Positions 1 to 64,000 of a DNA stretch of 64,000 bases are shown here, in pieces. The first letter of the stretch is position 1, and each line of letters begins with the position of its first letter. A program made the position numbers and the translations under genes. The notes under the pieces were generated by a model, which did no database searches, had not been told where the DNA came from, and was given only the letters and a program-made list of their open reading frames with translations. Source of the stretch: Streptococcaceae bacterium ESL0687 (GTDB lineage Bacteria > Bacillota > Bacilli > Lactobacillales > Streptococcaceae); NCBI GenBank assembly GCA_029392475.1, contig CP113940.1:806001-870000 (forward strand). Reading direction: 5' to 3'.

Positions 1-542
1 GCTTGACCTTGAGGACCAACAAGGAATTCAACAGCCTTGTCTCCAAGTTCATAACCTTTGAAGTAGGCAAAGCGCATTCCAAAGTAAGCCAGTAGGTTCC
101 AAACAATGATGTAGAAAATAGCCCCAATTGGTGATCCACCGGTCGAAAGACCCAAGGCAATCCCTAAAATTACTGGAATAAGTGTCCCAACAATCAGTGA
201 GTCTCCGATTCCTGCTACGGGACCCATTAGACCTGCACGAAGACCGTTAATTGTTTCATCGTCAACCTCTGTTGCTCCGTTGGCACGGGCCTCCTCAAGA
301 CCTGCTGTAATCCCTACAATCAAGGTACCCAACTGAGGTTCTGTATTAAAGAAGGCCGTATAGGTTTTAACAGAGCGAGCCTTGTCTTCTTCATTGTCGT
401 AAAGCTCTTCAATAACAGGAAGCATTGAGGTTAAGTAACCAAAAGTTTGCATGTGCTCCTGAGAGAAACAAGTCAAATTACCATAATACCAGTGGTGGAA
501 AGACTCTGCTAATGTTTTTTTCGTTAATTTTTTTTGAGCCAT
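1..542 (-). CDS. PTS mannose-family EIID component (partial)
   Basis: Membrane subunit EIID of a mannose/fructose/sorbose-family phosphotransferase system, which forms the sugar channel with EIIC. Only the N-terminal 180 codons are present; the gene runs off the window start. The translated start reads MAQKKLTKKTLAESF, followed by the family motif FSQEHMQTFGYL and the conserved GLRAGLMGPVAGIGDS block. The ATG lies one base after the EIIC stop, and its AGGAGG (about 551-556) sits inside the end of EIIC, so the two are translationally coupled. It is the last visible gene of an EIIA-EIIB-EIIC-EIID operon. The transported sugar cannot be assigned from sequence. Confidence 0.93.
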   Translation of the reverse strand, partial: MAQKKLTKKTLAESFHHWYYGNLTCFSQEHMQTFGYLTSMLPVIEELYDNEEDKARSVKTYTAFFNTEPQLGTLIVGITAGLEEARANGATEVDDETINGLRAGLMGPVAGIGDSLIVGTLIPVILGIALGLSTGGSPIGAIFYIIVWNLLAYFGMRFAYFKGYELGDKAVEFLVGPQGQ

Positions 543-543
543 C

Positions 544-1392
544 TTAGATATCCTCCTCTTCGTCATCAGAATCATATTCACTTGTACTTACTGCTCGTTT
601 CATATTTTTTACCATTTCAATTTCATAGAAAATTAGGGCAAAAATAAGAGAAATTACCGCACATGATACAAGGTTTAAACCAAGAGATGCTGCAAGAGTG
701 AATCCTACAAAGAAAGGAACAAAGTCCATCATCTTTTCAACAATCTGCTTAAGTAAAATAGCAATACCCACACATGGAAGAAGGGAACCTACAGTAAATA
801 AGGTTTTCATTGGGATTCCGTCCATTGGAAGGGCATCTTTCATGGCAGTTACCGCATCTGCTCCAAGTTTACACATGATAAGAGTTGGTAGGAATGAGAA
901 TACGAAGTGAGAGATCCAAGGGTAAAGCCAGTCAACCTTATAGAGTTTATGGAATTTACCTTCTTCGATCGCTTTCCACCCAATATGTTGCCAGGCAAGG
1001 TTTAAAGTTGCTGTTCCGTAAAAAAGAACTGTTCCAACTGTTCCAACTAGAGTTCCCATTGACTTAGCTAGGTTGGCTGCATCTGCTGATTCAACTGATA
1101 GACCCTGCGAGTGAATGGCAACCATTGCAAGAGGGATACCAATGTATGACACGGCCCTTAAATCGGCAGAAACTGTCCCACCCGGTGTAACTAAGGCAAT
1201 GTAAACCAGCTGCATGGCAACCCCGCAGATAATACCTGTCTCTAAATCTCCTAAAATAAGTCCACAAACAAGTCCACCAACCAAGGGACGCCCTAAGGTA
1301 TAGTTCCCTACAGTTGTACCAGCAAGCCCTGGCATTGACGACAGACAGGCAAAAAGTCCTAGTAAAGCTGCTTGAATCCATGTAATTGTCAT
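544..1392 (-). CDS. PTS mannose-family EIIC component
   Basis: Integral membrane permease EIIC (282 aa) of the mannose/sorbose PTS family; with EIID it translocates the sugar that EIIB phosphorylates. Several hydrophobic helices are visible, with the family region GRPLVGGLVCGLILGDLETG near the N-terminus, VTPGGTVSADLR in the middle and a short acidic C-terminal tail (DSDDEEED). Length is normal for the family (about 260-290 aa). It follows EIIB by 23 bases and precedes EIID by one base. The conserved sequence identifies the family but not the substrate; an amino-sugar such as N-acetylgalactosamine is one possibility beside mannose or sorbose. Confidence 0.94.
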   Translation of the reverse strand: MTITWIQAALLGLFACLSSMPGLAGTTVGNYTLGRPLVGGLVCGLILGDLETGIICGVAMQLVYIALVTPGGTVSADLRAVSYIGIPLAMVAIHSQGLSVESADAANLAKSMGTLVGTVGTVLFYGTATLNLAWQHIGWKAIEEGKFHKLYKVDWLYPWISHFVFSFLPTLIMCKLGADAVTAMKDALPMDGIPMKTLFTVGSLLPCVGIAILLKQIVEKMMDFVPFFVGFTLAASLGLNLVSCAVISLIFALIFYEIEMVKNMKRAVSTSEYDSDDEEEDI

Positions 1393-1415
1393 CTTTTATC
1401 TCCTACTATCTAATA

Positions 1416-1907
1416 TTAGTAACCAAATTTTGATTTAAAGTCTGACCAGTAACCAATTGATACATCCGGTAGAAGTTGGAATTTAACCCTGTAACCTGCT
1501 CCTTCAATGGCTTCAAAGGCTGCTGCTTCCTCTTGGGTAATTGATTGGTTGTTTCCTAGTTTGATAGCACCAGGTCTGTCATTACAAGGACCTACGATAA
1601 CCTCTTTAACTCCTGGCTTGAACCCTTGATCCACAAGAATTTTTTTCATATCCAGGGGATTTTTAGTAATTACGAAATATCTGGTATCAGAATCTAAAAC
1701 TTTTTGTGATTTTTTACCAAAATCCTCCACTGACCAGACAAAAGTTTTTTTATCAGATGCTCCCTTGTAGGCTTGAGTTAAAACCTTATTAGCTGCCGCA
1801 GCATCATTTACTGCTATCAGACCATCACAGGGAAACTCCTTGGCCCATCTGGTAACTGTTTGTCCGTGAATCATCCGGTCATCGATACGTAAAAATGTAA
1901 CTGTCAT
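1416..1907 (-). CDS. PTS mannose-family EIIB component
   Basis: Cytoplasmic phosphocarrier EIIB (163 aa) that takes phosphate from EIIA and gives it to the incoming sugar. The N-terminal motif FLRIDDRMIHGQ contains the predicted phosphorylated histidine His14. The length matches the usual about 160 aa of stand-alone EIIB proteins of this family. It is transcribed after EIIA (60-base gap) and before EIIC. EIIA and EIIB are separate proteins here, unlike the fused ManL-type EIIAB. That split arrangement is common in the amino-sugar and sorbose subfamilies, but I would not assign a substrate from it. Confidence 0.95.
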   Translation of the reverse strand: MTVTFLRIDDRMIHGQTVTRWAKEFPCDGLIAVNDAAAANKVLTQAYKGASDKKTFVWSVEDFGKKSQKVLDSDTRYFVITKNPLDMKKILVDQGFKPGVKEVIVGPCNDRPGAIKLGNNQSITQEEAAAFEAIEGAGYRVKFQLLPDVSIGYWSDFKSKFGY

Positions 1908-1967
1908 CTTCCTTTTCTCCTTTTTAAGTTTAATTTTTTAATAATTGGAAATGATTGCCTAAATTAC

Positions 1968-2393
1968 TTAAATTTCATCGTCATCTTCATCAGATGAAAT
2001 CACAAATTCCTTTAAGGCGTCCCCCGCTTCTTTAAGGACTGTCTCCCTAAGTTCATCTGCTTCAAGTATGTCTTTCATGACAAAGGCAGTCAGAGCCATG
2101 GTTAAGTTCATCCCACCAAGGACAACCATGTCCTCAAGGTCCTTTGTTTCTGAAAGAAGATCCATTAGACTAGTTAGGGGGCTACCTCCAATAATATCTG
2201 CTAAAACAATTAATTCATGTTCATCAAGCCCTGCCAACTCTCTTCGTACCCTATTTGAAAAATCAGAAACCGATTCCTTGTCCTTCAAACCTAGGGCGAT
2301 AACGTGATCCAAGTCACCATCAGTAAACATTTTAAGGGATGATTTAACCCCTTCTGCTAGGCCACCGTGGCTTACCAGTAGTAAATATTTCAT
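1968..2393 (-). CDS. PTS mannose-family EIIA component
   Basis: Cytoplasmic EIIA domain protein (141 aa) that accepts phosphate from HPr. The family start MKYLLLVSHGGLAEG carries the predicted phosphorylated His9, and the conserved ADIIGGSPLTSL block follows at about residue 65-77. The C-terminus is acidic (SSDEDDDEI). It is the first gene of the EIIA-B-C-D operon, with a strong GGAGGAGG (2401-2408) seven bases before the ATG. A candidate cre site and promoter lie just upstream, consistent with carbon catabolite control, as is known for many PTS operons. Confidence 0.95.
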   Translation of the reverse strand: MKYLLLVSHGGLAEGVKSSLKMFTDGDLDHVIALGLKDKESVSDFSNRVRRELAGLDEHELIVLADIIGGSPLTSLMDLLSETKDLEDMVVLGGMNLTMALTAFVMKDILEADELRETVLKEAGDALKEFVISSDEDDDEI

Positions 2394-2430
2394 AATATTT
2401 CCTCCTCCAATGAATTAAGTTTAGCAAAAG

Positions 2431-2460
2431 ATAATGCGCTTTCATATTTTCCTTTGTCAT
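2431..2460 (-). promoter_or_regulatory. Candidate promoter with overlapping cre site for the PTS operon
   Basis: On the minus strand TGAAAGCGCATTAT (2431-2444) agrees with the CcpA cre consensus TGNAANCGNWNNCA at all but the last two positions. It overlaps a possible -10 CATTAT (2431-2436) placed 18 bases from a -35-like ATGACA (2455-2460). An operator over the -10 would fit repression by CcpA. The promoter hexamers are only moderate matches. Confidence 0.5.
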
Positions 2461-2524
2461 TATTTTGGTTAATTTTTTATCTAAAATTAGTTACATTTGT
2501 CACATTTATAGTTTATTCTGAAAA

Positions 2525-2553
2525 CAAAAAAAAGAGACCGAAATCTCTTTTTA
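2525..2553 (-). terminator. Rho-independent terminator of the response regulator gene
   Basis: Minus-strand hairpin with AAAGAGA and TCTCTTT arms around a TTTCGG loop, followed by a run of T. It starts 13 bases after the stop of the LuxR-type gene and separates it from the PTS promoter. The A/T tails on both sides could make it bidirectional. Confidence 0.8.
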
Positions 2554-2565
2554 ATTTGCTTATTT

Positions 2566-3240
2566 TTAAGCCCCTGAAACCTTAAGGGTAACTCCGCTTT
2601 GAACAGCCCAGATAGCCAACTGGGTTCTATCCCTTAAATTAAGCTTGGCTAAAACTGATGATAAATAATTTCTAATTGTCCCTTCAGATAAAAATAATTT
2701 CCCGGCAATCTCCCTGTTTGAAAGCCCCAAACCAACATGTTCGATAATCAACCACTCTCCGTCAGTAATCTGATCTATGGCTGATTTATCGGCTTCAACT
2801 ACTACATCTGATTGGGCCATCTTATAAAAAAGCTTGAAAACCCTCGATGCAATATAAGGATTTAAGGGAGACATACCCTGATTTACATCCACTAGGGCAG
2901 AATGAAGGTCATCCATTGAAGTTCCTTTGGTTAGTAAGTAGCCAGACGCCCCGCACTTAAGGGCATTGAAAATTGATGCATCATCATCAGAAGCTGTTAA
3001 AATTACAATCTTAATCTGAGGGTAAAATTCCTTAACAGTCTTAATGCATAAATCCCCACCAGACCTTGATAGATTAATATCCATCAGGATAACATCTGGC
3101 AATTCAAATCTGATTCTCTCTAATAATTCCTGCTCGTCACCTGCACTACCAAGCATTTTCAAATCCTTGTAAGAGGATAAAACAAGTTCCAAAGACTCCC
3201 TAACCAGTCTTTGATCATTAGCAATTAGTACCTTTATCAT
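2566..3240 (-). CDS. NarL/LuxR-family response regulator, orphan
   Basis: DNA-binding response regulator (224 aa). The receiver domain spans about residues 1-120, with an acidic pocket at Asn8-Asp9, predicted phospho-acceptor Asp54 (VILMDINL) and Thr82. The C-terminal LuxR helix-turn-helix lies at about 160-215 (LSNREIAGKLFLSEGTIRNY). In the usual GYLLK motif the lysine is one residue late (GYLLTKG, Lys105), a small insertion that could alter phosphorylation signalling. No histidine kinase gene adjoins it: the neighbours are a PTS operon, transcribed in the same direction after a terminator, and a HAD phosphatase. It is therefore an orphan in this window. The start is supported by a GGAG-rich leader. 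Confidence 0.92.
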   Translation of the reverse strand: MIKVLIANDQRLVRESLELVLSSYKDLKMLGSAGDEQELLERIRFELPDVILMDINLSRSGGDLCIKTVKEFYPQIKIVILTASDDDASIFNALKCGASGYLLTKGTSMDDLHSALVDVNQGMSPLNPYIASRVFKLFYKMAQSDVVVEADKSAIDQITDGEWLIIEHVGLGLSNREIAGKLFLSEGTIRNYLSSVLAKLNLRDRTQLAIWAVQSGVTLKVSGA

Positions 3241-3298
3241 TTTTCCTATTCTCCTACCCGCAAAAGTTAGAATTAACTAATTTTAACAAGCGTCCTCC

Positions 3299-4093
3299 CT
3301 AAAATAAACGATCTAAAACTTGTGCAATTCCGTCGTGATTATTATCTGCTGTTATATTGCCGATTTCTTCTTTAATCTCTTCAGGAGCATTAGCCATAAC
3401 AAATCCCTGACCAACTACTCTTAGCATGTCTAAATCATTAAAGTTGTCACCAAAGGCGATTGTATCTTTAAGGTCAACATCCTTGTAGTCAGAATAGTAT
3501 TTTACAGCTCCCCCTTTAGAAGTAGTTCCCCCCATGACCTCAATTAAATAAGGAGCAGATGGATAGATAAGAAGCTCAGGAAATTGTTCCCTCAAAGTAG
3601 GTAAAATCTCGTCCATGACCTTAGGTTCACCCATCAAAAGAATCTTATGAACAGAAGGAAGCTCTGCAACACTTCTAATATCTCCTTCTTTAGCTGAAAG
3701 AGAGACAGATACTTCTTCCTTTTTAATCCAGTAGTCTTCCTTATTTTGAACCAACCAAGTAGAATAACTATAAGCATTCCAAACCACGCCAACTAAATTC
3801 CTAGCCACAAAGTCACAGATTCCAGCTGCTTCTTCCGAATCCATGGTCTTAGAGAAAACTATCTCCCCATTTTCGTCCTGAATTAAAGCTCCATTGTAGG
3901 AAATTATAGGTGTTGTAACCCCAATTGATTCCATAATTGGTGCAATGGCCTCAGGCATTCTAGCAGAAACTGGAATAAAATCTGAACCATCTAAGATAAC
4001 CCTTTTAATAGCTTGGGCTGTCTTTTTACTAACTGTGTTTTCTTCATTGAGTAAGGTACCATCTAAATCACTAAATATTAATTTCTTTTTCAT
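3299..4093 (-). CDS. Cof-type HAD-superfamily phosphatase
   Basis: Cytoplasmic HAD-IIB hydrolase (264 aa from the chosen start), likely a phosphatase for small sugar phosphates or flavin/pyridoxal phosphates. Motif I is FSDLDGTLLNEENT at the N-terminus, motif III lysine is in TTSKGGAV, and motif IV is FGDNFNDLDML near residue 215. An in-frame TTG at 4106-4108 has no ribosome site. AAAGGA lies six bases before ATG 4091-4093, so that ATG is preferred; ATG 4097-4099 would have no spacing. The gene has its own promoter covered by a perfect palindrome (4138-4154), which suggests a dedicated repressor. Substrate unknown. Confidence 0.9.
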   Translation of the reverse strand: MKKKLIFSDLDGTLLNEENTVSKKTAQAIKRVILDGSDFIPVSARMPEAIAPIMESIGVTTPIISYNGALIQDENGEIVFSKTMDSEEAAGICDFVARNLVGVVWNAYSYSTWLVQNKEDYWIKKEEVSVSLSAKEGDIRSVAELPSVHKILLMGEPKVMDEILPTLREQFPELLIYPSAPYLIEVMGGTTSKGGAVKYYSDYKDVDLKDTIAFGDNFNDLDMLRVVGQGFVMANAPEEIKEEIGNITADNNHDGIAQVLDRLF

Positions 4094-4114
4094 TTTCATT
4101 CCTTTCAAACACTG

Positions 4115-4154
4115 TTTTCAACTAATTCTAGCACAAATTGTAAACGGTTTACAA
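4115..4154 (-). promoter_or_regulatory. Promoter with 17-bp palindromic operator for the HAD phosphatase
   Basis: TTGTAAACGGTTTACAA (4138-4154) is a perfect palindrome around a central G. Read on the minus strand it supplies the -35 TTGTAA and most of the 18-base spacer to an extended -10, TGCTAGAAT. The half-site TGTAAAC resembles LacI/CcpA-type operators, but the spacing is one base longer than a cre site (15 rather than 14 bases from TG to CA). A LacI-family repressor is an inference. Confidence 0.65.
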
Positions 4155-4165
4155 ATATTAACCAA

Positions 4166-4196
4166 ATAAAAAATAGACCTCGAGGGTCTATTTTTT
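4166..4196 (-). terminator. Rho-independent terminator of the ABC exporter operon
   Basis: Perfect 12-bp stem (AAAAAATAGACC and its complement) around a short TCGAG loop, with T-runs on both sides. It overlaps the stop codon of the second ABC gene and looks bidirectional. Confidence 0.85.
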
Positions 4197-5943
4197 ATTC
4201 AGTAAACTGACTATTATAAAGGTTACTATAAAGGCCGCCTTCTTTTAAAAGCTCCTCGTGATTTCCCTGTTCAACAATTGATCCGTCCTTCATGACAAGA
4301 ATTAGATCGGCATCCCTAATTGTTGAAAGCCTGTGGGCAATTACAAAGCTAGTTCGACCCTCCATTACCTTATCCATAGCCTTTTGAATTAAACTTTCAA
4401 GCCTTGTATCAACGGAACTTGTCGCTTCATCAAGAATTAAAATCTCAGGATCTGATATAACAGCACGCGCAATGGTTAAAAGCTGCTTCTGCCCTTGGGA
4501 GATATTATCTCCTTCAGCATTAATTAACATATCATATCCTTCTGGCATGGTACGAATAAAGTGATCAACATTAGCTGTCTTAGCTGCATCAACAACCTCA
4601 TAGTCTGTCGCATCAAGCTTTCCAAAACGGATATTATCAGCAATCGTTCCCTCATACAGCCAAGCATCCTGTAAAACCATACCAAACATTGAACGAACGT
4701 CACTTCTTTTCATCGACTTGGTGTCAATGCCATCGATTTTGATGGAACCAGACGTTACATCATAAAAACGCATTAGAAGATTTATCAAGGTTGTCTTACC
4801 GGCCCCAGTAGGACCAACAATAGCAACAGTTTGTCCTGCCTTAACCTTAAAGTTTAAGTTTTCAATCAGTGGTTTTTCTGGACTATAAGAGAAGTATACA
4901 TCCTCAAAACTTACATCTCCGTGGATTTTCTTAGGAGGAATTACAGGATTTTCTGTTTTTACCTCTTCAGGCTCATCCAAGATGGCAAATACTCGGCTTG
5001 AAGCTGCACTGGCACTTTGAAGAACTGACGAAAGTTGGGTAACATTACCCATGGGCTGACTAACCTGCCAGATATACTGGATAAAGGCCTGCAATTGTCC
5101 AACCAAGATAACCCCGCTGATAGCATAAATACTTCCAACTACTGCAATCACTGCAAAAGTTAGGTAGGCTGTCATTTGGACAAGGGGCATCATAAGTCCT
5201 GAAATAAAGGCTGCCTTAAATCCATTATCCCTAAGCTGACCATTTACCCGCTTGAAGTTTTGAAGGGCACTTTCCTCTTGACCAAAAACCTTAATTACAT
5301 TAAATCCTGTCATTGATTCTTGGACATAACCATTCATTTCACCCAAGGAATTTTGCATGGCTTGGAAGTAATTTTGAGAGTGTTTAACGACAAATTTCGA
5401 AATCAAAATTGATAAAGGAATCATTATGATTGCAATCAAGGCCATTACACTATTGATATAAAACATCATAGCAACTGCCATTACAATACTTAAAAGAGCA
5501 TTGATAATACCAACAAAGGCTTGTTGGAAGGCATTACTTACTGCGTCTACATCATTTGTCATTCGAGACAGAACATCTCCCTGCTGGTTAGCATCAAAGT
5601 AGGAAACTGGAAGACGATTAATTTTTTCATCAATATCAGACCTTAAGTCCTTCATTGAACTTTGAACAACTCTAGTAACTAGAAGTCCTGCGATAAGTTG
5701 GAAGGCTCCGTATAAAAGTCCTAGGATTAGTATCCAAACCAGGCTTTGCTTAATAAAAGCAAAGTTAATGGCCTCTCCCTGGGCAAGATTTTTTGCAATC
5801 TCTGATGTTGGAAGACCTACAGCATAAGGAACTGCAACACTAAAGGCAACAGTTAAGATGGTAAAGATAATTACCAGGTAAAACGAGATTTTATAAGGCT
5901 TAATATAGTGCCAGATTCTCATTAAAGAAGAAAAAGTTTTCAT
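4195..5943 (-). CDS. Heterodimeric ABC exporter subunit with consensus Walker B
   Basis: Half-transporter (582 aa): six transmembrane helices in residues 1-300, then a nucleotide-binding domain. Walker A is GPTGAGKTT (377-385), Walker B LILDE has the catalytic Glu506, and the switch His537 lies in FVIAHR. The signature is ISQGQ (481-485), not canonical LSGGQ. Its partner, transcribed just upstream with a 4-base overlap, has the opposite pattern. Together they should form one consensus and one degenerate ATP site, as in LmrCD/BmrCD-type multidrug exporters. The substrate (drug, lipid or peptide) is not evident. Confidence 0.93.
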   Translation of the reverse strand: MKTFSSLMRIWHYIKPYKISFYLVIIFTILTVAFSVAVPYAVGLPTSEIAKNLAQGEAINFAFIKQSLVWILILGLLYGAFQLIAGLLVTRVVQSSMKDLRSDIDEKINRLPVSYFDANQQGDVLSRMTNDVDAVSNAFQQAFVGIINALLSIVMAVAMMFYINSVMALIAIIMIPLSILISKFVVKHSQNYFQAMQNSLGEMNGYVQESMTGFNVIKVFGQEESALQNFKRVNGQLRDNGFKAAFISGLMMPLVQMTAYLTFAVIAVVGSIYAISGVILVGQLQAFIQYIWQVSQPMGNVTQLSSVLQSASAASSRVFAILDEPEEVKTENPVIPPKKIHGDVSFEDVYFSYSPEKPLIENLNFKVKAGQTVAIVGPTGAGKTTLINLLMRFYDVTSGSIKIDGIDTKSMKRSDVRSMFGMVLQDAWLYEGTIADNIRFGKLDATDYEVVDAAKTANVDHFIRTMPEGYDMLINAEGDNISQGQKQLLTIARAVISDPEILILDEATSSVDTRLESLIQKAMDKVMEGRTSFVIAHRLSTIRDADLILVMKDGSIVEQGNHEELLKEGGLYSNLYNSQFTE

Positions 5944-7673
5944 TTTTTCAATTCCTCCTCTGAAAGTTGTGAGCTTGCAATGTCATAGTAAATTGGACAA
6001 GTTTCAAGAAGTTCCCTATGATTACCAATTCCTACCACATCTCCTTCATTAAGAACAACAATCTTATCGGCGTCCATAATGGTTCCAACCCTTTGGGCAA
6101 CAATTAAAAGGGCTGAATGTTTAGTTACTTCCTTAAGACTTGATCTTAATTTCTTGTCAGTTGCATAGTCAAGGGCTGAAAAACTATCATCGAAGACAAA
6201 GATTTCAGGCCTCCTGATAATTGCCCTTGCGATTGCAAGCCTTTGGCGCTGTCCACCAGATAAGTTAGAACCACCTTCTGAAATTTTAGAGTCAAAGCCA
6301 TCAGGTAATTTAGAAATAAACTCAGAAGCCTGAGCAATCCTACAGGCGAACTCCATATCCTCAAGACTTGCATCCTCCTTACCAAAGCGAAGGTTGTCAG
6401 CGATTGTCCCCTTGAAAAGCAGAGCTTTTTGAGGAATAAATCCAATCCTACTTCTTAGGGCATGAGGATTAAAGTCACGAACGTCAACACCATCAACTAG
6501 TACCCTTCCTTGACTAACATCAAAGAATCTTGGAATCAGCTGAACAAGAGTTGACTTCCCGCTTCCCGTACTTCCTATAAAGGCCACCGTTTCACCGGCC
6601 TTAGCCTCAAAACTCACATTACGGATAACAGGTGTTTCAGAAGGTCCTGGGTAGGCAAAGGTTACATTTTCAAAAACTAAGTGACCATGTTCCTTGGTTT
6701 CCTTAATTCCGTCTTCTTTAATCTCAACCAAAGGCATGGTATCAAAGGCTTCCTGAATCCGGTTAGCTGATACAGAAGCTCTTGGATACATCATGAAGAC
6801 TGTTGCAAAAAGCATAAATGAGAAGAGGGCATGGAAGATATACTCAATAAAGGCAACTAAATCCCCTAATTTTAAACTTCCACTATCTATTTGAACACTT
6901 CCTTGCCAGATTATCAGCACCATAACAACATTAAAGAGAACAAAAAATCCCGGCTGGGCAGCTGCCATCAGGCTAAACAACTTGGTTGAAGTACTTGCGT
7001 AGGCATCATTTACCTTTTTAAAACGCTTGTTTTCAAACTTCTCATTAACAAAGGCCCTAATTACCCGTAAACCAGATAGGTTTTCCCTTAAAATTCCATT
7101 AATTTTATCAAGATTATCCTGCTGCTTACTAGAAATAGGCTCTGATAAGAGGGCGATCAAGATAACCCCAACTAGCAAGAAGGGAAGCGCACCTAGCACA
7201 TACCAACCAAGAGTCATATTTGTACCCATAACCAGATATAAACTAATAGAAAACATCAGAGGAGCAGTAAATCCAATCCGCAGCACATTTTGCATGAACA
7301 GCATAATCTGATAAGCATCATTTGTAACCCTTGTTATAAGCGATGAAACTCCTAGGGCCTCATACTCATTATGAGAATAACTTTGAATTTTTTCAAATAA
7401 GTCATCCCTAATATCTGCTGTTATATTTGCTGTAATCCTTGAAGTTACATAACCAAGAGCAATATTTAAACTAACCCCTACAACAATAATTCCAAGCATC
7501 AACCAACCCATCTTATAAATATAGGCCTTGTCCTGACCAGGAATTCCACTATCAATCATCCAGGCTAAAATTGTCGGTAAACCTAGTTCGATTAAAATAA
7601 ACCCTAGTACACAAATTAAATTCATAAATAAAAGTTTTTTATTCTTTATCGTGTACTTCCACATTAATTTCAA
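5940..7673 (-). CDS. Heterodimeric ABC exporter subunit with degenerate Walker B
   Basis: Half-transporter (577 aa) with an N-terminal six-helix membrane domain and C-terminal ATPase. Walker A GSTGSGKST (367-375) and LSGGQ (471-475) are intact. The catalytic glutamate after Walker B is Asp496 (FVFDDS) and the switch histidine is Gln527 (IVAQR), so its own Walker site is probably non-hydrolytic. That is normal for one half of heterodimeric exporters. The start is TTG at 7671-7673: GGAGG (7682-7686) is eight bases upstream, while the first ATG (7662-7664) is 17 bases away. It is the first gene of a two-gene operon. Confidence 0.92.
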   Translation of the reverse strand: MKLMWKYTIKNKKLLFMNLICVLGFILIELGLPTILAWMIDSGIPGQDKAYIYKMGWLMLGIIVVGVSLNIALGYVTSRITANITADIRDDLFEKIQSYSHNEYEALGVSSLITRVTNDAYQIMLFMQNVLRIGFTAPLMFSISLYLVMGTNMTLGWYVLGALPFLLVGVILIALLSEPISSKQQDNLDKINGILRENLSGLRVIRAFVNEKFENKRFKKVNDAYASTSTKLFSLMAAAQPGFFVLFNVVMVLIIWQGSVQIDSGSLKLGDLVAFIEYIFHALFSFMLFATVFMMYPRASVSANRIQEAFDTMPLVEIKEDGIKETKEHGHLVFENVTFAYPGPSETPVIRNVSFEAKAGETVAFIGSTGSGKSTLVQLIPRFFDVSQGRVLVDGVDVRDFNPHALRSRIGFIPQKALLFKGTIADNLRFGKEDASLEDMEFACRIAQASEFISKLPDGFDSKISEGGSNLSGGQRQRLAIARAIIRRPEIFVFDDSFSALDYATDKKLRSSLKEVTKHSALLIVAQRVGTIMDADKIVVLNEGDVVGIGNHRELLETCPIYYDIASSQLSEEELKK

Positions 7674-7762
7674 TGAATGCGCCTCCTTTTTTTCTTATTC
7701 TAGTTTAGTGTATCATATTTTTTTAATTAATGCCTTCTATCCCAAACGGCAGATAATAAAAG

Positions 7763-7793
7763 AAAAAAGACCTAGCCTGGGCTAAATCTTTTT
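7763..7793 (-). terminator. Rho-independent terminator of the parE-ktrBA-parC region
   Basis: The minus-strand stem AAAAGA..TAGCC pairs with GGCTA..TCTTTT, with two G-T wobbles, then a T-run. It overlaps the TAG stop of parC at 7782-7784. Confidence 0.75.
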
Positions 7794-10196
7794 CTCGGTT
7801 ACTTCTTTGACACCCTTTTCTTTACTTTCATCAAAGATAAAGGATCCATTACTTGTCCTCTCACTTAGGCCAAGATCTGCCAAATTAATATCAAATTTTT
7901 CAAGGATTAAAGAGGTTACCTGTAGGCTAGTGGAATCACTAGCATTTCCTGCCCCAAAGACATAATGAGGTGATTTTTTAAGCTCCCGCAGAGTTAAAAG
8001 TCCCCTTTTTGCCCTACTTGTAGCTGGAATGTCATCCAGCCTCATTTTCTTAAGTGCTCCCCTTTGAGTTAGGAGGTAAAATTCTTGGCTCCTGATAAGA
8101 AAGGCTGCTACGAGTTCATCATCTTCCTTGAGATTAATAGCCTTAACCCCAGCTGCCTTGGCTCCAATAACTGGGACTTCACAAATACCAAAACGAAGGG
8201 CATAACCAAATCTTGTAAGAAGCATGATTTCGTCAATTTCCTGGCAGGACTCAACTTTTATAACTTGATCCTCTGATGTTTTTAGTTTGGCAAACTTGGT
8301 TGATTTTGACTTATAAGTCCGCCAAGGTTTAAGGTCCCCTAAGGACAGACGTTTAATCTGACCTGCCTTTGTAACAGAACTAAAGAGGGTTTCTGCTTCA
8401 AAATCTGTAACAATTTGAGCATGAATTACCTTTTCTTCAGCTTCAAAATTACTTATTGTTTGAGAAAGATGTTCACCAATATCCTTCCATCTGATATCTG
8501 GCAGTTCGTGAACTGGCCTATAGATGAGGTTGGCAAGGTTTGTAAAAATTAAAAGATGGGCTGTTGTCTTGGTATTTTCTAAAAGTACAAGCTCGTCATC
8601 ATCTTTTTTACCAAGCTCTTCAGGTTTACTGGCAGCATAACTTCTTGGCGTTGTTCTCTTAAGATAGCCATCACGAGTTATGGAAACATAGGTTTCTTCC
8701 TCGCTGATTAAGCTTTCTGCCTTAATCTCAACCACTTCAACCTGGTCCACCAAGCTACTTCTTCTTGGTCTTGAAAATTTCTTTTTGACCTCACGTAGTT
8801 CACGCTTCATCAGATTAAAGAGGGTTCTCTCGTCTCCAATAATAGCTTTTAAGGTAGCAATTTTTTGATTAAGCTCTTCTTCTTCTCGTTCAAGGGCCAC
8901 AATATCTGTATTGGTCAGACGGTATAGCTGAAGGACAACAATGGCCTCAGCCTGATCTTCAGAAAATCCGTAGGATACCTTCAGATTTTCCTTGGCATCA
9001 GCCTTATTCTCACTGGCCCGGATTAGGGCTACAACCTCATCAAGGATACTTAATACCTTAATAAGACCTTCAACTATATGCAGGCGCTTTTCTGCCTTTT
9101 TTAGGTCAAAGCGACTGCGGGCCAGGATAATTTCACGGCGGTGGCTGATATAGCTCTTGAGAATTTCAACAATTCCCACCTGTCTAGGTGCCATGTTATC
9201 AATTGCTACCATATTAAAATTATAATTAGTCTGAAGGTCTGTATACTTGTAAAGATAGTTCAGAATAAGTTTTGTATCCGCATCCTTTTTAAGTTCAATG
9301 GCAATCCTAAGTCCATCACGGTCAGATTCGTCACGAACTTCAGCAATCCCAGCTACCTTTTGATTTAATCTTATGTCATCGATTTTTTTGACCAAACTAG
9401 CCTTGTTGACCTCATAAGGAATTTCAGTGACGATAATCTGTTTTTTACCGGCCTTTAAATCCTCAATTTCAGTCTTGCTTCTTAGGACAATACGTCCTCG
9501 GCCGCTTTCATAGGCTTTTTTTATTTCATCCTTGCCTTGAATAATAGCCCCAGTTGGAAAATCAGGTCCTGGAATAATCTCCATTAATTTTTCAACTTGA
9601 ACTGCCGGATGATCAACCATATAGATGGCAGCATCAATCACCTCATTTAAGTTGTGGGGCGGAATCTCTGTTGCATAACCAGCTGAAATTCCTGTTGATC
9701 CGTTAACTAAAAGATTAGGATAGCTGGCTGGAAGAACAGTTGGTTCTTTTTCTGTATCATCAAAGTTCCAAGCAAAGGGAACTGTATTTTTTTCGATGTC
9801 ATTTAAAAGATAGGCTGAAATCTCACTGAGCCTTGCTTCAGTATAACGCATGGCAGCAGGCGGATCACCGTCCATACTCCCGTTGTTACCGTGCATTTCA
9901 ATCAAGGGCTCACCCATCTTCCAGTCCTGACTCATTCGAATCATGGCATCATAGATGGAACTATCTCCGTGGGGATGGAAATTACCCATGACATTACCAA
10001 CGGACTTGGCACTTTTCCTATAACCCTTATCAAAGGTATTACCATCCTTATTCATCGAATAAAGAATACGCCTTTGAACTGGTTTCAAGCCGTCCCTAAT
10101 ATCAGGAAGGGCCCGTTCCTGGATAATATATTTTGAATAACGTCCAAAACGTTCTCCCATAATATCCTCAAGGGATAAATTTTGTATATTTGACAT
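7782..10196 (-). CDS. parC: DNA topoisomerase IV subunit A
   Basis: ParC (804 aa), the DNA-breaking subunit of topoisomerase IV that decatenates daughter chromosomes with ParE. The catalytic tyrosine is Tyr118 in AAMRYTEARL. The quinolone-resistance region reads HPHGDSSIYDAM with Ser79 and Asp83, the wild-type residues at the positions usually mutated in resistant streptococci. The C-terminal half is the beta-propeller DNA-wrapping domain. ParC rather than GyrA is chosen from the PVQRRILYSM start and from parE in the same gene run. Unusually, ktrB and ktrA lie between parE and parC. An AGGAG sits at a good distance from the ATG. Confidence 0.97.
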   Translation of the reverse strand: MSNIQNLSLEDIMGERFGRYSKYIIQERALPDIRDGLKPVQRRILYSMNKDGNTFDKGYRKSAKSVGNVMGNFHPHGDSSIYDAMIRMSQDWKMGEPLIEMHGNNGSMDGDPPAAMRYTEARLSEISAYLLNDIEKNTVPFAWNFDDTEKEPTVLPASYPNLLVNGSTGISAGYATEIPPHNLNEVIDAAIYMVDHPAVQVEKLMEIIPGPDFPTGAIIQGKDEIKKAYESGRGRIVLRSKTEIEDLKAGKKQIIVTEIPYEVNKASLVKKIDDIRLNQKVAGIAEVRDESDRDGLRIAIELKKDADTKLILNYLYKYTDLQTNYNFNMVAIDNMAPRQVGIVEILKSYISHRREIILARSRFDLKKAEKRLHIVEGLIKVLSILDEVVALIRASENKADAKENLKVSYGFSEDQAEAIVVLQLYRLTNTDIVALEREEEELNQKIATLKAIIGDERTLFNLMKRELREVKKKFSRPRRSSLVDQVEVVEIKAESLISEEETYVSITRDGYLKRTTPRSYAASKPEELGKKDDDELVLLENTKTTAHLLIFTNLANLIYRPVHELPDIRWKDIGEHLSQTISNFEAEEKVIHAQIVTDFEAETLFSSVTKAGQIKRLSLGDLKPWRTYKSKSTKFAKLKTSEDQVIKVESCQEIDEIMLLTRFGYALRFGICEVPVIGAKAAGVKAINLKEDDELVAAFLIRSQEFYLLTQRGALKKMRLDDIPATSRAKRGLLTLRELKKSPHYVFGAGNASDSTSLQVTSLILEKFDINLADLGLSERTSNGSFIFDESKEKGVKEVTEKKI

Positions 10197-10207
10197 TTTT
10201 TCTCCTA

Positions 10208-10861
10208 CTAAATCATGTTGCTAAGACTTGAAACAGCACTTTTTTCACCAATGACATAAATAAAATCACCCAGGTGAATAATTGTATCCCCAGTACCAAT
10301 TTCGGTACTACCGTCTGCCCGTCTTATCATGGCAACATTTATTTCATGTTTTTCATAGAACCTAATCTCTGAAATTTTTTTACCTTCAAATTTGGAATTA
10401 TTGACCTTCATTTCTGCAAACATCATGTCATGTGATATTTCAAAATATTCAAAGATATTGCGGTTAACTAATTTTTCGGCCAAATTTTTACCAGCATCAT
10501 CTTCTGGTTGAATAATAACATCTGCTCCAACCTTGGCTAAAACCTTAGCTTGGATAGGAGTTGCAGCCTTTGCGACCACAGTCTTCACTCCAAGTTCCTT
10601 TGTTAAAAGAGTTGTTAGGGTACTGGCCTGCTCATTTTCACCAATGGCCACCACCACATAGTCAAAATCACCAATGGCAAGGCTTTTAAGCATCCTTTCA
10701 TCCTGGGCATCACCTATAACAGCTTGTGTTGCTATATCCATGTAATCATTAACCAGACTTTCATTCTTATCGATGGCAAGAACCTCTTGGCCCCTTTCAA
10801 CAAGACCCTTGACCACACTTCCACCAAAACGGCCAAGACCAATAACTGCATATGATTTCAT
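10208..10861 (-). CDS. ktrA: KtrA-type potassium uptake regulatory subunit
   Basis: Cytoplasmic RCK protein (217 aa) that gates the KtrB potassium channel. The N-terminal Rossmann fold has GLGRFGGSV with the nucleotide-binding glycines, and acidic residues end strand 2 (AIDK). The C-terminal RCK_C domain covers about residues 135-217; in relatives it binds c-di-AMP. The length fits KtrA (about 220 aa) rather than double-RCK TrkA. It lies eight bases after ktrB and 11 bases before parC, so it is probably cotranscribed with both. Confidence 0.92.
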   Translation of the reverse strand: MKSYAVIGLGRFGGSVVKGLVERGQEVLAIDKNESLVNDYMDIATQAVIGDAQDERMLKSLAIGDFDYVVVAIGENEQASTLTTLLTKELGVKTVVAKAATPIQAKVLAKVGADVIIQPEDDAGKNLAEKLVNRNIFEYFEISHDMMFAEMKVNNSKFEGKKISEIRFYEKHEINVAMIRRADGSTEIGTGDTIIHLGDFIYVIGEKSAVSSLSNMI

Positions 10862-10869
10862 ATTTTCTC

Positions 10870-12198
10870 CTATCCAACAATAACCTGTTCTTCAGGATAT
10901 TTAAAGTAGGTATCTTTTTTATCCCTGTGGTTGATTGTATAAATTGTTGTAAAAAGACCAATCCGACCAACGAACATTAAAATAATTATTAATAACTTAC
11001 CAATAACTGATAAATCTGGAGTCATCCCCATAGAAAAACCTGCTGTAGAAATGGCAGCTATTACTTCAAAAATAATGTACTCAATCCCGTTATGATCAGG
11101 TACCTTTTCAGTCATCAAAAGAATGAAAAGACTAATAAAGGTTACTGACATGTAAAGGAAGATAACTTCATAGACCTGCATGATTGTTGACATGGGTATG
11201 GTTCGGTAGTGATAAGTCGTTGCATCTTCCCGCCTCAAAATAGCCCGGATATTTAATAATAATACTCCAAAGGTCGTGGTTTTAATCCCACCTGATGTTG
11301 AGCCACTGGTTCCTCCGATAAACATTAAAACCATGGTCAAAAAGACACCGGCATAGGCCATATTATTATAGTCATAGATGGTAAATCCTGCCGTTCTTGG
11401 ACTCACGGCCAAAAAGAAATTTTGACTCAGATAGTTAAGAATGTTTCCATCAAAATCTTTAAGGTTAATAATCATGAAAAGGAGGGTACCCCCTAAAACT
11501 AGTAAGACAGCCATAACAAGGGCTATTCTTGTATGTAAGCTCAACTTGGGATTATTTTTATAATTAAGTAAATCCATCCAGATAATAAAACCAAAACCCC
11601 CTGATAAAATCAAAAGAGACATAACAGTTAGGACATAGGGATTATCAGTAAAATCCATCAAAGAGTTACCAAAAAGATCAAAGCCTGCATTGGAAACAGC
11701 TGACACCGAGTGAAAAATACTGTACCAGAGACCCTTGGTCCATCCAAATAAAGGGACAAAGGAGACGGCCAAAAGGAAAGCTCCTCCCACCTGAATGAGG
11801 GCCATCATCTTTATAATATATTTAATCAGGTAGAAGGCTCGGCCGGAACTGGCAAAGCTATATGATTCTTTAATGACCATTGAATATTTAAGGCTGGGGT
11901 TTTGTCCTGTTAAGGTAAGAAGCATGACAACTACAGTCATAAAACCTAGACCTCCTACCTCATTCATGATAAGGATGGCCAGTTGACCCCAAAAGGACCA
12001 ATGATAGGCTGTTGGAAGAGTTGTAAGTCCAGTTACACAGGTCGCACTCGTAGCCGTAAAAAAGGCATCTAACAGGTGAGTAACCTCCCCTGTTTTACTT
12101 GCAAAAGGCATCATAAGGATAATGGTTCCTAGAAAAATAATCAAAAGGAAACCAAGACTTATAATCTGGGCTGGTTTTAATTTGCTTAAAAGGTTCAT
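10870..12198 (-). CDS. ktrB: KtrB-type potassium transporter membrane subunit
   Basis: Potassium-translocating membrane protein (442 aa) of the Trk/Ktr/HKT superfamily, with four repeated M1-pore-M2 units. Pore-loop-like segments are SATCVTGLTT near residue 63 and VSNAGFDLFG, SPRTAGFTIYD and ISTAGFSMGM further on. The open frame can extend to a TTG at 12217-12219, but no ribosome site precedes it. GGGGAT stands properly before ATG 12196-12198 (MNLLSKLKPAQ), so that start is used. It pairs with KtrA downstream. A 10-bp inverted repeat spans the parE-ktrB junction. Confidence 0.92.
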   Translation of the reverse strand: MNLLSKLKPAQIISLGFLLIIFLGTIILMMPFASKTGEVTHLLDAFFTATSATCVTGLTTLPTAYHWSFWGQLAILIMNEVGGLGFMTVVVMLLTLTGQNPSLKYSMVIKESYSFASSGRAFYLIKYIIKMMALIQVGGAFLLAVSFVPLFGWTKGLWYSIFHSVSAVSNAGFDLFGNSLMDFTDNPYVLTVMSLLILSGGFGFIIWMDLLNYKNNPKLSLHTRIALVMAVLLVLGGTLLFMIINLKDFDGNILNYLSQNFFLAVSPRTAGFTIYDYNNMAYAGVFLTMVLMFIGGTSGSTSGGIKTTTFGVLLLNIRAILRREDATTYHYRTIPMSTIMQVYEVIFLYMSVTFISLFILLMTEKVPDHNGIEYIIFEVIAAISTAGFSMGMTPDLSVIGKLLIIILMFVGRIGLFTTIYTINHRDKKDTYFKYPEEQVIVG

Positions 12199-12216
12199 AA
12201 TATCCCCGCAATCTAG

Positions 12217-12256
12217 CAAGTTATTTCTAGACTATTTTTTCTTAAAAAATAACTTG
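12217..12256 (-). repeat. 10-bp perfect inverted repeat across the parE-ktrB junction
   Basis: CAAGTTATTT (12217-12226) and its exact complement (12247-12256) are 20 bases apart. One arm is formed by the last parE codons and the stop falls in the loop. No T-run follows, so it is not a normal terminator. It may tune ktrB expression or be an RNA-processing site. Confidence 0.55.
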
Positions 12257-14182
12257 TCCGTCTTCTTCAAGGGTAAATTTAACATTGTCTTCGATCCACT
12301 TTCTCCGTGGCTCAACCTTGTCTCCCATAAGGACTGATACCCGGCGCTCAGCCTGGGCCACGTCGTCCAAGGTAACCCGGATAAGGGTTCTTGATTCCGG
12401 ATCCATGGTTGTCTCCCATAATTGGTCGGCATTCATTTCACCCAGTCCCTTGTAGCGCTGGAGGGTCGAATTTTTACCGAATTCTTTACGGAGTTCATCA
12501 AGTTCTCCGTCTGTCCAGGCATAGGCTACCTTCTCTTTTTTACCCTTGCCCTGGCTCATCTTGTAAAGTGGAGGTAGTGCTATATAGACCTTACCGGCCT
12601 CAACCAGTGGTTTCATATAGCGGTAGAAGAAGGTCAGAAGAAGGATTTGGATGTGGGCTCCGTCCGTATCAGCATCGGTCATAATGATAATCTTGTCATA
12701 GTTGACATCAGACAGGTTAAAGTCGGCCCCCACCCCAGCTCCTATGGTATAGATCATGGTGTTGATTTCCTCATTTTTCATGATGTCAGAAATCTTTGCC
12801 TTCTCCGTATTAATTACCTTACCACGAAGGGGTAAAATCGCTTGAAACTTACGGTCACGCCCCTGTTTGGCAGAGCCTCCGGCAGAGTCCCCTTCGACCA
12901 GGTAGAGTTCATTTTTCTTGGGGTTTTTCGACTGAGCTGGAGTCAGTTTTCCTGATAAAAGCCCCTTGTCCTTCTTGCTCTTCTTGCCGGTTCTTGAGTC
13001 CTCACGGGCCTTTCTAGCAGCCTCACGGGCCTCACGGGCCTTGATGGCCTTTCTAATTAGACTTTGGGCCACTTCCCCGTTTTCCATCAGAAAATATGAT
13101 AGCTGGGTTCCAACTAAGCCTTCGACAATAGGTCGAGCCAACGGACTTCCCAGCTTATCCTTGGTCTGCCCCTCAAACTGCAGGTGCTCTTCAGGCACAA
13201 GGATTGAGATCACTGCTGACAGACCTTCTCGGTAGTCACTACCGTCCAGGTTCTTGTCTTTTTCCTTTAAGAGGCCAGTCTTTCTGGCATAGTCGTTCAT
13301 GGCCTTGGTCAGAGCTGTCTTAAAGCCTGTTTCATGGGTTCCCCCGTCCTTGGTCCGGACATTGTTGACAAAGCTTAAGATATTGTCTGAGTAACCGTCA
13401 TTGTACTGGAGGGCCACTTCCACCTGGAAGTCAGCCTCTTCTCCTGCAAAATGCATGACAGGAGTCAGGGTATCCTTATCCTCATTAAGGTAAGCCACAA
13501 AGTCCTTGACCCCATTTTCATAGTGGAAGGAATCCGTCTTATCATCTCTTTCGTCAGTCAGAGTCAGGGTCACATCCTTCAATAGGAAGGCCGTCTCATT
13601 GAGTCTATCAAAGATGGTATTATACTTGTAGCTTGTAGTTGAGAAAATCTTAGGGTCTGGTAAAAAGCTAACCTTGGTCCCACTGGCCTTTTTAGGGGCC
13701 GTCCCAATTTTTTCAAGACCAGTTACCGGTTTTCCGCCGTTTTCAAAACGTTGTTTATAAATATGACCGTCCCGAGTGATTTCAACCTCCAGCCAAGAAG
13801 ACAGGGCATTAACTACAGATGATCCCACCCCGTGGAGACCTCCTGAAGTCTTGTAGCCCCCTTGGCCAAATTTACCTCCAGCATGGAGGACTGTGAAAAT
13901 GACCTCAACTGTTGGGATCCCCATTTTGTGCATTCCTGTAGGCATCCCGCGCCCGTGGTCAGATACACTGATTGAGTTATCAGCATGAATTACTACATCA
14001 ATTTGATCACCAAAGCCACTTAGGGCCTCGTCAACTGCATTGTCGACAATTTCATATACCAGGTGGTGAAGACCTGCTGAGTCCGTGGAACCAATATACA
14101 TCCCCGGTCTCTTTCTTACCGCATCAAGTCCTTCTAAGACCTGGATAGCGTCATCATTATAATGATTAATATCAATCGTCAT
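12242..14182 (-). CDS. parE: DNA topoisomerase IV subunit B
   Basis: ParE (646 aa), the ATPase subunit of topoisomerase IV. The GHKL ATPase domain is N-terminal (EIVDNAVDEAL, HGVGSSVVNALS). The TOPRIM motifs are EGDSAGGSAKQGRD, PLRGKVINTEKA and DADTDGAHI, all near the expected positions. The C-terminus shows the usual QRYKGLGEMN and DNVKFTLEE segments. It is divergent from plsY, the normal streptococcal arrangement, and is the first gene before ktrB-ktrA-parC. A promoter about 100 bases upstream gives a structured leader. Confidence 0.97.
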   Translation of the reverse strand: MTIDINHYNDDAIQVLEGLDAVRKRPGMYIGSTDSAGLHHLVYEIVDNAVDEALSGFGDQIDVVIHADNSISVSDHGRGMPTGMHKMGIPTVEVIFTVLHAGGKFGQGGYKTSGGLHGVGSSVVNALSSWLEVEITRDGHIYKQRFENGGKPVTGLEKIGTAPKKASGTKVSFLPDPKIFSTTSYKYNTIFDRLNETAFLLKDVTLTLTDERDDKTDSFHYENGVKDFVAYLNEDKDTLTPVMHFAGEEADFQVEVALQYNDGYSDNILSFVNNVRTKDGGTHETGFKTALTKAMNDYARKTGLLKEKDKNLDGSDYREGLSAVISILVPEEHLQFEGQTKDKLGSPLARPIVEGLVGTQLSYFLMENGEVAQSLIRKAIKAREAREAARKAREDSRTGKKSKKDKGLLSGKLTPAQSKNPKKNELYLVEGDSAGGSAKQGRDRKFQAILPLRGKVINTEKAKISDIMKNEEINTMIYTIGAGVGADFNLSDVNYDKIIIMTDADTDGAHIQILLLTFFYRYMKPLVEAGKVYIALPPLYKMSQGKGKKEKVAYAWTDGELDELRKEFGKNSTLQRYKGLGEMNADQLWETTMDPESRTLIRVTLDDVAQAERRVSVLMGDKVEPRRKWIEDNVKFTLEEDGQVIF

Positions 14183-14214
14183 TTTTAACCTCTAAACTAG
14201 ACCTCGACTTAAAG

Positions 14215-14314
14215 GGGCTTGAAACCGCCCTGTTAAAGCCTCAAAAGGTCCTAATACTTGGTGTCTTGCACCTTTCATCCCCATATTATACGGGAAAAAA
14301 ATTCAATTTACCAA
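14215..14314 (-). promoter_or_regulatory. parE promoter and structured leader
   Basis: Minus strand: -35 TTGGTA (14309-14314), 18-base spacer, -10 TATAAT (14285-14290). The predicted leader of about 95 bases contains small hairpins: GGTG-CAAGA-CACC (14260-14272) and GGGC with GCCC (14215-14230). AAAGGT and ACCTTT could also pair. No known riboswitch family was recognised. Confidence 0.6.
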
Positions 14315-14368
14315 TTAAAATCCAGGAAATTTTTTTAAGAAATTCAAGACAAATGAAAATCCGAGCAT

Positions 14369-14396
14369 TTAAGTAGGCTTAATTTTTTGCTATAAT
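14369..14396 (+). promoter_or_regulatory. plsY promoter, predicted leaderless
   Basis: An extended -10 TGCTATAAT with TATAAT at 14391-14396 ends only six bases before the plsY ATG (14403). A weak -35-like TTTAAG stands about 17 bases upstream. Transcription should start at or next to the A of the start codon, leaving no room for a ribosome-binding site. Confidence 0.65.
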
Positions 14397-14402
14397 AGGC
14401 CT

Positions 14403-15044
14403 ATGAAAGTTATAATTTTATTAATTACTGCCTACCTTTTGGGATCCATTCCATCAGGACTTTGGATTGGCAAAATATTTTTTGGAAAAAATTTACATGA
14501 CTACGGAAGCGGAAATACCGGAACCACTAATACCTTTAGAATTCTTGGAAAAAAAGCTGGCATAGTTGTTTTTATTTGTGATGTTTTAAAGGGTGTTATC
14601 GCAACTGCCCTACCAATGATCTTCCATGTTCACGGAATATCACCAGCTATTTTTGGCTTGGTAGCTATTTTTGGTCACACTTGTTCAATCTTTGATGGTT
14701 TCAAGGGTGGAAAGGCTGTTGCTACAAGTGCTGGTATGATTTTAACCTACAACCCACTTTTCTTCCTTTTCCTTTTCATTGTCTTTATGATTGCCTTATA
14801 CCTAACAAGTATGGTTAGTTTTTCAAGTATTACCATCTGCCTTGCGGCCATTCTTGCGGTTACTGTTTTCCCGGCCTTCCACTTTATCTTTAAATCCTAT
14901 GATCCGGTCTTTTTAATTTTAATTCTTGTCCTAGCAACATTTATCATTTACAAGCACCGGGATAACCTTAAAAGAATTAAAAATCATGAGGAAAACCTAG
15001 TTCCTTTTGGACTAAATTTAACCAAACAGAAACCTAAAAAATAA
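14403..15044 (+). CDS. plsY: Acyl-phosphate:glycerol-3-phosphate acyltransferase PlsY
   Basis: Membrane enzyme (213 aa) that acylates glycerol-3-phosphate from acyl-phosphate, the first step of phospholipid synthesis. Three conserved loops are clear: [12 protein letters not shown] (about 36-47), [13 protein letters not shown] (about 101-113) and [16 protein letters not shown] near the C-terminus. Five or more hydrophobic helices are visible. The start is secure because the N-terminus [15 protein letters not shown] aligns with streptococcal PlsY. No Shine-Dalgarno sequence precedes it and the -10 element is six bases away, so the mRNA is probably leaderless. It is divergent from parE. Confidence 0.96.
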
Positions 15045-15063
15045 GGTCTTAAACCCCGTAAAA

Positions 15064-15110
15064 ACACTAAATGTAGTAGCTTTGAATTTTTCAGGCACTA
15101 GATATAGTGT
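15064..15110 (+). promoter_or_regulatory. Paired NrdR boxes upstream of nrdHIEF
   Basis: ACACTAAATGTAGTAG (15064-15079) and GCACTAGATATAGTGT (15095-15110) match the NrdR-box consensus ACACWATATATWGTGT; the second is nearly perfect. They start 31 bases apart, the three-helical-turn spacing typical of NrdR operators. This places the class Ib reductase operon under the ATP/dATP-sensing repressor NrdR (established for the family; inferred here). The second box with its T-run can also form the plsY terminator. Confidence 0.8.
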
Positions 15111-15117
15111 TTTTTTG
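15095..15117 (+). terminator. Possible plsY terminator sharing the second NrdR box
   Basis: CACTA-GATA-TAGTG followed by TTTTTTT, 51 bases after the plsY stop. The stem is short (5 bp) and coincides with an NrdR operator half-pair, so the dual role is uncertain. Confidence 0.45.
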
Positions 15118-15118
15118 C

Positions 15119-15147
15119 TTGCCAAAATAGAAATTTTATTTTAGAAT
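15119..15147 (+). promoter_or_regulatory. nrdHIEF promoter
   Basis: -35 TTGCCA (15119-15124), 17-base spacer, -10 TAGAAT (15142-15147), lying nine bases downstream of the second NrdR box. AAGGAG at 15170-15175 serves nrdH. Confidence 0.7.
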
Positions 15148-15183
15148 TATTGAATAAACAATACGAGATAAGGAGTTAATATT

Positions 15184-15402
15184 ATGGTAACAGTTTTCTC
15201 AAAAAACAACTGTATGCAGTGTAATATGGTTAAAAAATGGCTTAATGACAAGGGGGCCCAGTTCAAGGAAATTAACCTTGATGAACAGCCAGAATATATC
15301 ACTCAAGTTAAAGAGATGGGATTCATGGCAGCACCTGTTGTTTCAAATGGTGAAATTGCTTTTTCTGGTTTCCGCCCTGGGGAACTTGCTAAGCTTATCT
15401 AA
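15184..15402 (+). CDS. nrdH: Glutaredoxin-like protein NrdH
   Basis: Small redoxin (72 aa), the specific electron donor for class Ib ribonucleotide reductase. The redox pair is Cys10-Met-Gln-Cys13 (NNCMQCNMVKKW), and the C-terminal half has the NrdH signature AAPVV and FSGFRPGEL. The length equals typical NrdH. It opens the nrdHIEF operon, with a clear AAGGAG before the ATG, and its stop codon directly abuts the nrdI ATG. Confidence 0.96.
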   Translation: MVTVFSKNNCMQCNMVKKWLNDKGAQFKEINLDEQPEYITQVKEMGFMAAPVVSNGEIAFSGFRPGELAKLI

Positions 15403-15759
15403 ATGAAGGTAGCCTACTTTTCAGTTACAGGTCAGGTTAAGCGCTTTGTCGCAAAACTTGGCCTTGAAAACTTTAGTATTACTGATTTTTCACAGGAAGA
15501 TGCTACTAGTGACTACATTTTAATCGTACCTACCTATGAAGAAATGATTACAGAACCTGCAGATGATTTTCTAGAAGATTATTCAGAAAATTGCTTAGGA
15601 GTTGTAGGGTCTGGAAATAGGAACTTTGGTGACGAGTTTGTTTTCACAGCAAAGGATTTAGCGAAAAAATATGATATTCCCATGCTCTATGCCTTTGAGT
15701 TTAATGGGACCCAAGAGGATGTTCAAAATGTCCTTAACTTAATAGAAGAAATTAGATGA
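15403..15759 (+). CDS. nrdI: Ribonucleotide reductase flavodoxin NrdI
   Basis: Flavodoxin-like protein (118 aa) that helps assemble the Mn(III)2-tyrosyl radical of NrdF. The FMN-binding segment begins YFSVTGQVKRF and later GVVGSGNRNFGDEF. NrdI is slightly shorter than many homologues but complete. The ATG follows the nrdH stop with no gap, so translation is coupled. A 7-bp inverted repeat lies between it and nrdE. Confidence 0.94.
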   Translation: MKVAYFSVTGQVKRFVAKLGLENFSITDFSQEDATSDYILIVPTYEEMITEPADDFLEDYSENCLGVVGSGNRNFGDEFVFTAKDLAKKYDIPMLYAFEFNGTQEDVQNVLNLIEEIR

Positions 15760-15777
15760 TTTATCCCTAAGTTTGCT

Positions 15778-15799
15778 ACAATATAACCGATAATATTGT
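15778..15799 (+). repeat. Inverted repeat between nrdI and nrdE
   Basis: ACAATAT (15778-15784) and ATATTGT (15793-15799) flank an 8-base loop, extendable by a wobble and a G-C pair. It lies just before the nrdE ribosome site and has no T-run. An mRNA processing or translation-control hairpin is possible. Confidence 0.45.
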
Positions 15800-15831
15800 G
15801 GCAAATTTTTATTTGTGAAATTGGAGAATTT

Positions 15832-17988
15832 ATGTCTTTAAAAAACCTTGGCGACGTTAGCTACTTTCGCCTAAACAATGAAATTAATATCCCAGTTAAT
15901 GGTCAAATCCCCCTCCATAAAGATCAAGAGGCACTTGAAGCTTTTTTTGTTGAAAATGTGCAGCCTAACCTTTTGACCTTTGATAGTCTACGTGACCGTT
16001 TTGACTACCTACTAGAACATGACTACATTGAACGTGATTTCTTAGAGCTTTACGACTTTTCTTTTGTGGAAGAGCTTAACGACTGGCTCTATGCCCAAGA
16101 CTTCCACTTCAAGTCATTTATGGCAGCCTACAAGTTTTATCAGCAATATGCCCTTAAAACAAATGACGGGGAATATTATTTGGAAAATATTGAAGACCGT
16201 GTCCTTTTAAATGCTCTCTACTTTGCGGATGGTGATGAAGATCTGGCCTGCGGGATTGCTGACGAAATCATCCACCAGCGCTACCAACCAGCAACACCAA
16301 GTTTTTTAAATGCTGGACGTAGCCGCCGTGGGGAGTTGGTATCATGTTTTCTGATTCAGCCGACTGACGACATGAACTCAATCGGCCGTTCTGTAAATAG
16401 CGCCCTCCAACTTTCTCGTATCGGTGGTGGAGTTGGAATCAACCTGTCTAACCTACGTGAGGCCGGAGCTCCAATCAAGGAAATCCAAAATGCCGCAAGT
16501 GGGGTTGTGCCTGTCATGAAACTTTACGAGGATTCATTCTCCTACTCTAACCAACTTGGCCAACGCCAAGGGGCAGGTGTTGTTTACCTGAACGTTTTCC
16601 ACCCAGATATCATAGCCTTTCTTTCAACTAAAAAGGAAAACGCCGATGAGAAAATCCGGGTTAAAACCCTGTCACTTGGGGTTACCATTCCTGACAAGTA
16701 CTATGAGCTGATCAAAAATAATGAGGATATGTACCTCTTTAGCCCCTATGATGTTGAACGCATCTACGGGACTCCATTTTCATATGTTGATATTACAGCT
16801 GAATATGACAAGATGGTGGCAAATCCTGATATTGCCAAGAAAAAAATTCGCGCCCGTGACCTAGAGCAGGAAATCTCAAAACTTCAACAGGAGTCAGGTT
16901 ACCCTTATATCGTAAATATCGACACGGCCAACAGGGCAAACCCAATTGACGGAAAAATCGTCATGAGTAACCTCTGCTCTGAAATCCTTCAGGTTCAAAA
17001 ACCCTCTCTTTTAAATGATGATCAGACCTATGCCGAACTTGGAACAGACATCTCTTGTAACCTGGGATCAACAAATGTTGTAAACCTAATGGAAACAAAA
17101 GATTTCGCAAAATCAATTGATTCAATGGTCAGAGCCCTTACCTATATTACAGATAAATCATCAATTGATGCAGTTCCTTCAATCAAGCATGGAAATGATC
17201 AGGCTCACACAATCGGTCTTGGTGCCATGGGTCTTCACTCATACTTCGCCCAAAATCACATTGAATACGGAAGCCCTGAATCAATTGAGTTCACTGATAT
17301 CTACTTCATGCTACTTAACTACTACTCACTACTTTCAAGCATGGAAATTGCCAAAGAACGTGGGATCAGCTTCCACAATTTCGACAAGTCTAAATATGCT
17401 GACGGCAGCTACTTCGATACTTATCTAGAAGACGAAATCATTCTTACACCGAAGATGGCGGGGCTTTTTGCCGGCATCCATATCCCTTCAAAAGCTGACT
17501 GGGCAAATCTGCGTGATAATGTTCAAAAACATGGCCTTTACCACCAAAATAGACTTGCTGTGGCGCCAAATGGATCAATCAGCTACATCAATGATGTGTC
17601 AGCAAGTATCCACCCAATCACCCAGCGTATTGAAGAGCGTCAGGAAAAGAAAACTGGTAAGATTTACTATCCAGCCCGTGGTCTTGCGACAGACACCATC
17701 CCTTACTATACAAGTGCCTATGATATGGACATGCGTCGTGTGATTGACGTTTATGCTGCTGCCACAAAACATGTGGACCAAGGACTAAGTCTGACTCTAT
17801 TTATTCGTTCAGAAATGCCTGAAGGACTATATGAGTGGAAGACAACACCTAAGCAAACAACCCGTGATCTGAACATCCTACGTAACTATGCTTGGAAACA
17901 GGGAGTTAAGAGCATCTACTACATCAGAACCTTCACTGACAATGGGGATGAGGTTGGTGCCAACCAATGTGAAAGCTGTGTAATTTAA
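15832..17988 (+). CDS. nrdE: Class Ib ribonucleoside-diphosphate reductase alpha subunit
   Basis: Catalytic subunit (718 aa) reducing ribonucleoside diphosphates to deoxy forms. Visible features are the N-terminal active-site cysteine in ELVSCFLIQPTDD (Cys172), the radical-site region NLCSEI and the C-terminal redox pair NQCESCVI that is recharged by NrdH. The open frame extends upstream to a TTG at 15796, but GGAG five bases before ATG 15832 and the family start MSLKNLGDVSYF fix the true start. It has no N-terminal ATP cone, as expected for NrdE rather than NrdA. It precedes nrdF by a few bases. Confidence 0.97.
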   Translation: MSLKNLGDVSYFRLNNEINIPVNGQIPLHKDQEALEAFFVENVQPNLLTFDSLRDRFDYLLEHDYIERDFLELYDFSFVEELNDWLYAQDFHFKSFMAAYKFYQQYALKTNDGEYYLENIEDRVLLNALYFADGDEDLACGIADEIIHQRYQPATPSFLNAGRSRRGELVSCFLIQPTDDMNSIGRSVNSALQLSRIGGGVGINLSNLREAGAPIKEIQNAASGVVPVMKLYEDSFSYSNQLGQRQGAGVVYLNVFHPDIIAFLSTKKENADEKIRVKTLSLGVTIPDKYYELIKNNEDMYLFSPYDVERIYGTPFSYVDITAEYDKMVANPDIAKKKIRARDLEQEISKLQQESGYPYIVNIDTANRANPIDGKIVMSNLCSEILQVQKPSLLNDDQTYAELGTDISCNLGSTNVVNLMETKDFAKSIDSMVRALTYITDKSSIDAVPSIKHGNDQAHTIGLGAMGLHSYFAQNHIEYGSPESIEFTDIYFMLLNYYSLLSSMEIAKERGISFHNFDKSKYADGSYFDTYLEDEIILTPKMAGLFAGIHIPSKADWANLRDNVQKHGLYHQNRLAVAPNGSISYINDVSASIHPITQRIEERQEKKTGKIYYPARGLATDTIPYYTSAYDMDMRRVIDVYAAATKHVDQGLSLTLFIRSEMPEGLYEWKTTPKQTTRDLNILRNYAWKQGVKSIYYIRTFTDNGDEVGANQCESCVI

Positions 17989-18001
17989 TATGGAGAATCA
18001 A

Positions 18002-18955
18002 ATGAACAACTACTATAAGGCCATTAACTGGAATGCCATTGAGGACATGATTGACAAGTCTACCTGGGAAAAATTAACTGAACAGTTCTGGTTAGACACC
18101 CGTATCCCCCTTTCAAATGACCTAGACGACTGGCGCCATTTATCTGATGAAGAAAAAGACTTAGTTGGTAAGGTCTTTGGCGGACTTACCCTCCTTGATA
18201 CCGTTCAATCAGAAACTGGGATGGACAGCCTTCGTGCTGATGCCCGCACCCAGCATGAGGAAGCAGTCCTTAACAACATCCAGTTCATGGAGTCAGTTCA
18301 CGCTAAAAGCTATTCAAGTATCTTTTCAACTTTAAACACTAAAAGTGAAATTGACGAGATCTTTGATTGGGTGGCTGAAAACGAAGCCCTTCAATACAAG
18401 GCTCAAAGAGTTAATGGGATTTACAAGGACGGAACTCCTCTAGAGAAAAAAGTTGCCAGCGTCTTCCTAGAAACCTTCCTCTTCTACTCAGGCTTCTTCA
18501 CTCCCCTTTACTATCTAGGTAACAACAAGCTATCAAATGTGGCTGAAATCATCAAACTTATCATCCGTGACGAGTCAGTCCACGGAACCTACATTGGCTA
18601 CAAGTTCCAGCTGGGTTATAATGAATTAAGCCCTGAAGAACAGGAAGCAATCAAGATGTGGGCCTATGACCTATTGTACGAGCTCTATGAAAATGAAGAG
18701 CGCTACACAGATGAACTTTATAAGAAACTTGGCTGGGATGAAGAGGTTAAAACCTTCCTTCGCTATAATGCCAATAAGGCTCTGATGAACCTTGGTTTTG
18801 AACCCCTCTTCCCTGACAATGCCAGCGACGTAAACCCAATCGTCATGAACGGTCTGTCTACAGGAACCAGCAACCATGACTTCTTCTCGCAAGTTGGTAA
18901 TGGCTACCTTCTAGGTCAGGTTGAAAGCATGCAAGAGTCAGACTACGACTATTAA
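18002..18955 (+). CDS. nrdF: Class Ib ribonucleotide reductase beta subunit
   Basis: Radical-generating subunit (317 aa) with a dimetal site. The metal ligands fall in the helices QSETGMDSL, NIQFMESVHAKSY, LETFLFYSGFF and IIRDESVHGTYIG. A first ATG (17990) exists, but GGAG lies six bases before ATG 18002, which gives the family start MNNYYKAINWNAIED, so the later start is used. It closes the operon and is followed by a strong terminator. Confidence 0.97.
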   Translation: MNNYYKAINWNAIEDMIDKSTWEKLTEQFWLDTRIPLSNDLDDWRHLSDEEKDLVGKVFGGLTLLDTVQSETGMDSLRADARTQHEEAVLNNIQFMESVHAKSYSSIFSTLNTKSEIDEIFDWVAENEALQYKAQRVNGIYKDGTPLEKKVASVFLETFLFYSGFFTPLYYLGNNKLSNVAEIIKLIIRDESVHGTYIGYKFQLGYNELSPEEQEAIKMWAYDLLYELYENEERYTDELYKKLGWDEEVKTFLRYNANKALMNLGFEPLFPDNASDVNPIVMNGLSTGTSNHDFFSQVGNGYLLGQVESMQESDYDY

Positions 18956-18961
18956 TAAAAG

Positions 18962-18990
18962 AAAAAGCAGACTCCAGGTCTGCTTTTTTA
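18962..18990 (+). terminator. nrdHIEF terminator
   Basis: An 11-bp stem AAAAAGCAGAC with its complement around TCCAG, then six T. It begins seven bases after the nrdF stop. Confidence 0.92.
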
Positions 18991-19004
18991 TTACTTGATG
19001 GACG

Positions 19005-19038
19005 AAAATAATCCCGGGAAACTCCCGAGATTATTTTT
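19005..19038 (-). terminator. mraY-side terminator
   Basis: The minus-strand hairpin pairs AAAATAATC..CGGGA with TCCCG..GATTATTTT across a small loop, with T-rich flank. It lies between the convergent nrdF and mraY genes. Confidence 0.85.
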
Positions 19039-19046
19039 TAATTTAC

Positions 19047-20039
19047 TTAATTTACATGGAAGTAAATTGCAAGGGCAAGCATACTTCCGACAAGGCCAAT
19101 TCCCCAAAAGAAGAAATCAACCTTCCACTCACTCCAGGCCTTACCATGACCTGTCAGGCCACCAAGTTCAAAGTGATGGTGAACAGGAGTCATGCGGAAA
19201 ATCCTTTTACCTCCTGTTGCCTTAAAGTAGCTAACCTGCATCATAACTGACATGGTTTCAAAGACATAGACAATCCCGATTAGAAGGAGGGTCCATTCAA
19301 CATGCAAAAGAATTGAAATTACAGCCAGGAAACCTCCTAAAGCTAAACTTCCCACATCCCCCATGAAAATTTTCGCAGGCTTATGATTATAGGTAAAGAA
19401 GGCTAAAAGTCCTCCAATTGTCGTCATAATAATCAAAAGAACATCATACTGCTTTTGATGAGCTGCTATAACTGCATAAGCAGAAAGGGAAATAACAACT
19501 GAAATACTTGCCAGACCATCAATTCCGTCTGTTAGGTTAACAGCGTTTGAAAAACCAACTAGCCAGAAGATTAGGAAGAAGGCAAAGAAAATTCCCACAT
19601 TCCACTTTAGGCCGAAAATATTAATAAAGTTGGCACCTTCCTCATTCATATAAAGAATGTAAGCAAAGATTCCTGTTACTATTTGGGCCAGAAGTTTCTG
19701 TAAACTTGTTAACCCCTGGTTTATTTGCTTGAATACCTTAAGAAAGTCATCAGCAAATCCAACACCTGCATAGGCTGCAAAGACTAACCAAGCAATCCAG
19801 AAGGCTGGGCTTACAAGGCCAGAAAGTACAGCAAAAATCAGAGAAATAGCAAGTGAACTGATGATGAAGACAATTCCTCCCATCGTAGGTGTACCAGCTT
19901 TTTTAGCATGCTGATGAACATCCTCATGCATCTGCTGGCCACCGATTTTCTTCTTGTGGAAGAATTTTATAAATTGCGGGATACCTACAAAGGTAGCAAT
20001 GAAGCTTACAAGTCCTGCAATTATTGTTTGTAAAGTCAT
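19047..20039 (-). CDS. mraY: Phospho-N-acetylmuramoyl-pentapeptide transferase
   Basis: Integral membrane enzyme (330 aa) that transfers phospho-MurNAc-pentapeptide to undecaprenyl phosphate to form lipid I. Conserved motifs are [10 protein letters not shown] near residue 45, GFADDFLKV near 100 (aspartate pair), [12 protein letters not shown] near 175 and the HHHFELGG loop near 285. About ten transmembrane helices are visible. It follows pbp2X by one base at the end of rsmH-ftsL-pbp2X-mraY. Confidence 0.97.
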
Positions 20040-20040
20040 T

Positions 20041-22278
20041 TTAAACTCCTAAATCTACAGTTAATTTTTGATTTTTCGATAAGGGGGTATTCATGGCGAT
20101 ACTTTGTCCGATAACCTTATTACCCGTTCCTGTGAATTCCAGATCAAGATCCATCCACTCAGCAAATTTTTCAATATCATACTTGGTCCAAGCAAAAACA
20201 TCTGGCATTTCAATGTCTCCGTCTGTCAGAAGAAGCACCCTCCGGTTTGGATCAACAGTTGTTCCCTCGCTTAGGGACTGTTTAACAACCTTATCTCCTG
20301 TACCAATTATTACAGGGGCAAGAATTTCCCTTCTTAGTCCTTCAGCAACGGTTCCTGGATCCTTGTCTAAGTAATTATCAATTTTAATCTTTTCATTGGT
20401 CAAACCAAGATTACTTGTTGATAGGGTATCCTTCATTTCCATGGCCCTTGTTAAAATTGGGTTGGCCACATCAGAAATGTAAGACAGACTCCATGTTTTA
20501 GGAATTTTTACAGTCATATACATGATAAATTCAGGATTTTCAGTAGGTACCATGGTAACAGCTGAATATATGTAGTTATTATCACCAGTCATATAGGCTC
20601 CATTTTGAGCGATTTGGGCTGTACCTGTCTTAACAGACACATTTTGACCTTCCACTTGGAAGAATGGCGCCTTGGTTAGACCATTATAGGCCGTACCAAA
20701 CTGCGGATCTGTACCGACACTAACCATGTATTGAAGGGTTTGGTTGGCTGCTGAAGCATCAACTGGCTTACCAATGATTTCTGGTGAAACCTGTCTCACC
20801 TTATCTCCTGTAACGATTTTATTTATGTAATGGGGCTCTAACATCACTCCACCATTAGTTATTGATAAAAATCCTCGAAGCATTTGAAGCTCTGTTACGT
20901 CAATCCCTTGACCAAAAGCACTCATGGCTGTTGTTACCACGTTAGCATCTGGGAATTGACCAGCATTTTCATGCCCTACACCCATATAAGTTGAAGTTCC
21001 AAATTTGAAACGTTTGAGGTAGTCTCTCCAAGTGCTTTCCCCAAGTTTTTGCTCCAAAAGGGTTAAACCAATATTACTTGAATAAGAGAAACCTTGGGCA
21101 AAGGTCATTGTTTTACCCTTAGGGTTACTTGCATAATCCCAGTCATGAATTGACGTATCAGCAATTTTTAAAGTTCCACTTGTATAGGTATCTGCTGGGT
21201 TAAAGACCCCTTGATTTATTGCAGATGCTAGGGTAAAGACCTTCATGGTCGATCCTGGTTCATAGTTGGCCTGGTAAAGGAGGTTGTTCCAGGTGAAGTT
21301 CGCAGAATCGTACCCTGTCTTTGTATCAGGGTTAAAGGTAGGTCTTTGACTGGTGGCAAGAATTTCACCGGTATCTGCCTTAACTAAGGTTGCAACAACC
21401 TCTTGGGCACCTGAATCTGCATAGGACTTATCAAGAAGAGTTTCTAGATAAGTTTGAAGGGATACATCAAGGGTCGTATAAACATCACTACCATTAACAG
21501 CTTCCTTGGTTGATTCAGTTGTTCCAGGAAGGGGTACTCCTGAAGTATTCTTTTGGAAGGTTTGTAATCCATTAGTTCCACTTAAAATGGAATTTAAACT
21601 TGCTTCAAGTCCATTCTGACCAGCAAGTCCTTGAGTTTCATCATCTGCATCCCTAAGTCCAGCCACTCCAATAAAGTGAGAGGCAAACTTACCATTAGGA
21701 TAACTTCTTGAAAGGTGAGATTCAAAGTTTATGCCCTTGATTCCTTCTTCCTCAGCCTTAGTTTCAATGGCATTACGGGTATTGTAGTCAATATTTGATC
21801 CCTTATTACCAAAGTAAACATAATTAACATTCTTGTTTTCTAGCTGACTTTTCACATAGTCGGAATCCATACCTAGGACATCCTTGAAAAGGGTTTCGAT
21901 TTTTTTGAAATCATCATCGTTTGCATAAAGGCGTACGTTTCCAACACCCACATATCTTTCATCCTTAATAACTGAGACAGTATAAGAACTTGAATCGATG
22001 GCTATAGGAACCCCGTGCCTATCAAAGATTGTTCCCCTTTTAGCCTGAATTACTTGAGTTTCCTGGAAGTTTTTCTTAGCCTTAGAACTTAGTTCCTCAC
22101 CTGCGACCTTATCTGTTGCAACAACCCAAATCAGACGGCCTGAGAAGACAACAAAGATTAAAAAGGTAACGATGAAGAAATTTTGACCCATGGCTTTCCT
22201 GTTTTGGCCTGGTGTACTCCTAACTCTCATGATGTAGTCCATCATTTTTTTAAAAGGAGCTAGTAATTTTTCTTTCAT
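20041..22278 (-). CDS. pbp2X: Penicillin-binding protein 2X
   Basis: Septal transpeptidase (745 aa), class B PBP. One transmembrane helix is at about 33-53, followed by the dimerisation domain. The transpeptidase motifs are STMK (343-346), SSN (400-402) and KTGT (550-553). Two C-terminal PASTA domains occupy about residues 610-745. The motifs are those of a susceptible-type enzyme; no mosaic change can be judged without a reference. It overlaps ftsL by four bases (ATGA) and precedes mraY. Confidence 0.96.
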
Positions 22279-22652
22279 TTGCTTGCTTTCCTAATATTTT
22301 TATCGTTTAGCTTTAGATTTTCTTTTTCAGCAATTTTCAAAACCCTGTCAGATCTTGATAGCTCTTGAATTTGCTGATTAAGCTCTTCTTGCTTGGTCTT
22401 TTTTTGAGAAATATTATATTGAATACGACCAAGATTCTCTTCTGTTTGGAAGATTCTTGTCTTAACAAAAATAATAGCTACAGCCATGACTATAATTGTT
22501 GCAACAACTGAAAAATAAAATACTTTTTCGATGGTTGAATATTTCTTAAATTTTTTGGCAAGAAGATTTGAAGAAAGTGACTCGGCCCGGATATGGTAAC
22601 TATCTTTGTGGGCTGCGTCACTTATATTAACTGGTTTTTTTGACTTAGCCAT
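22275..22652 (-). CDS. ftsL: Cell division protein FtsL
   Basis: Small bitopic divisome protein (125 aa) that works with DivIB and DivIC at the septum. A cytoplasmic basic N-terminus is followed by one transmembrane helix (about 45-68) and a coiled-coil-like extracellular segment rich in Glu, Gln and Leu. Sequence conservation in this family is low, so the call rests on size, topology and position between rsmH and pbp2X. Confidence 0.88.
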   Translation of the reverse strand: MAKSKKPVNISDAAHKDSYHIRAESLSSNLLAKKFKKYSTIEKVFYFSVVATIIVMAVAIIFVKTRIFQTEENLGRIQYNISQKKTKQEELNQQIQELSRSDRVLKIAEKENLKLNDKNIRKASK

Positions 22653-22656
22653 AGTT

Positions 22657-23613
22657 CTATCCTTTCGCCTGTGTTTCCCTTACCTTACGAGCCACGCGCA
22701 GTTTAGCACTGTGAGCCCTATTATTATGCTCAAGCTCTTCAGGACTTGCCAGAACTGGTTTTCTGTTGACAAGTTCTAATGTCGGAAGCATATCATCAGG
22801 AATCATCGGAAGTCCGCGCGGCACATCGACTGTACTGTATTCCTTAAAGATAGTCTTAGTCAAACGGTCTTCAAGTGAATGGAAGGTGATGACAGAGATT
22901 CTGCCTTCAACATCCAAGAGATCAATGGCCTGCTCGATTGAATCTTCAGCAGCACCAAGTTCGTCATTAACCTCAATGCGAATGGCCTGGAAGACTCTTT
23001 TAGCTGGATGCCCCTTTTTCTTAAGTTCCTTTTGAGGTAGGGCTGACTTAATCAATTCAGCCAGCTCAGTTGTGGTTTCAATTGGAGCAATTTTTCTTTG
23101 GGCTTCAATTTTTCTGGCAATCTGTTTTGAGTACTTTTCTTCCCCGTAGCGGAAAAAAATGCGGACTAGATCATTATAATCATAGTCATTTACCACCTCA
23201 TAGGCTGAAAGGGATGAGGTCTGGTCCATCCTCATATCGAGCCTTGCCTCATTACGATAGGAAAATCCGCGTTCAGCATCATCAAACTGAGGACTTGATA
23301 CACCTAGGTCATAGATGATTCCATCAATTTTTTCAATGCCAAGTTCAGCCAAAGCTGCCTTAAGATTTCTAAAGTTATTTTTTACAAGGACCACACGGCC
23401 TGCCTCAATGTGCTCGGCAAGTTTTTTTTCAGCATTATCATGAGCCACCTGGTCTTGGTCAAAGGCGTAAAGGCGACCACTTGTCAGCTTGCTTAAGATG
23501 TAGCTAGTGTGCCCTGCTCCCCCCATTGTCGCATCAACGTAAATTCCATCAGGTTTTACGTCAAGCATGTCCACAGTTTCATGCAGTAAAACTGTCTCAT
23601 GTTTAAAATCCAT
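22657..23613 (-). CDS. rsmH: 16S rRNA (cytosine-1402-N4)-methyltransferase
   Basis: RsmH/MraW (318 aa), which methylates C1402 of 16S rRNA near the decoding centre. The start [17 protein letters not shown], the SAM-binding segment [15 protein letters not shown] and the later [19 protein letters not shown] and TFHSLEDR motifs are all present. It heads the division/cell-wall run rsmH-ftsL-pbp2X-mraY and follows the FemABX gene with a 49-base gap. Confidence 0.96.
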
Positions 23614-23662
23614 ATTTACTCTCTTTCAACTAGCACTTACAAAACAACCATCAAGGAAGAGC

Positions 23663-24910
23663 TTATTTTCTTCCTAGAAGGGATTTAAGGGTAGTTATTA
23701 ATTTATATTTAAATTTATTGGGATAGTAGGTAAAATCCCCAATTTTCTCTTCAATGAAACCATTAAAATTTTGTTTAAATCCAAGAACTCCGTCACTGCC
23801 ATCAAAAATACCTGAAATTCCGTAAAAATTATAGCGAGGAATTTTTTGATCCATGGCCTTTTTCATTACAAATTCTTGAACGGCAAAGGGAGCATAAAAT
23901 CTTTTATACTTGTCATAACTTCCACTGAAGAGATAAACAAGTTCTGATGGTGAATAGATAAAAAGTCCAACCGAAGCTATGATGTCCTCTTGACCAAATT
24001 CAAGAATAAACTGGTTTGCTTCTTCAATCCTCTTTGTATAGGTTGAAATCTCTGCCACTTGTTCTCTTTTTTGATTATTCTTCTTCCTTGAATTTGGATT
24101 AACCGCTAAAAATTCTTCAATGGCTAGAAGATTTTTTTCAAGTTCCTCTTTGCGGTCTATAAGACTTGTTTTGTATTCCTTAAAATTTATTTCGGCTACT
24201 AAAAAGTCTGCCTGGTCACCAAAATTTTTATAGACATCTTGATAATAGGCTAAGCTCTTATCTTCATATCCACGCCTTTGGGCTGTATGAAGGGTAACTT
24301 CCTTAAATTTAGGTAGCTCTTCATAAGACATCCTTCTAACCTTAACACCAAATTGTCTGGTCTTTTTAATACTGTACTGACCGTCCTTGGTAAAGGATTT
24401 AAAGAGTGCATTATAATTAGCATAGGGTTCCAAATCTTTAGCATACTGCCAGCCTAAGACTTCACCACTTTTACTTCTTTCAAAGTTTAAAGCTTCCATA
24501 GCCACCCTAAGGTTTGAATGGACTTCATGTCTATCACTACCGCTACTTGCATAGGTTGCAGCATCGATATTTGGTCTAACAACAAGTTCTAAAACATTTC
24601 TCTTTTTTGCATACTTTTCTAGCTCTTTTAGGAAGAAAAGATAGGCTTCTTCATCATACTCCTTATAGATAGGACCGTAATTAAGTTCCATGTGGAAGCC
24701 ACCCATCATTTTTTTACTTATGACAAGGGCCGCTAAAAGGGGTAGATTTTCTTCAGAATTAAAAACTGCTAAAAAATCACAGGTCCAAGACTGATCAGCT
24801 AAGGTTTTTGACATTTCTTCAGTTTGCTGAAAACTTGAAGATTTTAATCTCTCTTTTGAATATTTTTCAAATTCATTTGCAGATATTTCTTTAAAGTAAT
24901 AATTTTTCAA
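23663..24910 (-). CDS. FemABX-family aminoacyltransferase (MurM/MurN-like)
   Basis: Peptidoglycan cross-bridge enzyme (415 aa) expected to add amino acids from aminoacyl-tRNA to the stem-peptide lysine of lipid II. Two GNAT-like halves are separated by a charged helical arm at about 245-300 (DRKEELEKNLLAIEEFLAV), the usual Fem coiled coil. The C-terminus has YNFYGISGIF, a family hallmark. The start is TTG at 24908-24910, with GGAG seven bases upstream; the next in-frame ATG is 32 codons later. Its position beside the dcw-type genes fits a cell-wall role. Which residue it adds is not predictable from sequence. Confidence 0.9.
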   Translation of the reverse strand: MKNYYFKEISANEFEKYSKERLKSSSFQQTEEMSKTLADQSWTCDFLAVFNSEENLPLLAALVISKKMMGGFHMELNYGPIYKEYDEEAYLFFLKELEKYAKKRNVLELVVRPNIDAATYASSGSDRHEVHSNLRVAMEALNFERSKSGEVLGWQYAKDLEPYANYNALFKSFTKDGQYSIKKTRQFGVKVRRMSYEELPKFKEVTLHTAQRRGYEDKSLAYYQDVYKNFGDQADFLVAEINFKEYKTSLIDRKEELEKNLLAIEEFLAVNPNSRKKNNQKREQVAEISTYTKRIEEANQFILEFGQEDIIASVGLFIYSPSELVYLFSGSYDKYKRFYAPFAVQEFVMKKAMDQKIPRYNFYGISGIFDGSDGVLGFKQNFNGFIEEKIGDFTYYPNKFKYKLITTLKSLLGRK

Positions 24911-24944
24911 AACAAATCTCCAAATTCTCTCGTTTATAATCTAT

Positions 24945-24977
24945 CTAAAAAAGGCTTGAAAAGCCTTTAATATTATA
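24945..24977 (-). terminator. recN operon terminator overlapping a possible femX promoter
   Basis: The minus-strand stem AAAGGCTT / AAGCCTTT with a T-run follows recN. An extended -10 (TGGTATAAT, TATAAT at 24972-24977) lies immediately before the stem, so a transcript from it would start inside the hairpin and escape termination. The -35 is weak. Confidence 0.7.
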
Positions 24978-24997
24978 CCATATTTTCAGTATCTTTT

Positions 24998-26659
24998 TTA
25001 GTTAATATTTAAAAGTCTCTCAGCCTGGGCGAGGGCTTCCTTGGTAATGTCATCACCTGCAAGCATCTTAGCAACCTCTTGGATTCTTTCATCCTTAGAA
25101 AGTCTTCTGACAGTTGATTTTGTTACATGGTCATCACTTTCTTTTTCAATATAAAATTGAGTATCAGCTATGGCAACCACTTGGGGTAAATGGGAGATGC
25201 ATAGGACCTGACCTGCTTGAGATATTTTATAAATTTTACTGGCTATGGCCTGGGCTACTCTTCCAGAAACTCCTGTATCAACCTCATCAAAGACAATACT
25301 TGTCTTATTTTCCTTCCTTGAAAAAGAAGATTTTATAGCAAGCATAAGCCTACTTAACTCCCCACCCGATGCTGTCTTAGCAAGAGGTTTAAAACCTTCT
25401 CCGGGATTGGTTTGAATGAAAAATTCAACATGCTCATTTCCCTGCCTACTGAATTTTGATTTCTTAAAATCAACCTTGAAGTCAGCCTTTTCCATATACA
25501 GATCTTGCAGTTCCCGTTTAATATCTGCTTGCAAGCTCTCTGCCAACTTCCTTCTAGCCTGATTTAGTTTGTCACTAGTAAGGACTAACTCTCGTTCAGC
25601 TTCTTTAACAAGAGATTCTAAACTTTCATCAGCACTATCATCTCCAGTAAGATCAACTAATTCTTGTTTGATATTTTCAAGATAAGCTAAAATATCATAA
25701 AGCTCAGGACCATATTTTTTCTTCAAGGTTGCCAAATGAGAGATTCGGTCCTCTAGAAAAATTAATTCATTGGGATTAAAATCAAGATCATCCAAGGCCT
25801 TGGCAATACTTACTGTCAAATCTTCCAAAATATAATAGTTTTCAGTCAATTTGGCCGATATTTCCTTATATTGGGGTGAAAAATCTTCAATGGATTCCAT
25901 CTCATTCATGGCCTGGCGAATATTTGATAGACTTGAATAATCCTCATCATCTAAGGAATTATAGGCTGAACTTAAAGAATCAATAATATTTTTACTGTTT
26001 GCTAAAAGTTCCCTTTTCCCCTCAAGAAGACCATCTGTTTCCAAATCAATCTGCGCTCCTTCAATTTCATCAACTTGAAACTGAAGGATATCAATCCTTT
26101 GGGCAAACTCCTGCTCATTTCGCTTACGATCAATAAGTTTTTTTCTAAGCTGCTTATATTTTTCAAAATTTTCCTGGTAGGATGCCTTAAGATTTAAAAA
26201 GTCCTGATCACCAAATTCATCAAGCATAACCTGATGCATCTTGACATCCATCAGCTCCTGGTGGTCATGTTGACCATGAATATCTACCAGCTGTTCACCA
26301 ATCTCTTTTAGGGTGCTTAAATTGACCATGTGGCCATTTATTCGGCAGACACTGCGACCTGTTGAAAAAACTTCCCGCCTTAAAATCAATTCCCCATCAT
26401 CTTCTATTCCAAGAGAGGACAACTTTTCTTTTAAAAAGGGAGTTGATTCATAGAAAAAGAGACCTTCGATTTGTGACTTGTCAGCCCCCTTACGAACAAA
26501 GGCTGCACTAGCACGACTTCCAAGCAGAAGATTCATGGCATCAATAATTATTGATTTACCTGCCCCAGTTTCCCCTGTCAAAATCGTCATCCCATTATCA
26601 AACTGCAAGTGAATATCTTCAATAATGGCAAAATTTTTAATGGAAATATCTTGTAAAAT
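24998..26659 (-). CDS. recN: DNA repair protein RecN, probable AUU start
   Basis: SMC-like ATPase (553 aa) for double-strand break repair. Walker A is GETGAGKSI near residue 32, a long coiled coil spans about 150-380, and the C-terminal signature and Walker B are SGGELSRLMLAI and SIVFDEVDTGVSG. A GTG at 26666-26668 overlaps the last G of AGGAGG (26668-26673) and has no spacing. ATT at 26657-26659 is eight bases after it and falls exactly where streptococcal RecN proteins (MLLEISIKNFAII type) begin. I therefore favour AUU initiation. It is the last gene of the folD-recN operon, one base after the argR stop. Confidence 0.93.
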   Translation of the reverse strand: MLQDISIKNFAIIEDIHLQFDNGMTILTGETGAGKSIIIDAMNLLLGSRASAAFVRKGADKSQIEGLFFYESTPFLKEKLSSLGIEDDGELILRREVFSTGRSVCRINGHMVNLSTLKEIGEQLVDIHGQHDHQELMDVKMHQVMLDEFGDQDFLNLKASYQENFEKYKQLRKKLIDRKRNEQEFAQRIDILQFQVDEIEGAQIDLETDGLLEGKRELLANSKNIIDSLSSAYNSLDDEDYSSLSNIRQAMNEMESIEDFSPQYKEISAKLTENYYILEDLTVSIAKALDDLDFNPNELIFLEDRISHLATLKKKYGPELYDILAYLENIKQELVDLTGDDSADESLESLVKEAERELVLTSDKLNQARRKLAESLQADIKRELQDLYMEKADFKVDFKKSKFSRQGNEHVEFFIQTNPGEGFKPLAKTASGGELSRLMLAIKSSFSRKENKTSIVFDEVDTGVSGRVAQAIASKIYKISQAGQVLCISHLPQVVAIADTQFYIEKESDDHVTKSTVRRLSKDERIQEVAKMLAGDDITKEALAQAERLLNIN

Positions 26660-26660
26660 T

Positions 26661-27086
26661 TTACTCACCTCCTAGAAAACGATAAGTAATCCTCGCATCT
26701 TCTTCAGAATTTGCTACCAGCAAAATACTATCATCATCTGAGATTAAAGAAAAGATTCGGTCCCCGCAAAGAGAGAGAATTTTTCTTTTCAAAAGCATGG
26801 CATGTCCTGGATCTGTCTTTGCACTCACCATTTTATCCATTAACTTAAGCTCTCTTATTAAAGCAGAAAATCCCTTGTCTCCGCCTAGGCTGGGCAAATT
26901 ATAACGGTAACCTCCTGATTTAGCAGGTACCTTTACAAGGCCCATCTCCTTGATATCTCTTGATACAGTTGCCTGGGTTACATCTATTTTTTTATCCTCG
27001 AGAGCTTGAACCAGCTCCTCCTGCGTCTTAATATCTTGATTAGATAGGAGTTCCTCAATTATTTTAATTCGGTCTGATTTTTTCAT
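26661..27086 (-). CDS. argR: ArgR/AhrC-family arginine repressor
   Basis: Transcriptional regulator (141 aa) with an N-terminal winged helix (ATVSRDIKEMGLVKVP, about 38-53) and a C-terminal arginine-binding hexamerisation domain with DPGHAMLLKRKI near residue 93. Its place beside recN and tlyA is conserved in Firmicutes. Streptococcaceae carry several paralogues, so whether this copy acts as ArgR or AhrC is not resolvable here. Its terminal codons contain the ribosome site of recN. Confidence 0.9.
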   Translation of the reverse strand: MKKSDRIKIIEELLSNQDIKTQEELVQALEDKKIDVTQATVSRDIKEMGLVKVPAKSGGYRYNLPSLGGDKGFSALIRELKLMDKMVSAKTDPGHAMLLKRKILSLCGDRIFSLISDDDSILLVANSEEDARITYRFLGGE

Positions 27087-27088
27087 CT

Positions 27089-27901
27089 TTATCCCTTTAA
27101 CTCCTCGTGAGCTGAGGCTACCACCTGATCGATATCTTCCTGGCTAACAGATTGATTATTCCCGTCCTTTTTAAGATGAACAAGGAATTCTACATTACCA
27201 TGGCCACCCTTAATTGGAGAATAAGTTAGGTTGAGACTTGAAAAACCAACATTTTGGGCTGTATTTATGACCCGGTTAATTGTCTCCTTATGAACCTTGG
27301 CATCCTTTATAATTCCATTTTTCCCAACCTGCTCCCGACCAGCTTCAAACTGAGGTTTAATCAGGGCCACAACCTCTCCTTGGTCTTCTAAAATTTCAAA
27401 AAGAGGAGGTAAAATCAAATCAAGGGAGATGAAACTTACATCAATACTTGAAAAGCTTGGAAGACCACTGGTAAAATCTTCAGGTTTTGCATAGCGGAAG
27501 TTAAACTGCTCCATAACTACCACGCGCTCATCACTTCTTATCTTCCAGGCCAACTGGTTGGTCCCAACGTCTAAGGCATAGCTAAGCTCAGCACCAGATT
27601 GAAGCATGACATCAGTAAATCCTCCGGTTGAAGCACCAATATCAAGTACTTTTCGTCCCTCAATTGAAATATCAAAGTAAGCAAGGGCTCGTTCAAGTTT
27701 TAATCCCCCGCGTGACACATACTTTAATTTTTCTCCCTTAATATGAAGTTCAGTTGCTGCATCAATCTTTTCTCCTGGTTTGTCATAACGCAAGTTATCT
27801 TGATTATAGACAAGACCTGCCATAATTCCTCTTTTGGCCTTTTCTCTTGTATCAAAAAGTCCCTGTTCATAGGCTAGAACATCAACACGTTCCTTTACCA
27901 T
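27089..27901 (-). CDS. tlyA: TlyA-family rRNA methyltransferase
   Basis: S4-domain plus FtsJ-like methyltransferase (270 aa), annotated in relatives as hemolysin A or rRNA 2'-O-methyltransferase. The S4 domain covers about residues 1-65 (MVKERVDVLAYEQGLFDTRE), followed by the SAM site VLDIGASTGGFTDVML near residue 84 and the lysine-containing VALIKPQFEAG. Streptococcaceae homologues are usually not toxins. It lies between ispA and argR in the conserved order. Confidence 0.93.
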   Translation of the reverse strand: MVKERVDVLAYEQGLFDTREKAKRGIMAGLVYNQDNLRYDKPGEKIDAATELHIKGEKLKYVSRGGLKLERALAYFDISIEGRKVLDIGASTGGFTDVMLQSGAELSYALDVGTNQLAWKIRSDERVVVMEQFNFRYAKPEDFTSGLPSFSSIDVSFISLDLILPPLFEILEDQGEVVALIKPQFEAGREQVGKNGIIKDAKVHKETINRVINTAQNVGFSSLNLTYSPIKGGHGNVEFLVHLKKDGNNQSVSQEDIDQVVASAHEELKG

Positions 27902-27912
27902 CTTACCTCCAA

Positions 27913-28797
27913 TTAAATTTCTTCCTTAACCTCAAGTAAATCTATCAATTCTAATAAATTCACTGGGTTTAAATCAATATCTTTAGCCAAATTAGCTATA
28001 ATCTTCCTTGCTTGACCGAGTTCCTCAGCCAAGGCTTCACGGGATCCATTTAAGCCGTAAAATTTTATATAGGTAGCCTTATCATGAATGATATCTTTCC
28101 CTGGAGTTTTACCGATTTCTGAAAAATCTGCTGTAACGTCCTTTATATCATCTCGAATCTGAAAGGCCAAACCAACATGTTCACCAAGGCTTCTTAACTG
28201 TTCTAAGATCTCCTTTGAAACACCAGCTACAATCCCAGCTGCTACAAAGGGGAAGGTTAACATCTTTCCAGTTTTTAAGGCGTGAATTTCCTTTAAATCC
28301 TCAAGATTTAATTCCCTTTTTTCTCCGTCCATATCAAGAACCTGTCCTGCAACCATACCAAAGGATCCACTGGCTAGGGAAAGTTCAAGTACCAGATTAA
28401 CAATTTGCTGGCTCGGAAGCTTGACCCTAGCTAAAATATTATAGGGATCAAGGAGCAAAGCGTCCCCTGCTAAAATTGCCTGGGCATCACCAAAAACCTT
28501 ATGATTGGTTAGCCTACCCCTCCTGTAATCATCATTATCCATGGCTGGAAGATCATCATGAATCAGGCTTGATGTATGGATAAGTTCAACCGTTGAAGCG
28601 ACCTTAAAGTGTTCTTCAGTCAAGTTTAAACCAAAGGCTTCTAAGGTTCTTAGGAAAAAGAGAGGTCTAATTCTTTTTCCACCAGCATCAACAGAATATA
28701 AGATAGATTCCCTCAAGTGCTCAACTGGATTGCTGCTAGAATAAAAATCTTTAATGGCCTTATCAATTCCAGCCAGTAAATCCTTATTGTTCATCAA
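27913..28797 (-). CDS. ispA: Polyprenyl (farnesyl) diphosphate synthase
   Basis: Soluble prenyltransferase (294 aa) that condenses isopentenyl units to geranyl/farnesyl diphosphate for undecaprenol and quinone synthesis. The first aspartate-rich motif is [10 protein letters not shown] (about 78-87) and the second is [12 protein letters not shown] near residue 217. Lysine and histidine of the IPP site are in GGKRIRP. The reading frame overlaps xseB by 14 bases, or 11 if the second ATG is used, so translation is coupled. Confidence 0.93.
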
Positions 28798-29005
28798 AAT
28801 CTCCTAGGGAACCATCCTTTTGAACTATCTTAACCAAGGTATTTTCAGCATCAGCTAAGGTTTTCTTTAATTTTTCACTTAAGATCATTCCCCTTTGGAA
28901 TTCAGAGATAGCGTCTTCTAAAGCCACATCTCCTCCTTCAAGCCTTCTAACAATACCTTCAAGTTCTAATAAATTTTCTTCAAATTTTCTTTCTTTATCT
29001 ACCAT
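28784..29005 (-). CDS. xseB: Exodeoxyribonuclease VII small subunit
   Basis: XseB (73 aa), which binds the C-terminal helices of XseA in the single-strand nuclease exonuclease VII. Its two helices match the family ([19 protein letters not shown] and [12 protein letters not shown]). It overlaps the xseA stop by one base and the start of ispA. The length is normal. Confidence 0.95.
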
Positions 29006-30330
29006 TATTTTCTTACCTCAACATCTATTTTACCGTCAGCTAGTTCAATTTCAAGTCTTTCATTTTCTTTGAGATCATGAACTGATTTTACTAATTTTCC
29101 GTCCTCATCCTTAACCAAGGCATAACCTCTAGATAAAATTCTTTCTGGACTAATTAGGGTCAAGGCCTCCCATAATTTTTCAGCCTGATTTTTTTTACTA
29201 TCAAAGATCCTCTGAACAGCAATTTTTAAACGTTCACTACTTGTAACTAAATTCTCATCATGGATTTTTATTTTAGCTTCTAAATTAATTGATTTCAACC
29301 TTTGATCCAAAAGGTTATAGGCATGGCCTTCTTCTCTGATCTTCCTTACTAGAACTTCCTCCAAATTAACGGTCAGATGATCAAGTTTTTGGAGGTAGGC
29401 ATCATATAGTCTCTCGGGTTGGCGGAAAACAACTGAATTAGTCAGATGATTGATTCTCTCCTGGGAATAGCTAATGTTTTTAGATAAAACCCCTGCCATC
29501 CTCTTTTCCCAATCAGAAAAGGTTGCCAGTAAATCCATTTGACTAACCGGGGTTGCAAACTCTGCTGCAGCTGTAGGTGTTGCAGCCCTCCTATCAGCCA
29601 CGTAATCTGCAAGGGTTGTATCCGTTTCATGGCCTACACTTGAAATTACAGGGATTCTTGATTCAAAAATTGCCCGAACCACTTCTTCTTCATTAAAGGC
29701 CCAAAGGTCTTCAATCGATCCGCCTCCGCGACCAACAATTAGAAGGTCAATCCCTTCCATCTCTTGGGCCCTTCTAATGTTTTGGGCAATTTCAGAAGCC
29801 GCTCCCTCCCCTTGGACCTTACTAGGGAAAAGGACAATTTCACTCATGGGAAATCTTCTTTGAACAGTGGTTATGATATCTCTAATCACAGCCCCTGAAG
29901 GACTGGTAACCACCCCAATCTTACGTGAAAATCGAGGTATGGACTGCTTCCATTCCGGATTAAAAATCCCCTCACTGGTCAAAGCTTTTTTTAACTGTTC
30001 AAACTTTACTGTAAGTGCACCAATCCCGTCTGGAATCATTTGGCTGACATTTATTTGATATTGACCACTTTTTTCATATAAGCTAATTCGCCCAACAAGC
30101 ATTACCTTCATGCCGTTTTCCGGTAGAAAATCAAGCTTATTGAAGGCTCCAGCAAACATGGTAACGTTAATTACTGCCTGATCATCTTTAAGGGAAAAAT
30201 ATTGATGGGTTGGTCTTTTCCTAAAATTTGATATTTCACCTGTTAGGTAGACACGCTCCAGATAAGGATCCTTGTCAAACTTAGCCTTTAAGTACTTGGT
30301 CAGGGTTGAGACTGTTAAATACTCAGTCAT
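29005..30330 (-). CDS. xseA: Exodeoxyribonuclease VII large subunit
   Basis: XseA (441 aa), the catalytic subunit. An N-terminal OB fold covers about residues 1-100, followed by the nuclease domain with [29 protein letters not shown] (about 202-216) and the [19 protein letters not shown] block. A long coiled coil follows. It overlaps folD by eight bases and xseB by one, so the order folD-xseA-xseB-ispA is tightly coupled. Confidence 0.96.
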
Positions 30331-31171
30331 TTAGCTCCCTCCAGGCAGCCTCATAGGTTTGTTCCATAAGCATGGTAATAGTCATGGGACCAACTCCTCC
30401 TGGAACTGGCGTAATAAGTGAAGCTAAAGGAGCCACCTCATCAAATTTAACGTCACCAATTAATTTCCCCTGGTCATTACGGTTCATACCAACATCAATA
30501 ACAACCGCTCCTTCTTTAACAAATTCTTTGGTAATGAAGTGCCCTACTCCAATTGCTACAACTAGGATGTCAGCTTGACTAGTTATTTCTTTCAAGTTCT
30601 TGGTTCTTGAATGAGTGATGGTTACTGTGGCGTTTTCAGCAAGAAGAAGGGCTGCCATTGGTTTTCCAACGATATTTGAACGACCTACAATTACAGCATT
30701 CTTACCTTCAAGCTCAACCCCGTAGTCCTTAAACATTTCCATAATTCCAGCAGGGGTACTAGGAATCATCAGGGGATTTCCCTCCCATAGTTTACCCATA
30801 TTTAATGGATGGAAACCGTCAACATCCTTACTGGCATCAATAGCCATTAAGATTTCCTCATCATTAATATGTTTTGGTAGAGGAAGTTGAACCAAAATCC
30901 CGTGAACTGCCGGATCTAGATTATATTCATTTATTATTTTTAGTAAGTCATCTTGACTAATTCCCTCATCCAGACGTCTAACTACAGAGTTGAAGCCCAG
31001 ATTTGTAGCCTGTCTTTCCTTATTGCGTACATAGACCTGGCTGGCTGGATTTTCACCAACTAAAATTACAACAAGTCCAGGGGTAATACCTGCTTCAATC
31101 AGTTGATCAGTTTTAATTTTTAAGTCAGCCTGCAATTTAGCCGCCAGTGCCTTACCATCAATAATTTTCAT
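30323..31171 (-). CDS. folD: Bifunctional methylenetetrahydrofolate dehydrogenase/cyclohydrolase
   Basis: FolD (282 aa) interconverts methylene- and formyl-tetrahydrofolate in the cytoplasm. It has the catalytic region [10 protein letters not shown], the signatures [13 protein letters not shown] and [14 protein letters not shown], and the NADP-binding [14 protein letters not shown]. It is the first gene of folD-xseA-xseB-ispA-tlyA-argR-recN, with a good promoter about 50 bases upstream and GGAG before the ATG. Confidence 0.97.
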
Positions 31172-31221
31172 ACTTACTCCTTCGTACCTTTGTAATAATA
31201 TCTTTATTTCAATATTGGTTA

Positions 31222-31251
31222 ATTATAGCAAATTTAAGAAGCTTTGTGTAA
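31222..31251 (-). promoter_or_regulatory. folD operon promoter
   Basis: Minus strand: -35 TTACAC (31246-31251), 18-base spacer, extended -10 TGCTATAAT (TATAAT at 31222-31227). It should drive the seven-gene folD-recN operon. No riboswitch was recognised in the leader. Confidence 0.75.
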
Positions 31252-31368
31252 AAGTGCTTAATTTTCCCTTCCAACACGAATTAGATATCCCTTGCCTAAT
31301 ACGTATTTTTCTTAAGTTATTATTCAAACCATGCTACCAGAAGATTGCCAAAGTATTTACCAAGCTTA

Positions 31369-31396
31369 AAGGGAACTCCATTTTGGAATTCCCTTA
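31369..31396 (-). terminator. Terminator-like hairpin after alr
   Basis: The stem AAGGGAA..TCCA pairs with TGGA..TTCCCTT around a short loop, four bases after the alr stop. The following T-tract is weak, so efficiency is uncertain. Confidence 0.6.
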
Positions 31397-31399
31397 ATT

Positions 31400-32515
31400 T
31401 TAATACATATCGTAGGTTCTATAGATTCGGTCACTTAACAGGCAAACCACCTCATAATTGATGGTTCCTCTTTTATCAGCAATATCATCAACCGTAATTT
31501 CTTGGCCTGAATCTTTACCAATCAGGGTCACTTTAGTTCCCAAAGGATACTCTTGATCAAGTTTAATAGTGGTCTGGTCCATGGAAACACGTCCAATAAT
31601 TGGCATCCTTTTTCCATCAACAAGGACCTCAAATCCTTGCATGTCACGGGTCCATCCGTCTGCGTAGCCAATAGGCAAGGTTCCTACAAAGATATCCTCA
31701 TCAGAAGTATAGGTCGCCCCGTAACCTACAGTCTCACCAGCCGGTAGATGCTTAACATGAGTAAGTTCACTTTCAAGACTTAAGGCAGGTTTTAAATCAA
31801 AAGGTAAGTTAAGAGCCCTACCAGATGGATTCAAACCATACATGGCATCACCAAACCTTACAATATCTCTAACTGTATCCTCATGCCAGATACTGGCTGC
31901 TGAGTTACTTGAGTGAATGAAATTTGGCTTACGTTTAAGACCAGCAAGAATTTCATCGAATTTATCCTCCTGCTGATTAAATTTTTCATGGGACTCCTCA
32001 TCAGCTGTTGCAAAATGGGTGAAAATTCCTTCGAAAACAATTTGATGGTCATCAAGAAGATCGATTACCTCATTAATTTCATCGATATTCCTAATTCCAA
32101 TTCGTCCCATCCCACTATCAACTTTTAAATGAACCTTAAGGTCTGATAAATCTCCTGCCTGGTATTCGTCTGTAAGATGGTGGAGCCAATCAAGACTTGG
32201 TACCGTCAAGGAAATATTATGTTCAAGAGCTAAGTTAATATCTTCCGGATTTATCCCACTTAGGACTAGGATATCTTTTAAAATACCATTTTCTCTTAAT
32301 TCAAGAGCCTCATCCAAATTTGATACAGCAAAACCTGCAACCAAACTTTCTACAGCCTGAGATACCTGCACAGCCCCGTGACCGTAAGAATTAGCCTTAA
32401 CAACAGCATAAATCATAGTCTGGTCAGGTAGGTGACTCTTGATTTGATGAATATTTTCCCTAATATTTTCTAAATTAACGATAATCCTCGTCGGACGATG
32501 CACACTAGTTTTCAT
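31400..32515 (-). CDS. alr: Alanine racemase
   Basis: PLP enzyme (371 aa) making D-alanine for the cell wall. The PLP lysine is Lys40 in YAVVKANSYGHG. The C-terminal domain provides the second catalytic tyrosine around VGYGATYTS. Its position after acpS, with the start one base beyond the acpS stop, is the standard acpS-alr pair of Lactobacillales. Confidence 0.97.
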   Translation of the reverse strand: MKTSVHRPTRIIVNLENIRENIHQIKSHLPDQTMIYAVVKANSYGHGAVQVSQAVESLVAGFAVSNLDEALELRENGILKDILVLSGINPEDINLALEHNISLTVPSLDWLHHLTDEYQAGDLSDLKVHLKVDSGMGRIGIRNIDEINEVIDLLDDHQIVFEGIFTHFATADEESHEKFNQQEDKFDEILAGLKRKPNFIHSSNSAASIWHEDTVRDIVRFGDAMYGLNPSGRALNLPFDLKPALSLESELTHVKHLPAGETVGYGATYTSDEDIFVGTLPIGYADGWTRDMQGFEVLVDGKRMPIIGRVSMDQTTIKLDQEYPLGTKVTLIGKDSGQEITVDDIADKRGTINYEVVCLLSDRIYRTYDMY

Positions 32516-32516
32516 T

Positions 32517-32876
32517 TTAACCCTCTTCTAAAATAACAAACGCAATAGCTTCAAGATTTGAATGACTTATACTTACAAAAACTTTACCACAGTCATTAAA
32601 AGGAGATTTACTAAAATAAGGAGCTCCTGCCTCATTATTTAAAATCTCCAAATCCTGAAAACTTACTTTTCCAATTCCAGTCCCCCAGGCCTTTGAAAAG
32701 GCTTCTTTAGCTGACCAGCGGCCAGCTAGATACTCAATCTGTCTTTGGCCGGAGTATTTATTATATACTACTTGCTCTGCTTCGGTAAGTACCCTTTTTG
32801 CAAAATTTGAATTCTTTTCCTGAGCTTTTTTAATCCGGCTAAGTTCGATATTATCAATGCCTATGTTTTTAATCAT
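32517..32876 (-). CDS. acpS: Holo-[acyl-carrier-protein] synthase
   Basis: AcpS (119 aa) transfers 4'-phosphopantetheine from CoA to ACP. Conserved motifs are [10 protein letters not shown] at the N-terminus (Asp8 metal ligand) and [18 protein letters not shown] near residue 50. It serves the AcpP in the fatty acid operon. It might also prime the carrier protein at 62.2-62.4 kb unless a Sfp-type transferase exists elsewhere. It overlaps rluB by four bases. Confidence 0.96.
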
Positions 32877-33589
32877 TTTTTAGCTGCATTAACAAGTTGA
32901 CTAACTTCTTTTCTGCTTAACTTACGGTATTCACCAGGAGCCACTCCTGCAAGATCAAGTGGTCCATATTGAACACGGCTAAGTTTTTGGACTGGAAGAC
33001 CTACGGCATCAAGCATTTTTTTAACCTGGTGGTTACGTCCCTCGTGGATGGCAAGACTTAAAACACTTGTCTTTTTAACACCATCAGTTTTAAGAATGGT
33101 ATAGGTTGCAGGTTTTGTCTTACGGCCGTCAATCTTAACTCCTTGAGTTAGGGGGCGCAGATTTTCCTTGTTGGCCTGCCCCTTAACTTTTGCTACATAG
33201 ACTTTTTCTACCTCGTGTTTGGGGTGGGTCATAAGGTTTGCAAATTCACCGTCATTGGTCATAAGGATAAGACCACTTGTGTCCCAGTCCAGACGTCCAA
33301 CTGGATAAATCCGCTCTTTAACACCACCAAAGAAGTCCATAACAGTCTTTCTACCCTTTTCGTCGCTAACTGAAGAAATAACTCCGCGCGGCTTGTTTAG
33401 TAAAAAGTAAACTGGCTCTTCATTGTAGACAGAAACTCCTTCTACTTCAACGCGGTCTCCTGATTTAACCTGGTAGGCCAGATCTGTCATCCGAGCACCG
33501 TTAACAGAGACAAGTCCTGATTTGATTAGCTCCTCAGCCTTACGACGACTGGCAATTCCAGCGTGAGCTAAATATTTATTGATTCTCAT
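32873..33589 (-). CDS. rluB: 23S rRNA pseudouridine synthase RluB-type
   Basis: Pseudouridine synthase (238 aa) with an N-terminal S4 domain ([20 protein letters not shown]). The catalytic aspartate is in [15 protein letters not shown] near residue 100, and the C-terminal [11 protein letters not shown] motif is present. It belongs to the RluB/E/F/RsuA group. Its position next to scpB is conserved in Streptococcaceae. The acpS ATG overlaps its stop codon. Confidence 0.94.
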
Positions 33590-33664
33590 TATTAATTCCT
33601 ATTTTTCTATTTTATATATTTAGTTATCGTTAGTTATTTTAATATCTCAATTATATCTCAATCT

Positions 33665-34210
33665 CTATTCATTAAAGAGAGAGACATCCTCAGACTCTAA
33701 TCCATTTTCATCTACCTGAGGAAGCTCTTCTAGAGAGTTGATTCCTATAAAATCAAGGAAGAAGTCAGTTGTTGCATAGATATTAGGACTTCCGATAACT
33801 TCTTTTTTCCCAACCACTTTGATTAAATCAAAAGTTAACAGGGTTGTTATGGCACCTTGGGAGTTAACCCCCCTAACATTATCAACTTCAACCCTGGTCA
33901 AAGGGCCCTTATAGGCAATGATTGATAAGACCTCCATGGCAGCCTTTGAAAGCGACTGATTTATAGGGGTCTTTGCATACTGCTTGAGGAAATCCTTAAA
34001 ACTAGCCTTTGTAGTCAGACGAAATCTTCCTGCAGTTTCAATTACTGTCAGGCCACTTTTTTCATTGAGTTCGTAATTTTCCTTTAACTTATCAACCTGC
34101 TGGGCAATGGCTTGGGGATCTAACCCCATTAAAGATGCTAGATCCCTAAGACTCAAACCTTCTTCTCCTGCTACAAATAACAGGACCTCAAGTTCAGCCA
34201 ATTTGTTCAT
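33665..34210 (-). CDS. scpB: Segregation and condensation protein B
   Basis: ScpB (181 aa), a winged-helix kleisin-associated subunit of the SMC condensin. N-terminal LAELEVLLFVAGEEGLSL and central LSIIAYKGPLTRVEVDNVRGVNS are family hallmarks, and the C-terminus is acidic. It overlaps scpA by 17 bases. The 75 bases to rluB hold a short direct repeat (ATATCTCAAT twice) but no clear terminator. Confidence 0.95.
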   Translation of the reverse strand: MNKLAELEVLLFVAGEEGLSLRDLASLMGLDPQAIAQQVDKLKENYELNEKSGLTVIETAGRFRLTTKASFKDFLKQYAKTPINQSLSKAAMEVLSIIAYKGPLTRVEVDNVRGVNSQGAITTLLTFDLIKVVGKKEVIGSPNIYATTDFFLDFIGINSLEELPQVDENGLESEDVSLFNE

Positions 34211-34931
34211 TATATTCTCCTACCCCCTCTAAAATAATTGATCCAAAGGCCTCTTCTTGGCTACAAATTACTAATTGATTTTTAATCAACTCAAGGGTCG
34301 CAAGAAAAATTGTTATCATCTCATCCTTACTGGTTGACTGATTAAACAAATCAGAAAAGACAATCCTTCCCCGGTCCCTAATAATTTGACCCACCTCTTT
34401 TATTTTCTCTTCAATTGAGAAACTCTCTTTAAGAACAATATTATTTTCATCCTTAAATTCAGCCTTCTTCTGTTCAATAATCTTACTAAAGGCTAGAAAG
34501 ATATCAATACTTGTTTTATCGTGAACCAAAACACCTTCATCACTTGGAATTTCTGTCTTTTCTTTGGAATAAAAGGCAGACCTCTCCTCATGAAGATCCC
34601 TCAATTCTTCCGATAAAAGCTTAAATTTCCGGTACTCATCAATCTGACTTAAAAGTTCTTGCTCTAAATCAAGACCGTTATCTTCCATTTCTTCAGCCAC
34701 AGTAGGAAGAAGGCGCCTTGATTTTATCAAAATCAACTGGCTGGCCATCACAAGATACTCGCTTGCCAACTCAAGCTCTAGTATTTTCATGGAATTAACA
34801 TAAGTTAAGTACTGCTCGATGACCGAGACCAAAGGAACTTCATAGATATCCATTTTATATTGATTTACTAGGTGGAGAAGTAAATCAAGGGGACCCTCAA
34901 AGTCCTTAATTTTGATTTTAATATTATTCAT
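34194..34931 (-). CDS. scpA: Segregation and condensation protein A
   Basis: ScpA kleisin (245 aa) linking SMC heads. N-terminal FEGPLDLLLHLVNQYKMDIYE is the family signature, and the C-terminal winged helix covers about residues 170-235 (TIFLATLELIKNQLV). It follows the CBS-domain gene by 23 bases. In many streptococci an xerD-like gene lies between these two; it is absent here. Confidence 0.96.
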   Translation of the reverse strand: MNNIKIKIKDFEGPLDLLLHLVNQYKMDIYEVPLVSVIEQYLTYVNSMKILELELASEYLVMASQLILIKSRRLLPTVAEEMEDNGLDLEQELLSQIDEYRKFKLLSEELRDLHEERSAFYSKEKTEIPSDEGVLVHDKTSIDIFLAFSKIIEQKKAEFKDENNIVLKESFSIEEKIKEVGQIIRDRGRIVFSDLFNQSTSKDEMITIFLATLELIKNQLVICSQEEAFGSIILEGVGEYNEQIG

Positions 34932-34954
34932 TTTACTAGCACATTTCTAACTTA

Positions 34955-35464
34955 TTATTTTCTTTGGTAACTTACCTGTTCATATGCCTTCAAGTCACTT
35001 TTACTAGCCTTTTCTCCAATTGTATAGTGCTTGGTAAAATCATGAACAAAAGCATTAAAGGCCTTTAAGACCTCTTGTCTAGGAATTATCCCAATAAAAT
35101 CTCTCCCGTCTAAGACAGGTAGAAAAGATTGCTTGGTTAACTTCCGCAGAACATCTTCAAAATTATAATTGATTTGAACTGTCTCAATATCCCTATTTAC
35201 AATTTGAGATATTTCAGTCTGATTGCTTTTTTCATAGTAAAAATCATGCATATTTTCGAAGTCAACTATTTCTGTTAGACCAAGAATTCCTACATATTCC
35301 TTCTTTTTATTAACGACAGGTACATTTGTATACTTGTACTGGCTTAATAAAAGTTTGGCATGGGTTATATTATGCTCATCTACAAGAACTGCAACATCAG
35401 CAGCAGGTTTTAAAAAGGTTTCCGACTGGGCTAGGAGAAAGTTTTCAATTTTTTTATCTATCAT
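34955..35464 (-). CDS. CBS-domain protein, CbpB-like
   Basis: Small cytoplasmic protein (169 aa) with two CBS motifs (about 18-70 and 88-135). Relatives in this gene order are called CbpB and bind c-di-AMP, a second messenger of potassium and cell-wall control. That binding is known for the family and inferred here. The KtrA/KtrB pair at 10.2-12.2 kb would be a fitting partner system. The gene overlaps the phosphodiesterase by 11 bases. Confidence 0.85.
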   Translation of the reverse strand: MIDKKIENFLLAQSETFLKPAADVAVLVDEHNITHAKLLLSQYKYTNVPVVNKKKEYVGILGLTEIVDFENMHDFYYEKSNQTEISQIVNRDIETVQINYNFEDVLRKLTKQSFLPVLDGRDFIGIIPRQEVLKAFNAFVHDFTKHYTIGEKASKSDLKAYEQVSYQRK

Positions 35465-35969
35465 AGTTCAAATGGAACTCCAATCCTTTAATAGGTTCGT
35501 GATCTCGGGTGAGATATTGAATATTATAGGCGTCTTTTGTTAACTCAAGCTTACAGTACATTTTTTCAGGATATTCACCGCGCGGCTGGCTAATGCTTCC
35601 TGGATTTAAATAAAGAGTTTTATCCTCAATTTGGGCTACCGGCCGGTGGATATGGCCGAAAAAGACCATGTCTGCCTGGTTTTGCTTGGCTAAATTTTCC
35701 AAACCAGTTAGACCAAAATTAACACCAAAAAGATGACCATGGGTCACGAGGATTTTTTTACCCTCATCCTCTAAGGAAACAAGTTCCTTATAACCTGAGT
35801 CAAAATCACAATTACCTCTAACAACTGTAATTCCTTCCCAGACCTTATCATCACTTGGAAGTTCTGAGTCCCCGCAATGGATAATGGCACTGGCCTTACC
35901 CAGATACTTATTTTTTATATCTTCAACAATTTTCCGGTCACCATGAGAATCACTCATAATTATAATCAT
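35454..35969 (-). CDS. YfcE-like metallophosphoesterase
   Basis: Metallophosphoesterase of the YfcE/MJ0936 family (171 aa). Metal ligands lie in MSDSHGD (N-terminus), [20 protein letters not shown] and FFGHIHRP. The open frame extends six codons to ATG 35985, but ATG 35967-35969 overlaps the rdgB stop as ATGA and gives the normal family start [11 protein letters not shown], so it is preferred. The natural substrate is unknown. Confidence 0.92.
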
Positions 35970-36967
35970 TTTGCCCACTCTTCCCACTCATCAAGGAGTT
36001 TTGCAAGGGCACGAGCCCTGTGAGAAATTTTATTTTTTTCTTCCATTGGCAGCTGAGCTGCAGTTTTACCAGTTTCACCAACCTCAAAGAGGGGATCATA
36101 ACCAAATCCATTGTCACCCTTTGGAATAGTCGCAATATAGCCGTCCCAATCAGCTTCCACAACTAAAGATTCTTTGTCAGGGGCTGCAACGACTAAGGCC
36201 GTATGGAAGTTTGCCTTGCGGCGTTCAGGGGTGACTGCAGTACTTGCTAGTTCATGGAGTAATTTGGCGTTATTAGCAGCGTCTGTCGCATTATCTCCAG
36301 CAAAACGTGCACTCCAGATTCCTGGGAGACCACCAAGAATATCTACCATCAGGCCTGAATCATCAGCTAAAACCATTTTCCCAGTAAGTTCGGAAATGGT
36401 TTCAGCCTTAAGTCTGGCATTCTCCTCAAAACTTGACCCTGTTTCCGCTACCTCAGGAAGGTCTGGGAAATCATTTAAGTTTTTAACCGTATAGCCAAGT
36501 TCAGCAAACATCTGACGAAATTCCTTGGTTTTTCCTTCATTGTGCGTTGCTATTAAGATTTCCCGGTCAGCACTGATTTCATATTTTTTATCATCAAGAG
36601 AGGCTGCCTTAAAACCAATCTTATCAAAGCTTGACTCGTCAAATTCACCCACAGTTTCCAAATGAATTAACGTATTATCTAAATAGGCAGTAAAAATTCC
36701 CTTCTCTAGCTGGAAGCTATAGTCATTACCACTAGCAAGTCGCAACATTTCAAAGAAGATTGCATAGGTTGCTTCTACATTTCCATCAACAGAGAAAATT
36801 TCAAAACCAAATTCTTCACTTGTAGTTTCAGGCAGTCGGTAAAAGAATTTCTCCAAGCTCATTACTTCTTTAGAAAAATTACCGGTAAAACTGCTAACTA
36901 CAAATGACTTATCATCTGTAATTTTTCCGAAAACATTATTTTCAAGATCCTTAACTACTCTGCTCAT
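35966..36967 (-). CDS. rdgB: XTP/dITP diphosphatase with N-terminal extension
   Basis: House-cleaning pyrophosphatase (333 aa) that removes ITP, dITP and XTP. The catalytic Ham1 domain begins near residue 130 with [15 protein letters not shown] and has [19 protein letters not shown] and FGYDPLF. The about 125-residue N-terminal extension is typical of the streptococcal enzyme and absent from E. coli RdgB; its role is unknown. The start overlaps the murI stop (ATGA). Confidence 0.94.
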
Positions 36968-37755
36968 AGGTCTACATGCTCCACTTCTATATCTTTGTCT
37001 AACCAGGCGTTTGCTATTTCCTTAAAGCTTTCAACACCTGCTGTTGTGTAAAATTTGTGATTAATTTGCCGCTTACTTTCCCCGTTGATTAAAAAATAAT
37101 CCAGCAGCATGGAAATATCACTCACAGCCTCTGCTCCACTATCTATCAGCTTAACTTGAGGTCCCATAACATTTTGAATAATGGGCCTTAGGAGGGGATA
37201 ATGGGTACAGGCTAGGACCAAGGTATCCACCTTACCAACCAGGGGCTGTAAACTCTCATAAACAACTTTTTTGGTTATGGAAGAATTTATTTCATTACTT
37301 TCAACCAGGGGGGCAAATTTAGGACAGGCTAAGCTATGTACCTCTATCTTAGGTGCCTTTTTTTCAATAATTTTCTTATAGGATTCGCTTTTTATGGTCA
37401 TCTCTGTTCCAATAATCCCGACCTGACCACTTTTACTTGTCTTAATGGCAGCCCTACTCCCTGGAAGGATAACACCGATAATTGGAATATCAATTTGCTG
37501 CCTAATCTGATCTAAGGCAAGAGCTGTTGCTGTGTTACAAGCAATAACAATCATCTTGACATCCTTGCCCACTAAAAAGTTGACCAGTTGCCAGGTATAA
37601 GAAATAATCTGCTCCGCAGGTCTTGGCCCATAAGGAGCCCGCCTAGAATCACCTATATAAATAACTTCTTCCTGGGGCAGCTGTCTCATTAACTCCTTAA
37701 CAACAGTTAAACCACCAACTCCTGAGTCTAAAAATCCTATTGGTCTATTATCCAT
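36964..37755 (-). CDS. murI: Glutamate racemase
   Basis: MurI (263 aa) provides D-glutamate for peptidoglycan. The catalytic cysteines sit in [12 protein letters not shown] (near residue 73) and LACTHYPLL (near 185), and the N-terminal DSGVGGLTV is conserved. It is first in the run murI-rdgB-yfcE-cbpB-scpA. A terminator-like hairpin lies 24-55 bases upstream, and I see no convincing promoter after it. Confidence 0.97.
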
Positions 37756-37777
37756 AACATCACCTAAATCCTCAAAA

Positions 37778-37810
37778 AATAAAGGGGTAGAGCATCGTGC
37801 TCTAGCCCTT
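37778..37810 (-). terminator. Terminator after the YneF-type gene
   Basis: The minus-strand stem AAGGGCTAGAGCA pairs with TGCTCTA..CCCTT around CGA, followed by TTTATTTTTT. It separates the YneF-type gene from murI. Confidence 0.85.
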
Positions 37811-38048
37811 ATTTCTTTTTATTTGCCTCTTGTTTGGCAGAATTTTTAATCTGACGGAAAACTTGCTGAACTTGAGTTTCACTTGGTTTACGACCCATTG
37901 AACTCATCATCATACGAACTGCATCTTCATTAAGGGGAGGATTATCCATCATCATTTTCTTAACTTGAGAACGACTTAGGAAGATTCCACCCGCAAAGCC
38001 TGCAACTGCAGCAATAAGAATTAGCAAAATAGCAATTCCAATATTCAT
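37809..38048 (-). CDS. YneF family small membrane protein (UPF0154)
   Basis: Small protein (79 aa) with one N-terminal transmembrane helix (residues 4-25) and a cytoplasmic tail containing the family pattern [22 protein letters not shown]. The function is unknown across Firmicutes. It has its own promoter and terminator, so it is monocistronic. Confidence 0.88.
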
Positions 38049-38095
38049 TTTCTTTTTTCTCCTTATCCTAATTCACTTATAGAATTCACTTACAA

Positions 38096-38124
38096 AGTAT
38101 ACCAAAAATAAGGCTGAAATTCAA
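38096..38124 (-). promoter_or_regulatory. Promoter of the YneF-type gene
   Basis: Minus strand: -35 TTGAAT (38119-38124), 17-base spacer, extended -10 TGGTATACT (TATACT at 38096-38101). Just downstream, AATTCACTTA occurs twice (plus-strand sense), starting 13 bases apart at about 38070 and 38083. This could be an operator or chance. Confidence 0.7.
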
Positions 38125-38195
38125 TAAAACATATTTACAGGATAGCTTCCGACTTGTGTTCTACCTACGTCCTTGTATTCCCTGTGTATAGTAGA

Positions 38196-39452
38196 CTACT
38201 CCTGATCAAAATCAAAGCCATACAAGGTAGCAAAGTAATCTTCAGGGGTTTCAGCCCGTCTAATCATAGTAGTACTTCCGTCTTCTTTAAGCAGAATCTC
38301 TGCACTCCTAAGTTTTGCATTGTACTGGTAACCCATTGAAAAACCGTGCGCTCCTGTATCATGAATGACTAGAGTATCTCCCACTTCAACCGGAGGAAGC
38401 ATTCTTTCCACCGCAAACTTATCATTATTCTCACATAAAGAACCTACAACATCAACTTTTTCGAGAGCAGATGCATCTTCCTTGCCACTAACACTTATAT
38501 GATGATAGGCCCCGTAAAAGGCTGGGCGCATCAGGTTAACGGCACTTGCATCAACTCCCACATAATCCCTGTATGTTTTTTTCTTATGAAGGACCTTGGT
38601 TATCAAATGACCATGTGGAGCTAGCATGAAGCGGCCTAGTTCAGTAAAAATTTTGACTGAAGAAAGTCCTACTGGAAGTAAAACTTTTTCATAAGCCTTT
38701 CTTACCCCTTCACCAATTTTAAAGATGTCATTTTCTTCCTGTTCAGGTAGATAATTGACCCCAATACCTCCTGATAGATTGATAAAATCAAGATCCACGC
38801 CAGTTTTTTCAACCACATAAACGGCAAGTTCAAATAATTCCTCAGCAAGGGCTGGGTAATAGTCATTGGTTACTGTATTACTTGCCAAAAAGGAATGAAT
38901 CCCAAATTTTTCAACTCCCAGTTCCTTTAATTCTTTGAAGGCCTGGACCAATTGATCCTTTGTCATCCCAAATTTTGATTCCTCTGGGCTATCCATAATG
39001 TCGGTTCCAAGGGCAAATACACCTCCAGGATTATAACGGCAACTAATTGTTTTAGGAATAGCAATCGTTTCCTTAAGCATTTCAATATGCTCATAGGCAT
39101 CAAGATTAATAATCGCTCCAATCTCTTCTGCATAAGAAAATTCACTAGCTGGAGTATTATTTGATGAGAACATAATATCATGACCCTTAAAACCAAGTTT
39201 GTGACTCATAAGGAGCTCCACATAACTGGCACAGTCAACACCACAGCCTTCTTCCTGTAAGATCTTTAAAATGGCAGGAGTTGGGGTTGCCTTAACCGCA
39301 AAGTATTCCTTAAAACCCTTGTTCCATGAAAATGCTGCTTGAAGGTCACGCGCCTTCTTTCTAATTCCAGCTTCATCATAAAGATGGAAGGGGGTTGGAT
39401 ATTTTTCGGTAATTTCCTGTAATTTTTCACTAGCCACAAATGGTTTTTTCAT
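38196..39452 (-). CDS. lysA: Diaminopimelate decarboxylase-like PLP enzyme
   Basis: Fold-type III PLP decarboxylase (418 aa) that would convert meso-diaminopimelate to lysine. The PLP lysine is Lys54 in YFAVKATPTP, and SLCENNDKF near residue 300 supplies the active-site cysteine. The frame extends 12 codons upstream, but GGAGG at 39461-39465 fits only ATG 39450-39452. The family includes ornithine/arginine and related decarboxylases, so the substrate is probable rather than certain. No other lysine-pathway gene lies beside it. Confidence 0.82.
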   Translation of the reverse strand: MKKPFVASEKLQEITEKYPTPFHLYDEAGIRKKARDLQAAFSWNKGFKEYFAVKATPTPAILKILQEEGCGVDCASYVELLMSHKLGFKGHDIMFSSNNTPASEFSYAEEIGAIINLDAYEHIEMLKETIAIPKTISCRYNPGGVFALGTDIMDSPEESKFGMTKDQLVQAFKELKELGVEKFGIHSFLASNTVTNDYYPALAEELFELAVYVVEKTGVDLDFINLSGGIGVNYLPEQEENDIFKIGEGVRKAYEKVLLPVGLSSVKIFTELGRFMLAPHGHLITKVLHKKKTYRDYVGVDASAVNLMRPAFYGAYHHISVSGKEDASALEKVDVVGSLCENNDKFAVERMLPPVEVGDTLVIHDTGAHGFSMGYQYNAKLRSAEILLKEDGSTTMIRRAETPEDYFATLYGFDFDQE

Positions 39453-39516
39453 CAATCTATCCTCCATATTTTTACAATATTCTAACATTTTTTCAAAAAA
39501 ATAAAAATATTTATTA

Positions 39517-39552
39517 AAAAAGACAGGATAGATACATATCCTGTCTTTTTTC
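39517..39552 (-). terminator. Terminator of the signal-peptidase-like gene
   Basis: A 14-bp stem AAAAAAGACAGGAT with its complement around an 8-base loop, with T-runs on both sides. It starts at the stop codon and sits between this gene and lysA. Confidence 0.92.
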
Positions 39553-40169
39553 TAATTGCTTGATTGAGAATTGTCTAATCCTGTATCAACCTTAAAACCA
39601 TTTTCAAATTTTGCTTCATCATTTTGAACAAAACCAAAATCCTTAAATGGATAGTACCTAAAGCTGATTCGACCGTAAATATCTGATTTATTGATTAGAC
39701 CAAATTTCCTGCTGTCGTCTTCAACCTTACGGTTGTCATTTAAAATTAAGTAGGTATCCTCAGGCAATTTAGCTATATCCTTGCCTGAAATACTTGCTAC
39801 TGTGAAGTCTGTATTATACTCTTCACCTGGATTTTCAAGTAGATAGGCTGTTTCGTTATCCTTAATATAAGGCTCCTTGATAACCCGGCCATCAATATAG
39901 AGAAGATCATCAAGCATAACTGCTTCTTGATTTGGAATGGCGATAATTCTTCCGATATATTTTTTACCGTCATGCCTGTAAGCAACCAGGTCAAGATTTT
40001 CAAGCTTGGATTCTTTTAAGGCAATAACCTGGTCTGATTTTACTAAAACCGGAGCCATGTTATCATTATGGATCCTAATAGGCTCAATAATAAATATACG
40101 TAAGACTGCTAAAAAAACAATAATAACGCTCGCAATTATTAGTTTAGTATATAAATCTCTCTTTACCAT
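39552..40169 (-). CDS. Signal peptidase I homologue lacking catalytic Ser and Lys
   Basis: Type I signal peptidase fold (205 aa): one N-terminal transmembrane helix (about 10-28), then extracytoplasmic boxes B-E. Box E (LNDNRKVEDDSRKFG) is well kept. In box B the nucleophile serine of SMxP is Asn37 (DNMAP), and in box D the general-base lysine is Gly73 (YIGRIIAIP). Both codons were read directly (AAC and GGA). It therefore should not cleave signal peptides. Streptococcal SipA-like proteins in pilus loci also lack these residues and act as assembly chaperones, but no pilus or sortase gene is present here. Function unknown. Confidence 0.85.
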   Translation of the reverse strand: MVKRDLYTKLIIASVIIVFLAVLRIFIIEPIRIHNDNMAPVLVKSDQVIALKESKLENLDLVAYRHDGKKYIGRIIAIPNQEAVMLDDLLYIDGRVIKEPYIKDNETAYLLENPGEEYNTDFTVASISGKDIAKLPEDTYLILNDNRKVEDDSRKFGLINKSDIYGRISFRYYPFKDFGFVQNDEAKFENGFKVDTGLDNSQSSN

Positions 40170-40198
40170 ATCCTACTCCTAGAACTTCTAGATACAAG

Positions 40199-40228
40199 TA
40201 AAGGGCGGTTATTATCCACCCTTTTTTC
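40199..40228 (+). terminator. Terminator-like hairpin facing the tRNA genes
   Basis: AAAGGGCGG pairs with CCACCCTTT (one G-T wobble), and the T-run (TTTTTT) lies on the plus strand. The tRNA genes and lepB-like gene are on the minus strand, so it would stop antisense rather than tRNA transcripts. The minus-strand hairpin could still act as a processing signal. Confidence 0.5.
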
Positions 40229-40237
40229 AATATATTA

Positions 40238-40309
40238 CTGGGGTAGCTGGATTCGAACCAACGCATGAGGGAGTCAAAGTCCCTTGCCTTACCGCTTGGC
40301 TATACCCCA
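40238..40309 (-). tRNA. tRNA-Gln (anticodon TTG)
   Basis: 72-nt cloverleaf: acceptor TGGGGTA / TACCCCA with discriminator G. The anticodon arm AGGGA-CTTTGAC-TCCCT shows TTG, and the T loop contains TTCGAAT. CCA is not encoded. It follows tRNA-Tyr by 23 bases on the same strand and probably shares its promoter. Confidence 0.96.
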
Positions 40310-40332
40310 AAGGTATTAGTTTAAAAACTAAA

Positions 40333-40413
40333 TGGAAGGGGAGGGATTCGAACCCCCGAACCCGAAGGAGCGGATTTACAGTCCGCCGCGTTTAGCCACT
40401 TCGCTACCCTTCC
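40333..40413 (-). tRNA. tRNA-Tyr (anticodon GTA)
   Basis: 81-nt cloverleaf with acceptor GGAAGGG / CCCTTCC. The anticodon loop is CTGTAAA, and a long variable arm is present as expected for bacterial tRNA-Tyr. The T loop contains TTCGAAT. It is first of two tRNAs, about 26 bases after the predicted transcription start. Confidence 0.96.
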
Positions 40414-40445
40414 ATGTTAAAAGTATATCAAAATCAACAAAAATA

Positions 40446-40474
40446 ATTCTATCAAAAATTTATTGATTTTTCAA
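40446..40474 (-). promoter_or_regulatory. Promoter of the tRNA-Tyr/tRNA-Gln unit
   Basis: Minus strand: -35 TTGAAA (40469-40474), 17-base spacer, extended -10 TGATAGAAT (TAGAAT at 40446-40451). Confidence 0.75.
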
Positions 40475-40503
40475 TACTTAAATTAACTTTTTTACAATTT
40501 AAT

Positions 40504-40707
40504 TTATAGGGCTAAATTGTAACTTCTAATAGCCTCTTCAAGGGCTGTTGAATAATTTTTATATTGGGCAATCTCTTTGCCGTTTTCCCTTAAAACAAAT
40601 TTACCATCATTTTCAATGATTTGTGCTACAAGTTTTTTACCTATGATTAGGTCAACACCATCAGTTGTATCAACTATTTGGATTTCTATATCTTTCTTTT
40701 TTCTCAT
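40504..40707 (-). CDS. DUF2969 family small protein
   Basis: Small soluble protein (67 aa), probably DUF2969, a Lactobacillales family of unknown function. Visible pattern: basic start MRKKKDIEIQIVD, central LIIGKKLVAQIIENDGKF and end TALEEAIRSYNLAL. No signal peptide or membrane segment. It lies after ilvE and a terminator-like hairpin. Confidence 0.75.
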   Translation of the reverse strand: MRKKKDIEIQIVDTTDGVDLIIGKKLVAQIIENDGKFVLRENGKEIAQYKNYSTALEEAIRSYNLAL

Positions 40708-40754
40708 GGGTTAATTCTACAGGAAATTTGATAAATTTTCAAGCTTGGAAAATA

Positions 40755-40786
40755 AAGGGAATGGACTCAAATATCCATTCCCAAAT
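40755..40786 (-). terminator. ilvE terminator
   Basis: The minus-strand stem GGGAATGGA with exact complement TCCATTCCC around an 8-base loop, followed by TTTATTTT; it lies just after the ilvE stop. Confidence 0.82.
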
Positions 40787-40791
40787 CCTTA

Positions 40792-41811
40792 TTAGACCTT
40801 GTAAATCCAACCTTCTGGCGCTTCTACATCGCCAAACTGGATACCAGTAAGTTCCTCATAAAGTTTTTTAGTTACTGGCCCAACTTCTTCTGTGCTGTAA
40901 AAGACATGGAAGTCGTCCCCGTTTTGAATACCTCCAATTGGAGAAATAATAGCAGCTGTTCCGCAGGCACCGGCTTCCTTAAAATCATCCAACTTATCCA
41001 CAAAAACATCACCTTCAATTGCCTTAAGACCTAGGCGATTTTCTGCCAGGTAAAGGAGGGAATATTTAGTAATACTTGGTAGGATTGACGGACTAAGTGG
41101 TGTTACAAATTCATCATTTTTAGTAATTCCAAAGAAGTTGGCACTTCCTACTTCTTCAATTTTAGTATGGGTTGCAGGATCTAGGTAAATTACATCACTA
41201 AAGCCCATATCCTTTGCAACTGCACCTGGCACTAAACTTGCGGCATAGTTTCCACCAACCTTGGCTGACCCAGTCCCGTGAGGAGCTGCCCTATCATAGT
41301 CATAGGAAACCAAGAAGTTGGTTGGAGCAAGTCCGCCCTTAAAATAGTTCCCAACAGGCATGGCAAAGACTGTAAAAATGTATTCTGGCGCTGGATGAAT
41401 CCCAATAGCATTTCCCACCCCAATTAGAAGGGGACGAAGGTAGAGGGTTGCCCCGCTTCCATAAGGAGGAACAAAATCTTCATTAGCTCTTACAACCTGC
41501 ATGACAGCGTCAATAAATTTTTCAGTTGGCACTTCTGCCATCATAAGACGTCTTGCCGTTTGCTGAAGTCTTTCAGCATTTTTATCCGGTCTAAAAAGAT
41601 TGATTGAGCCGTCCTTTGTTCGGTAAGCCTTTAATCCCTCAAATCCCTGCTGTCCGTAATGAATGGCAGTACTTGACTCATCTATATGTAAAACGGCATC
41701 CTCTGTTAAATGACCCTCATCCCAGGCTCCGTCTTTAAATCTTGAAATGTAGCGAAAAGGTAGCTCCCTATACTCAAACCCTAGGTTATCCCAATCAATA
41801 TTTACTGGCAT
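40792..41811 (-). CDS. ilvE: Branched-chain amino acid aminotransferase
   Basis: Fold-type IV PLP aminotransferase (339 aa) for Val, Leu and Ile. The PLP lysine lies in GSAKVGGNYAASL near residue 200, and GATLYLRPLLIGVG and KEAGACGTAAIISPI are family motifs. It is monocistronic, divergent from the mscS-type gene, with a CCTCCT complement (AGGAGG) about eight bases before the ATG. Confidence 0.96.
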   Translation of the reverse strand: MPVNIDWDNLGFEYRELPFRYISRFKDGAWDEGHLTEDAVLHIDESSTAIHYGQQGFEGLKAYRTKDGSINLFRPDKNAERLQQTARRLMMAEVPTEKFIDAVMQVVRANEDFVPPYGSGATLYLRPLLIGVGNAIGIHPAPEYIFTVFAMPVGNYFKGGLAPTNFLVSYDYDRAAPHGTGSAKVGGNYAASLVPGAVAKDMGFSDVIYLDPATHTKIEEVGSANFFGITKNDEFVTPLSPSILPSITKYSLLYLAENRLGLKAIEGDVFVDKLDDFKEAGACGTAAIISPIGGIQNGDDFHVFYSTEEVGPVTKKLYEELTGIQFGDVEAPEGWIYKV

Positions 41812-41834
41812 TTCATATCCTCCTACTTTTTTGA

Positions 41835-41840
41835 TATAAT
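41835..41840 (+). promoter_or_regulatory. Extended -10 of the MscS-type gene
   Basis: TGATATAAT with TATAAT at 41835-41840. The -35 is weak (TTTCAT about 18 bases upstream). The leader would be about 70 bases. Confidence 0.5.
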
Positions 41841-41916
41841 CGTTTTGATAATTTTAAAATATTTTTTTGAAAATTACAAGAATTTATGCAAAAATTCAGA
41901 ATATTTAGGAGAAGCC

Positions 41917-42735
41917 ATGGACTTATTCAAACATACCGATTGGAAGAAATTAATTGAATTTTTAGGTTTAAAAATTTTTCATCTGGTAGTTACAACAATT
42001 TTATTTTACATCCTCTATAAACTTTGCCGCAAAATAATCAGTCAATTTTTTAAAAATTATGCCAAAAAATCCTGGTCAGATACAGCTTGGACCATGACCT
42101 TTTCTAGGATTTCCTTAAGTGCCCTTCAATATGTAACCCTCTTTTTATATGTTTACACTATCCTTGATATTGTAGGGATTCCAACCAGTAAACTTCTAGC
42201 TGGAGCTGGATTTTTCGGGGTTGTCCTCTCCCTAATCGGCCATGACCTACTATCAGATATCATTACAGGATTCTTTATCATCTTTGAAAACCAGGCCAAT
42301 GTAGGGGACTATATTTCTATCGTTAACATGCCACCTGCACTTGGTTATGTAGAATCTGTCGGTATTAGAAGTCTGACCATCGTTGACTGCAACGGAGCAA
42401 AAATCTACGTTCCCAACCATAACATTCAAAGTATCAGGAACTTTTCCAAGCAAGAATATAAGGTCTTCGTTGACCTACCAACTCCTAATATCAATAATCC
42501 TGACTATATTAGGAAACAAGTTCTTGCAATTAATGAACAGATTTATGAAAGCAATAAGGATATCTTCCTTGAAAAGCCCATTTATCTTGGAATCCAAGAT
42601 CTAGCAGCATCAGGTCTATATCTTAGAACTGTAGCCTTTGTTAAATACGAACAAAATTTAAAGGCCCAAAACCTGCTTTTAGAACAATACATTAAAATTA
42701 ATCTGATAGAAGAAAAAGAAGGCTCAGACAATTAG
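41917..42735 (+). CDS. Small-conductance mechanosensitive channel, MscS family
   Basis: Membrane channel (272 aa from the chosen start) that opens on osmotic downshock. Three transmembrane helices occupy about residues 10-130. The pore helix TM3 reads AGAGFFGVVLSLIGHDLLSD and is followed by the beta domain with NVGDYI and PNHNIQSIRNFSK. The frame extends upstream to TTG 41845, but AGGAGA four to five bases before ATG 41917 supports MDLFKHTDW as the start. It resembles the YkuT/YggB group. Confidence 0.9.
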   Translation: MDLFKHTDWKKLIEFLGLKIFHLVVTTILFYILYKLCRKIISQFFKNYAKKSWSDTAWTMTFSRISLSALQYVTLFLYVYTILDIVGIPTSKLLAGAGFFGVVLSLIGHDLLSDIITGFFIIFENQANVGDYISIVNMPPALGYVESVGIRSLTIVDCNGAKIYVPNHNIQSIRNFSKQEYKVFVDLPTPNINNPDYIRKQVLAINEQIYESNKDIFLEKPIYLGIQDLAASGLYLRTVAFVKYEQNLKAQNLLLEQYIKINLIEEKEGSDN

Positions 42736-42752
42736 TCCAAGCCTTCTTTTTT
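42718..42752. terminator. Bidirectional terminator between mscS-type gene and aldB
   Basis: AAGAAGGCT and AGCCTTCTT arms with T-runs on both strands, between convergent genes. It should end both transcripts. Confidence 0.85.
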
Positions 42753-43461
42753 ATTCACTCATATCAATATCTTCTTTAAGTCTTTCAACATCCAAATCAG
42801 CTAAAAGAAAGTTCTTGTCGTTAGTCGGGAAATTTTGTTCCAGAACATGGACAGGGCCTAGTTCAAAGCGTCCTTCCTCTAAGACATAACTCATAACATG
42901 ACCACCAAAGCTATAGTCATCAGAGATAAAATGAAGGTGATAGCCAGCAAGACTTACACCGTGGAACATTTCAGGGGTCCAAATCCCTACAATTGTCCCT
43001 CTCACATTCTCTTCAATGTATTCTGGTTGATTTTTTGCAACACTGGCAAAACGCTTACCACTTTCGGAGCGAGTTATCATCCTAACCTTCATCTCCTTGA
43101 AAAGTCCTTCAACCTTGATTGACCTAAAGAGATTAAAACCTTCAAAATAACTTTCCATCTTCTTGGCCAAATCAGTGCTATTTATCTCGCTTCTTTCAAT
43201 ACCGATAACTTCAGGGGTATGAAAAATTACTGCGGCATAAGGAACTAAAGAATCATCTGAAAGCTCAGTAATTGTTTTATCACCCTTAGCCTGAAAGGCA
43301 CGACCATCAAGAATGATTAGCTCCCCGTCAATTGAATCAATTGTTCCAATTCCAAAATCACCGTGAGTTAGTAACTCACCAATTGTTAGATTTCCAGCAT
43401 AAAGCCCTGACATTAAAGCACTTAAGGTGTTATGTTGAAAAAGTTTTATTCTATCAGTCAT
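42751..43461 (-). CDS. aldB: Alpha-acetolactate decarboxylase
   Basis: Converts acetolactate to acetoin (236 aa from the chosen start), which diverts carbon from branched-chain amino acid synthesis in lactococci. Motifs: IGELLTHGDFGIGTIDSIDG, GTIVGIWTPEMFHGVS and the metal-binding GYHLHFISDD and GGHVMSY histidines. AGGAGG lies nine bases before ATG 43459-43461 (MTDRIKLFQHNTL); the two upstream ATGs are too close to it. No als gene is in the window. Confidence 0.96.
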   Translation of the reverse strand: MTDRIKLFQHNTLSALMSGLYAGNLTIGELLTHGDFGIGTIDSIDGELIILDGRAFQAKGDKTITELSDDSLVPYAAVIFHTPEVIGIERSEINSTDLAKKMESYFEGFNLFRSIKVEGLFKEMKVRMITRSESGKRFASVAKNQPEYIEENVRGTIVGIWTPEMFHGVSLAGYHLHFISDDYSFGGHVMSYVLEEGRFELGPVHVLEQNFPTNDKNFLLADLDVERLKEDIDMSE

Positions 43462-43521
43462 AGATTGCATCCTCCTCACCTATTATAAACCAGACCTTTA
43501 AAAAATTATAATAATAAGTTT

Positions 43522-43552
43522 GCAAGAAAAAAAGAAGCTATATTAGCTTCTA
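43522..43552 (-). terminator. rny terminator
   Basis: AGAAGCTA-ATAT-AGCTTCT stem followed by seven T; overlaps the rny stop region. Confidence 0.9.
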
Positions 43553-45124
43553 TTTTGCATAGTCGATGGCTCTTGTTTCCCGAATAACTGTGACCTTAAT
43601 ATTTCCAGGATAATCCATATCTTCTTCAATTTTTTGCTTAATCTTATGTGATAAAATAACTGCTTGGTCATCATTGATTTTACCTGGATTAACTAGTACA
43701 CGAATTTCTCGTCCTGCCTGAATAGCAAAACTTGAATCAACTCCGTCAAAGTTATTTGAAATCTCTTCGAGTTTTTGAAGTCTCTTGATATAGTTTTCAA
43801 TTGACTCACGACGGGCTCCTGGACGAGCTGCACTTAGGGCATCTGCTGCTGCTACCAATAGGGCAATCACACTTGTTGGCTCCGTATCACCGTGGTGGCT
43901 AGCAATGGTATTAATAACAATTGGATTTTCCCTATACTTCTTAGCAAGTTCCACTCCAATTTCAACGTGACTTCCTTCTATCTCATGATCAAGGGCTTTC
44001 CCAATGTCATGAAGGAAACCAGCACGCTTAGCCAGGGCTACATTTTCACCCATCTCTCCTGCAAGAGCTCCTGCAAGATTTGCTACTTCAATTGAGTGGT
44101 TAAGAACATTTTGTCCATAACTTGTTCTAAAGTGAAGGCGACCCATAATTTTAATAATATCTGGATGGAGGGTATGAGCACCCACCTCAAAGGCTGCCTG
44201 CTCACCGTATTCGACGATTTTTTTGTCGATTTCCTTACGGTTTTTTTCAACCAACTCTTCAATTCGAGCCGGATGAATACGGCCGTCCTGGACAAGTTGT
44301 TCCAAGGTTAGACGGGCGATTTCCCGTCTAATCGGATCAAATCCTGATAGGACAACCGCTTCAGGTGTATCGTCAATAATGACATCAATCCCTGTTAGAG
44401 ATTCAAAGGTACGGATATTACGACCTTCACGTCCAATAATCCTACCCTTCATCTCATCATTTGGAAGGCTGACAACTGAGACAGTCTGCTCACTTACAAA
44501 ATCTCCACTAACCCTTTGCATGGCAAGGGCAAGGATATCTTTAGCACGCTTATCAGCTTCAACAGTAGCCTTCTCTTCACTAGCTCGAACCATCTGAGCT
44601 AGATCTCTTGTTAGTGAGTCCTCAGTTTCCTTAAGAACGATATCCCTAGCTTCCACTGTAGAAAGCTTAGCAACCTGCTCTAAGGTCTCCTGTTTAACTG
44701 CATCTAACTTCTCTACTTCTCTTTCACGCTGTTTAATTTGTTGCGTTTTTTGCTCAAGATTGTCTTCTTTTGAATCAAGGTTCAATTCCTTTTGAGTCAA
44801 GGCATCATCCTTGCGGTCCAATAGCTCTTCCCGCTGTTTTAGACGATTCTCTTGTTTTTTAAGTTCTTGTCGATTTTCTTCAAATTCTTTTTCAATTCTT
44901 AAGCGATAATTCTGACCCTCTTCAGTAATTACTAAGCGGGCTTCATTTTTCATATTTTCAGCATCACGCTTAGCAGCGAGGATTAAATCATTAGCTTTAC
45001 TCTCAGCACTCTCTATCAATGTTTCAGCATCTAGCTGATCTTTATTCAGACGAATGTTGCGCAAGATAAAACCTGCAATCAAACCAATTACAGCGCAAAG
45101 GATAGTAGCAATAACACTTACCAT
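43550..45124 (-). CDS. rny: Ribonuclease Y
   Basis: Membrane-anchored endoribonuclease (524 aa) initiating mRNA decay. An N-terminal helix (residues 2-22) is followed by a long Glu/Lys-rich coiled coil (about 30-190), a KH domain with [17 protein letters not shown] near 220 and an HD domain with [12 protein letters not shown] near 360. The frame includes an upstream ATG (45139), but GAGGTG fits ATG 45122-45124 ([14 protein letters not shown]). It is monocistronic, with a strong promoter. Confidence 0.96.
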
Positions 45125-45183
45125 CTTGTTACACCTCATTGTTTAAATTTTATACAGAAAAGTACTCTTAACCATACCTTAAC

Positions 45184-45212
45184 ATTTTATCATATTTAAA
45201 GGAAGTGGTCAA
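45184..45212 (-). promoter_or_regulatory. rny promoter
   Basis: Minus strand: -35 TTGACC (45207-45212), 17-base spacer, -10 TAAAAT (45184-45189), about 55 bases before the start codon. Confidence 0.78.
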
Positions 45213-45289
45213 AAGATTGTGAATGCAAGTCACATGTAAGACACTTTTGATAAAATGAAATTTTCAAAAAAATGGTCTTGCTTACCTGC

Positions 45290-45622
45290 TTATTTTCGAA
45301 TGAATTTTTCATCTTTTTCTGGAATCCCGTTTTCATCATCCACATACCGTTCAACCTCCATTTGAAGCCCGTACTTGTCCCTTAAAGCAATTATTTGATT
45401 CATTACTGGACTAGCATGATGAAGATCAAGATCCTCCTGATTTTTCCATTGATCAATCAAAAGAATGCTGTCTTCTCCTTCAAGGGGAAGAAAATATTCA
45501 TATCGCAAATTCCCCTCCTTACTTCTAATTAAATCAACCAGTCCCTTATCAAGCATTTCCTGGGCAAATTTTTTAGGGGATCCATTTTCTCCCTTATAGT
45601 AAATATTTACTGTAATCGGCAT
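45290..45622 (-). CDS. Antibiotic biosynthesis monooxygenase (ABM) domain protein
   Basis: Small ferredoxin-fold protein (110 aa) of the ABM/quinol-monooxygenase superfamily. Visible pattern: MPITVNIYYKGENGSPKKF, then EGNLRYEYFLPLEGEDSILLIDQW with the usual D-W turn and DLHHASPVM histidines. Members include quinone and heme-modifying enzymes as well as many uncharacterised proteins, so the reaction is not known. It has its own promoter and lies between accA and rny. Confidence 0.8.
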   Translation of the reverse strand: MPITVNIYYKGENGSPKKFAQEMLDKGLVDLIRSKEGNLRYEYFLPLEGEDSILLIDQWKNQEDLDLHHASPVMNQIIALRDKYGLQMEVERYVDDENGIPEKDEKFIRK

Positions 45623-45657
45623 CTTTTCCCTCCTGTTAAGTAATCACTTCAAGTAAA

Positions 45658-45686
45658 ATCTTACAGGATTTCACAGGGATTGTCAG
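45658..45686 (-). promoter_or_regulatory. Promoter of the ABM-domain gene
   Basis: Minus strand: -35 CTGACA (45681-45686), 17-base spacer, -10 TAAGAT (45658-45663). Confidence 0.7.
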
Positions 45687-45707
45687 GTAAAAGCTCAGGC
45701 TCAAACA

Positions 45708-45737
45708 AAAAAATAGATGGATAAGATCCATCTATCT
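45708..45737 (-). terminator. Terminator of the fatty acid synthesis operon
   Basis: ATAGATGGAT-CTT-ATCCATCTAT followed by a T-run, just after the accA stop. Confidence 0.9.
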
Positions 45738-45741
45738 TCTT

Positions 45742-46500
45742 TTAGTATTTTCTAAATCTTTGATAACGTTTTTCAACAAGTTCTTCAGGACTTAGGGCAG
45801 AAAGTAGCTCAAGTTCAGAAGTCAATGCCTCTTTAAGAGTATAGATTGTTCTTTCTTCTGGAATAATCTTGTCCACTACTCCGTTAGCCAAAAGGTCACT
45901 AGAAGTTATCTTAAGTAGTTTGGCAGCTTCAGGGGCACGGCTTACGTCCTTCCAAAGGATGGTCGCAAATCCTTCTGGTGAGAGAATGCTATATACAGCA
46001 TTTTCAAGCATCCAGACCCTATCTGCTACAGCAAGGGCTAGGGCTCCACCAGATCCTCCTTCACCAGTTATTATAGCAATAACTGGAACCTTTAGATCAC
46101 TCATTTCTAAAAGGTTTCTTGCAATGGCCTCACCTTGACCACGCTCTTCGGCACCAAGCCCAGGGAAGGCTCCTGCCGTATTAATAAAGGTAATGACAGG
46201 ACGGTTGAATTTTTCAGCCTGCTTCATTAAGCGTAGGGCCTTACGGTAACCTTCTGGGTGAGGTTGGCCAAAGTTACATTTTAAATTATCCTGCAGGCTC
46301 TTTCCCTTTTGGATTCCAATAATTGTTACTGGACGACCAGAAAGGCTTGCAATCCCACCGACAATGGCACCATCATCCCTAAAATTACGGTCCCCGTGGA
46401 ATTCTATAAAATCATCAAAAAGCTGTTCAGCATAGTCAAGCATGGTCAGTCTATCTTGACTTCTTGCCAGCTGAACAATTTTATTAGCATTTTCGGGCAT
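45742..46500 (-). CDS. accA: Acetyl-CoA carboxylase carboxyltransferase alpha subunit
   Basis: AccA (252 aa), which with AccD transfers CO2 from carboxybiotin to acetyl-CoA. It shows the crotonase-fold features [18 protein letters not shown] near residue 112 and [17 protein letters not shown] near 145. The streptococcal form lacks the about 60-residue N-terminal extension of E. coli AccA. It is the last gene of the fab operon, before a strong terminator. Confidence 0.96.
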
Positions 46501-46517
46501 TTTTCTCTCCTCTAAGT

Positions 46518-47372
46518 TTAGGAATGTAGGTGTAAGATTTTTCCGATAGTACTAGCTAGATCTTTCCTTCTAACAATCTTATCAACAAAACCTTTTTCCT
46601 GTAAAAATTCAGCCTTCTGGAAATCTTCAGGTAAATTTTCACGTACAGTCTGCTCAATAACCCTACGACCTGCAAAACCAACAAGACTTTGCGGTTCAGC
46701 TAAGATTATGTCTCCAAGCATGGCAAAAGATGCTGTAACTCCCCCAGTTGTTGGGTCGGTTAAAACGGTTAAATAAAGTAGACCTGCATTTGAATGTCTT
46801 TTAACCGCAGCAGATATTTTAGCCATTTGCATAAGGCTCATAATACCTTCCTGCATCCGGGCACCACCTGATGCTGTAAAGATGACAACTGGTAGACCTT
46901 CAGCTTGGGCATGCTCAAAAAGCCTAGTGATCTTCTCACCAACAACCATTCCCATTGAGGCCATAATAAAATTTGGGTCCATGATGGCTAAGGCTGTCTT
47001 TTGTCCCTTAATTTTTGCAAGGCCAGTTAGAACAGCTTCATCAAGACCTGTCTTTTCTTTAGTGAAAGCAAGTTTTTCAGGATAACCTGGAAAATCAAGG
47101 GGGTCAGTTGTTTCAATTCCTGTAAATAGCTCTTCAAAAGATCCCTTATCAACGATAAGCTTAAGACGCTCTTTAGCAGAAATCCTAAAATTATAACCAC
47201 AGAAGGGACAAACCTTTTCCTTACCTAAATCCTTAGTGTAGATGGTATGTTTACAAACAGGACATTTGGCAAAAAGTTCGTCAGGAATTTCAGGCTTACT
47301 TACCTTTTCATCTATTGTTGAACGGTTAGGATTTATCCGAATATACTTATTTTTTTTGCTAAATAAAGCCAT
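46518..47372 (-). CDS. accD: Acetyl-CoA carboxylase carboxyltransferase beta subunit
   Basis: AccD (284 aa). A four-cysteine zinc ribbon lies near residues 36-58 (CPVCKH and CPFCGY). The catalytic domain has [18 protein letters not shown] near 160 and [16 protein letters not shown] near 206. It lies six bases after accC and 17 bases before accA. Confidence 0.97.
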
Positions 47373-47378
47373 GGTTTC

Positions 47379-48749
47379 TTAAATCTCTCCCTCTAAATAG
47401 TCAGATAAGAAAACTTCTCCAAGAAAGGAAGTATCATAATCTCCTGCGATAATTTGATCATTTGAGATCAAGTCTAGTTGGAAGTCTGCATTAGTTTGAA
47501 CACCTTCAACTTCAAGCTCAAAAAGAGCCCTTTGCATTTTCATTAATGCCTCAAAACGATTTTCCCCGTGGACGATTATTTTAGCAATCATACTGTCATA
47601 GTAAGGAGGAATAGTATAACCCTGATACATGGCAGAATCAACACGCAAGCCAACACCACCTGACGGAAGGTACAAACCACTTATATTACCAGGACTTGGG
47701 GCAAAGTTGAATTTAGGGTTTTCAGCATTTATACGGCATTCAATAGCGTGACCTGTGAACTCAATATCTTCTTGCTGAATGTCAAGGCTTTCACCAGCAG
47801 CAATTTTGATTTGAGACTTAACAATATCAACTCCAGTTATAAATTCTGTTACGGGATGCTCCACCTGAATTCTTGTATTCATTTCCATGAAATAGAAGTC
47901 ACCAGATTCTTCATCCAGTAAAAATTCAATGGTTCCAGCATTTTCATAACCAACATATGAGGCAGCAGCTACTGCCGCTTGACCTATTTTATTTCTTAAG
48001 CTGTGTCCAATTGCAACTGAAGGGGCTTCTTCTAGAACCTTTTGGTTGTTACGCTGGAGGGAGCAATCACGCTCACCCAGATGGATAACTTGACCAAATT
48101 CATCTGCTAGAATCTGCACCTCAATATGCCTAGCTGGATAGATAACACGTTCTAAGTACATGGCTCCGTTACCAAAGGCTGCCTGAGCTTCAGCTTGGGC
48201 AGAAGCAAAATTAGGAACGAGTTCTTCCTTAGAATTTACCTTCCTAATTCCCTTTCCACCACCACCAGCAGAAGCTTTAAGCATAACTGGATAGCCAATT
48301 TTCTCAGCAATTTCAAGGGCCTCTTGGGCTGAGTAAACCTCCCCATCAGAACCTGGAATAACAGGGACTTTGGCCGCAATCATCTGTTTACGGGCATTAA
48401 TCTTATCTCCCATCATGTCCATAATTTTGGCTGATGGTCCAATAAATTTGATTCCCACTTCTTCACAGAGGTTAGCAAATTTTGAATTCTCACTTAAAAA
48501 TCCAAAACCTGGGTGGATAGCTTCAGCTTTTAAAGTAACTGCAGCTGAAATTATTTGGTGCATGTTTAGGTAAGATTCGCTTGCCTTAGCTGGACCTATA
48601 CAAACTGCTTCATCAGCTAATAAAGTATGAAGGGCATAGCGGTCTGCTTCCGAGTAGACGGCAACTGTTTGAATTCCAAGTTCGCGTGCAGCACGGATAA
48701 TCCTTACTGCAATCTCCCCTCGATTTGCAATTAATATTTTCTTAAACAT
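47379..48749 (-). CDS. accC: Biotin carboxylase subunit of acetyl-CoA carboxylase
   Basis: AccC (456 aa) carboxylates biotin on AccB with ATP and bicarbonate. N-terminal FKKILIANRGEIAVRI, glycine-rich KASAGGGGKGIR near residue 159, MEMNTRIQVEHPVTE near 288 and the ATP-grasp core are all intact. It lies between fabZ and accD with short gaps. Confidence 0.97.
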   Translation of the reverse strand: MFKKILIANRGEIAVRIIRAARELGIQTVAVYSEADRYALHTLLADEAVCIGPAKASESYLNMHQIISAAVTLKAEAIHPGFGFLSENSKFANLCEEVGIKFIGPSAKIMDMMGDKINARKQMIAAKVPVIPGSDGEVYSAQEALEIAEKIGYPVMLKASAGGGGKGIRKVNSKEELVPNFASAQAEAQAAFGNGAMYLERVIYPARHIEVQILADEFGQVIHLGERDCSLQRNNQKVLEEAPSVAIGHSLRNKIGQAAVAAASYVGYENAGTIEFLLDEESGDFYFMEMNTRIQVEHPVTEFITGVDIVKSQIKIAAGESLDIQQEDIEFTGHAIECRINAENPKFNFAPSPGNISGLYLPSGGVGLRVDSAMYQGYTIPPYYDSMIAKIIVHGENRFEALMKMQRALFELEVEGVQTNADFQLDLISNDQIIAGDYDTSFLGEVFLSDYLEGEI

Positions 48750-48760
48750 GATTCACCAAC

Positions 48761-49183
48761 CTATTCACCAATTGCAAAGGTTAAAGTACCCTTTGCGGCT
48801 AATTTACCATCAACTGAAGCTTGAGCTTCAACAACGGCAATCGGACCACGGCGTTTAATGAATTTAGCCTTGAGGATTAGTTGATCGCCAGGAACAACTT
48901 GCTTTTTAAACTTAACATTGTCCATTCCAGCATAAAAAACTAATTTCCCCTTGTTTTCGTCCTTTGATAATTCAAGAACACCAGCTGCTTGAGCGAGAGC
49001 TTCCATGATTAAAACACCTGGCATAACTGGATATTCAGGAAAATGTCCATTAAAGAAAGGTTCATTAATAGTAACATTTTTTAAGGCTGTAATCTCATCT
49101 TCACTGACCTCAAGGACACGGTCAACTAGAAGCATGGGATAGCGGTGAGGAAGGGATTCTTTGATTTTATTTATATCAATCAT
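48761..49183 (-). CDS. fabZ: 3-hydroxyacyl-ACP dehydratase FabZ
   Basis: Hot-dog fold dehydratase (140 aa). The catalytic His is in [16 protein letters not shown] near residue 47, with glutamate in [11 protein letters not shown]. The N-terminal [12 protein letters not shown] is conserved. Its ATG overlaps the accB stop (ATGA). Neither fabM nor a second FabZ/FabN gene is in the cluster, so the source of unsaturated fatty acids is not visible here. Confidence 0.97.
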
Positions 49184-49674
49184 TTGATTCTCACCAAGTC
49201 CTCTCCAAACTCAACCATCTCCTCTGATGCTACAAGAATTTCAGTTACAATACCATCACACGGAGCTGGAATTTCATTCATAACCTTCATAGCTTCAATA
49301 ATTAAAAGAGTTTGTCCTTTTTTAACCTTATCGCCAACTGAAACAAAATCATCCTTATCTGGTGCTGGTTTTAGGTAGGCAACACCAACAAGGGGACTTT
49401 TAACAGCTTCTCCTTCAGCAGCTTCTTCAACCACTACAAGCTCTGGGCTTGCAGGAGTTTCGCTGGCTACAGGACTAACTGAGCTAGCAGGAGCTAGAGG
49501 AACCTCAACAATTTCTCTTTCACTTACTGCAGTTGAAGGATTTGATGGGTTAAGCTGCCCTGAATTTTTAGAAAAGGCAAGATTGAATTCATTAGTTGAA
49601 TAAGAAAATTCACGAAGGGAAGATTTGTCAAACTGGTTAAGTAGATCCTTAACCTCATTTATATGCATAGGCAT
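49180..49674 (-). CDS. accB: Biotin carboxyl carrier protein of acetyl-CoA carboxylase
   Basis: AccB (164 aa from the chosen start). The N-terminal helix is [16 protein letters not shown], then comes a Pro/Ala-rich linker (about 60-90) and a biotinyl domain with the biotin lysine in [10 protein letters not shown]. The frame starts at 49692 inside fabF, but GGGAG placed seven bases before ATG 49672-49674 is the best ribosome site. It overlaps the fabZ start. Confidence 0.95.
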
Positions 49675-49676
49675 TA

Positions 49677-50924
49677 TTATTCTCCCTCCCATTTCTTAAG
49701 AGCGATTACGGCATTGTGTCCACCGAATCCTAATGAGTTTGAGATGGCATACTTGATATCGTGATCTCGGCCTTGACCAAGAACAACATTAACCATTGAT
49801 GTATTTTCATCTAGTTCTTTTGTTCCAGCATTAACCGGAGCATATTGGTTTAAGATTGCCTGTAGGGTTGCAACAGCTTCAATCCCACCAGCTCCCCCAA
49901 GGGCATGACCTGTTAAAGCTTTAGTAGAAGATACTAAAACATTTTCATCATCACCAAAGACAGTATGAATAGCAAGGGCTTCCCCGCGCTCATTAGCTTG
50001 AGTAGAAGTACCATGAGCATTGATGTAACCAACTTCAGAAGGTTCAATTCCACCTTCATCAAGGGCAAGTTTCATAGCCTTAGCAGCTCCTGAACCATCA
50101 GTTAATGGTGTTGTCATATGGTAGGCATCATTAGTTGATCCGTAACCTACAATCTCTGCAAGAATATTTGCACCGCGGTTTTTAGCATGTTCAAGGCTTT
50201 CAAGAACAAGGACACCAGCTCCTTCTCCTAGAACAAAACCAGACCTATCCTTATCAAAAGGAATTGATGCTCTCTTAGGATCTGTTTCACTTGTTAGGGC
50301 TGTTAGATTGGCAAATCCCGCCACTCCGAATTCACAAATGGCAGCTTCTGTTCCACCTGCTAACATGATATCTGCATATCCATTTTTGATTTCATGGAAG
50401 GCTGATCCAATGGCATTGGTACCAGCAGCACAGGCAGTAACTTCAGCGCGGCTCACCCCGTTAGCTTTAACACGGATGGCAACATTACCTGTAGCCATGT
50501 TAGCAATTGATAGAGGAACGAAAAGAGGGGCAACCCTTTTTGGACCACGAGTTGCAAGTCTTGCACCCTGTTCTTCAATAACCGGTAATCCTCCAATCCC
50601 TGAACCAATAATGGCACCGAAACGGTCATGGTTAAGGTCGTTGTCATCTGGATCAATACCTGCCATATTTAAAGCTTCAAGAGCTGCATAAACTGCATAA
50701 AGGCTGTAAGTATCCATCCTTTTTTTATCCTTATGGACAAAATATTTATCAAAGGGAAAATCATTGATTTCACCTGCAACTGTGATACCAGTAGCACTAG
50801 CATCAAATTTTTTAATTACATCAATTCCACTGTTACCAGCAGAAAGGTTTTCCCAAAATTCTTCCGGGCTATTACCTATAGGTGACGTTATACCATAACC
50901 GGTAATAACTACGCGATTTGTCAT
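49677..50924 (-). CDS. fabF: 3-oxoacyl-ACP synthase II FabF
   Basis: Condensing enzyme (415 aa). The catalytic triad motifs are TACAAGTNAIG (Cys), NAHGTSTQAN (His) and KALTGHALGGAG (His). A TTG and an ATG lie upstream, but GAGGAG stands seven bases before ATG 50922-50924 (MTNRVVITGYG), so that start is used. A 111-base spacer separates it from fabG; I see no promoter or terminator in it. Confidence 0.97.
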   Translation of the reverse strand: MTNRVVITGYGITSPIGNSPEEFWENLSAGNSGIDVIKKFDASATGITVAGEINDFPFDKYFVHKDKKRMDTYSLYAVYAALEALNMAGIDPDDNDLNHDRFGAIIGSGIGGLPVIEEQGARLATRGPKRVAPLFVPLSIANMATGNVAIRVKANGVSRAEVTACAAGTNAIGSAFHEIKNGYADIMLAGGTEAAICEFGVAGFANLTALTSETDPKRASIPFDKDRSGFVLGEGAGVLVLESLEHAKNRGANILAEIVGYGSTNDAYHMTTPLTDGSGAAKAMKLALDEGGIEPSEVGYINAHGTSTQANERGEALAIHTVFGDDENVLVSSTKALTGHALGGAGGIEAVATLQAILNQYAPVNAGTKELDENTSMVNVVLGQGRDHDIKYAISNSLGFGGHNAVIALKKWEGE

Positions 50925-51035
50925 GTTCATACTCCTCAATTAATAAACTATTTCAGGACCGTTTGTTTAAACTCTTCTATTTATACTGATAGACTCTATT
51001 AATATAATAGAAGATAAGGGTCTCCTACTTATTTT

Positions 51036-51770
51036 CTACTGCATGGTTAAACCACCATCGATTGCGATGGTTTGACCTGTAAGATATTCTTGACCTGCTA
51101 AGAATAAGGAAACTTCTGCAACTTCAGAAGGATTTCCAAAACGTTTCATTGGAATTTGAGCCTTCATGCTATCCTTAACCTTGTCAGATAAAACGTCGGT
51201 CATATCACTTTCAATAAATCCAGGAGCAATAGCATTTACTCTGATATTTCGCCCAGCAACCTCACGAGCCACTGATTTTGTAAGTCCGATAAGACCTGCC
51301 TTAGAAGCAGCATAGTTGGCCTGACCAATATTTCCCATTAGACCCACGACAGAAGTCATGTTAATAATGGCACCTTGACGAGCCTTGGTCATTGGTTTTA
51401 AAACTGCTTGAGTCATGTTGAAGGCACCTGACAGGTTGATGTTTAAAACTTGCTCAAAATCATCCAGGGTCATCTTAAGCATAAGTTTATCATTAGTGAT
51501 TCCTGCATTGTTGATTAGAATATCAACACTTCCTAGGACTTCAATTGCTTCTTCAACCATTCTTTTGGCATCAGCTGCATCACTAACATCCCCAGAGATA
51601 GCTACAGCACGACCTTCATAGTCGTTAAATTCATTCAAAAGCTCCTCAGAAATTTGAGAGCGCCCGTTTAAAACAACGTTGGCACCAGCTTTTGCGAATT
51701 GATGGGCAATGGCTAAACCAATCCCACGACTTGAACCAGTGATAAAGACGTTTTTATTTAAAATTTCCAC
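51036..51770 (-). CDS. fabG: 3-oxoacyl-ACP reductase FabG
   Basis: NADPH-dependent SDR (244 aa). The cofactor motif is ITGSSRGIGLAIA, the NNAG is in INNAGITNDKLM, and the catalytic Ser-Tyr-Lys set is in MTSVVG and YAASKAGLIG. It lies three bases after fabD. Confidence 0.97.
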   Translation of the reverse strand: MEILNKNVFITGSSRGIGLAIAHQFAKAGANVVLNGRSQISEELLNEFNDYEGRAVAISGDVSDAADAKRMVEEAIEVLGSVDILINNAGITNDKLMLKMTLDDFEQVLNINLSGAFNMTQAVLKPMTKARQGAIINMTSVVGLMGNIGQANYAASKAGLIGLTKSVAREVAGRNIRVNAIAPGFIESDMTDVLSDKVKDSMKAQIPMKRFGNPSEVAEVSLFLAGQEYLTGQTIAIDGGLTMQ

Positions 51771-51773
51771 TTT

Positions 51774-52694
51774 TTATTTCTCCAAAAATGCTTGTAAGCT
51801 TGCTAAATCCTCAACTTGATCAACTTCAACTGTCTTGTCAATCTTTTTAAGGAAACCTGATAATACCTTTCCTGGACCAATTTCTAGGAAGTGATTAACT
51901 CCAAGATCAATCATTTCTTCTACTGATTCGTAAAATTTAACTGGTTCCATAACCTGACGAGTTAAAAGGTTTTTAATATCATCAAAAGCCATGGTCTGGG
52001 CAGTAGTGTTTGATATTAAAGGTAAATCAAATTGATTAAACTCAACTGTTTCAAGAACCTGACCTAATTTTTCAGAGGCAGGTTTTAGGATTGCTGTGTG
52101 GAAGGGACCTGAAACCTTTAAAGGAATCATTCGCTTAACACCTTCAGCTGAAAGAAGATCTACAGCCACATCAACTGCTTGAACTTCCCCGCCGATTACA
52201 ATCTGTGCTCTCGTATTATAGTTTGCAGGACTTACAATTCCTTGCTCAGAAGCCTTCAAGCAGATTTCTTCAATCAACTCAGGATCTGTATTCATAATGG
52301 CAACCATTTTACCAGAACCAGCTGGAGCTGCTTCAGTCATAAATCGGCCTCTTTTGGCAACAAGCTCTAAGGCACTCTTAAAATCTAAGGCACCACTTGC
52401 AACCAAAGCAGAATACTCACCTAGGGAAAGACCAGCTACCATTTGATAATCAAGTCCTTTTTCCTTAAGCAAGCGCAAAATTGCAACTGAAGTCGTAAGA
52501 ATTGCAGGCTGCGTGTAGGTTGTATCTCCTAATTTTTCAGGATCTTCATCAATCAAGTCTCTTAAATCATAGCCAAGAATATCAGAAGCCTCAGCATAGG
52601 TATCTCTTACAATTTCAAAATTATCATAGAGATCACGAGCCATTCCCACTTTTTGAGCTCCTTGACCTGCAAATAAAAGTCCAGTTTTTTTCAT
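51774..52694 (-). CDS. fabD: Malonyl-CoA:ACP transacylase FabD
   Basis: FabD (306 aa) loads malonyl groups onto AcpP. GQGAQKVGMA near the N-terminus, the nucleophile motif GLSLGEYSALVASGA near residue 90 and the catalytic His in VSGPFHTAIL near 200 are present. An inverted repeat separates it from fabK. Confidence 0.97.
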   Translation of the reverse strand: MKKTGLLFAGQGAQKVGMARDLYDNFEIVRDTYAEASDILGYDLRDLIDEDPEKLGDTTYTQPAILTTSVAILRLLKEKGLDYQMVAGLSLGEYSALVASGALDFKSALELVAKRGRFMTEAAPAGSGKMVAIMNTDPELIEEICLKASEQGIVSPANYNTRAQIVIGGEVQAVDVAVDLLSAEGVKRMIPLKVSGPFHTAILKPASEKLGQVLETVEFNQFDLPLISNTTAQTMAFDDIKNLLTRQVMEPVKFYESVEEMIDLGVNHFLEIGPGKVLSGFLKKIDKTVEVDQVEDLASLQAFLEK

Positions 52695-52721
52695 CTTTTA
52701 TCTTTTCCTCAATATCAATAG

Positions 52722-52753
52722 GGTCATTTAAAAGACTTGCCTTTGAAATGACC
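52722..52753 (-). repeat. Stem-loop between fabK and fabD
   Basis: GGTCATTT (52722-52729) and AAATGACC (52746-52753) pair exactly, and inner AAAG/CTTT can extend the stem. No T-run follows on the minus strand, so an mRNA-processing or attenuating structure is more likely than a terminator. Confidence 0.5.
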
Positions 52754-52779
52754 TTAATTTTGTTACTTTACTTGTTGAC

Positions 52780-53736
52780 TTAGTCAATCCACTTAGCAGC
52801 TGCTTTTATTTCAGCTTGGAAACCTTGATATAAATCTAAAATGATTTCCTCAACAGTTTCTTCCTTACGAACAAGACCAGCTATTTGTCCAGCCATAACT
52901 GAACCATTATCAACATCTCCGTGAATTACAGATGCTGGAAGTTTCCCAGCTCCCATTTCTTCAAATACTGATAAGTCTGGATTTTCTTGTTTGAAGGCTG
53001 CAAGTTCAGCTGCCTCAAAGTCTTTAGTTAATTGGTTTTTGATGGCACGCACAGCATGACCAAAATGACTTGCTGAAATAACAGTCGAAATGTCTTTGGC
53101 CTTCAAAACCTTATCTTTATAGTTTTGGTGGGCATTTGACTCCTTGGCAACGATGAAACGAGTTCCAAGTTGAACAGCTTCAGCTCCTAACATGAAGGCT
53201 GCTGCCATTCCTTTACCGTCAGCAATCCCACCTGCTGCAATAACAGGTAAATCAACTGCGTCGGTTACCTGACGAACCAGGGTCATGGTTGTTAATTGAC
53301 CGATGTGACCACCAGCTTCCATACCTTCAGCAACAATGGCGTCAACACCAATTCTTGCCATTGATTTTGCCTGGGCAACACTTGCAACTACTGGAATAAC
53401 AATCATTCCAGCTTCTTTAAAGCGTTCCATGTATTTCTTAGGTGAACCAGCTCCAGTCGTTACAACCTTCACACCCTCTTCAATCACAAGGTCCACAATT
53501 TCATCAACAAATGGTGAGTGGAGCATGATATTAACACCAAAAGGCTTATCTGTAATCTCACGAATACGTCTGATATGTCCCTTGATGATATCTTTAGGTG
53601 CATTACCACCACCGATAATTCCAAAGCCCCCTGCCTTAGATACGGCACCAGCTAAATCTCCATCAGCAACCCAGGCCATTCCGCCCTGGAAGATTGGATA
53701 TTCAATGTTTAATAATTCAGTAATTTTAGTTTCCAT
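52780..53736 (-). CDS. fabK: Enoyl-ACP reductase II FabK
   Basis: FMN-dependent enoyl-ACP reductase (318 aa), the streptococcal replacement for FabI. Motifs: IFQGGMAWVADGDLAGAVS, GGFGIIGGGNAP, catalytic histidine in GMEAGGHIG near residue 143 and AAGGIADGKGMAAAF. No Shine-Dalgarno sequence is visible before the ATG; the upstream bases are nearly all A and T. A FabT palindrome and a possible -10 close to the start suggest a separate, repressible promoter. Confidence 0.96.
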   Translation of the reverse strand: METKITELLNIEYPIFQGGMAWVADGDLAGAVSKAGGFGIIGGGNAPKDIIKGHIRRIREITDKPFGVNIMLHSPFVDEIVDLVIEEGVKVVTTGAGSPKKYMERFKEAGMIVIPVVASVAQAKSMARIGVDAIVAEGMEAGGHIGQLTTMTLVRQVTDAVDLPVIAAGGIADGKGMAAAFMLGAEAVQLGTRFIVAKESNAHQNYKDKVLKAKDISTVISASHFGHAVRAIKNQLTKDFEAAELAAFKQENPDLSVFEEMGAGKLPASVIHGDVDNGSVMAGQIAGLVRKEETVEEIILDLYQGFQAEIKAAAKWID

Positions 53737-53740
53737 AATA

Positions 53741-53796
53741 TATTATATTTTTTTATTTTTATTATCTTTAATTAAATAGTTTGATTATCAAACTAT
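53741..53796 (-). promoter_or_regulatory. fabK promoter region with a 21-bp FabT palindrome
   Basis: Positions 53776-53796 form a perfect 21-base palindrome with the FabT core TTTGATTATCAAA. Nearer the gene, TATAAT stands about five bases before the fabK ATG with a weak -35 (TTAAAG, 18 bases up), so transcription could begin at the start codon. FabT sites before fabK are known in streptococci. Confidence 0.75.
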
Positions 53797-53804
53797 AGGT
53801 ATAA

Positions 53805-53838
53805 AAATTTTGAGAACGTTCGCACGCTCTCAGAATTT
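53805..53838 (-). terminator. Partial terminator after acpP
   Basis: GAGAGCG and CGTTCTC arms (one wobble) around TGCGAA, followed by AATTTTT. It could reduce read-through from acpP into fabK, making the FabT-controlled fabK promoter important. Confidence 0.65.
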
Positions 53839-53842
53839 TATA

Positions 53843-54070
53843 TTATTCAGCAATTTTTTCGTCTACGAATGCTACTAAATCACCAACTGTATTTAAACCA
53901 TCTTCAGTTTCAATAGCGATATCGTATTCATCTTCAATTTCGTTAATAATTTGGAAGATATCAAGTGAGTCAGCGTCAAGTGAATCAAATGTTGTTTCTA
54001 ATGTGATTTCGCTTGCGTCTTTCCCTAATTCTTCAACGATAATTTCTTGAACTTTTTCAAATACTGCCAT
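53843..54070 (-). CDS. acpP: Acyl carrier protein AcpP
   Basis: Acidic acyl carrier protein (75 aa) for fatty acid synthesis. Phosphopantetheine attaches to the serine in [11 protein letters not shown] near residue 38. The composition and four-helix pattern are typical. It lies between fabH and fabK. Confidence 0.97.
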
Positions 54071-54167
54071 GATTAATTCTCCATTTTCTTTTTATGTATA
54101 TATTTTTAAAATATGAATTTAACTGCAAACAATAAATACATTTTCAATATATTTTAAATAATATAGC

Positions 54168-55148
54168 CTAAATTTTAACAACAAGTGTTCCCCATGTCAA
54201 GCCTCCACCAAAACCAGTCATAACAATCTTTTGGCTACCATCTAATTTAATGGTACCATTTTCAATTGATTCTGACAGTAAGATGGGGATGCTGGCTGCA
54301 CTTGTATTACCATAATCCTGCATGTTCTGTAGGAATTTTTGACGGTCAACTTTTACCTTACGGGCAAGTTTATCTAAAATCCTTGAGTTAGCTTGATGCA
54401 TCAGGAAATAATCAATATCATCACCTGAAAGGTTAGCTTTTTGTAAGCTTGCATCTATATTTTTTGGCACATCTCTAACTGCAAAGTCAAAGATAGCTCG
54501 ACCATCCATTCTTAAAAATAAATCATCTGCGTCATTTTCAGATGAAAAAGGTGACCTAGGACCAGTTAAATTACTGGTAAGGCTCATCGCCCGGTCCCCA
54601 TCAGATTTCAAGGACTCAGCCATGATTAGAGGTTCAGTAGAACCTGCCTCAAGTAAAACTCCGCCAGCTCCATCACCAAAGAGAACACTTGTTGTCCTGT
54701 CTGACCAGTCAACAACCTTTGAAAGGACTTCTGCCCCAATAACAATTCCTTTTTGGTAGCTTCCACTTGCTATTAACTTATCAGCAAGGGCTAGTGCATA
54801 AACAAAACCGCTACAAGCCGCTGTAAGATCAAAAGCAAAGGCATTCACTGCTCCAACTTTTGCTTGAACAAGTGAAGCTGTGCTCGGCATGTTACCGTCT
54901 GGTGAGATAGTTGCAACAATGATGAAATCAAGATCTTCGGCTTCAAGCAAAGACTTTTCTAACAACCTTCTAGCAACTTCCGCTGCCAAATCAGAGGTAT
55001 TTTCATCCTTTGAAATATGGCGTTTTCTGATTCCGGTTCTACTTGCAATCCATTCATCAGATGTCTCCATGATTTTCCCTAGGTCATCGTTACTAACAAC
55101 CTGATCTGGTGCGTAATGGGCTGCACCTATTATTTTTGCAAAGGTCAT
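54168..55148 (-). CDS. fabH: 3-oxoacyl-ACP synthase III FabH
   Basis: Initiating condensing enzyme (326 aa). Cys112 ([11 protein letters not shown]), the His of [10 protein letters not shown] and the Asn of [11 protein letters not shown] form the catalytic triad. Its start overlaps the fabT stop by four bases, coupling the repressor to the pathway. Confidence 0.97.
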
Positions 55149-55585
55149 TTTATCTCCTCTAAAAACGTATTGAGATTTTCTAAACCAGTTTGGAGGATTT
55201 TTACAGAATCATCTGACAATCCAGCGACCAAACGTTTTACCATCTCCCTGTGGAACTTTCGGTGCAAACGGTAAAGTAATCTTCCTCGGCTTGTCAAAGA
55301 TACGTTAACTACACGTCTGTCACTTTGACTGCGATAACGTTCGACATATCCCTTTTTTTCCAATCGATTTAAAGATACAGTTACAGTTCCCACTGTTATC
55401 ATTAAATCTTTTGCAATATCACTTGGCGTTGTTATTTTTGCCTCACCGATACTATCGATGGTATGCATTTCCTTAATTGAAACATCTGAAAATTGTGATG
55501 ATTGTAGGCTTGCCTCTTCAATAATTAAAACATTATTGAAAATGTGCGTAAGATACTTATTAATTTTTGTGTAATCTATAGCCAA
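55145..55585 (-). CDS. fabT: MarR-family fatty acid repressor FabT
   Basis: Winged-helix repressor (146 aa) that uses acyl-ACP as co-repressor to reduce fab gene expression. The recognition segment is [20 protein letters not shown], followed by the wing [14 protein letters not shown]. Two TTG codons compete: the second (55583-55585) lies seven bases after AAAGGAG, while the first abuts it, so the second is chosen ([12 protein letters not shown]), which aligns with the streptococcal FabT start. It is the first gene of the fab operon, preceded by a consensus promoter and several FabT boxes, implying autoregulation. Confidence 0.95.
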
Positions 55586-55607
55586 ACACAATCTCCTTTA
55601 TTTATTA

Positions 55608-55641
55608 TAATTTTGATTATCAAATTATTTGACCATCAAAT
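55608..55641. promoter_or_regulatory. FabT boxes overlapping the fabT start site
   Basis: Two adjoining FabT-like palindromes: TTTTGATTATCAAATTA (core of 55608-55627) and ATTTGACCATCAAAT (55627-55641). The second overlaps the fabT -10, and both cover the predicted start of the fabT transcript. Confidence 0.8.
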
Positions 55642-55668
55642 TATATCAATATGTATTTGGGCTGTCAA
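55640..55668 (-). promoter_or_regulatory. fabT promoter, perfect consensus
   Basis: -35 TTGACA (55663-55668), 17-base spacer, -10 TATAAT (55640-55645), both perfect hexamers with ideal spacing. It should drive the whole fab operon unless FabT is bound. Confidence 0.9.
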
Positions 55669-55683
55669 CAGCTCCTAAAAATT

Positions 55684-55730
55684 AATTTGATTATCAAAAG
55701 ATTTGATAATCAAACTTTGACATTCAAATA
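55684..55730. promoter_or_regulatory. FabT box cluster on the flavoprotein-gene side
   Basis: AATTTGATTATCAAAAG (55684-55700) and AGATTTGATAATCAAACTT (55699-55717) are good FabT boxes. A degenerate TTTGACATTCAAA (about 55716-55728) follows and overlaps the -35 of the divergent gene. The first two centres are about 16 bases apart. Confidence 0.8.
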
Positions 55731-55744
55731 AAGTTTGTTAAAAT
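55717..55744 (+). promoter_or_regulatory. Promoter of the nitronate-monooxygenase-like gene
   Basis: -35 TTGACA (55717-55722), 16-base spacer, -10 TAAAAT (55739-55744). FabT boxes run into the -35, so repression by FabT is expected. Confidence 0.75.
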
Positions 55745-55816
55745 AGGCTGTGTGGTTTATTTCATTCACTTGGCAAAACCATCAAATAATTTTACAATTT
55801 TAAATAAGGAAGAAAA

Positions 55817-56914
55817 ATGAAACTACCAGAATTAAAAATAGGCGATTTAACCGCTAAAATCCCAATCATACAAGGTGGGATGGGGATTGGGATTTCCCTA
55901 AACCGACTTGCAGGATCTGTTGCTGCCCAAGGAGGAATCGGAATCCTTTCAACAGCACAAATTGGTTACCAGGAAGAAGGATTCAAACGTTCTTCAGTTA
56001 GAACCAACCTCAAAGCCATTAAAACTCAGCTTGACAAGGCACGTAGTTTTGCTCAGGGAGGAATCCTTGGATTTAACGTTATGGTAGCAAGTTTCCGCTA
56101 CGATGACGTAGTAAAAGCAACTGTTGAAGCTGGGGCTGATGTGATTATTTCAGGAGCTGGTCTCCCAATGAACCTGCCAGAACTTGTAGGTAATGCTAAG
56201 ACTAAGATTGCACCAATCGTATCATCTGTTAAGGCCGCAAAGATTATTCTTCGTAACTGGGCTAAAAAATATGACCGTACAGCTGACTTCATCGTTATTG
56301 AAGGACCTAAAGCTGGAGGACATCTTGGATTCAAGGCTGATCAAATTGAGGAAGCCATCCTTACTATGGATGACGAGATTGTAAAAATCATCGAACATGT
56401 TCGTGAGTACGAAGAAAAATTCAATCAATCAATCCCTGTTATCTTCGCAGGTGGTGTTTGGAGCCGAAGCGACATCGACCACTACCTAAACCTTGGATGT
56501 TCTGGAGTTCAGATGGCAACTCGTTTTATCGGAACTGAAGAATGTGATGCACCAGATGACTTTAAGGCCCGCTTCCTTAATGCAACGGAAGATGACATTC
56601 ACCTGACTACATCACCGGTTGGCCTACCTGGTCGAGCAATTGACAATAAATTTACCGAAATAATTACTAAAGGTGCTCCGGCCTATAAGGCTCAGGAGGA
56701 CCCTAAAACTCCTATTATTCCAATTGCCGGCTGCCTAAACTGCCTCCAGAAGAAATTATGTGATAGGAAGACTATTCCTTACTGTATCAGTGAGGCTCTT
56801 CTCAACTCTGTAGAACATAATACGGATATGGGGCTTATCTTCTCAGGTTCAAATGGTTACCGAATTAACGAGATTACAACGGTTAAGGCAATTTTTGACG
56901 AACTTAAGGGATAG
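55817..56914 (+). CDS. Nitronate monooxygenase/FabK-like flavoprotein with Cys motif
   Basis: FMN-dependent TIM-barrel protein (365 aa) of the 2-nitropropane dioxygenase superfamily, paralogous to FabK. IIQGGMGIGISLN, GILGFNVMV, the catalytic-type His169 in GPKAGGHLGF and IPVIFAGGVW are visible. A C-terminal addition carries Cys306, Cys309, Cys315 and Cys323 (C-x2-C-x5-C-x7-C), a possible metal or redox site missing from FabK. It is divergent from fabT and has FabT boxes at its promoter, suggesting a lipid-linked function such as an alternative enoyl reductase or isomerase. That role is inference. Confidence 0.85.
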   Translation: MKLPELKIGDLTAKIPIIQGGMGIGISLNRLAGSVAAQGGIGILSTAQIGYQEEGFKRSSVRTNLKAIKTQLDKARSFAQGGILGFNVMVASFRYDDVVKATVEAGADVIISGAGLPMNLPELVGNAKTKIAPIVSSVKAAKIILRNWAKKYDRTADFIVIEGPKAGGHLGFKADQIEEAILTMDDEIVKIIEHVREYEEKFNQSIPVIFAGGVWSRSDIDHYLNLGCSGVQMATRFIGTEECDAPDDFKARFLNATEDDIHLTTSPVGLPGRAIDNKFTEIITKGAPAYKAQEDPKTPIIPIAGCLNCLQKKLCDRKTIPYCISEALLNSVEHNTDMGLIFSGSNGYRINEITTVKAIFDELKG

Positions 56915-56915
56915 A

Positions 56916-56942
56916 AAAAGATAGGTTTTTCCTATCTTTTTT
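56916..56942 (+). terminator. Terminator of the flavoprotein gene
   Basis: AAAAAGATAGG and CCTATCTTTTTT arms around TTTTT, directly after the stop. Confidence 0.9.
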
Positions 56943-57013
56943 CTTTTTCAGCTTTTTTATTGTTCAGGATTTTGCTAAAATTAGACTTGTAAATAACTTT
57001 AATGGAGAAGATA

Positions 57014-57958
57014 ATGGCAAATTTAAGAGCAAGTTTTTATGGACACACTTATAAAAATCCTTTTATGAACGCTTCTGGAGTTCACTGTATGGATACCTTA
57101 GAACTAGATCAGCTGGCAGAATCATCAGCTGGATCTTTTGTTACTAAATCAGCTACCCAAGAAGCTCGTCTTGGAAATCCAGAACCTCGTTATGTTAATT
57201 TGGATCTTGGAAGTATTAATTCAATGGGTCTTCCCAACAAGGGGCTTGACTACTACCTAGATTATGCCATTAAAAGGCAAGAAGCTTATCCAGACTCACC
57301 CTTTGTTATGAGTGTTGCCTCTTACAAGGGATTTGATGAGTATGTTGAAAACATGAGAACAATTCAAGATAGTGAATACACAGGTCTGGTTGAACTTAAC
57401 CTATCTTGTCCAAATGTTCCTGGAAAACCTCAAATGGCCTATGATTTTGAGGATACTGAAAAACTTCTTAAGGAAATTTTTGCCTTCTATACAAAACCTT
57501 TTGGAGTTAAACTTCCCCCTTACTTTGACATCATGCACTTTGATAAAATTGCTAGCGTCCTTAACCAATTTGACTTAAAATTTGTTAACTGCGTTAATTC
57601 AATTGGTAATGGACTTTATATCGATGAAAAAACAGACACTGTTGTCATCAAACCAAAGGGTGGTTTCGGAGGAATTGGAGGCGAATATATCAAACCTACA
57701 GCTCTTGCTAATGTCCGCGCCCTTAAACAACGTCTAAACCCAAGTATTGAAATCATTGGGACAGGTGGGATTATAAGTGGTCGTGATGCCTATGAACACC
57801 TCCTTTGTGGAGCTTCTATGCTACAAGTTGGAACTCAGCTTCAAAAAGAAGGACTCGGTGTGTTTGACCGCCTGAACCAAGAACTTCTTGAAATCCTTGA
57901 AGCTAAAGGATATGAGTCAATTGATGATTTCAAAGGAAAACTTAAGACCTTGGATTAA
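57014..57958 (+). CDS. pyrD: Dihydroorotate dehydrogenase A (class 1A, fumarate)
   Basis: Soluble FMN enzyme (314 aa) of pyrimidine synthesis. The class 1A catalytic cysteine is in [13 protein letters not shown], and [27 protein letters not shown]-like CVNSIGNG and [10 protein letters not shown] match lactococcal PyrDA. ATG 57002 is in frame, but GGAG six bases before ATG 57014 supports the later start. This enzyme uses fumarate rather than NAD and needs no PyrK. It is monocistronic. Confidence 0.96.
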
Positions 57959-57965
57959 GCTAAAA

Positions 57966-57993
57966 TAAAAAGTACCTGATGGGGTACTTTTTT
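57966..57993. terminator. Bidirectional terminator between pyrD and the small gene
   Basis: AAAAAGTACC and GGTACTTTTTTT arms with T-runs on both strands; it ends pyrD and the convergent 51-aa gene. Confidence 0.88.
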
Positions 57994-58148
57994 TATTTAT
58001 TAAATATTTTTGGACCTTTTCTCATATTTGTGCGAGCATTTTTAGGAGCTGGCATTGTCTTTGATCTACCACCACCCTGTTTATTCTTAATGATTTCAGC
58101 CATTTTTTCCTTGGTTGTTAATTCTTTTTTACTTGTAACTTCTGTCAT
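57993..58148 (-). CDS. Small basic protein of 51 aa, unknown
   Basis: Short gene with ATG at 58146-58148, a GAGG-type ribosome site six bases upstream, and a TAA directly before a terminator hairpin. The product starts MTEVTSKKELTTKEKMAEI and ends ARTNMRKGPKIFNK. It is basic, has a Gly-Gly-Gly turn in the middle and no membrane segment. I do not recognise a domain. The good start, stop and terminator placement favour a real gene. An overlapping hydrophobic frame on the plus strand lacks such signals. Transcripts from the upstream adenylation operon could reach it, as no terminator was seen between them. Confidence 0.6.
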   Translation of the reverse strand: MTEVTSKKELTTKEKMAEIIKNKQGGGRSKTMPAPKNARTNMRKGPKIFNK

Positions 58149-58279
58149 ACCTTACCTCTATTCAAGACTCCCTTAAAAATTTTAGGAGACTCATTTCATT
58201 TATTTCACCTTATTCTACCACTTTTCTAAGCATTCGTCTGTAGGATTAAAAGGCTTTCTTGGAATAAATGATTGGTTAA

Positions 58280-59728
58280 TTATAGGTATCTTTGAAAAAG
58301 AAGCCGTTCAAGAGCTACTAAATCCCTTTTACCTGTAATTGTTCTTGGAAACTCTTCTTCTAAAAAAAGAAGTTTACTTATTAGATTATAGGAAGGAAGA
58401 TTCTCGCTTATAAGCTCGTTAATTTCATAAAGGTCTAACTTGCTACCCTTATAGACAGCTATTAATTTATGAGTGTCATGAATTTTTAGGGGAAGTAGCC
58501 AAATATCAATCTGTAAAAACTGCTTAAGCACTAAAGATTCAATCTCTGTCAAATTAACCCTATAACCTCTAATTTTAACTTCCCTATCTTTTCGTCCTAA
58601 ATAATAAGAAGCCTTATTTGGAGCATCAACAAGATCTCCTGTCTCAAAATAATCTGTGAAATTTTTTATAAGACCATCCTCTGTAAGATAACCCTTAAAA
58701 ATATAGGGAGACTCTAAAATCAAACTATAATTATTGGCCTTTAAAAATTCAAATTTAAGGTTAACCTTATTTATTGGGGTACCGATTTTTCCAATATCTC
58801 CTGTATTATTAATAAAAAGCCCTGAGCTATAAGAGTGTTCGGTTTGTCCATACAAAGAATAGACTTTTAAGACTGGAAATCTTTCCTGAGCCCTTGAAAA
58901 ATCAGACTCTAAAAGAACTTCTCCTCCAAATACCATAAGTCTAAGCTGGGTACCTGCTACTTCTTGCGACAACCTAAAATAACTCCTAAACAATGTTGGT
59001 ACACTATGCCAAACGGTAATACTATTATTAATTAACCATCTGTTTAAACTTTTTATTCTTATAGGATTTGTGACATCAACCATAAAAAGACTAGCACCAG
59101 CCAAAAGAGAGGAATAAATATCGACTATTGATGCATCATGGGCTAGGCTTGAAAAAAGTGTTAAATTATCTTTCCCAGATATTGATAGATTATTTATATA
59201 TTCTTTAGCAAAATGATAGACTGCCTTTTTTCCTTGAATTACTGCTTTGGGGATTCCTGTTGTGCCAGATGTATAAAGATGATACATGGTATCACAAGAC
59301 TCGTTAGAGATATCTATTTGCTCATCTAAAAAATTATCTCGGTCATTCTCCCTAGCATTTCCCTTTAAAAATACAATTTTCATCTTAGGGAATATAAGTT
59401 TTAGCTCATTTATTAAATCAGTATTTTCACTGGTTACTATCAATGTATCAATCTTTGATATTTTAATCATCTGACAAATTCTTTTTAGGGGTAAATTATC
59501 AACAATAGGTACAAAAACAGTATCACTGTAAAGGCATAAAAGTTCTGCTCCTAACCCGTAAACATTATGTCCTGTCAAAATACCTGCTAGCTTAGAATCC
59601 TGTAGTGATATCATGTTTACCACTATTAAATCCTTAAGTTCTTTATAGGTCAGTTGATTTTTTTCATCTTTTACAGCAAGCTTAGAAGCATACAGATTAA
59701 AACTTTTTAAAATATATTTTTTTAACAA
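58280..59728 (-). CDS. Stand-alone amino-acid adenylation domain
   Basis: ANL-superfamily enzyme (482 aa) expected to activate an amino acid with ATP and load it on a carrier protein. NRPS-type core motifs: A3 YTSGTTGIPKAV (152-163), A4 with Asp198 (AHDAS), A5 YGQTEHS (293-299), A7 FETGDLV (361-367), A8 RGYRVNLTEIE (387-397) and A10 Lys467 (PRTITGKRDL). Asp198 matches the residue that binds the amino group of alpha-amino acids. No condensation, carrier or thioesterase domain is fused. It overlaps the MFS gene by seven bases and ends the operon. DltA or another acyl-activating enzyme is the alternative. Confidence 0.88.
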   Translation of the reverse strand: MLKKYILKSFNLYASKLAVKDEKNQLTYKELKDLIVVNMISLQDSKLAGILTGHNVYGLGAELLCLYSDTVFVPIVDNLPLKRICQMIKISKIDTLIVTSENTDLINELKLIFPKMKIVFLKGNARENDRDNFLDEQIDISNESCDTMYHLYTSGTTGIPKAVIQGKKAVYHFAKEYINNLSISGKDNLTLFSSLAHDASIVDIYSSLLAGASLFMVDVTNPIRIKSLNRWLINNSITVWHSVPTLFRSYFRLSQEVAGTQLRLMVFGGEVLLESDFSRAQERFPVLKVYSLYGQTEHSYSSGLFINNTGDIGKIGTPINKVNLKFEFLKANNYSLILESPYIFKGYLTEDGLIKNFTDYFETGDLVDAPNKASYYLGRKDREVKIRGYRVNLTEIESLVLKQFLQIDIWLLPLKIHDTHKLIAVYKGSKLDLYEINELISENLPSYNLISKLLFLEEEFPRTITGKRDLVALERLLFQRYL

Positions 59729-60939
59729 ATCTTATTACCCATTTTCATATATCTTTTTAAGCATCCAAAGGAAGCACAAATGACAAAGCAGATTACAAAT
59801 GCCATGTAGGAGTTTCCAAGCTTAAATGATTTATTTAAACCACTACTTAAAAGGGGAATGATTAAAACAGTTGAAAGTGAGATACTCATCTGCCTTAAGC
59901 CAGATATTTTACCTAAAAACTCTTGTCTAGCAGCTGTTTGTAGGGTTAAATTGAAACTTGCTGAAGAGAGGCTATTATTTAGCCCTAGAATAAGCATGAC
60001 TGGCGCTACCATTTGCAGGCTACTAATTGATAGGATTAAAAAGCAAGCGAGCTCCATTGTTAAAGCAAACATTGAAAGAAGAATATTTTCATGAAATTTA
60101 TTTAAGCGACCAAAAATTTCAACTCCTACTATTGCCCCCACAGCAAATAACCCGTCCCAAATGGATAGCCAGTAATTTTGGGCATTAAAATAAGTAAGCA
60201 TCGGAGCATATAAAATATTTATATAGTTTGCAATCACAGCATCAATGACCCCAAAAAATGCCAGGAAAAAGAGAGATTTTTGCAAGCTCAAATGATTAAA
60301 TAAAGTCTTCCAATCATTTAAGACCATTGAAATTTTAAAATGATGAAGGGACTTTAGAAAATCAAAAACCTTAGTATCTTGTGTTGGTATGGTTACCATA
60401 TGCATGGTATAGGCTGAAACCAAATAGGATAACCCATTGACAAAAATAGCACCGTAGGGAGATAGGAAGGAGATGATAAAACCAGCAACCCCTGCTCCAA
60501 CCAGCTGACCAATTTGCTGGAAGGCTGAAACTCTGGCATTATATTTGGCTAAATCACTACCGGATGCTATTAGGGGTGCTATTACAAAGACAGATGTCCT
60601 ATAAAAGGGTTGAAAGAAACTTAAGAGGGCAGCTAAGATAATAAGAAGGTTTGGACTGGTAAAATAAGACAAGATACCAAAAATCAAAATTAAAGACCCT
60701 CTTAGAAATTCTGCTAGAACGGCTGAAACTTGAGCGAAACCCTTGTCACTCACAACACTTGCAAAAGATTGAGTAAGAAATGATAAAACAGCCTGTAAAA
60801 CAACAATAAGGGCAAAACTTGATGTCTTTCCTGTATGGTTATAAAGAAGAATACCGATGGATAAGGTGTACATCCCATTACCAATGTTTGAGATAAGCAT
60901 ACCTGCTGGTATAACAGCTTTTGGATTTTTAGTGAACAT
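59722..60939 (-). CDS. MFS transporter, probable exporter
   Basis: Major facilitator protein (405 aa) with about 12 hydrophobic helices and a central cytoplasmic loop near residues 195-215. The N-terminal half resembles the MFS_3/EntS-type exporters often found in biosynthetic clusters (PAGMLISNIGNGMYTLSIGI). It lies two bases after the ATP-grasp gene and overlaps the adenylation gene. Export of, or immunity to, the cluster product is inferred from context; the cargo is unknown. Confidence 0.82.
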   Translation of the reverse strand: MFTKNPKAVIPAGMLISNIGNGMYTLSIGILLYNHTGKTSSFALIVVLQAVLSFLTQSFASVVSDKGFAQVSAVLAEFLRGSLILIFGILSYFTSPNLLIILAALLSFFQPFYRTSVFVIAPLIASGSDLAKYNARVSAFQQIGQLVGAGVAGFIISFLSPYGAIFVNGLSYLVSAYTMHMVTIPTQDTKVFDFLKSLHHFKISMVLNDWKTLFNHLSLQKSLFFLAFFGVIDAVIANYINILYAPMLTYFNAQNYWLSIWDGLFAVGAIVGVEIFGRLNKFHENILLSMFALTMELACFLILSISSLQMVAPVMLILGLNNSLSSASFNLTLQTAARQEFLGKISGLRQMSISLSTVLIIPLLSSGLNKSFKLGNSYMAFVICFVICASFGCLKRYMKMGNKIC

Positions 60940-60941
60940 AA

Positions 60942-62192
60942 TTATTCTCCTTCAAAAGAGAGTAGGATATTTTGATCCATAAATTTCATATAATCTGTCA
61001 AATCACTTTCACTTTTAATATGGTCAGGCAGATCACCTATCAGCCAAGCTAGATAGGACAAAGAATCCCCTTCCTTTGGCAAATAAGCTCCTACATCCTT
61101 TCTAAAAGTAACACTAGTGATATTAGAATTTCCCTCTAGAAAACCTTCTTCAACCTCTAAGGATTTAATTTTTCCAAAGCCTTGATAGCCCGCATTGTAC
61201 CAAAATTTACGGTGGATGGGACTGGGACTGGGATTTTTTAAATGATTAACTGACTGCTGACATTCAGGAATACTAGCAGCTACTAGGTAATTATAAAAAC
61301 TGATTCCTAGCGCATCACTTAAAATCCTATATAGGGCTCCCCCTGCCCCTGGTCTTAAGGCCGCTTCAATTATATAAGGGGTTTCATCCATGACTCTAAG
61401 CTCCGTATGAGTGCATCCATTTTTTACGCCACACGCCCTTACCCCATCGTAACTGGTCTGAAGGATTCTTTTTCTTATCTCCTCAGATAAATCTGAATCA
61501 GTATAGTAAATTCTGTCTGGAAAATTTGGGCCAACTGGGGTTCCCTTACTTAAAATCCCGCTTAAAATAGGCTTGCCGTCAATCCAAATAGTATCAACCG
61601 AATATTCTTTACCACCTACTAATTGTTCAATTATAAAGCCTGATTTTCCCTTTTTCTCTTGCCCTAAACTTGTCAAATTAAATCTTAAAATATTTCTAAT
61701 CTGCTTTTTCAAATCTTCCATGTTATGGACTTCTCTAACCCCAGCACTTGCAGCTCCAAAAACTGGTTTTACAATTAAAGGAAAGGTCAAATCTAAGTGA
61801 CTAATATCAGAATTAGTAAATACACCGTAAAATTTTGGGGTAGGTACATTTTCCTCTTCCCACTTAGCCTTCATAAGCCCCTTGTCCCTCAATAAAAGAT
61901 AGGAATATTTATCATTAATGGCTACTCCAAATTTTTCAGCAATTTCAGCCATTTTATAGGTCAATTGTTCAATACAATTAACAATCCCTCTAACGTTTCT
62001 ATATTTATTTGCTAGAAAATCAAATATCTCCTGGCTACTTGCTGAAAAATCAATAGTTTCATAAGTATAAGATTCATCAATATCCCAGTTATCCAAAGAA
62101 TATATAAAAATTGGTTGGTAATTTAAGTCCATAACTTCTTTAGCGATAAAGGGAACGCTTGTACTTTCTGTTAGAATCAAAACCTCCTTCAT
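60942..62192 (-). CDS. ATP-grasp ligase, amino-acid ligase-like
   Basis: ATP-grasp enzyme (416 aa) that probably forms an amide or thioester via an acyl-phosphate. The N-terminal Rossmann-like part begins MKEVLILTESTSVPF. The ATP-grasp core has FPLIVKPVFGAASAGVREV near residue 140-158, FIIEQLVGGKEYSVD near 190-204, HTELRV and IIEAALRPGAGGAL near 262-282. These resemble BacD-type L-amino-acid ligases. It could join an amino acid to an acceptor or load the carrier protein. It overlaps the carrier gene by four bases. Confidence 0.82.
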   Translation of the reverse strand: MKEVLILTESTSVPFIAKEVMDLNYQPIFIYSLDNWDIDESYTYETIDFSASSQEIFDFLANKYRNVRGIVNCIEQLTYKMAEIAEKFGVAINDKYSYLLLRDKGLMKAKWEEENVPTPKFYGVFTNSDISHLDLTFPLIVKPVFGAASAGVREVHNMEDLKKQIRNILRFNLTSLGQEKKGKSGFIIEQLVGGKEYSVDTIWIDGKPILSGILSKGTPVGPNFPDRIYYTDSDLSEEIRKRILQTSYDGVRACGVKNGCTHTELRVMDETPYIIEAALRPGAGGALYRILSDALGISFYNYLVAASIPECQQSVNHLKNPSPSPIHRKFWYNAGYQGFGKIKSLEVEEGFLEGNSNITSVTFRKDVGAYLPKEGDSLSYLAWLIGDLPDHIKSESDLTDYMKFMDQNILLSFEGE

Positions 62193-62440
62193 TTTTGATC
62201 CCCCTTAAAATCTTCATAAAGTTTGATGACCCTACCTACAGTAGAAACGTCATCAATATCAAAGATATCATAATCAAATTCCCTACCTACAAGATCTTCA
62301 ATCCGTAACACAAGATCCATGGTAGCTAGACTATCAATTCCCAGATTTTTTATGGGAGTTTGTTCATAAGTTTCTTGGTTTTCCTTTATATCTTCAATAG
62401 TAGCCTCACTTAAAAAACCCCTAAAAATTTCCTTAACCAT
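62189..62440 (-). CDS. Stand-alone peptidyl/acyl carrier protein
   Basis: Carrier protein (83 aa), distinct from AcpP. The phosphopantetheine serine is Ser37 in NLGIDSLATMDLV, and the acidic helices VLRIEDLVGREFDYD and IFDIDDVSTVG follow. It overlaps its upstream and downstream neighbours by a few bases and sits with a stand-alone adenylation domain, so it likely carries an aminoacyl group. AcpS at 32.5 kb or an unseen Sfp-type enzyme would prime it. Confidence 0.88.
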   Translation of the reverse strand: MVKEIFRGFLSEATIEDIKENQETYEQTPIKNLGIDSLATMDLVLRIEDLVGREFDYDIFDIDDVSTVGRVIKLYEDFKGDQK

Positions 62441-63416
62441 TCTTTTCTCCTTCTTTTAAAACAAAAGCATGAATTGACTTCTGTAAAAGTGCGTAACTAT
62501 TCCCAAGATTTTTCAAGCTGACTAAATATTTATCATATATGGAAGGTGACTGCCTAGCATTTAAAAAACTAAACCACTTAAAAAGTTCTTTTAAGTCATT
62601 TCTCACATGATTGATTTGTTTAGTACTTTCAATTTCTGCCCCATAAAAAGAAAATACCTCCTCCCAACAGTTCAAAATAGGTTCAATTTTATTGGCTATG
62701 TGTTTATACATCCTAAGTTGATCACTCTTTGCCAGACCTTCATCAAATATTTTTGACCGTCTATCCCTATAGTATTCATAAAGTCCATCTAAGGCTAGTC
62801 TACTTGGCTCAACTATTTGCCCATTTTGGTACAAATTTCCATTTTTACAAGTATAAGCATATTTCCCAAACATAATTTTTTCGAAAATATTAGCCCAAGT
62901 GATTCTTTCTAAAAAGAGATTAATCTTCGAAGCATTAAGGAAAACGAGATTAAAATCCTTTAACTCTTCAGGTCCGAATTTCAATTTAAAATCCTCCAAG
63001 GTAAAAGGGACTTTTAAATTCCGATTAGTTTCATTTGTCTTAGTCAAAAATACTTGATTTCCTTTAATATCTTCAATCAAAGTGCTAGTAAAATAGATTG
63101 ACCCATCCTTATGATTATTAGCAAGCATGGCATAGGCCGTACAACCTTCACGAAACTTATTCTTCAAGGTATTTTCCAAAGTTATTTCTGAACAAGTAAT
63201 TTCTTCTTCAAACTCTTTTTTTAATCTATCAAAACCATTTGAATTTAAAGGAATGATAGGCTCATTTCCGCTTAAAAGATCAAAACCTAGATATCTATCC
63301 ATAAAAAGAATTTTAAACAAAGAAAATTTTTGGATTCTCTCCAGATAATGAAACATTGTTCGGTCATAACAAACATAAGCAAGACTATCCTCGTGTTCTA
63401 AATCAGTAAGTTCCAT
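62433..63416 (-). CDS. Unrecognised protein, possibly BtrH-like transferase
   Basis: First gene of the operon (327 aa), soluble, with no signal peptide. I do not recognise a firm domain. The N-terminus (YVCYDRTMFHYLERIQ with Cys16) recalls the start of BtrH-type cysteine acyltransferases, and His102 in NNHKDGSIYF followed by beta-strand-like IEDIKGNQVFLTKTN could complete a papain-like site. This is a weak, by-eye inference. A charged helical C-terminal half follows (about 200-320). The context with carrier protein and ATP-grasp enzyme resembles butirosin side-chain transfer. A+T content is high: two sampled 60-base lines (62521-62640) have 17 G+C each. Confidence 0.6.
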   Translation of the reverse strand: MELTDLEHEDSLAYVCYDRTMFHYLERIQKFSLFKILFMDRYLGFDLLSGNEPIIPLNSNGFDRLKKEFEEEITCSEITLENTLKNKFREGCTAYAMLANNHKDGSIYFTSTLIEDIKGNQVFLTKTNETNRNLKVPFTLEDFKLKFGPEELKDFNLVFLNASKINLFLERITWANIFEKIMFGKYAYTCKNGNLYQNGQIVEPSRLALDGLYEYYRDRRSKIFDEGLAKSDQLRMYKHIANKIEPILNCWEEVFSFYGAEIESTKQINHVRNDLKELFKWFSFLNARQSPSIYDKYLVSLKNLGNSYALLQKSIHAFVLKEGEKNG

Positions 63417-63447
63417 TTTTCAACCCCTTAATTCCCTAAACTTTTCC

Positions 63448-63462
63448 ATATTTTCAAAATAT
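63448..63462. promoter_or_regulatory. 15-bp palindrome between the operon and the Rgg gene
   Basis: ATATTTTCAAAATAT is a perfect palindrome around a central C, 32-46 bases before the start of the 327-aa gene. It might be an operator for the adjacent regulator. In such A+T-rich DNA chance is a real alternative. Confidence 0.4.
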
Positions 63463-63479
63463 TTTATGATAATTTTTCC

Positions 63480-63508
63480 TTTCTCTAGTTAATATTGTAT
63501 AATAATTA
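63480..63508 (+). promoter_or_regulatory. Possible promoter of the Rgg-type regulator
   Basis: TATAAT (about 63498-63503), with a weak -35-like TTTCCT 17 bases upstream, gives a leader of roughly 40 bases before ATG 63548. Confidence 0.5.
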
Positions 63509-63547
63509 TCAAGTTAGACTTTAATTTGTTGTGAAAGTGGGAATTTT

Positions 63548-64000
63548 ATGAAATCAGATTTTGGAAGAACCCTCAGAAAAATAAGAAGAGGAAAAAATGT
63601 AAGTATTTGTCAGCTTGAGGTTTGTGGACTTTCAAAGTCCCAGATATCAAGATTTGAACGCGGGGAATCAGAAATTTCTTGCTCGAGATTTATTAAAATT
63701 CTGGATGTTTTAAATATCGGATTAGATGAATTTATAGGCTTTCACAATCTACAAAAATCAAATAAATTACCTTCAACAGTTAATCTTCAAAGAATCCATA
63801 TTAATAAGGACTTAAAGCAACTTGAGGGCATCCTCCAAACACTAGAAGACACCCATTCCAATCAACTAGAGAAAGTAATGATTAAGGTCATGATTTACTC
63901 CTTAAACCAAAGCTCAAAACCCTCGCAAAAAGAGATTAATCTTTTGACAGATTATCTATTTGACATTGATTTATGGGGTAATTTCGAAATCAACCTCCTT
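63548..64000 (+). CDS. Rgg/MutR-family transcriptional regulator (partial)
   Basis: N-terminal 151 codons of an Rgg-type regulator; the gene continues beyond the window. A helix-turn-helix XRE domain occupies residues 1-62: FGRTLRKIRRGKNVS, then LSKSQISRFERGESEIS. Helical repeats follow, including the Rgg-like stretch DIDLWGNFEINLL. Rgg proteins sense short hydrophobic peptides or act alone, and commonly control a neighbouring operon. It is divergent from the adenylation/carrier operon across 131 bases, so control of that operon is the natural inference. No clear SHP-type peptide gene was found in the gap. Confidence 0.9.
   Translation, partial: MKSDFGRTLRKIRRGKNVSICQLEVCGLSKSQISRFERGESEISCSRFIKILDVLNIGLDEFIGFHNLQKSNKLPSTVNLQRIHINKDLKQLEGILQTLEDTHSNQLEKVMIKVMIYSLNQSSKPSQKEINLLTDYLFDIDLWGNFEINLL

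What the first reader, a model, noticed from the sequence alone, without database searches (positions are those of the whole stretch)
39552..40169. Signal peptidase fold with both catalytic residues replaced
Box B reads DNMAP with Asn37 at the serine position, and box D reads YIGRII with Gly73 at the lysine position. Both codons are unambiguous, while box E (NDNRKVEDDSRKFG) is intact. This is a pseudoenzyme under apparent structural constraint. Catalytically dead SipA-like proteins are known from streptococcal pilus loci, but here no pilin or sortase is nearby, so a different chaperone-like role is possible.
Basis: seen in the sequence. Interest (0 to 1): 0.66.

Follow-up and report, generated by a model that had tools for sequence, protein, structure and literature searches.

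The report
Catalytically dead signal peptidase paralogue
This gene encodes a relative of the enzyme that cuts signal peptides off exported proteins, but both residues needed for cutting are gone; the same dead version has been kept under strong selection across most Streptococcus, Floricoccus and a third related genus, so it probably binds exported proteins without cutting them.

Summary
Window 39552-40169 (minus strand) encodes a 205-aa type I signal peptidase (SPase I) homologue with Asn37 at the catalytic serine and Gly73 at the catalytic lysine. Box E is not quite intact: the invariant Gly of GDNR is Asn144. The organism is a 1.47-Mb relative of Floricoccus (Streptococcaceae). It also has one SPase I with complete Ser/Lys motifs elsewhere.

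All four Floricoccus-group genomes keep Asn37/Gly73/Asn144, with synonymous codon variation and dN/dS about 0.06, as low as the active paralogue. The gene belongs to one clade (100/99 support, catalytic columns removed) shared by Floricoccus, a third genus and most Streptococcus (197 of 337 family genomes). In 74 aligned members the lysine is always Gly or Ser and the box-E Gly always Asn. In Streptococcus it usually follows pfkA-pyk, the position of S. sanguinis SSA_0849, which a 2017 study treated as an active SPase.

It resembles pilus SipA, but the own genome shows no pilus cluster and kinship to SipA is unresolved. Best reading: an ancient, chromosomal, non-catalytic SPase-fold membrane protein that binds exported precursors. 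Inactivity is strongly supported by sequence; the binding role is inferred.

The parts
39552..40169 (-). Gene for the 205-aa SPase-I-like pseudoenzyme (P0001)
   Evidence: ORF and translation; PF10502 and TIGR02227
40155..40169 (-). Predicted cytosolic N-terminal motif M-V-K-R-D; Arg4 in 74/74 and Asp5 in 73/74 clade members
40092..40166 (-). Single N-terminal helix, residues 2-26 (membrane anchor by analogy with SPase I)
   Evidence: AlphaFold2 model, helix 2-26, block pLDDT 85-95; membrane role inferred
40044..40073 (-). Box B, residues 33-42 IHNDNMAPVL; Asn37 (codon 40059-40061) at the catalytic Ser position
39927..39965 (-). Box D, residues 69-81 KKYIGRIIAIPNQ; Gly73 (codon 39951-39953) at the catalytic Lys position
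39693..39746 (-). Box E, residues 142-159 ILNDNRKVEDDSRKFGLI; Asn144 (codon 39738-39740) replaces the invariant Gly
39579..39638 (-). C-terminal tail, residues 178-197 FGFVQNDEAKFENGFKVDTG, invariant in the four genus genomes; a related F(V/I)ENDEAK-ENG(F/Y) tail in g9
39515..39556 (-). Hairpin followed by U run just after the stop codon, likely terminator separating the gene from the downstream decarboxylase gene
   Evidence: fold -19 kcal/mol, z -6.8
40237..40310 (-). tRNA-Gln (ttg) upstream, same strand; order tRNA-Tyr, tRNA-Gln, pseudo-SPase kept in L041/L042 (Floricoccus)
40332..40414 (-). tRNA-Tyr (gta) upstream, same strand
40446..40474 (-). Promoter-like site TTGAAA-17-TAGAAT with TG before the second hexamer, upstream of the two tRNAs; possible common promoter
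   Evidence: promoter count in the region equals that of shuffles, so weak

Best explanation
The gene encodes an ancient, chromosomal, non-catalytic SPase I paralogue of the Streptococcaceae. Shown: the SPase fold is kept, and the Ser/Lys dyad and the box-E Gly are replaced throughout a well-supported clade. Also shown: the protein is under purifying selection as strong as on the active SPase I of the same genomes. Inferred: it sits in the membrane by one N-terminal helix, with its SPase-fold domain outside, close to the Sec/SPase I exit site. There it holds the signal-peptide or N-terminal region of exported precursors in the retained hydrophobic groove without cutting, acting as an adaptor or chaperone for their release, folding or hand-over. 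That would be the general form of what SipA is thought to do for pilins in S. pyogenes.
For: Fold: PF10502 2e-29; AlphaFold2 pLDDT 81.6, Foldseek to SpsB 6e-11 and to SipA 4n31 9.5e-7. Inactivity: in 74 aligned clade members position 73 is only Gly or Ser and position 144 always Asn, whereas all 14 active sequences compared have Lys73 and Gly144. Position 37 drifts among M, D, A, E, T, S, Q and N in Streptococcus, and no outward-facing Lys, His or Cys is invariant. Constraint: dN/dS 0.061 against 0.071 for the active paralogue in the same genome pair; Asn37 codons AAC/AAT and Gly73 codons GGA/GGT/GGC/GGG. One clade 100/99 with catalytic columns removed. 198 of 337 family genomes match, one of them an active enzyme. 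The groove positions equivalent to E. coli F84, I86, V132, Y143, I144 stay mostly hydrophobic or aromatic (E. coli mapping from own knowledge). SipA precedent: dead dyad, groove kept, essential for pilus polymerisation (PMC4049620).
Against: No client, partner or activity is known for any member. Gene neighbours differ between genera (pfkA-pyk-X, often then glmS, in Streptococcus; tRNA-Gln in Floricoccus; pyrimidine-nucleoside phosphorylase in g9), so context names no client. Deleting S. sanguinis SSA_0849, very likely the orthologue, changed neither growth nor biofilm thickness (PMC5817204). In SipA, blocking the groove (V99R) did not stop polymerisation (PMC4049620), so groove binding may not be the function even there. 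Lactococcus-like genomes (g8) and some Streptococcus do without the gene.
Confidence: 0.5

Rival explanations
1. A partner subunit of the active SPase I: the dead paralogue binds the active enzyme and tunes its stability, placement or substrate choice rather than binding precursors itself.
For: Every genome of the genus has both genes, and most Streptococcus genomes with the dead form show one or more further SPase matches. The N-terminal K-R-D motif, Tyr64 and Phe180 are clade-specific and nearly invariant, which fits a protein contact.
Against: No interaction data. Lactococcus-like genomes (g8) have an SPase I match but no dead partner.
Confidence: 0.25
2. A SipA-type assembly factor for sortase-dependent surface proteins: it presents LPXTG proteins to the sortase.
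For: Same replacement pattern as SipA (Asp48, Gly85, Asn140). The own genome has one sortase beside a 616-aa LPXTG protein with Cna_B and SpaA domains.
Against: The gene lies about 335 kb from the sortase, no pilus cluster was found, and its neighbours differ in every genus. L. lactis has a sortase (control) while the Lactococcus-like genus g8 has no clade member (genus identity inferred). Common descent with SipA is neither shown nor excluded (AU p 0.47-0.70).
Confidence: 0.12
3. An enzyme with an unusual active site that still cleaves, using other residues.
For: Strong purifying selection; invariant Asp145, Asp152, Ser153 and Arg154 in box E.
Against: Position 37 is free to vary in Streptococcus and no outward-facing Lys, His or Cys is invariant. 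The box-E residues are shared with active SPases, so they need no new role. Asn144 occupies the place next to the catalytic lysine; in SipA any side chain there would clash with that lysine (PMC4049620).
Confidence: 0.05
4. A decaying pseudogene that happens to be open.
For: Gene absent from some Streptococcus and Lactococcus-like genomes.
Against: dN/dS 0.06, a frame open across three genera, and kept in reduced genomes of about 1.4-1.5 Mb.
Confidence: 0.02

Closest known systems
SipA of Streptococcus pyogenes pilus (FCT) loci, PDB 4n31 / 4k8w (PMC4049620)
   Same: SPase fold with Ser, Lys and box-E Gly replaced (Asp48, Gly85, Asn140); one N-terminal transmembrane anchor; no peptidase activity shown for SipA.
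   Different: SipA is in pilus operons, shorter, with a divergent middle part; other pilus SipA-like proteins keep box-E Gly (L198-L207). The window protein is not in a pilus locus and its kinship to SipA is unresolved.
SpsA of Staphylococcus aureus, inactive type I SPase (PMC12445088)
   Same: Chromosomal SPase I homologue lacking two conserved catalytic residues, beside an active enzyme in the same cell.
   Different: SpsA was not placed in the tree here; whether it shares this clade was not tested.
S. sanguinis SSA_0849 (PMC5817204)
   Same: Listed there as a second SPase, 31-33% identical to SSA_0351; locus tag follows SSA_0847 (phosphofructokinase) and SSA_0848 (pyruvate kinase), the pfkA-pyk-X position of this clade in Streptococcus. 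Very likely the orthologue.
   Different: The paper treats it as a working SPase with substrate overlap. Its sequence was not readable here by name.
Active type I SPases: EF3073 (4me8), SpsB (4wvg), the own SPase I (L001)
   Same: Fold, boxes C and most of D and E, topology.
   Different: They have Ser, Lys and the box-E Gly; this clade lacks the Lys and Gly everywhere and the Ser nearly everywhere.

Membership tests
Active type I signal peptidase (S26) | S26 fold and conserved boxes | tested here: met
   PF10502 2e-29, TIGR02227 1.6e-32; Foldseek to SpsB 6e-11
Active type I signal peptidase (S26) | Catalytic serine in box B | tested here: not met
   Asn37; fixed in 4 Floricoccus-group and 11 g9 genomes
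Active type I signal peptidase (S26) | Catalytic lysine in box D | tested here: not met
   Gly73; Gly or Ser in 74 of 74 clade members
Active type I signal peptidase (S26) | Invariant Gly of box E (GDNR) | tested here: not met
   Asn144 in 74 of 74
Active type I signal peptidase (S26) | Cleaves preproteins | not testable with these tools
   Needs an assay
SipA pilus assembly factor | SPase fold with dead Ser/Lys dyad | tested here: met
   SipA residues from PMC4049620
SipA pilus assembly factor | Encoded in a pilin/sortase cluster | tested here: not met
   Neighbours are tRNAs, a PLP-dependent decarboxylase and ilvE-like genes; sortase about 335 kb away
SipA pilus assembly factor | Same clade as SipA | tested here: inconclusive
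   AU p 0.47 (SipA 4n31 plus L197) and 0.70 (all SipA-like), not rejected but not shown
SipA pilus assembly factor | Needed for pilus polymerisation | not testable with these tools
   No pilus cluster found in this genome
Streptococcaceae pseudo-SPase clade (this report) | Monophyly against active SPases with catalytic columns excluded | tested here: met
   100/99 support, 63 rows
Streptococcaceae pseudo-SPase clade (this report) | Gly/Ser at Lys, Asn at box-E Gly, K/R-R-D N-terminus, Tyr64, FGF end | tested here: met
SpsA of S. aureus | Common descent with SpsA | not tested
   No SpsA sequence was fetched

The most novel reading that the evidence does not exclude
Most Streptococcus and Floricoccus species carry a previously unrecognised, vertically inherited non-catalytic member of the signal peptidase family that works as a general component of protein export: a precursor-holding adaptor or a subunit of the active SPase I. 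Pilus SipA would be its specialised offshoot.
Probability: 0.3. Interest if true: 0.72.

Novelty: new variant of a known kind. Interest (0 to 1): 0.52.

Why it matters
Dead signal peptidases were known as a pilus accessory (SipA) and as an isolated case (SpsA). Here one inactive lineage appears to be a near-standard chromosomal gene of Streptococcus, Floricoccus and a third genus, kept under selection as strong as that on the active enzyme. It is annotated as signal peptidase I (equivalog TIGR02227), and its likely S. sanguinis orthologue has been interpreted as a redundant active SPase. If right, counts of SPases in streptococci and arguments from redundancy (for example, why the other S. sanguinis SPase gene can be deleted) need revision. 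A testable question opens: what does a signal peptidase that cannot cut do in protein export?

Tried and rejected
Alignment shift placing Ser/Lys elsewhere: rejected; boxes align without gaps to four solved SPases, and Lys69/Lys70 upstream of Gly73 are not kept in the clade. Pseudogene: rejected by dN/dS and frame conservation. Alternative nucleophile: rejected as a shared mechanism, since no outward-facing Lys, His or Cys is invariant. Pilus-specific role in this organism: one sortase and one LPXTG adhesin only. Link through gene neighbourhood: tried; context differs per genus, so it gave no client. Origin of the clade among active SPases: AU tests with the other Streptococcaceae second SPases, SipA and SPase I all failed to reject (p 0.47-0.84), so left open. 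Phage and plasmid relatives: only distant (<60% identity) hits, at most 38% among those listed. Papers naming the pyk-linked gene (SipC, glmS context) were not found.

Full report
Observation. The ORF at 39552-40169 on the minus strand encodes 205 aa. It is a type I signal peptidase homologue by Pfam (2e-29) and NCBIfam TIGR02227 (1.6e-32). In SipA the same Gly is replaced by Asn140, and the authors note that any side chain there would clash with the catalytic lysine (PMC4049620). The three changes therefore belong together.

Organism and genome. Named relatives at 72% protein identity are Floricoccus tropicus and F. penangensis. The genome is one contig of 1.47 Mb. A search with PF10502 finds only two SPase I genes: this one and an SPase I with complete motifs at C1:966134 (GHSMDPTL, DIIKRVIG, LGDNR). 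One sortase lies next to a 616-aa LPXTG protein with collagen-binding, SpaA and Cna_B domains about 335 kb away; no pilus cluster was seen.

Conservation and selection. All four genomes of the genus keep Asn37, Gly73 and Asn144. The codons differ synonymously (AAC/AAT; GGA/GGT/GGC). Between the window and its sister genome dN/dS is 0.061, against 0.071 for the active paralogue. The gene is not decaying.

A family-wide dead clade. A search of Streptococcaceae genomes and extraction of about 80 loci showed orthologues in a second genus (g9, 11 genomes, all N/G/N) and in most Streptococcus (g4; genus codes are anonymous, names inferred). In 60 aligned Streptococcus sequences the lysine position is Gly (38) or Ser (22) and the box-E Gly is always Asn. 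The serine position is Met, Asp, Ala, Glu, Thr, Gln, Asn or, in two, Ser with the lysine still lost. With the catalytic columns removed, the clade is separated from all active Lactobacillales SPases, including Streptococcaceae SPase I, at 100/99. The simplest reading is a single loss of lysine before these genera split (inference). At E<=1e-55, 198 of 337 family genomes match; one (G016, g5) has an intact dyad, leaving 197: 4 genus, 11 g9, 182 Streptococcus (only 74 were read residue by residue). Genus g3 has independently odd second SPases (Tyr, Phe at Ser; Glu at Lys).

Context. In 38-41 of the Streptococcus loci examined, the gene follows pfkA and pyk; glmS is downstream in 35. In S. sanguinis, SSA_0847 is phosphofructokinase and SSA_0848 pyruvate kinase (PMC5817204), so SSA_0849 sits in exactly this position. 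That study counted it as one of two working SPases and proposed substrate overlap; its deletion had no growth or biofilm-thickness effect. I infer that it is a member of this dead clade; its sequence could not be read here by name. In Floricoccus the order is tRNA-Tyr, tRNA-Gln, gene; a strong terminator hairpin follows the stop in the window. In g9 a pyrimidine-nucleoside phosphorylase follows. Context therefore does not name a client.

Structure. AlphaFold2 gives pLDDT 81.6 and an N-terminal helix 2-26, with the SPase fold matched to SpsB (6e-11), EF3073 and SipA. Positions that line the S1/S3 groove in E. coli LepB (mapping from own knowledge) stay mostly hydrophobic or aromatic: 31, 33, 63, 71, 72. 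Clade-specific near-invariant residues are K/R3-R4-D5, Tyr64, Asn144 and Phe180.

Mechanism. Shown: fold, loss of the dyad, selection, single clade. Inferred: no cleavage; membrane anchoring with the domain outside; binding of exported precursors or of SPase I/Sec. The best-supported analogue is SipA, essential for pilus polymerisation without peptidase activity, although a groove-blocking mutation there had no effect (PMC4049620). A partner-subunit role is the main rival. Kinship with SipA is open: AU tests do not reject a common clade (p 0.47, 0.70), and tests with other SPase groups are equally undecided.

Novelty. Dead SPases as such are known: SipA, and SpsA of S. aureus (PMC12445088). 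In the papers searched I found no description of this chromosomal Streptococcaceae lineage as inactive. I rate it a new variant of a known kind.

Noticed in passing
58280-63416 (-): Compact operon: AMP-binding enzyme (482 aa), MFS transporter (405 aa), ATP-grasp ligase (416 aa), small phosphopantetheine carrier protein (83 aa) and a 327-aa protein without Pfam match. Looks like a small amino-acid or peptide ligase biosynthesis cluster with its own exporter.
   Followed up: partly
G000:C1 near 776196 (outside the window; L130, L136): A frame reported as open for 8237 aa overlaps a weak LPXTG-anchor match; a giant surface protein in a 1.47-Mb genome.
   Followed up: no
L133:7134-10110: The only sortase found in the genome sits next to the only LPXTG protein over the Pfam cut-off (collagen-binding, SpaA, Cna_B domains).
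   Followed up: partly
L096, L117, L118 (genus g3): A reduced-genome Streptococcaceae genus has second SPases with Tyr or Phe at the catalytic Ser (Lys kept) or Glu at Lys and Glu at the box-E Gly: apparently separate losses of activity.
   Followed up: partly
L197-L207: Streptococcus SipA-like proteins, found with a SipA query, show several dead types: Asp/Gly with Asn in box E, Gly/Ala or Asp/Gly with Gly in box E.
   Followed up: partly
39579-39638: Extracellular C-terminal tail FGFVQNDEAKFENGF is invariant in the genus and kept in g9 as F(V/I)ENDEAK-ENG(F/Y), but absent in Streptococcus orthologues; function unknown.
   Followed up: no
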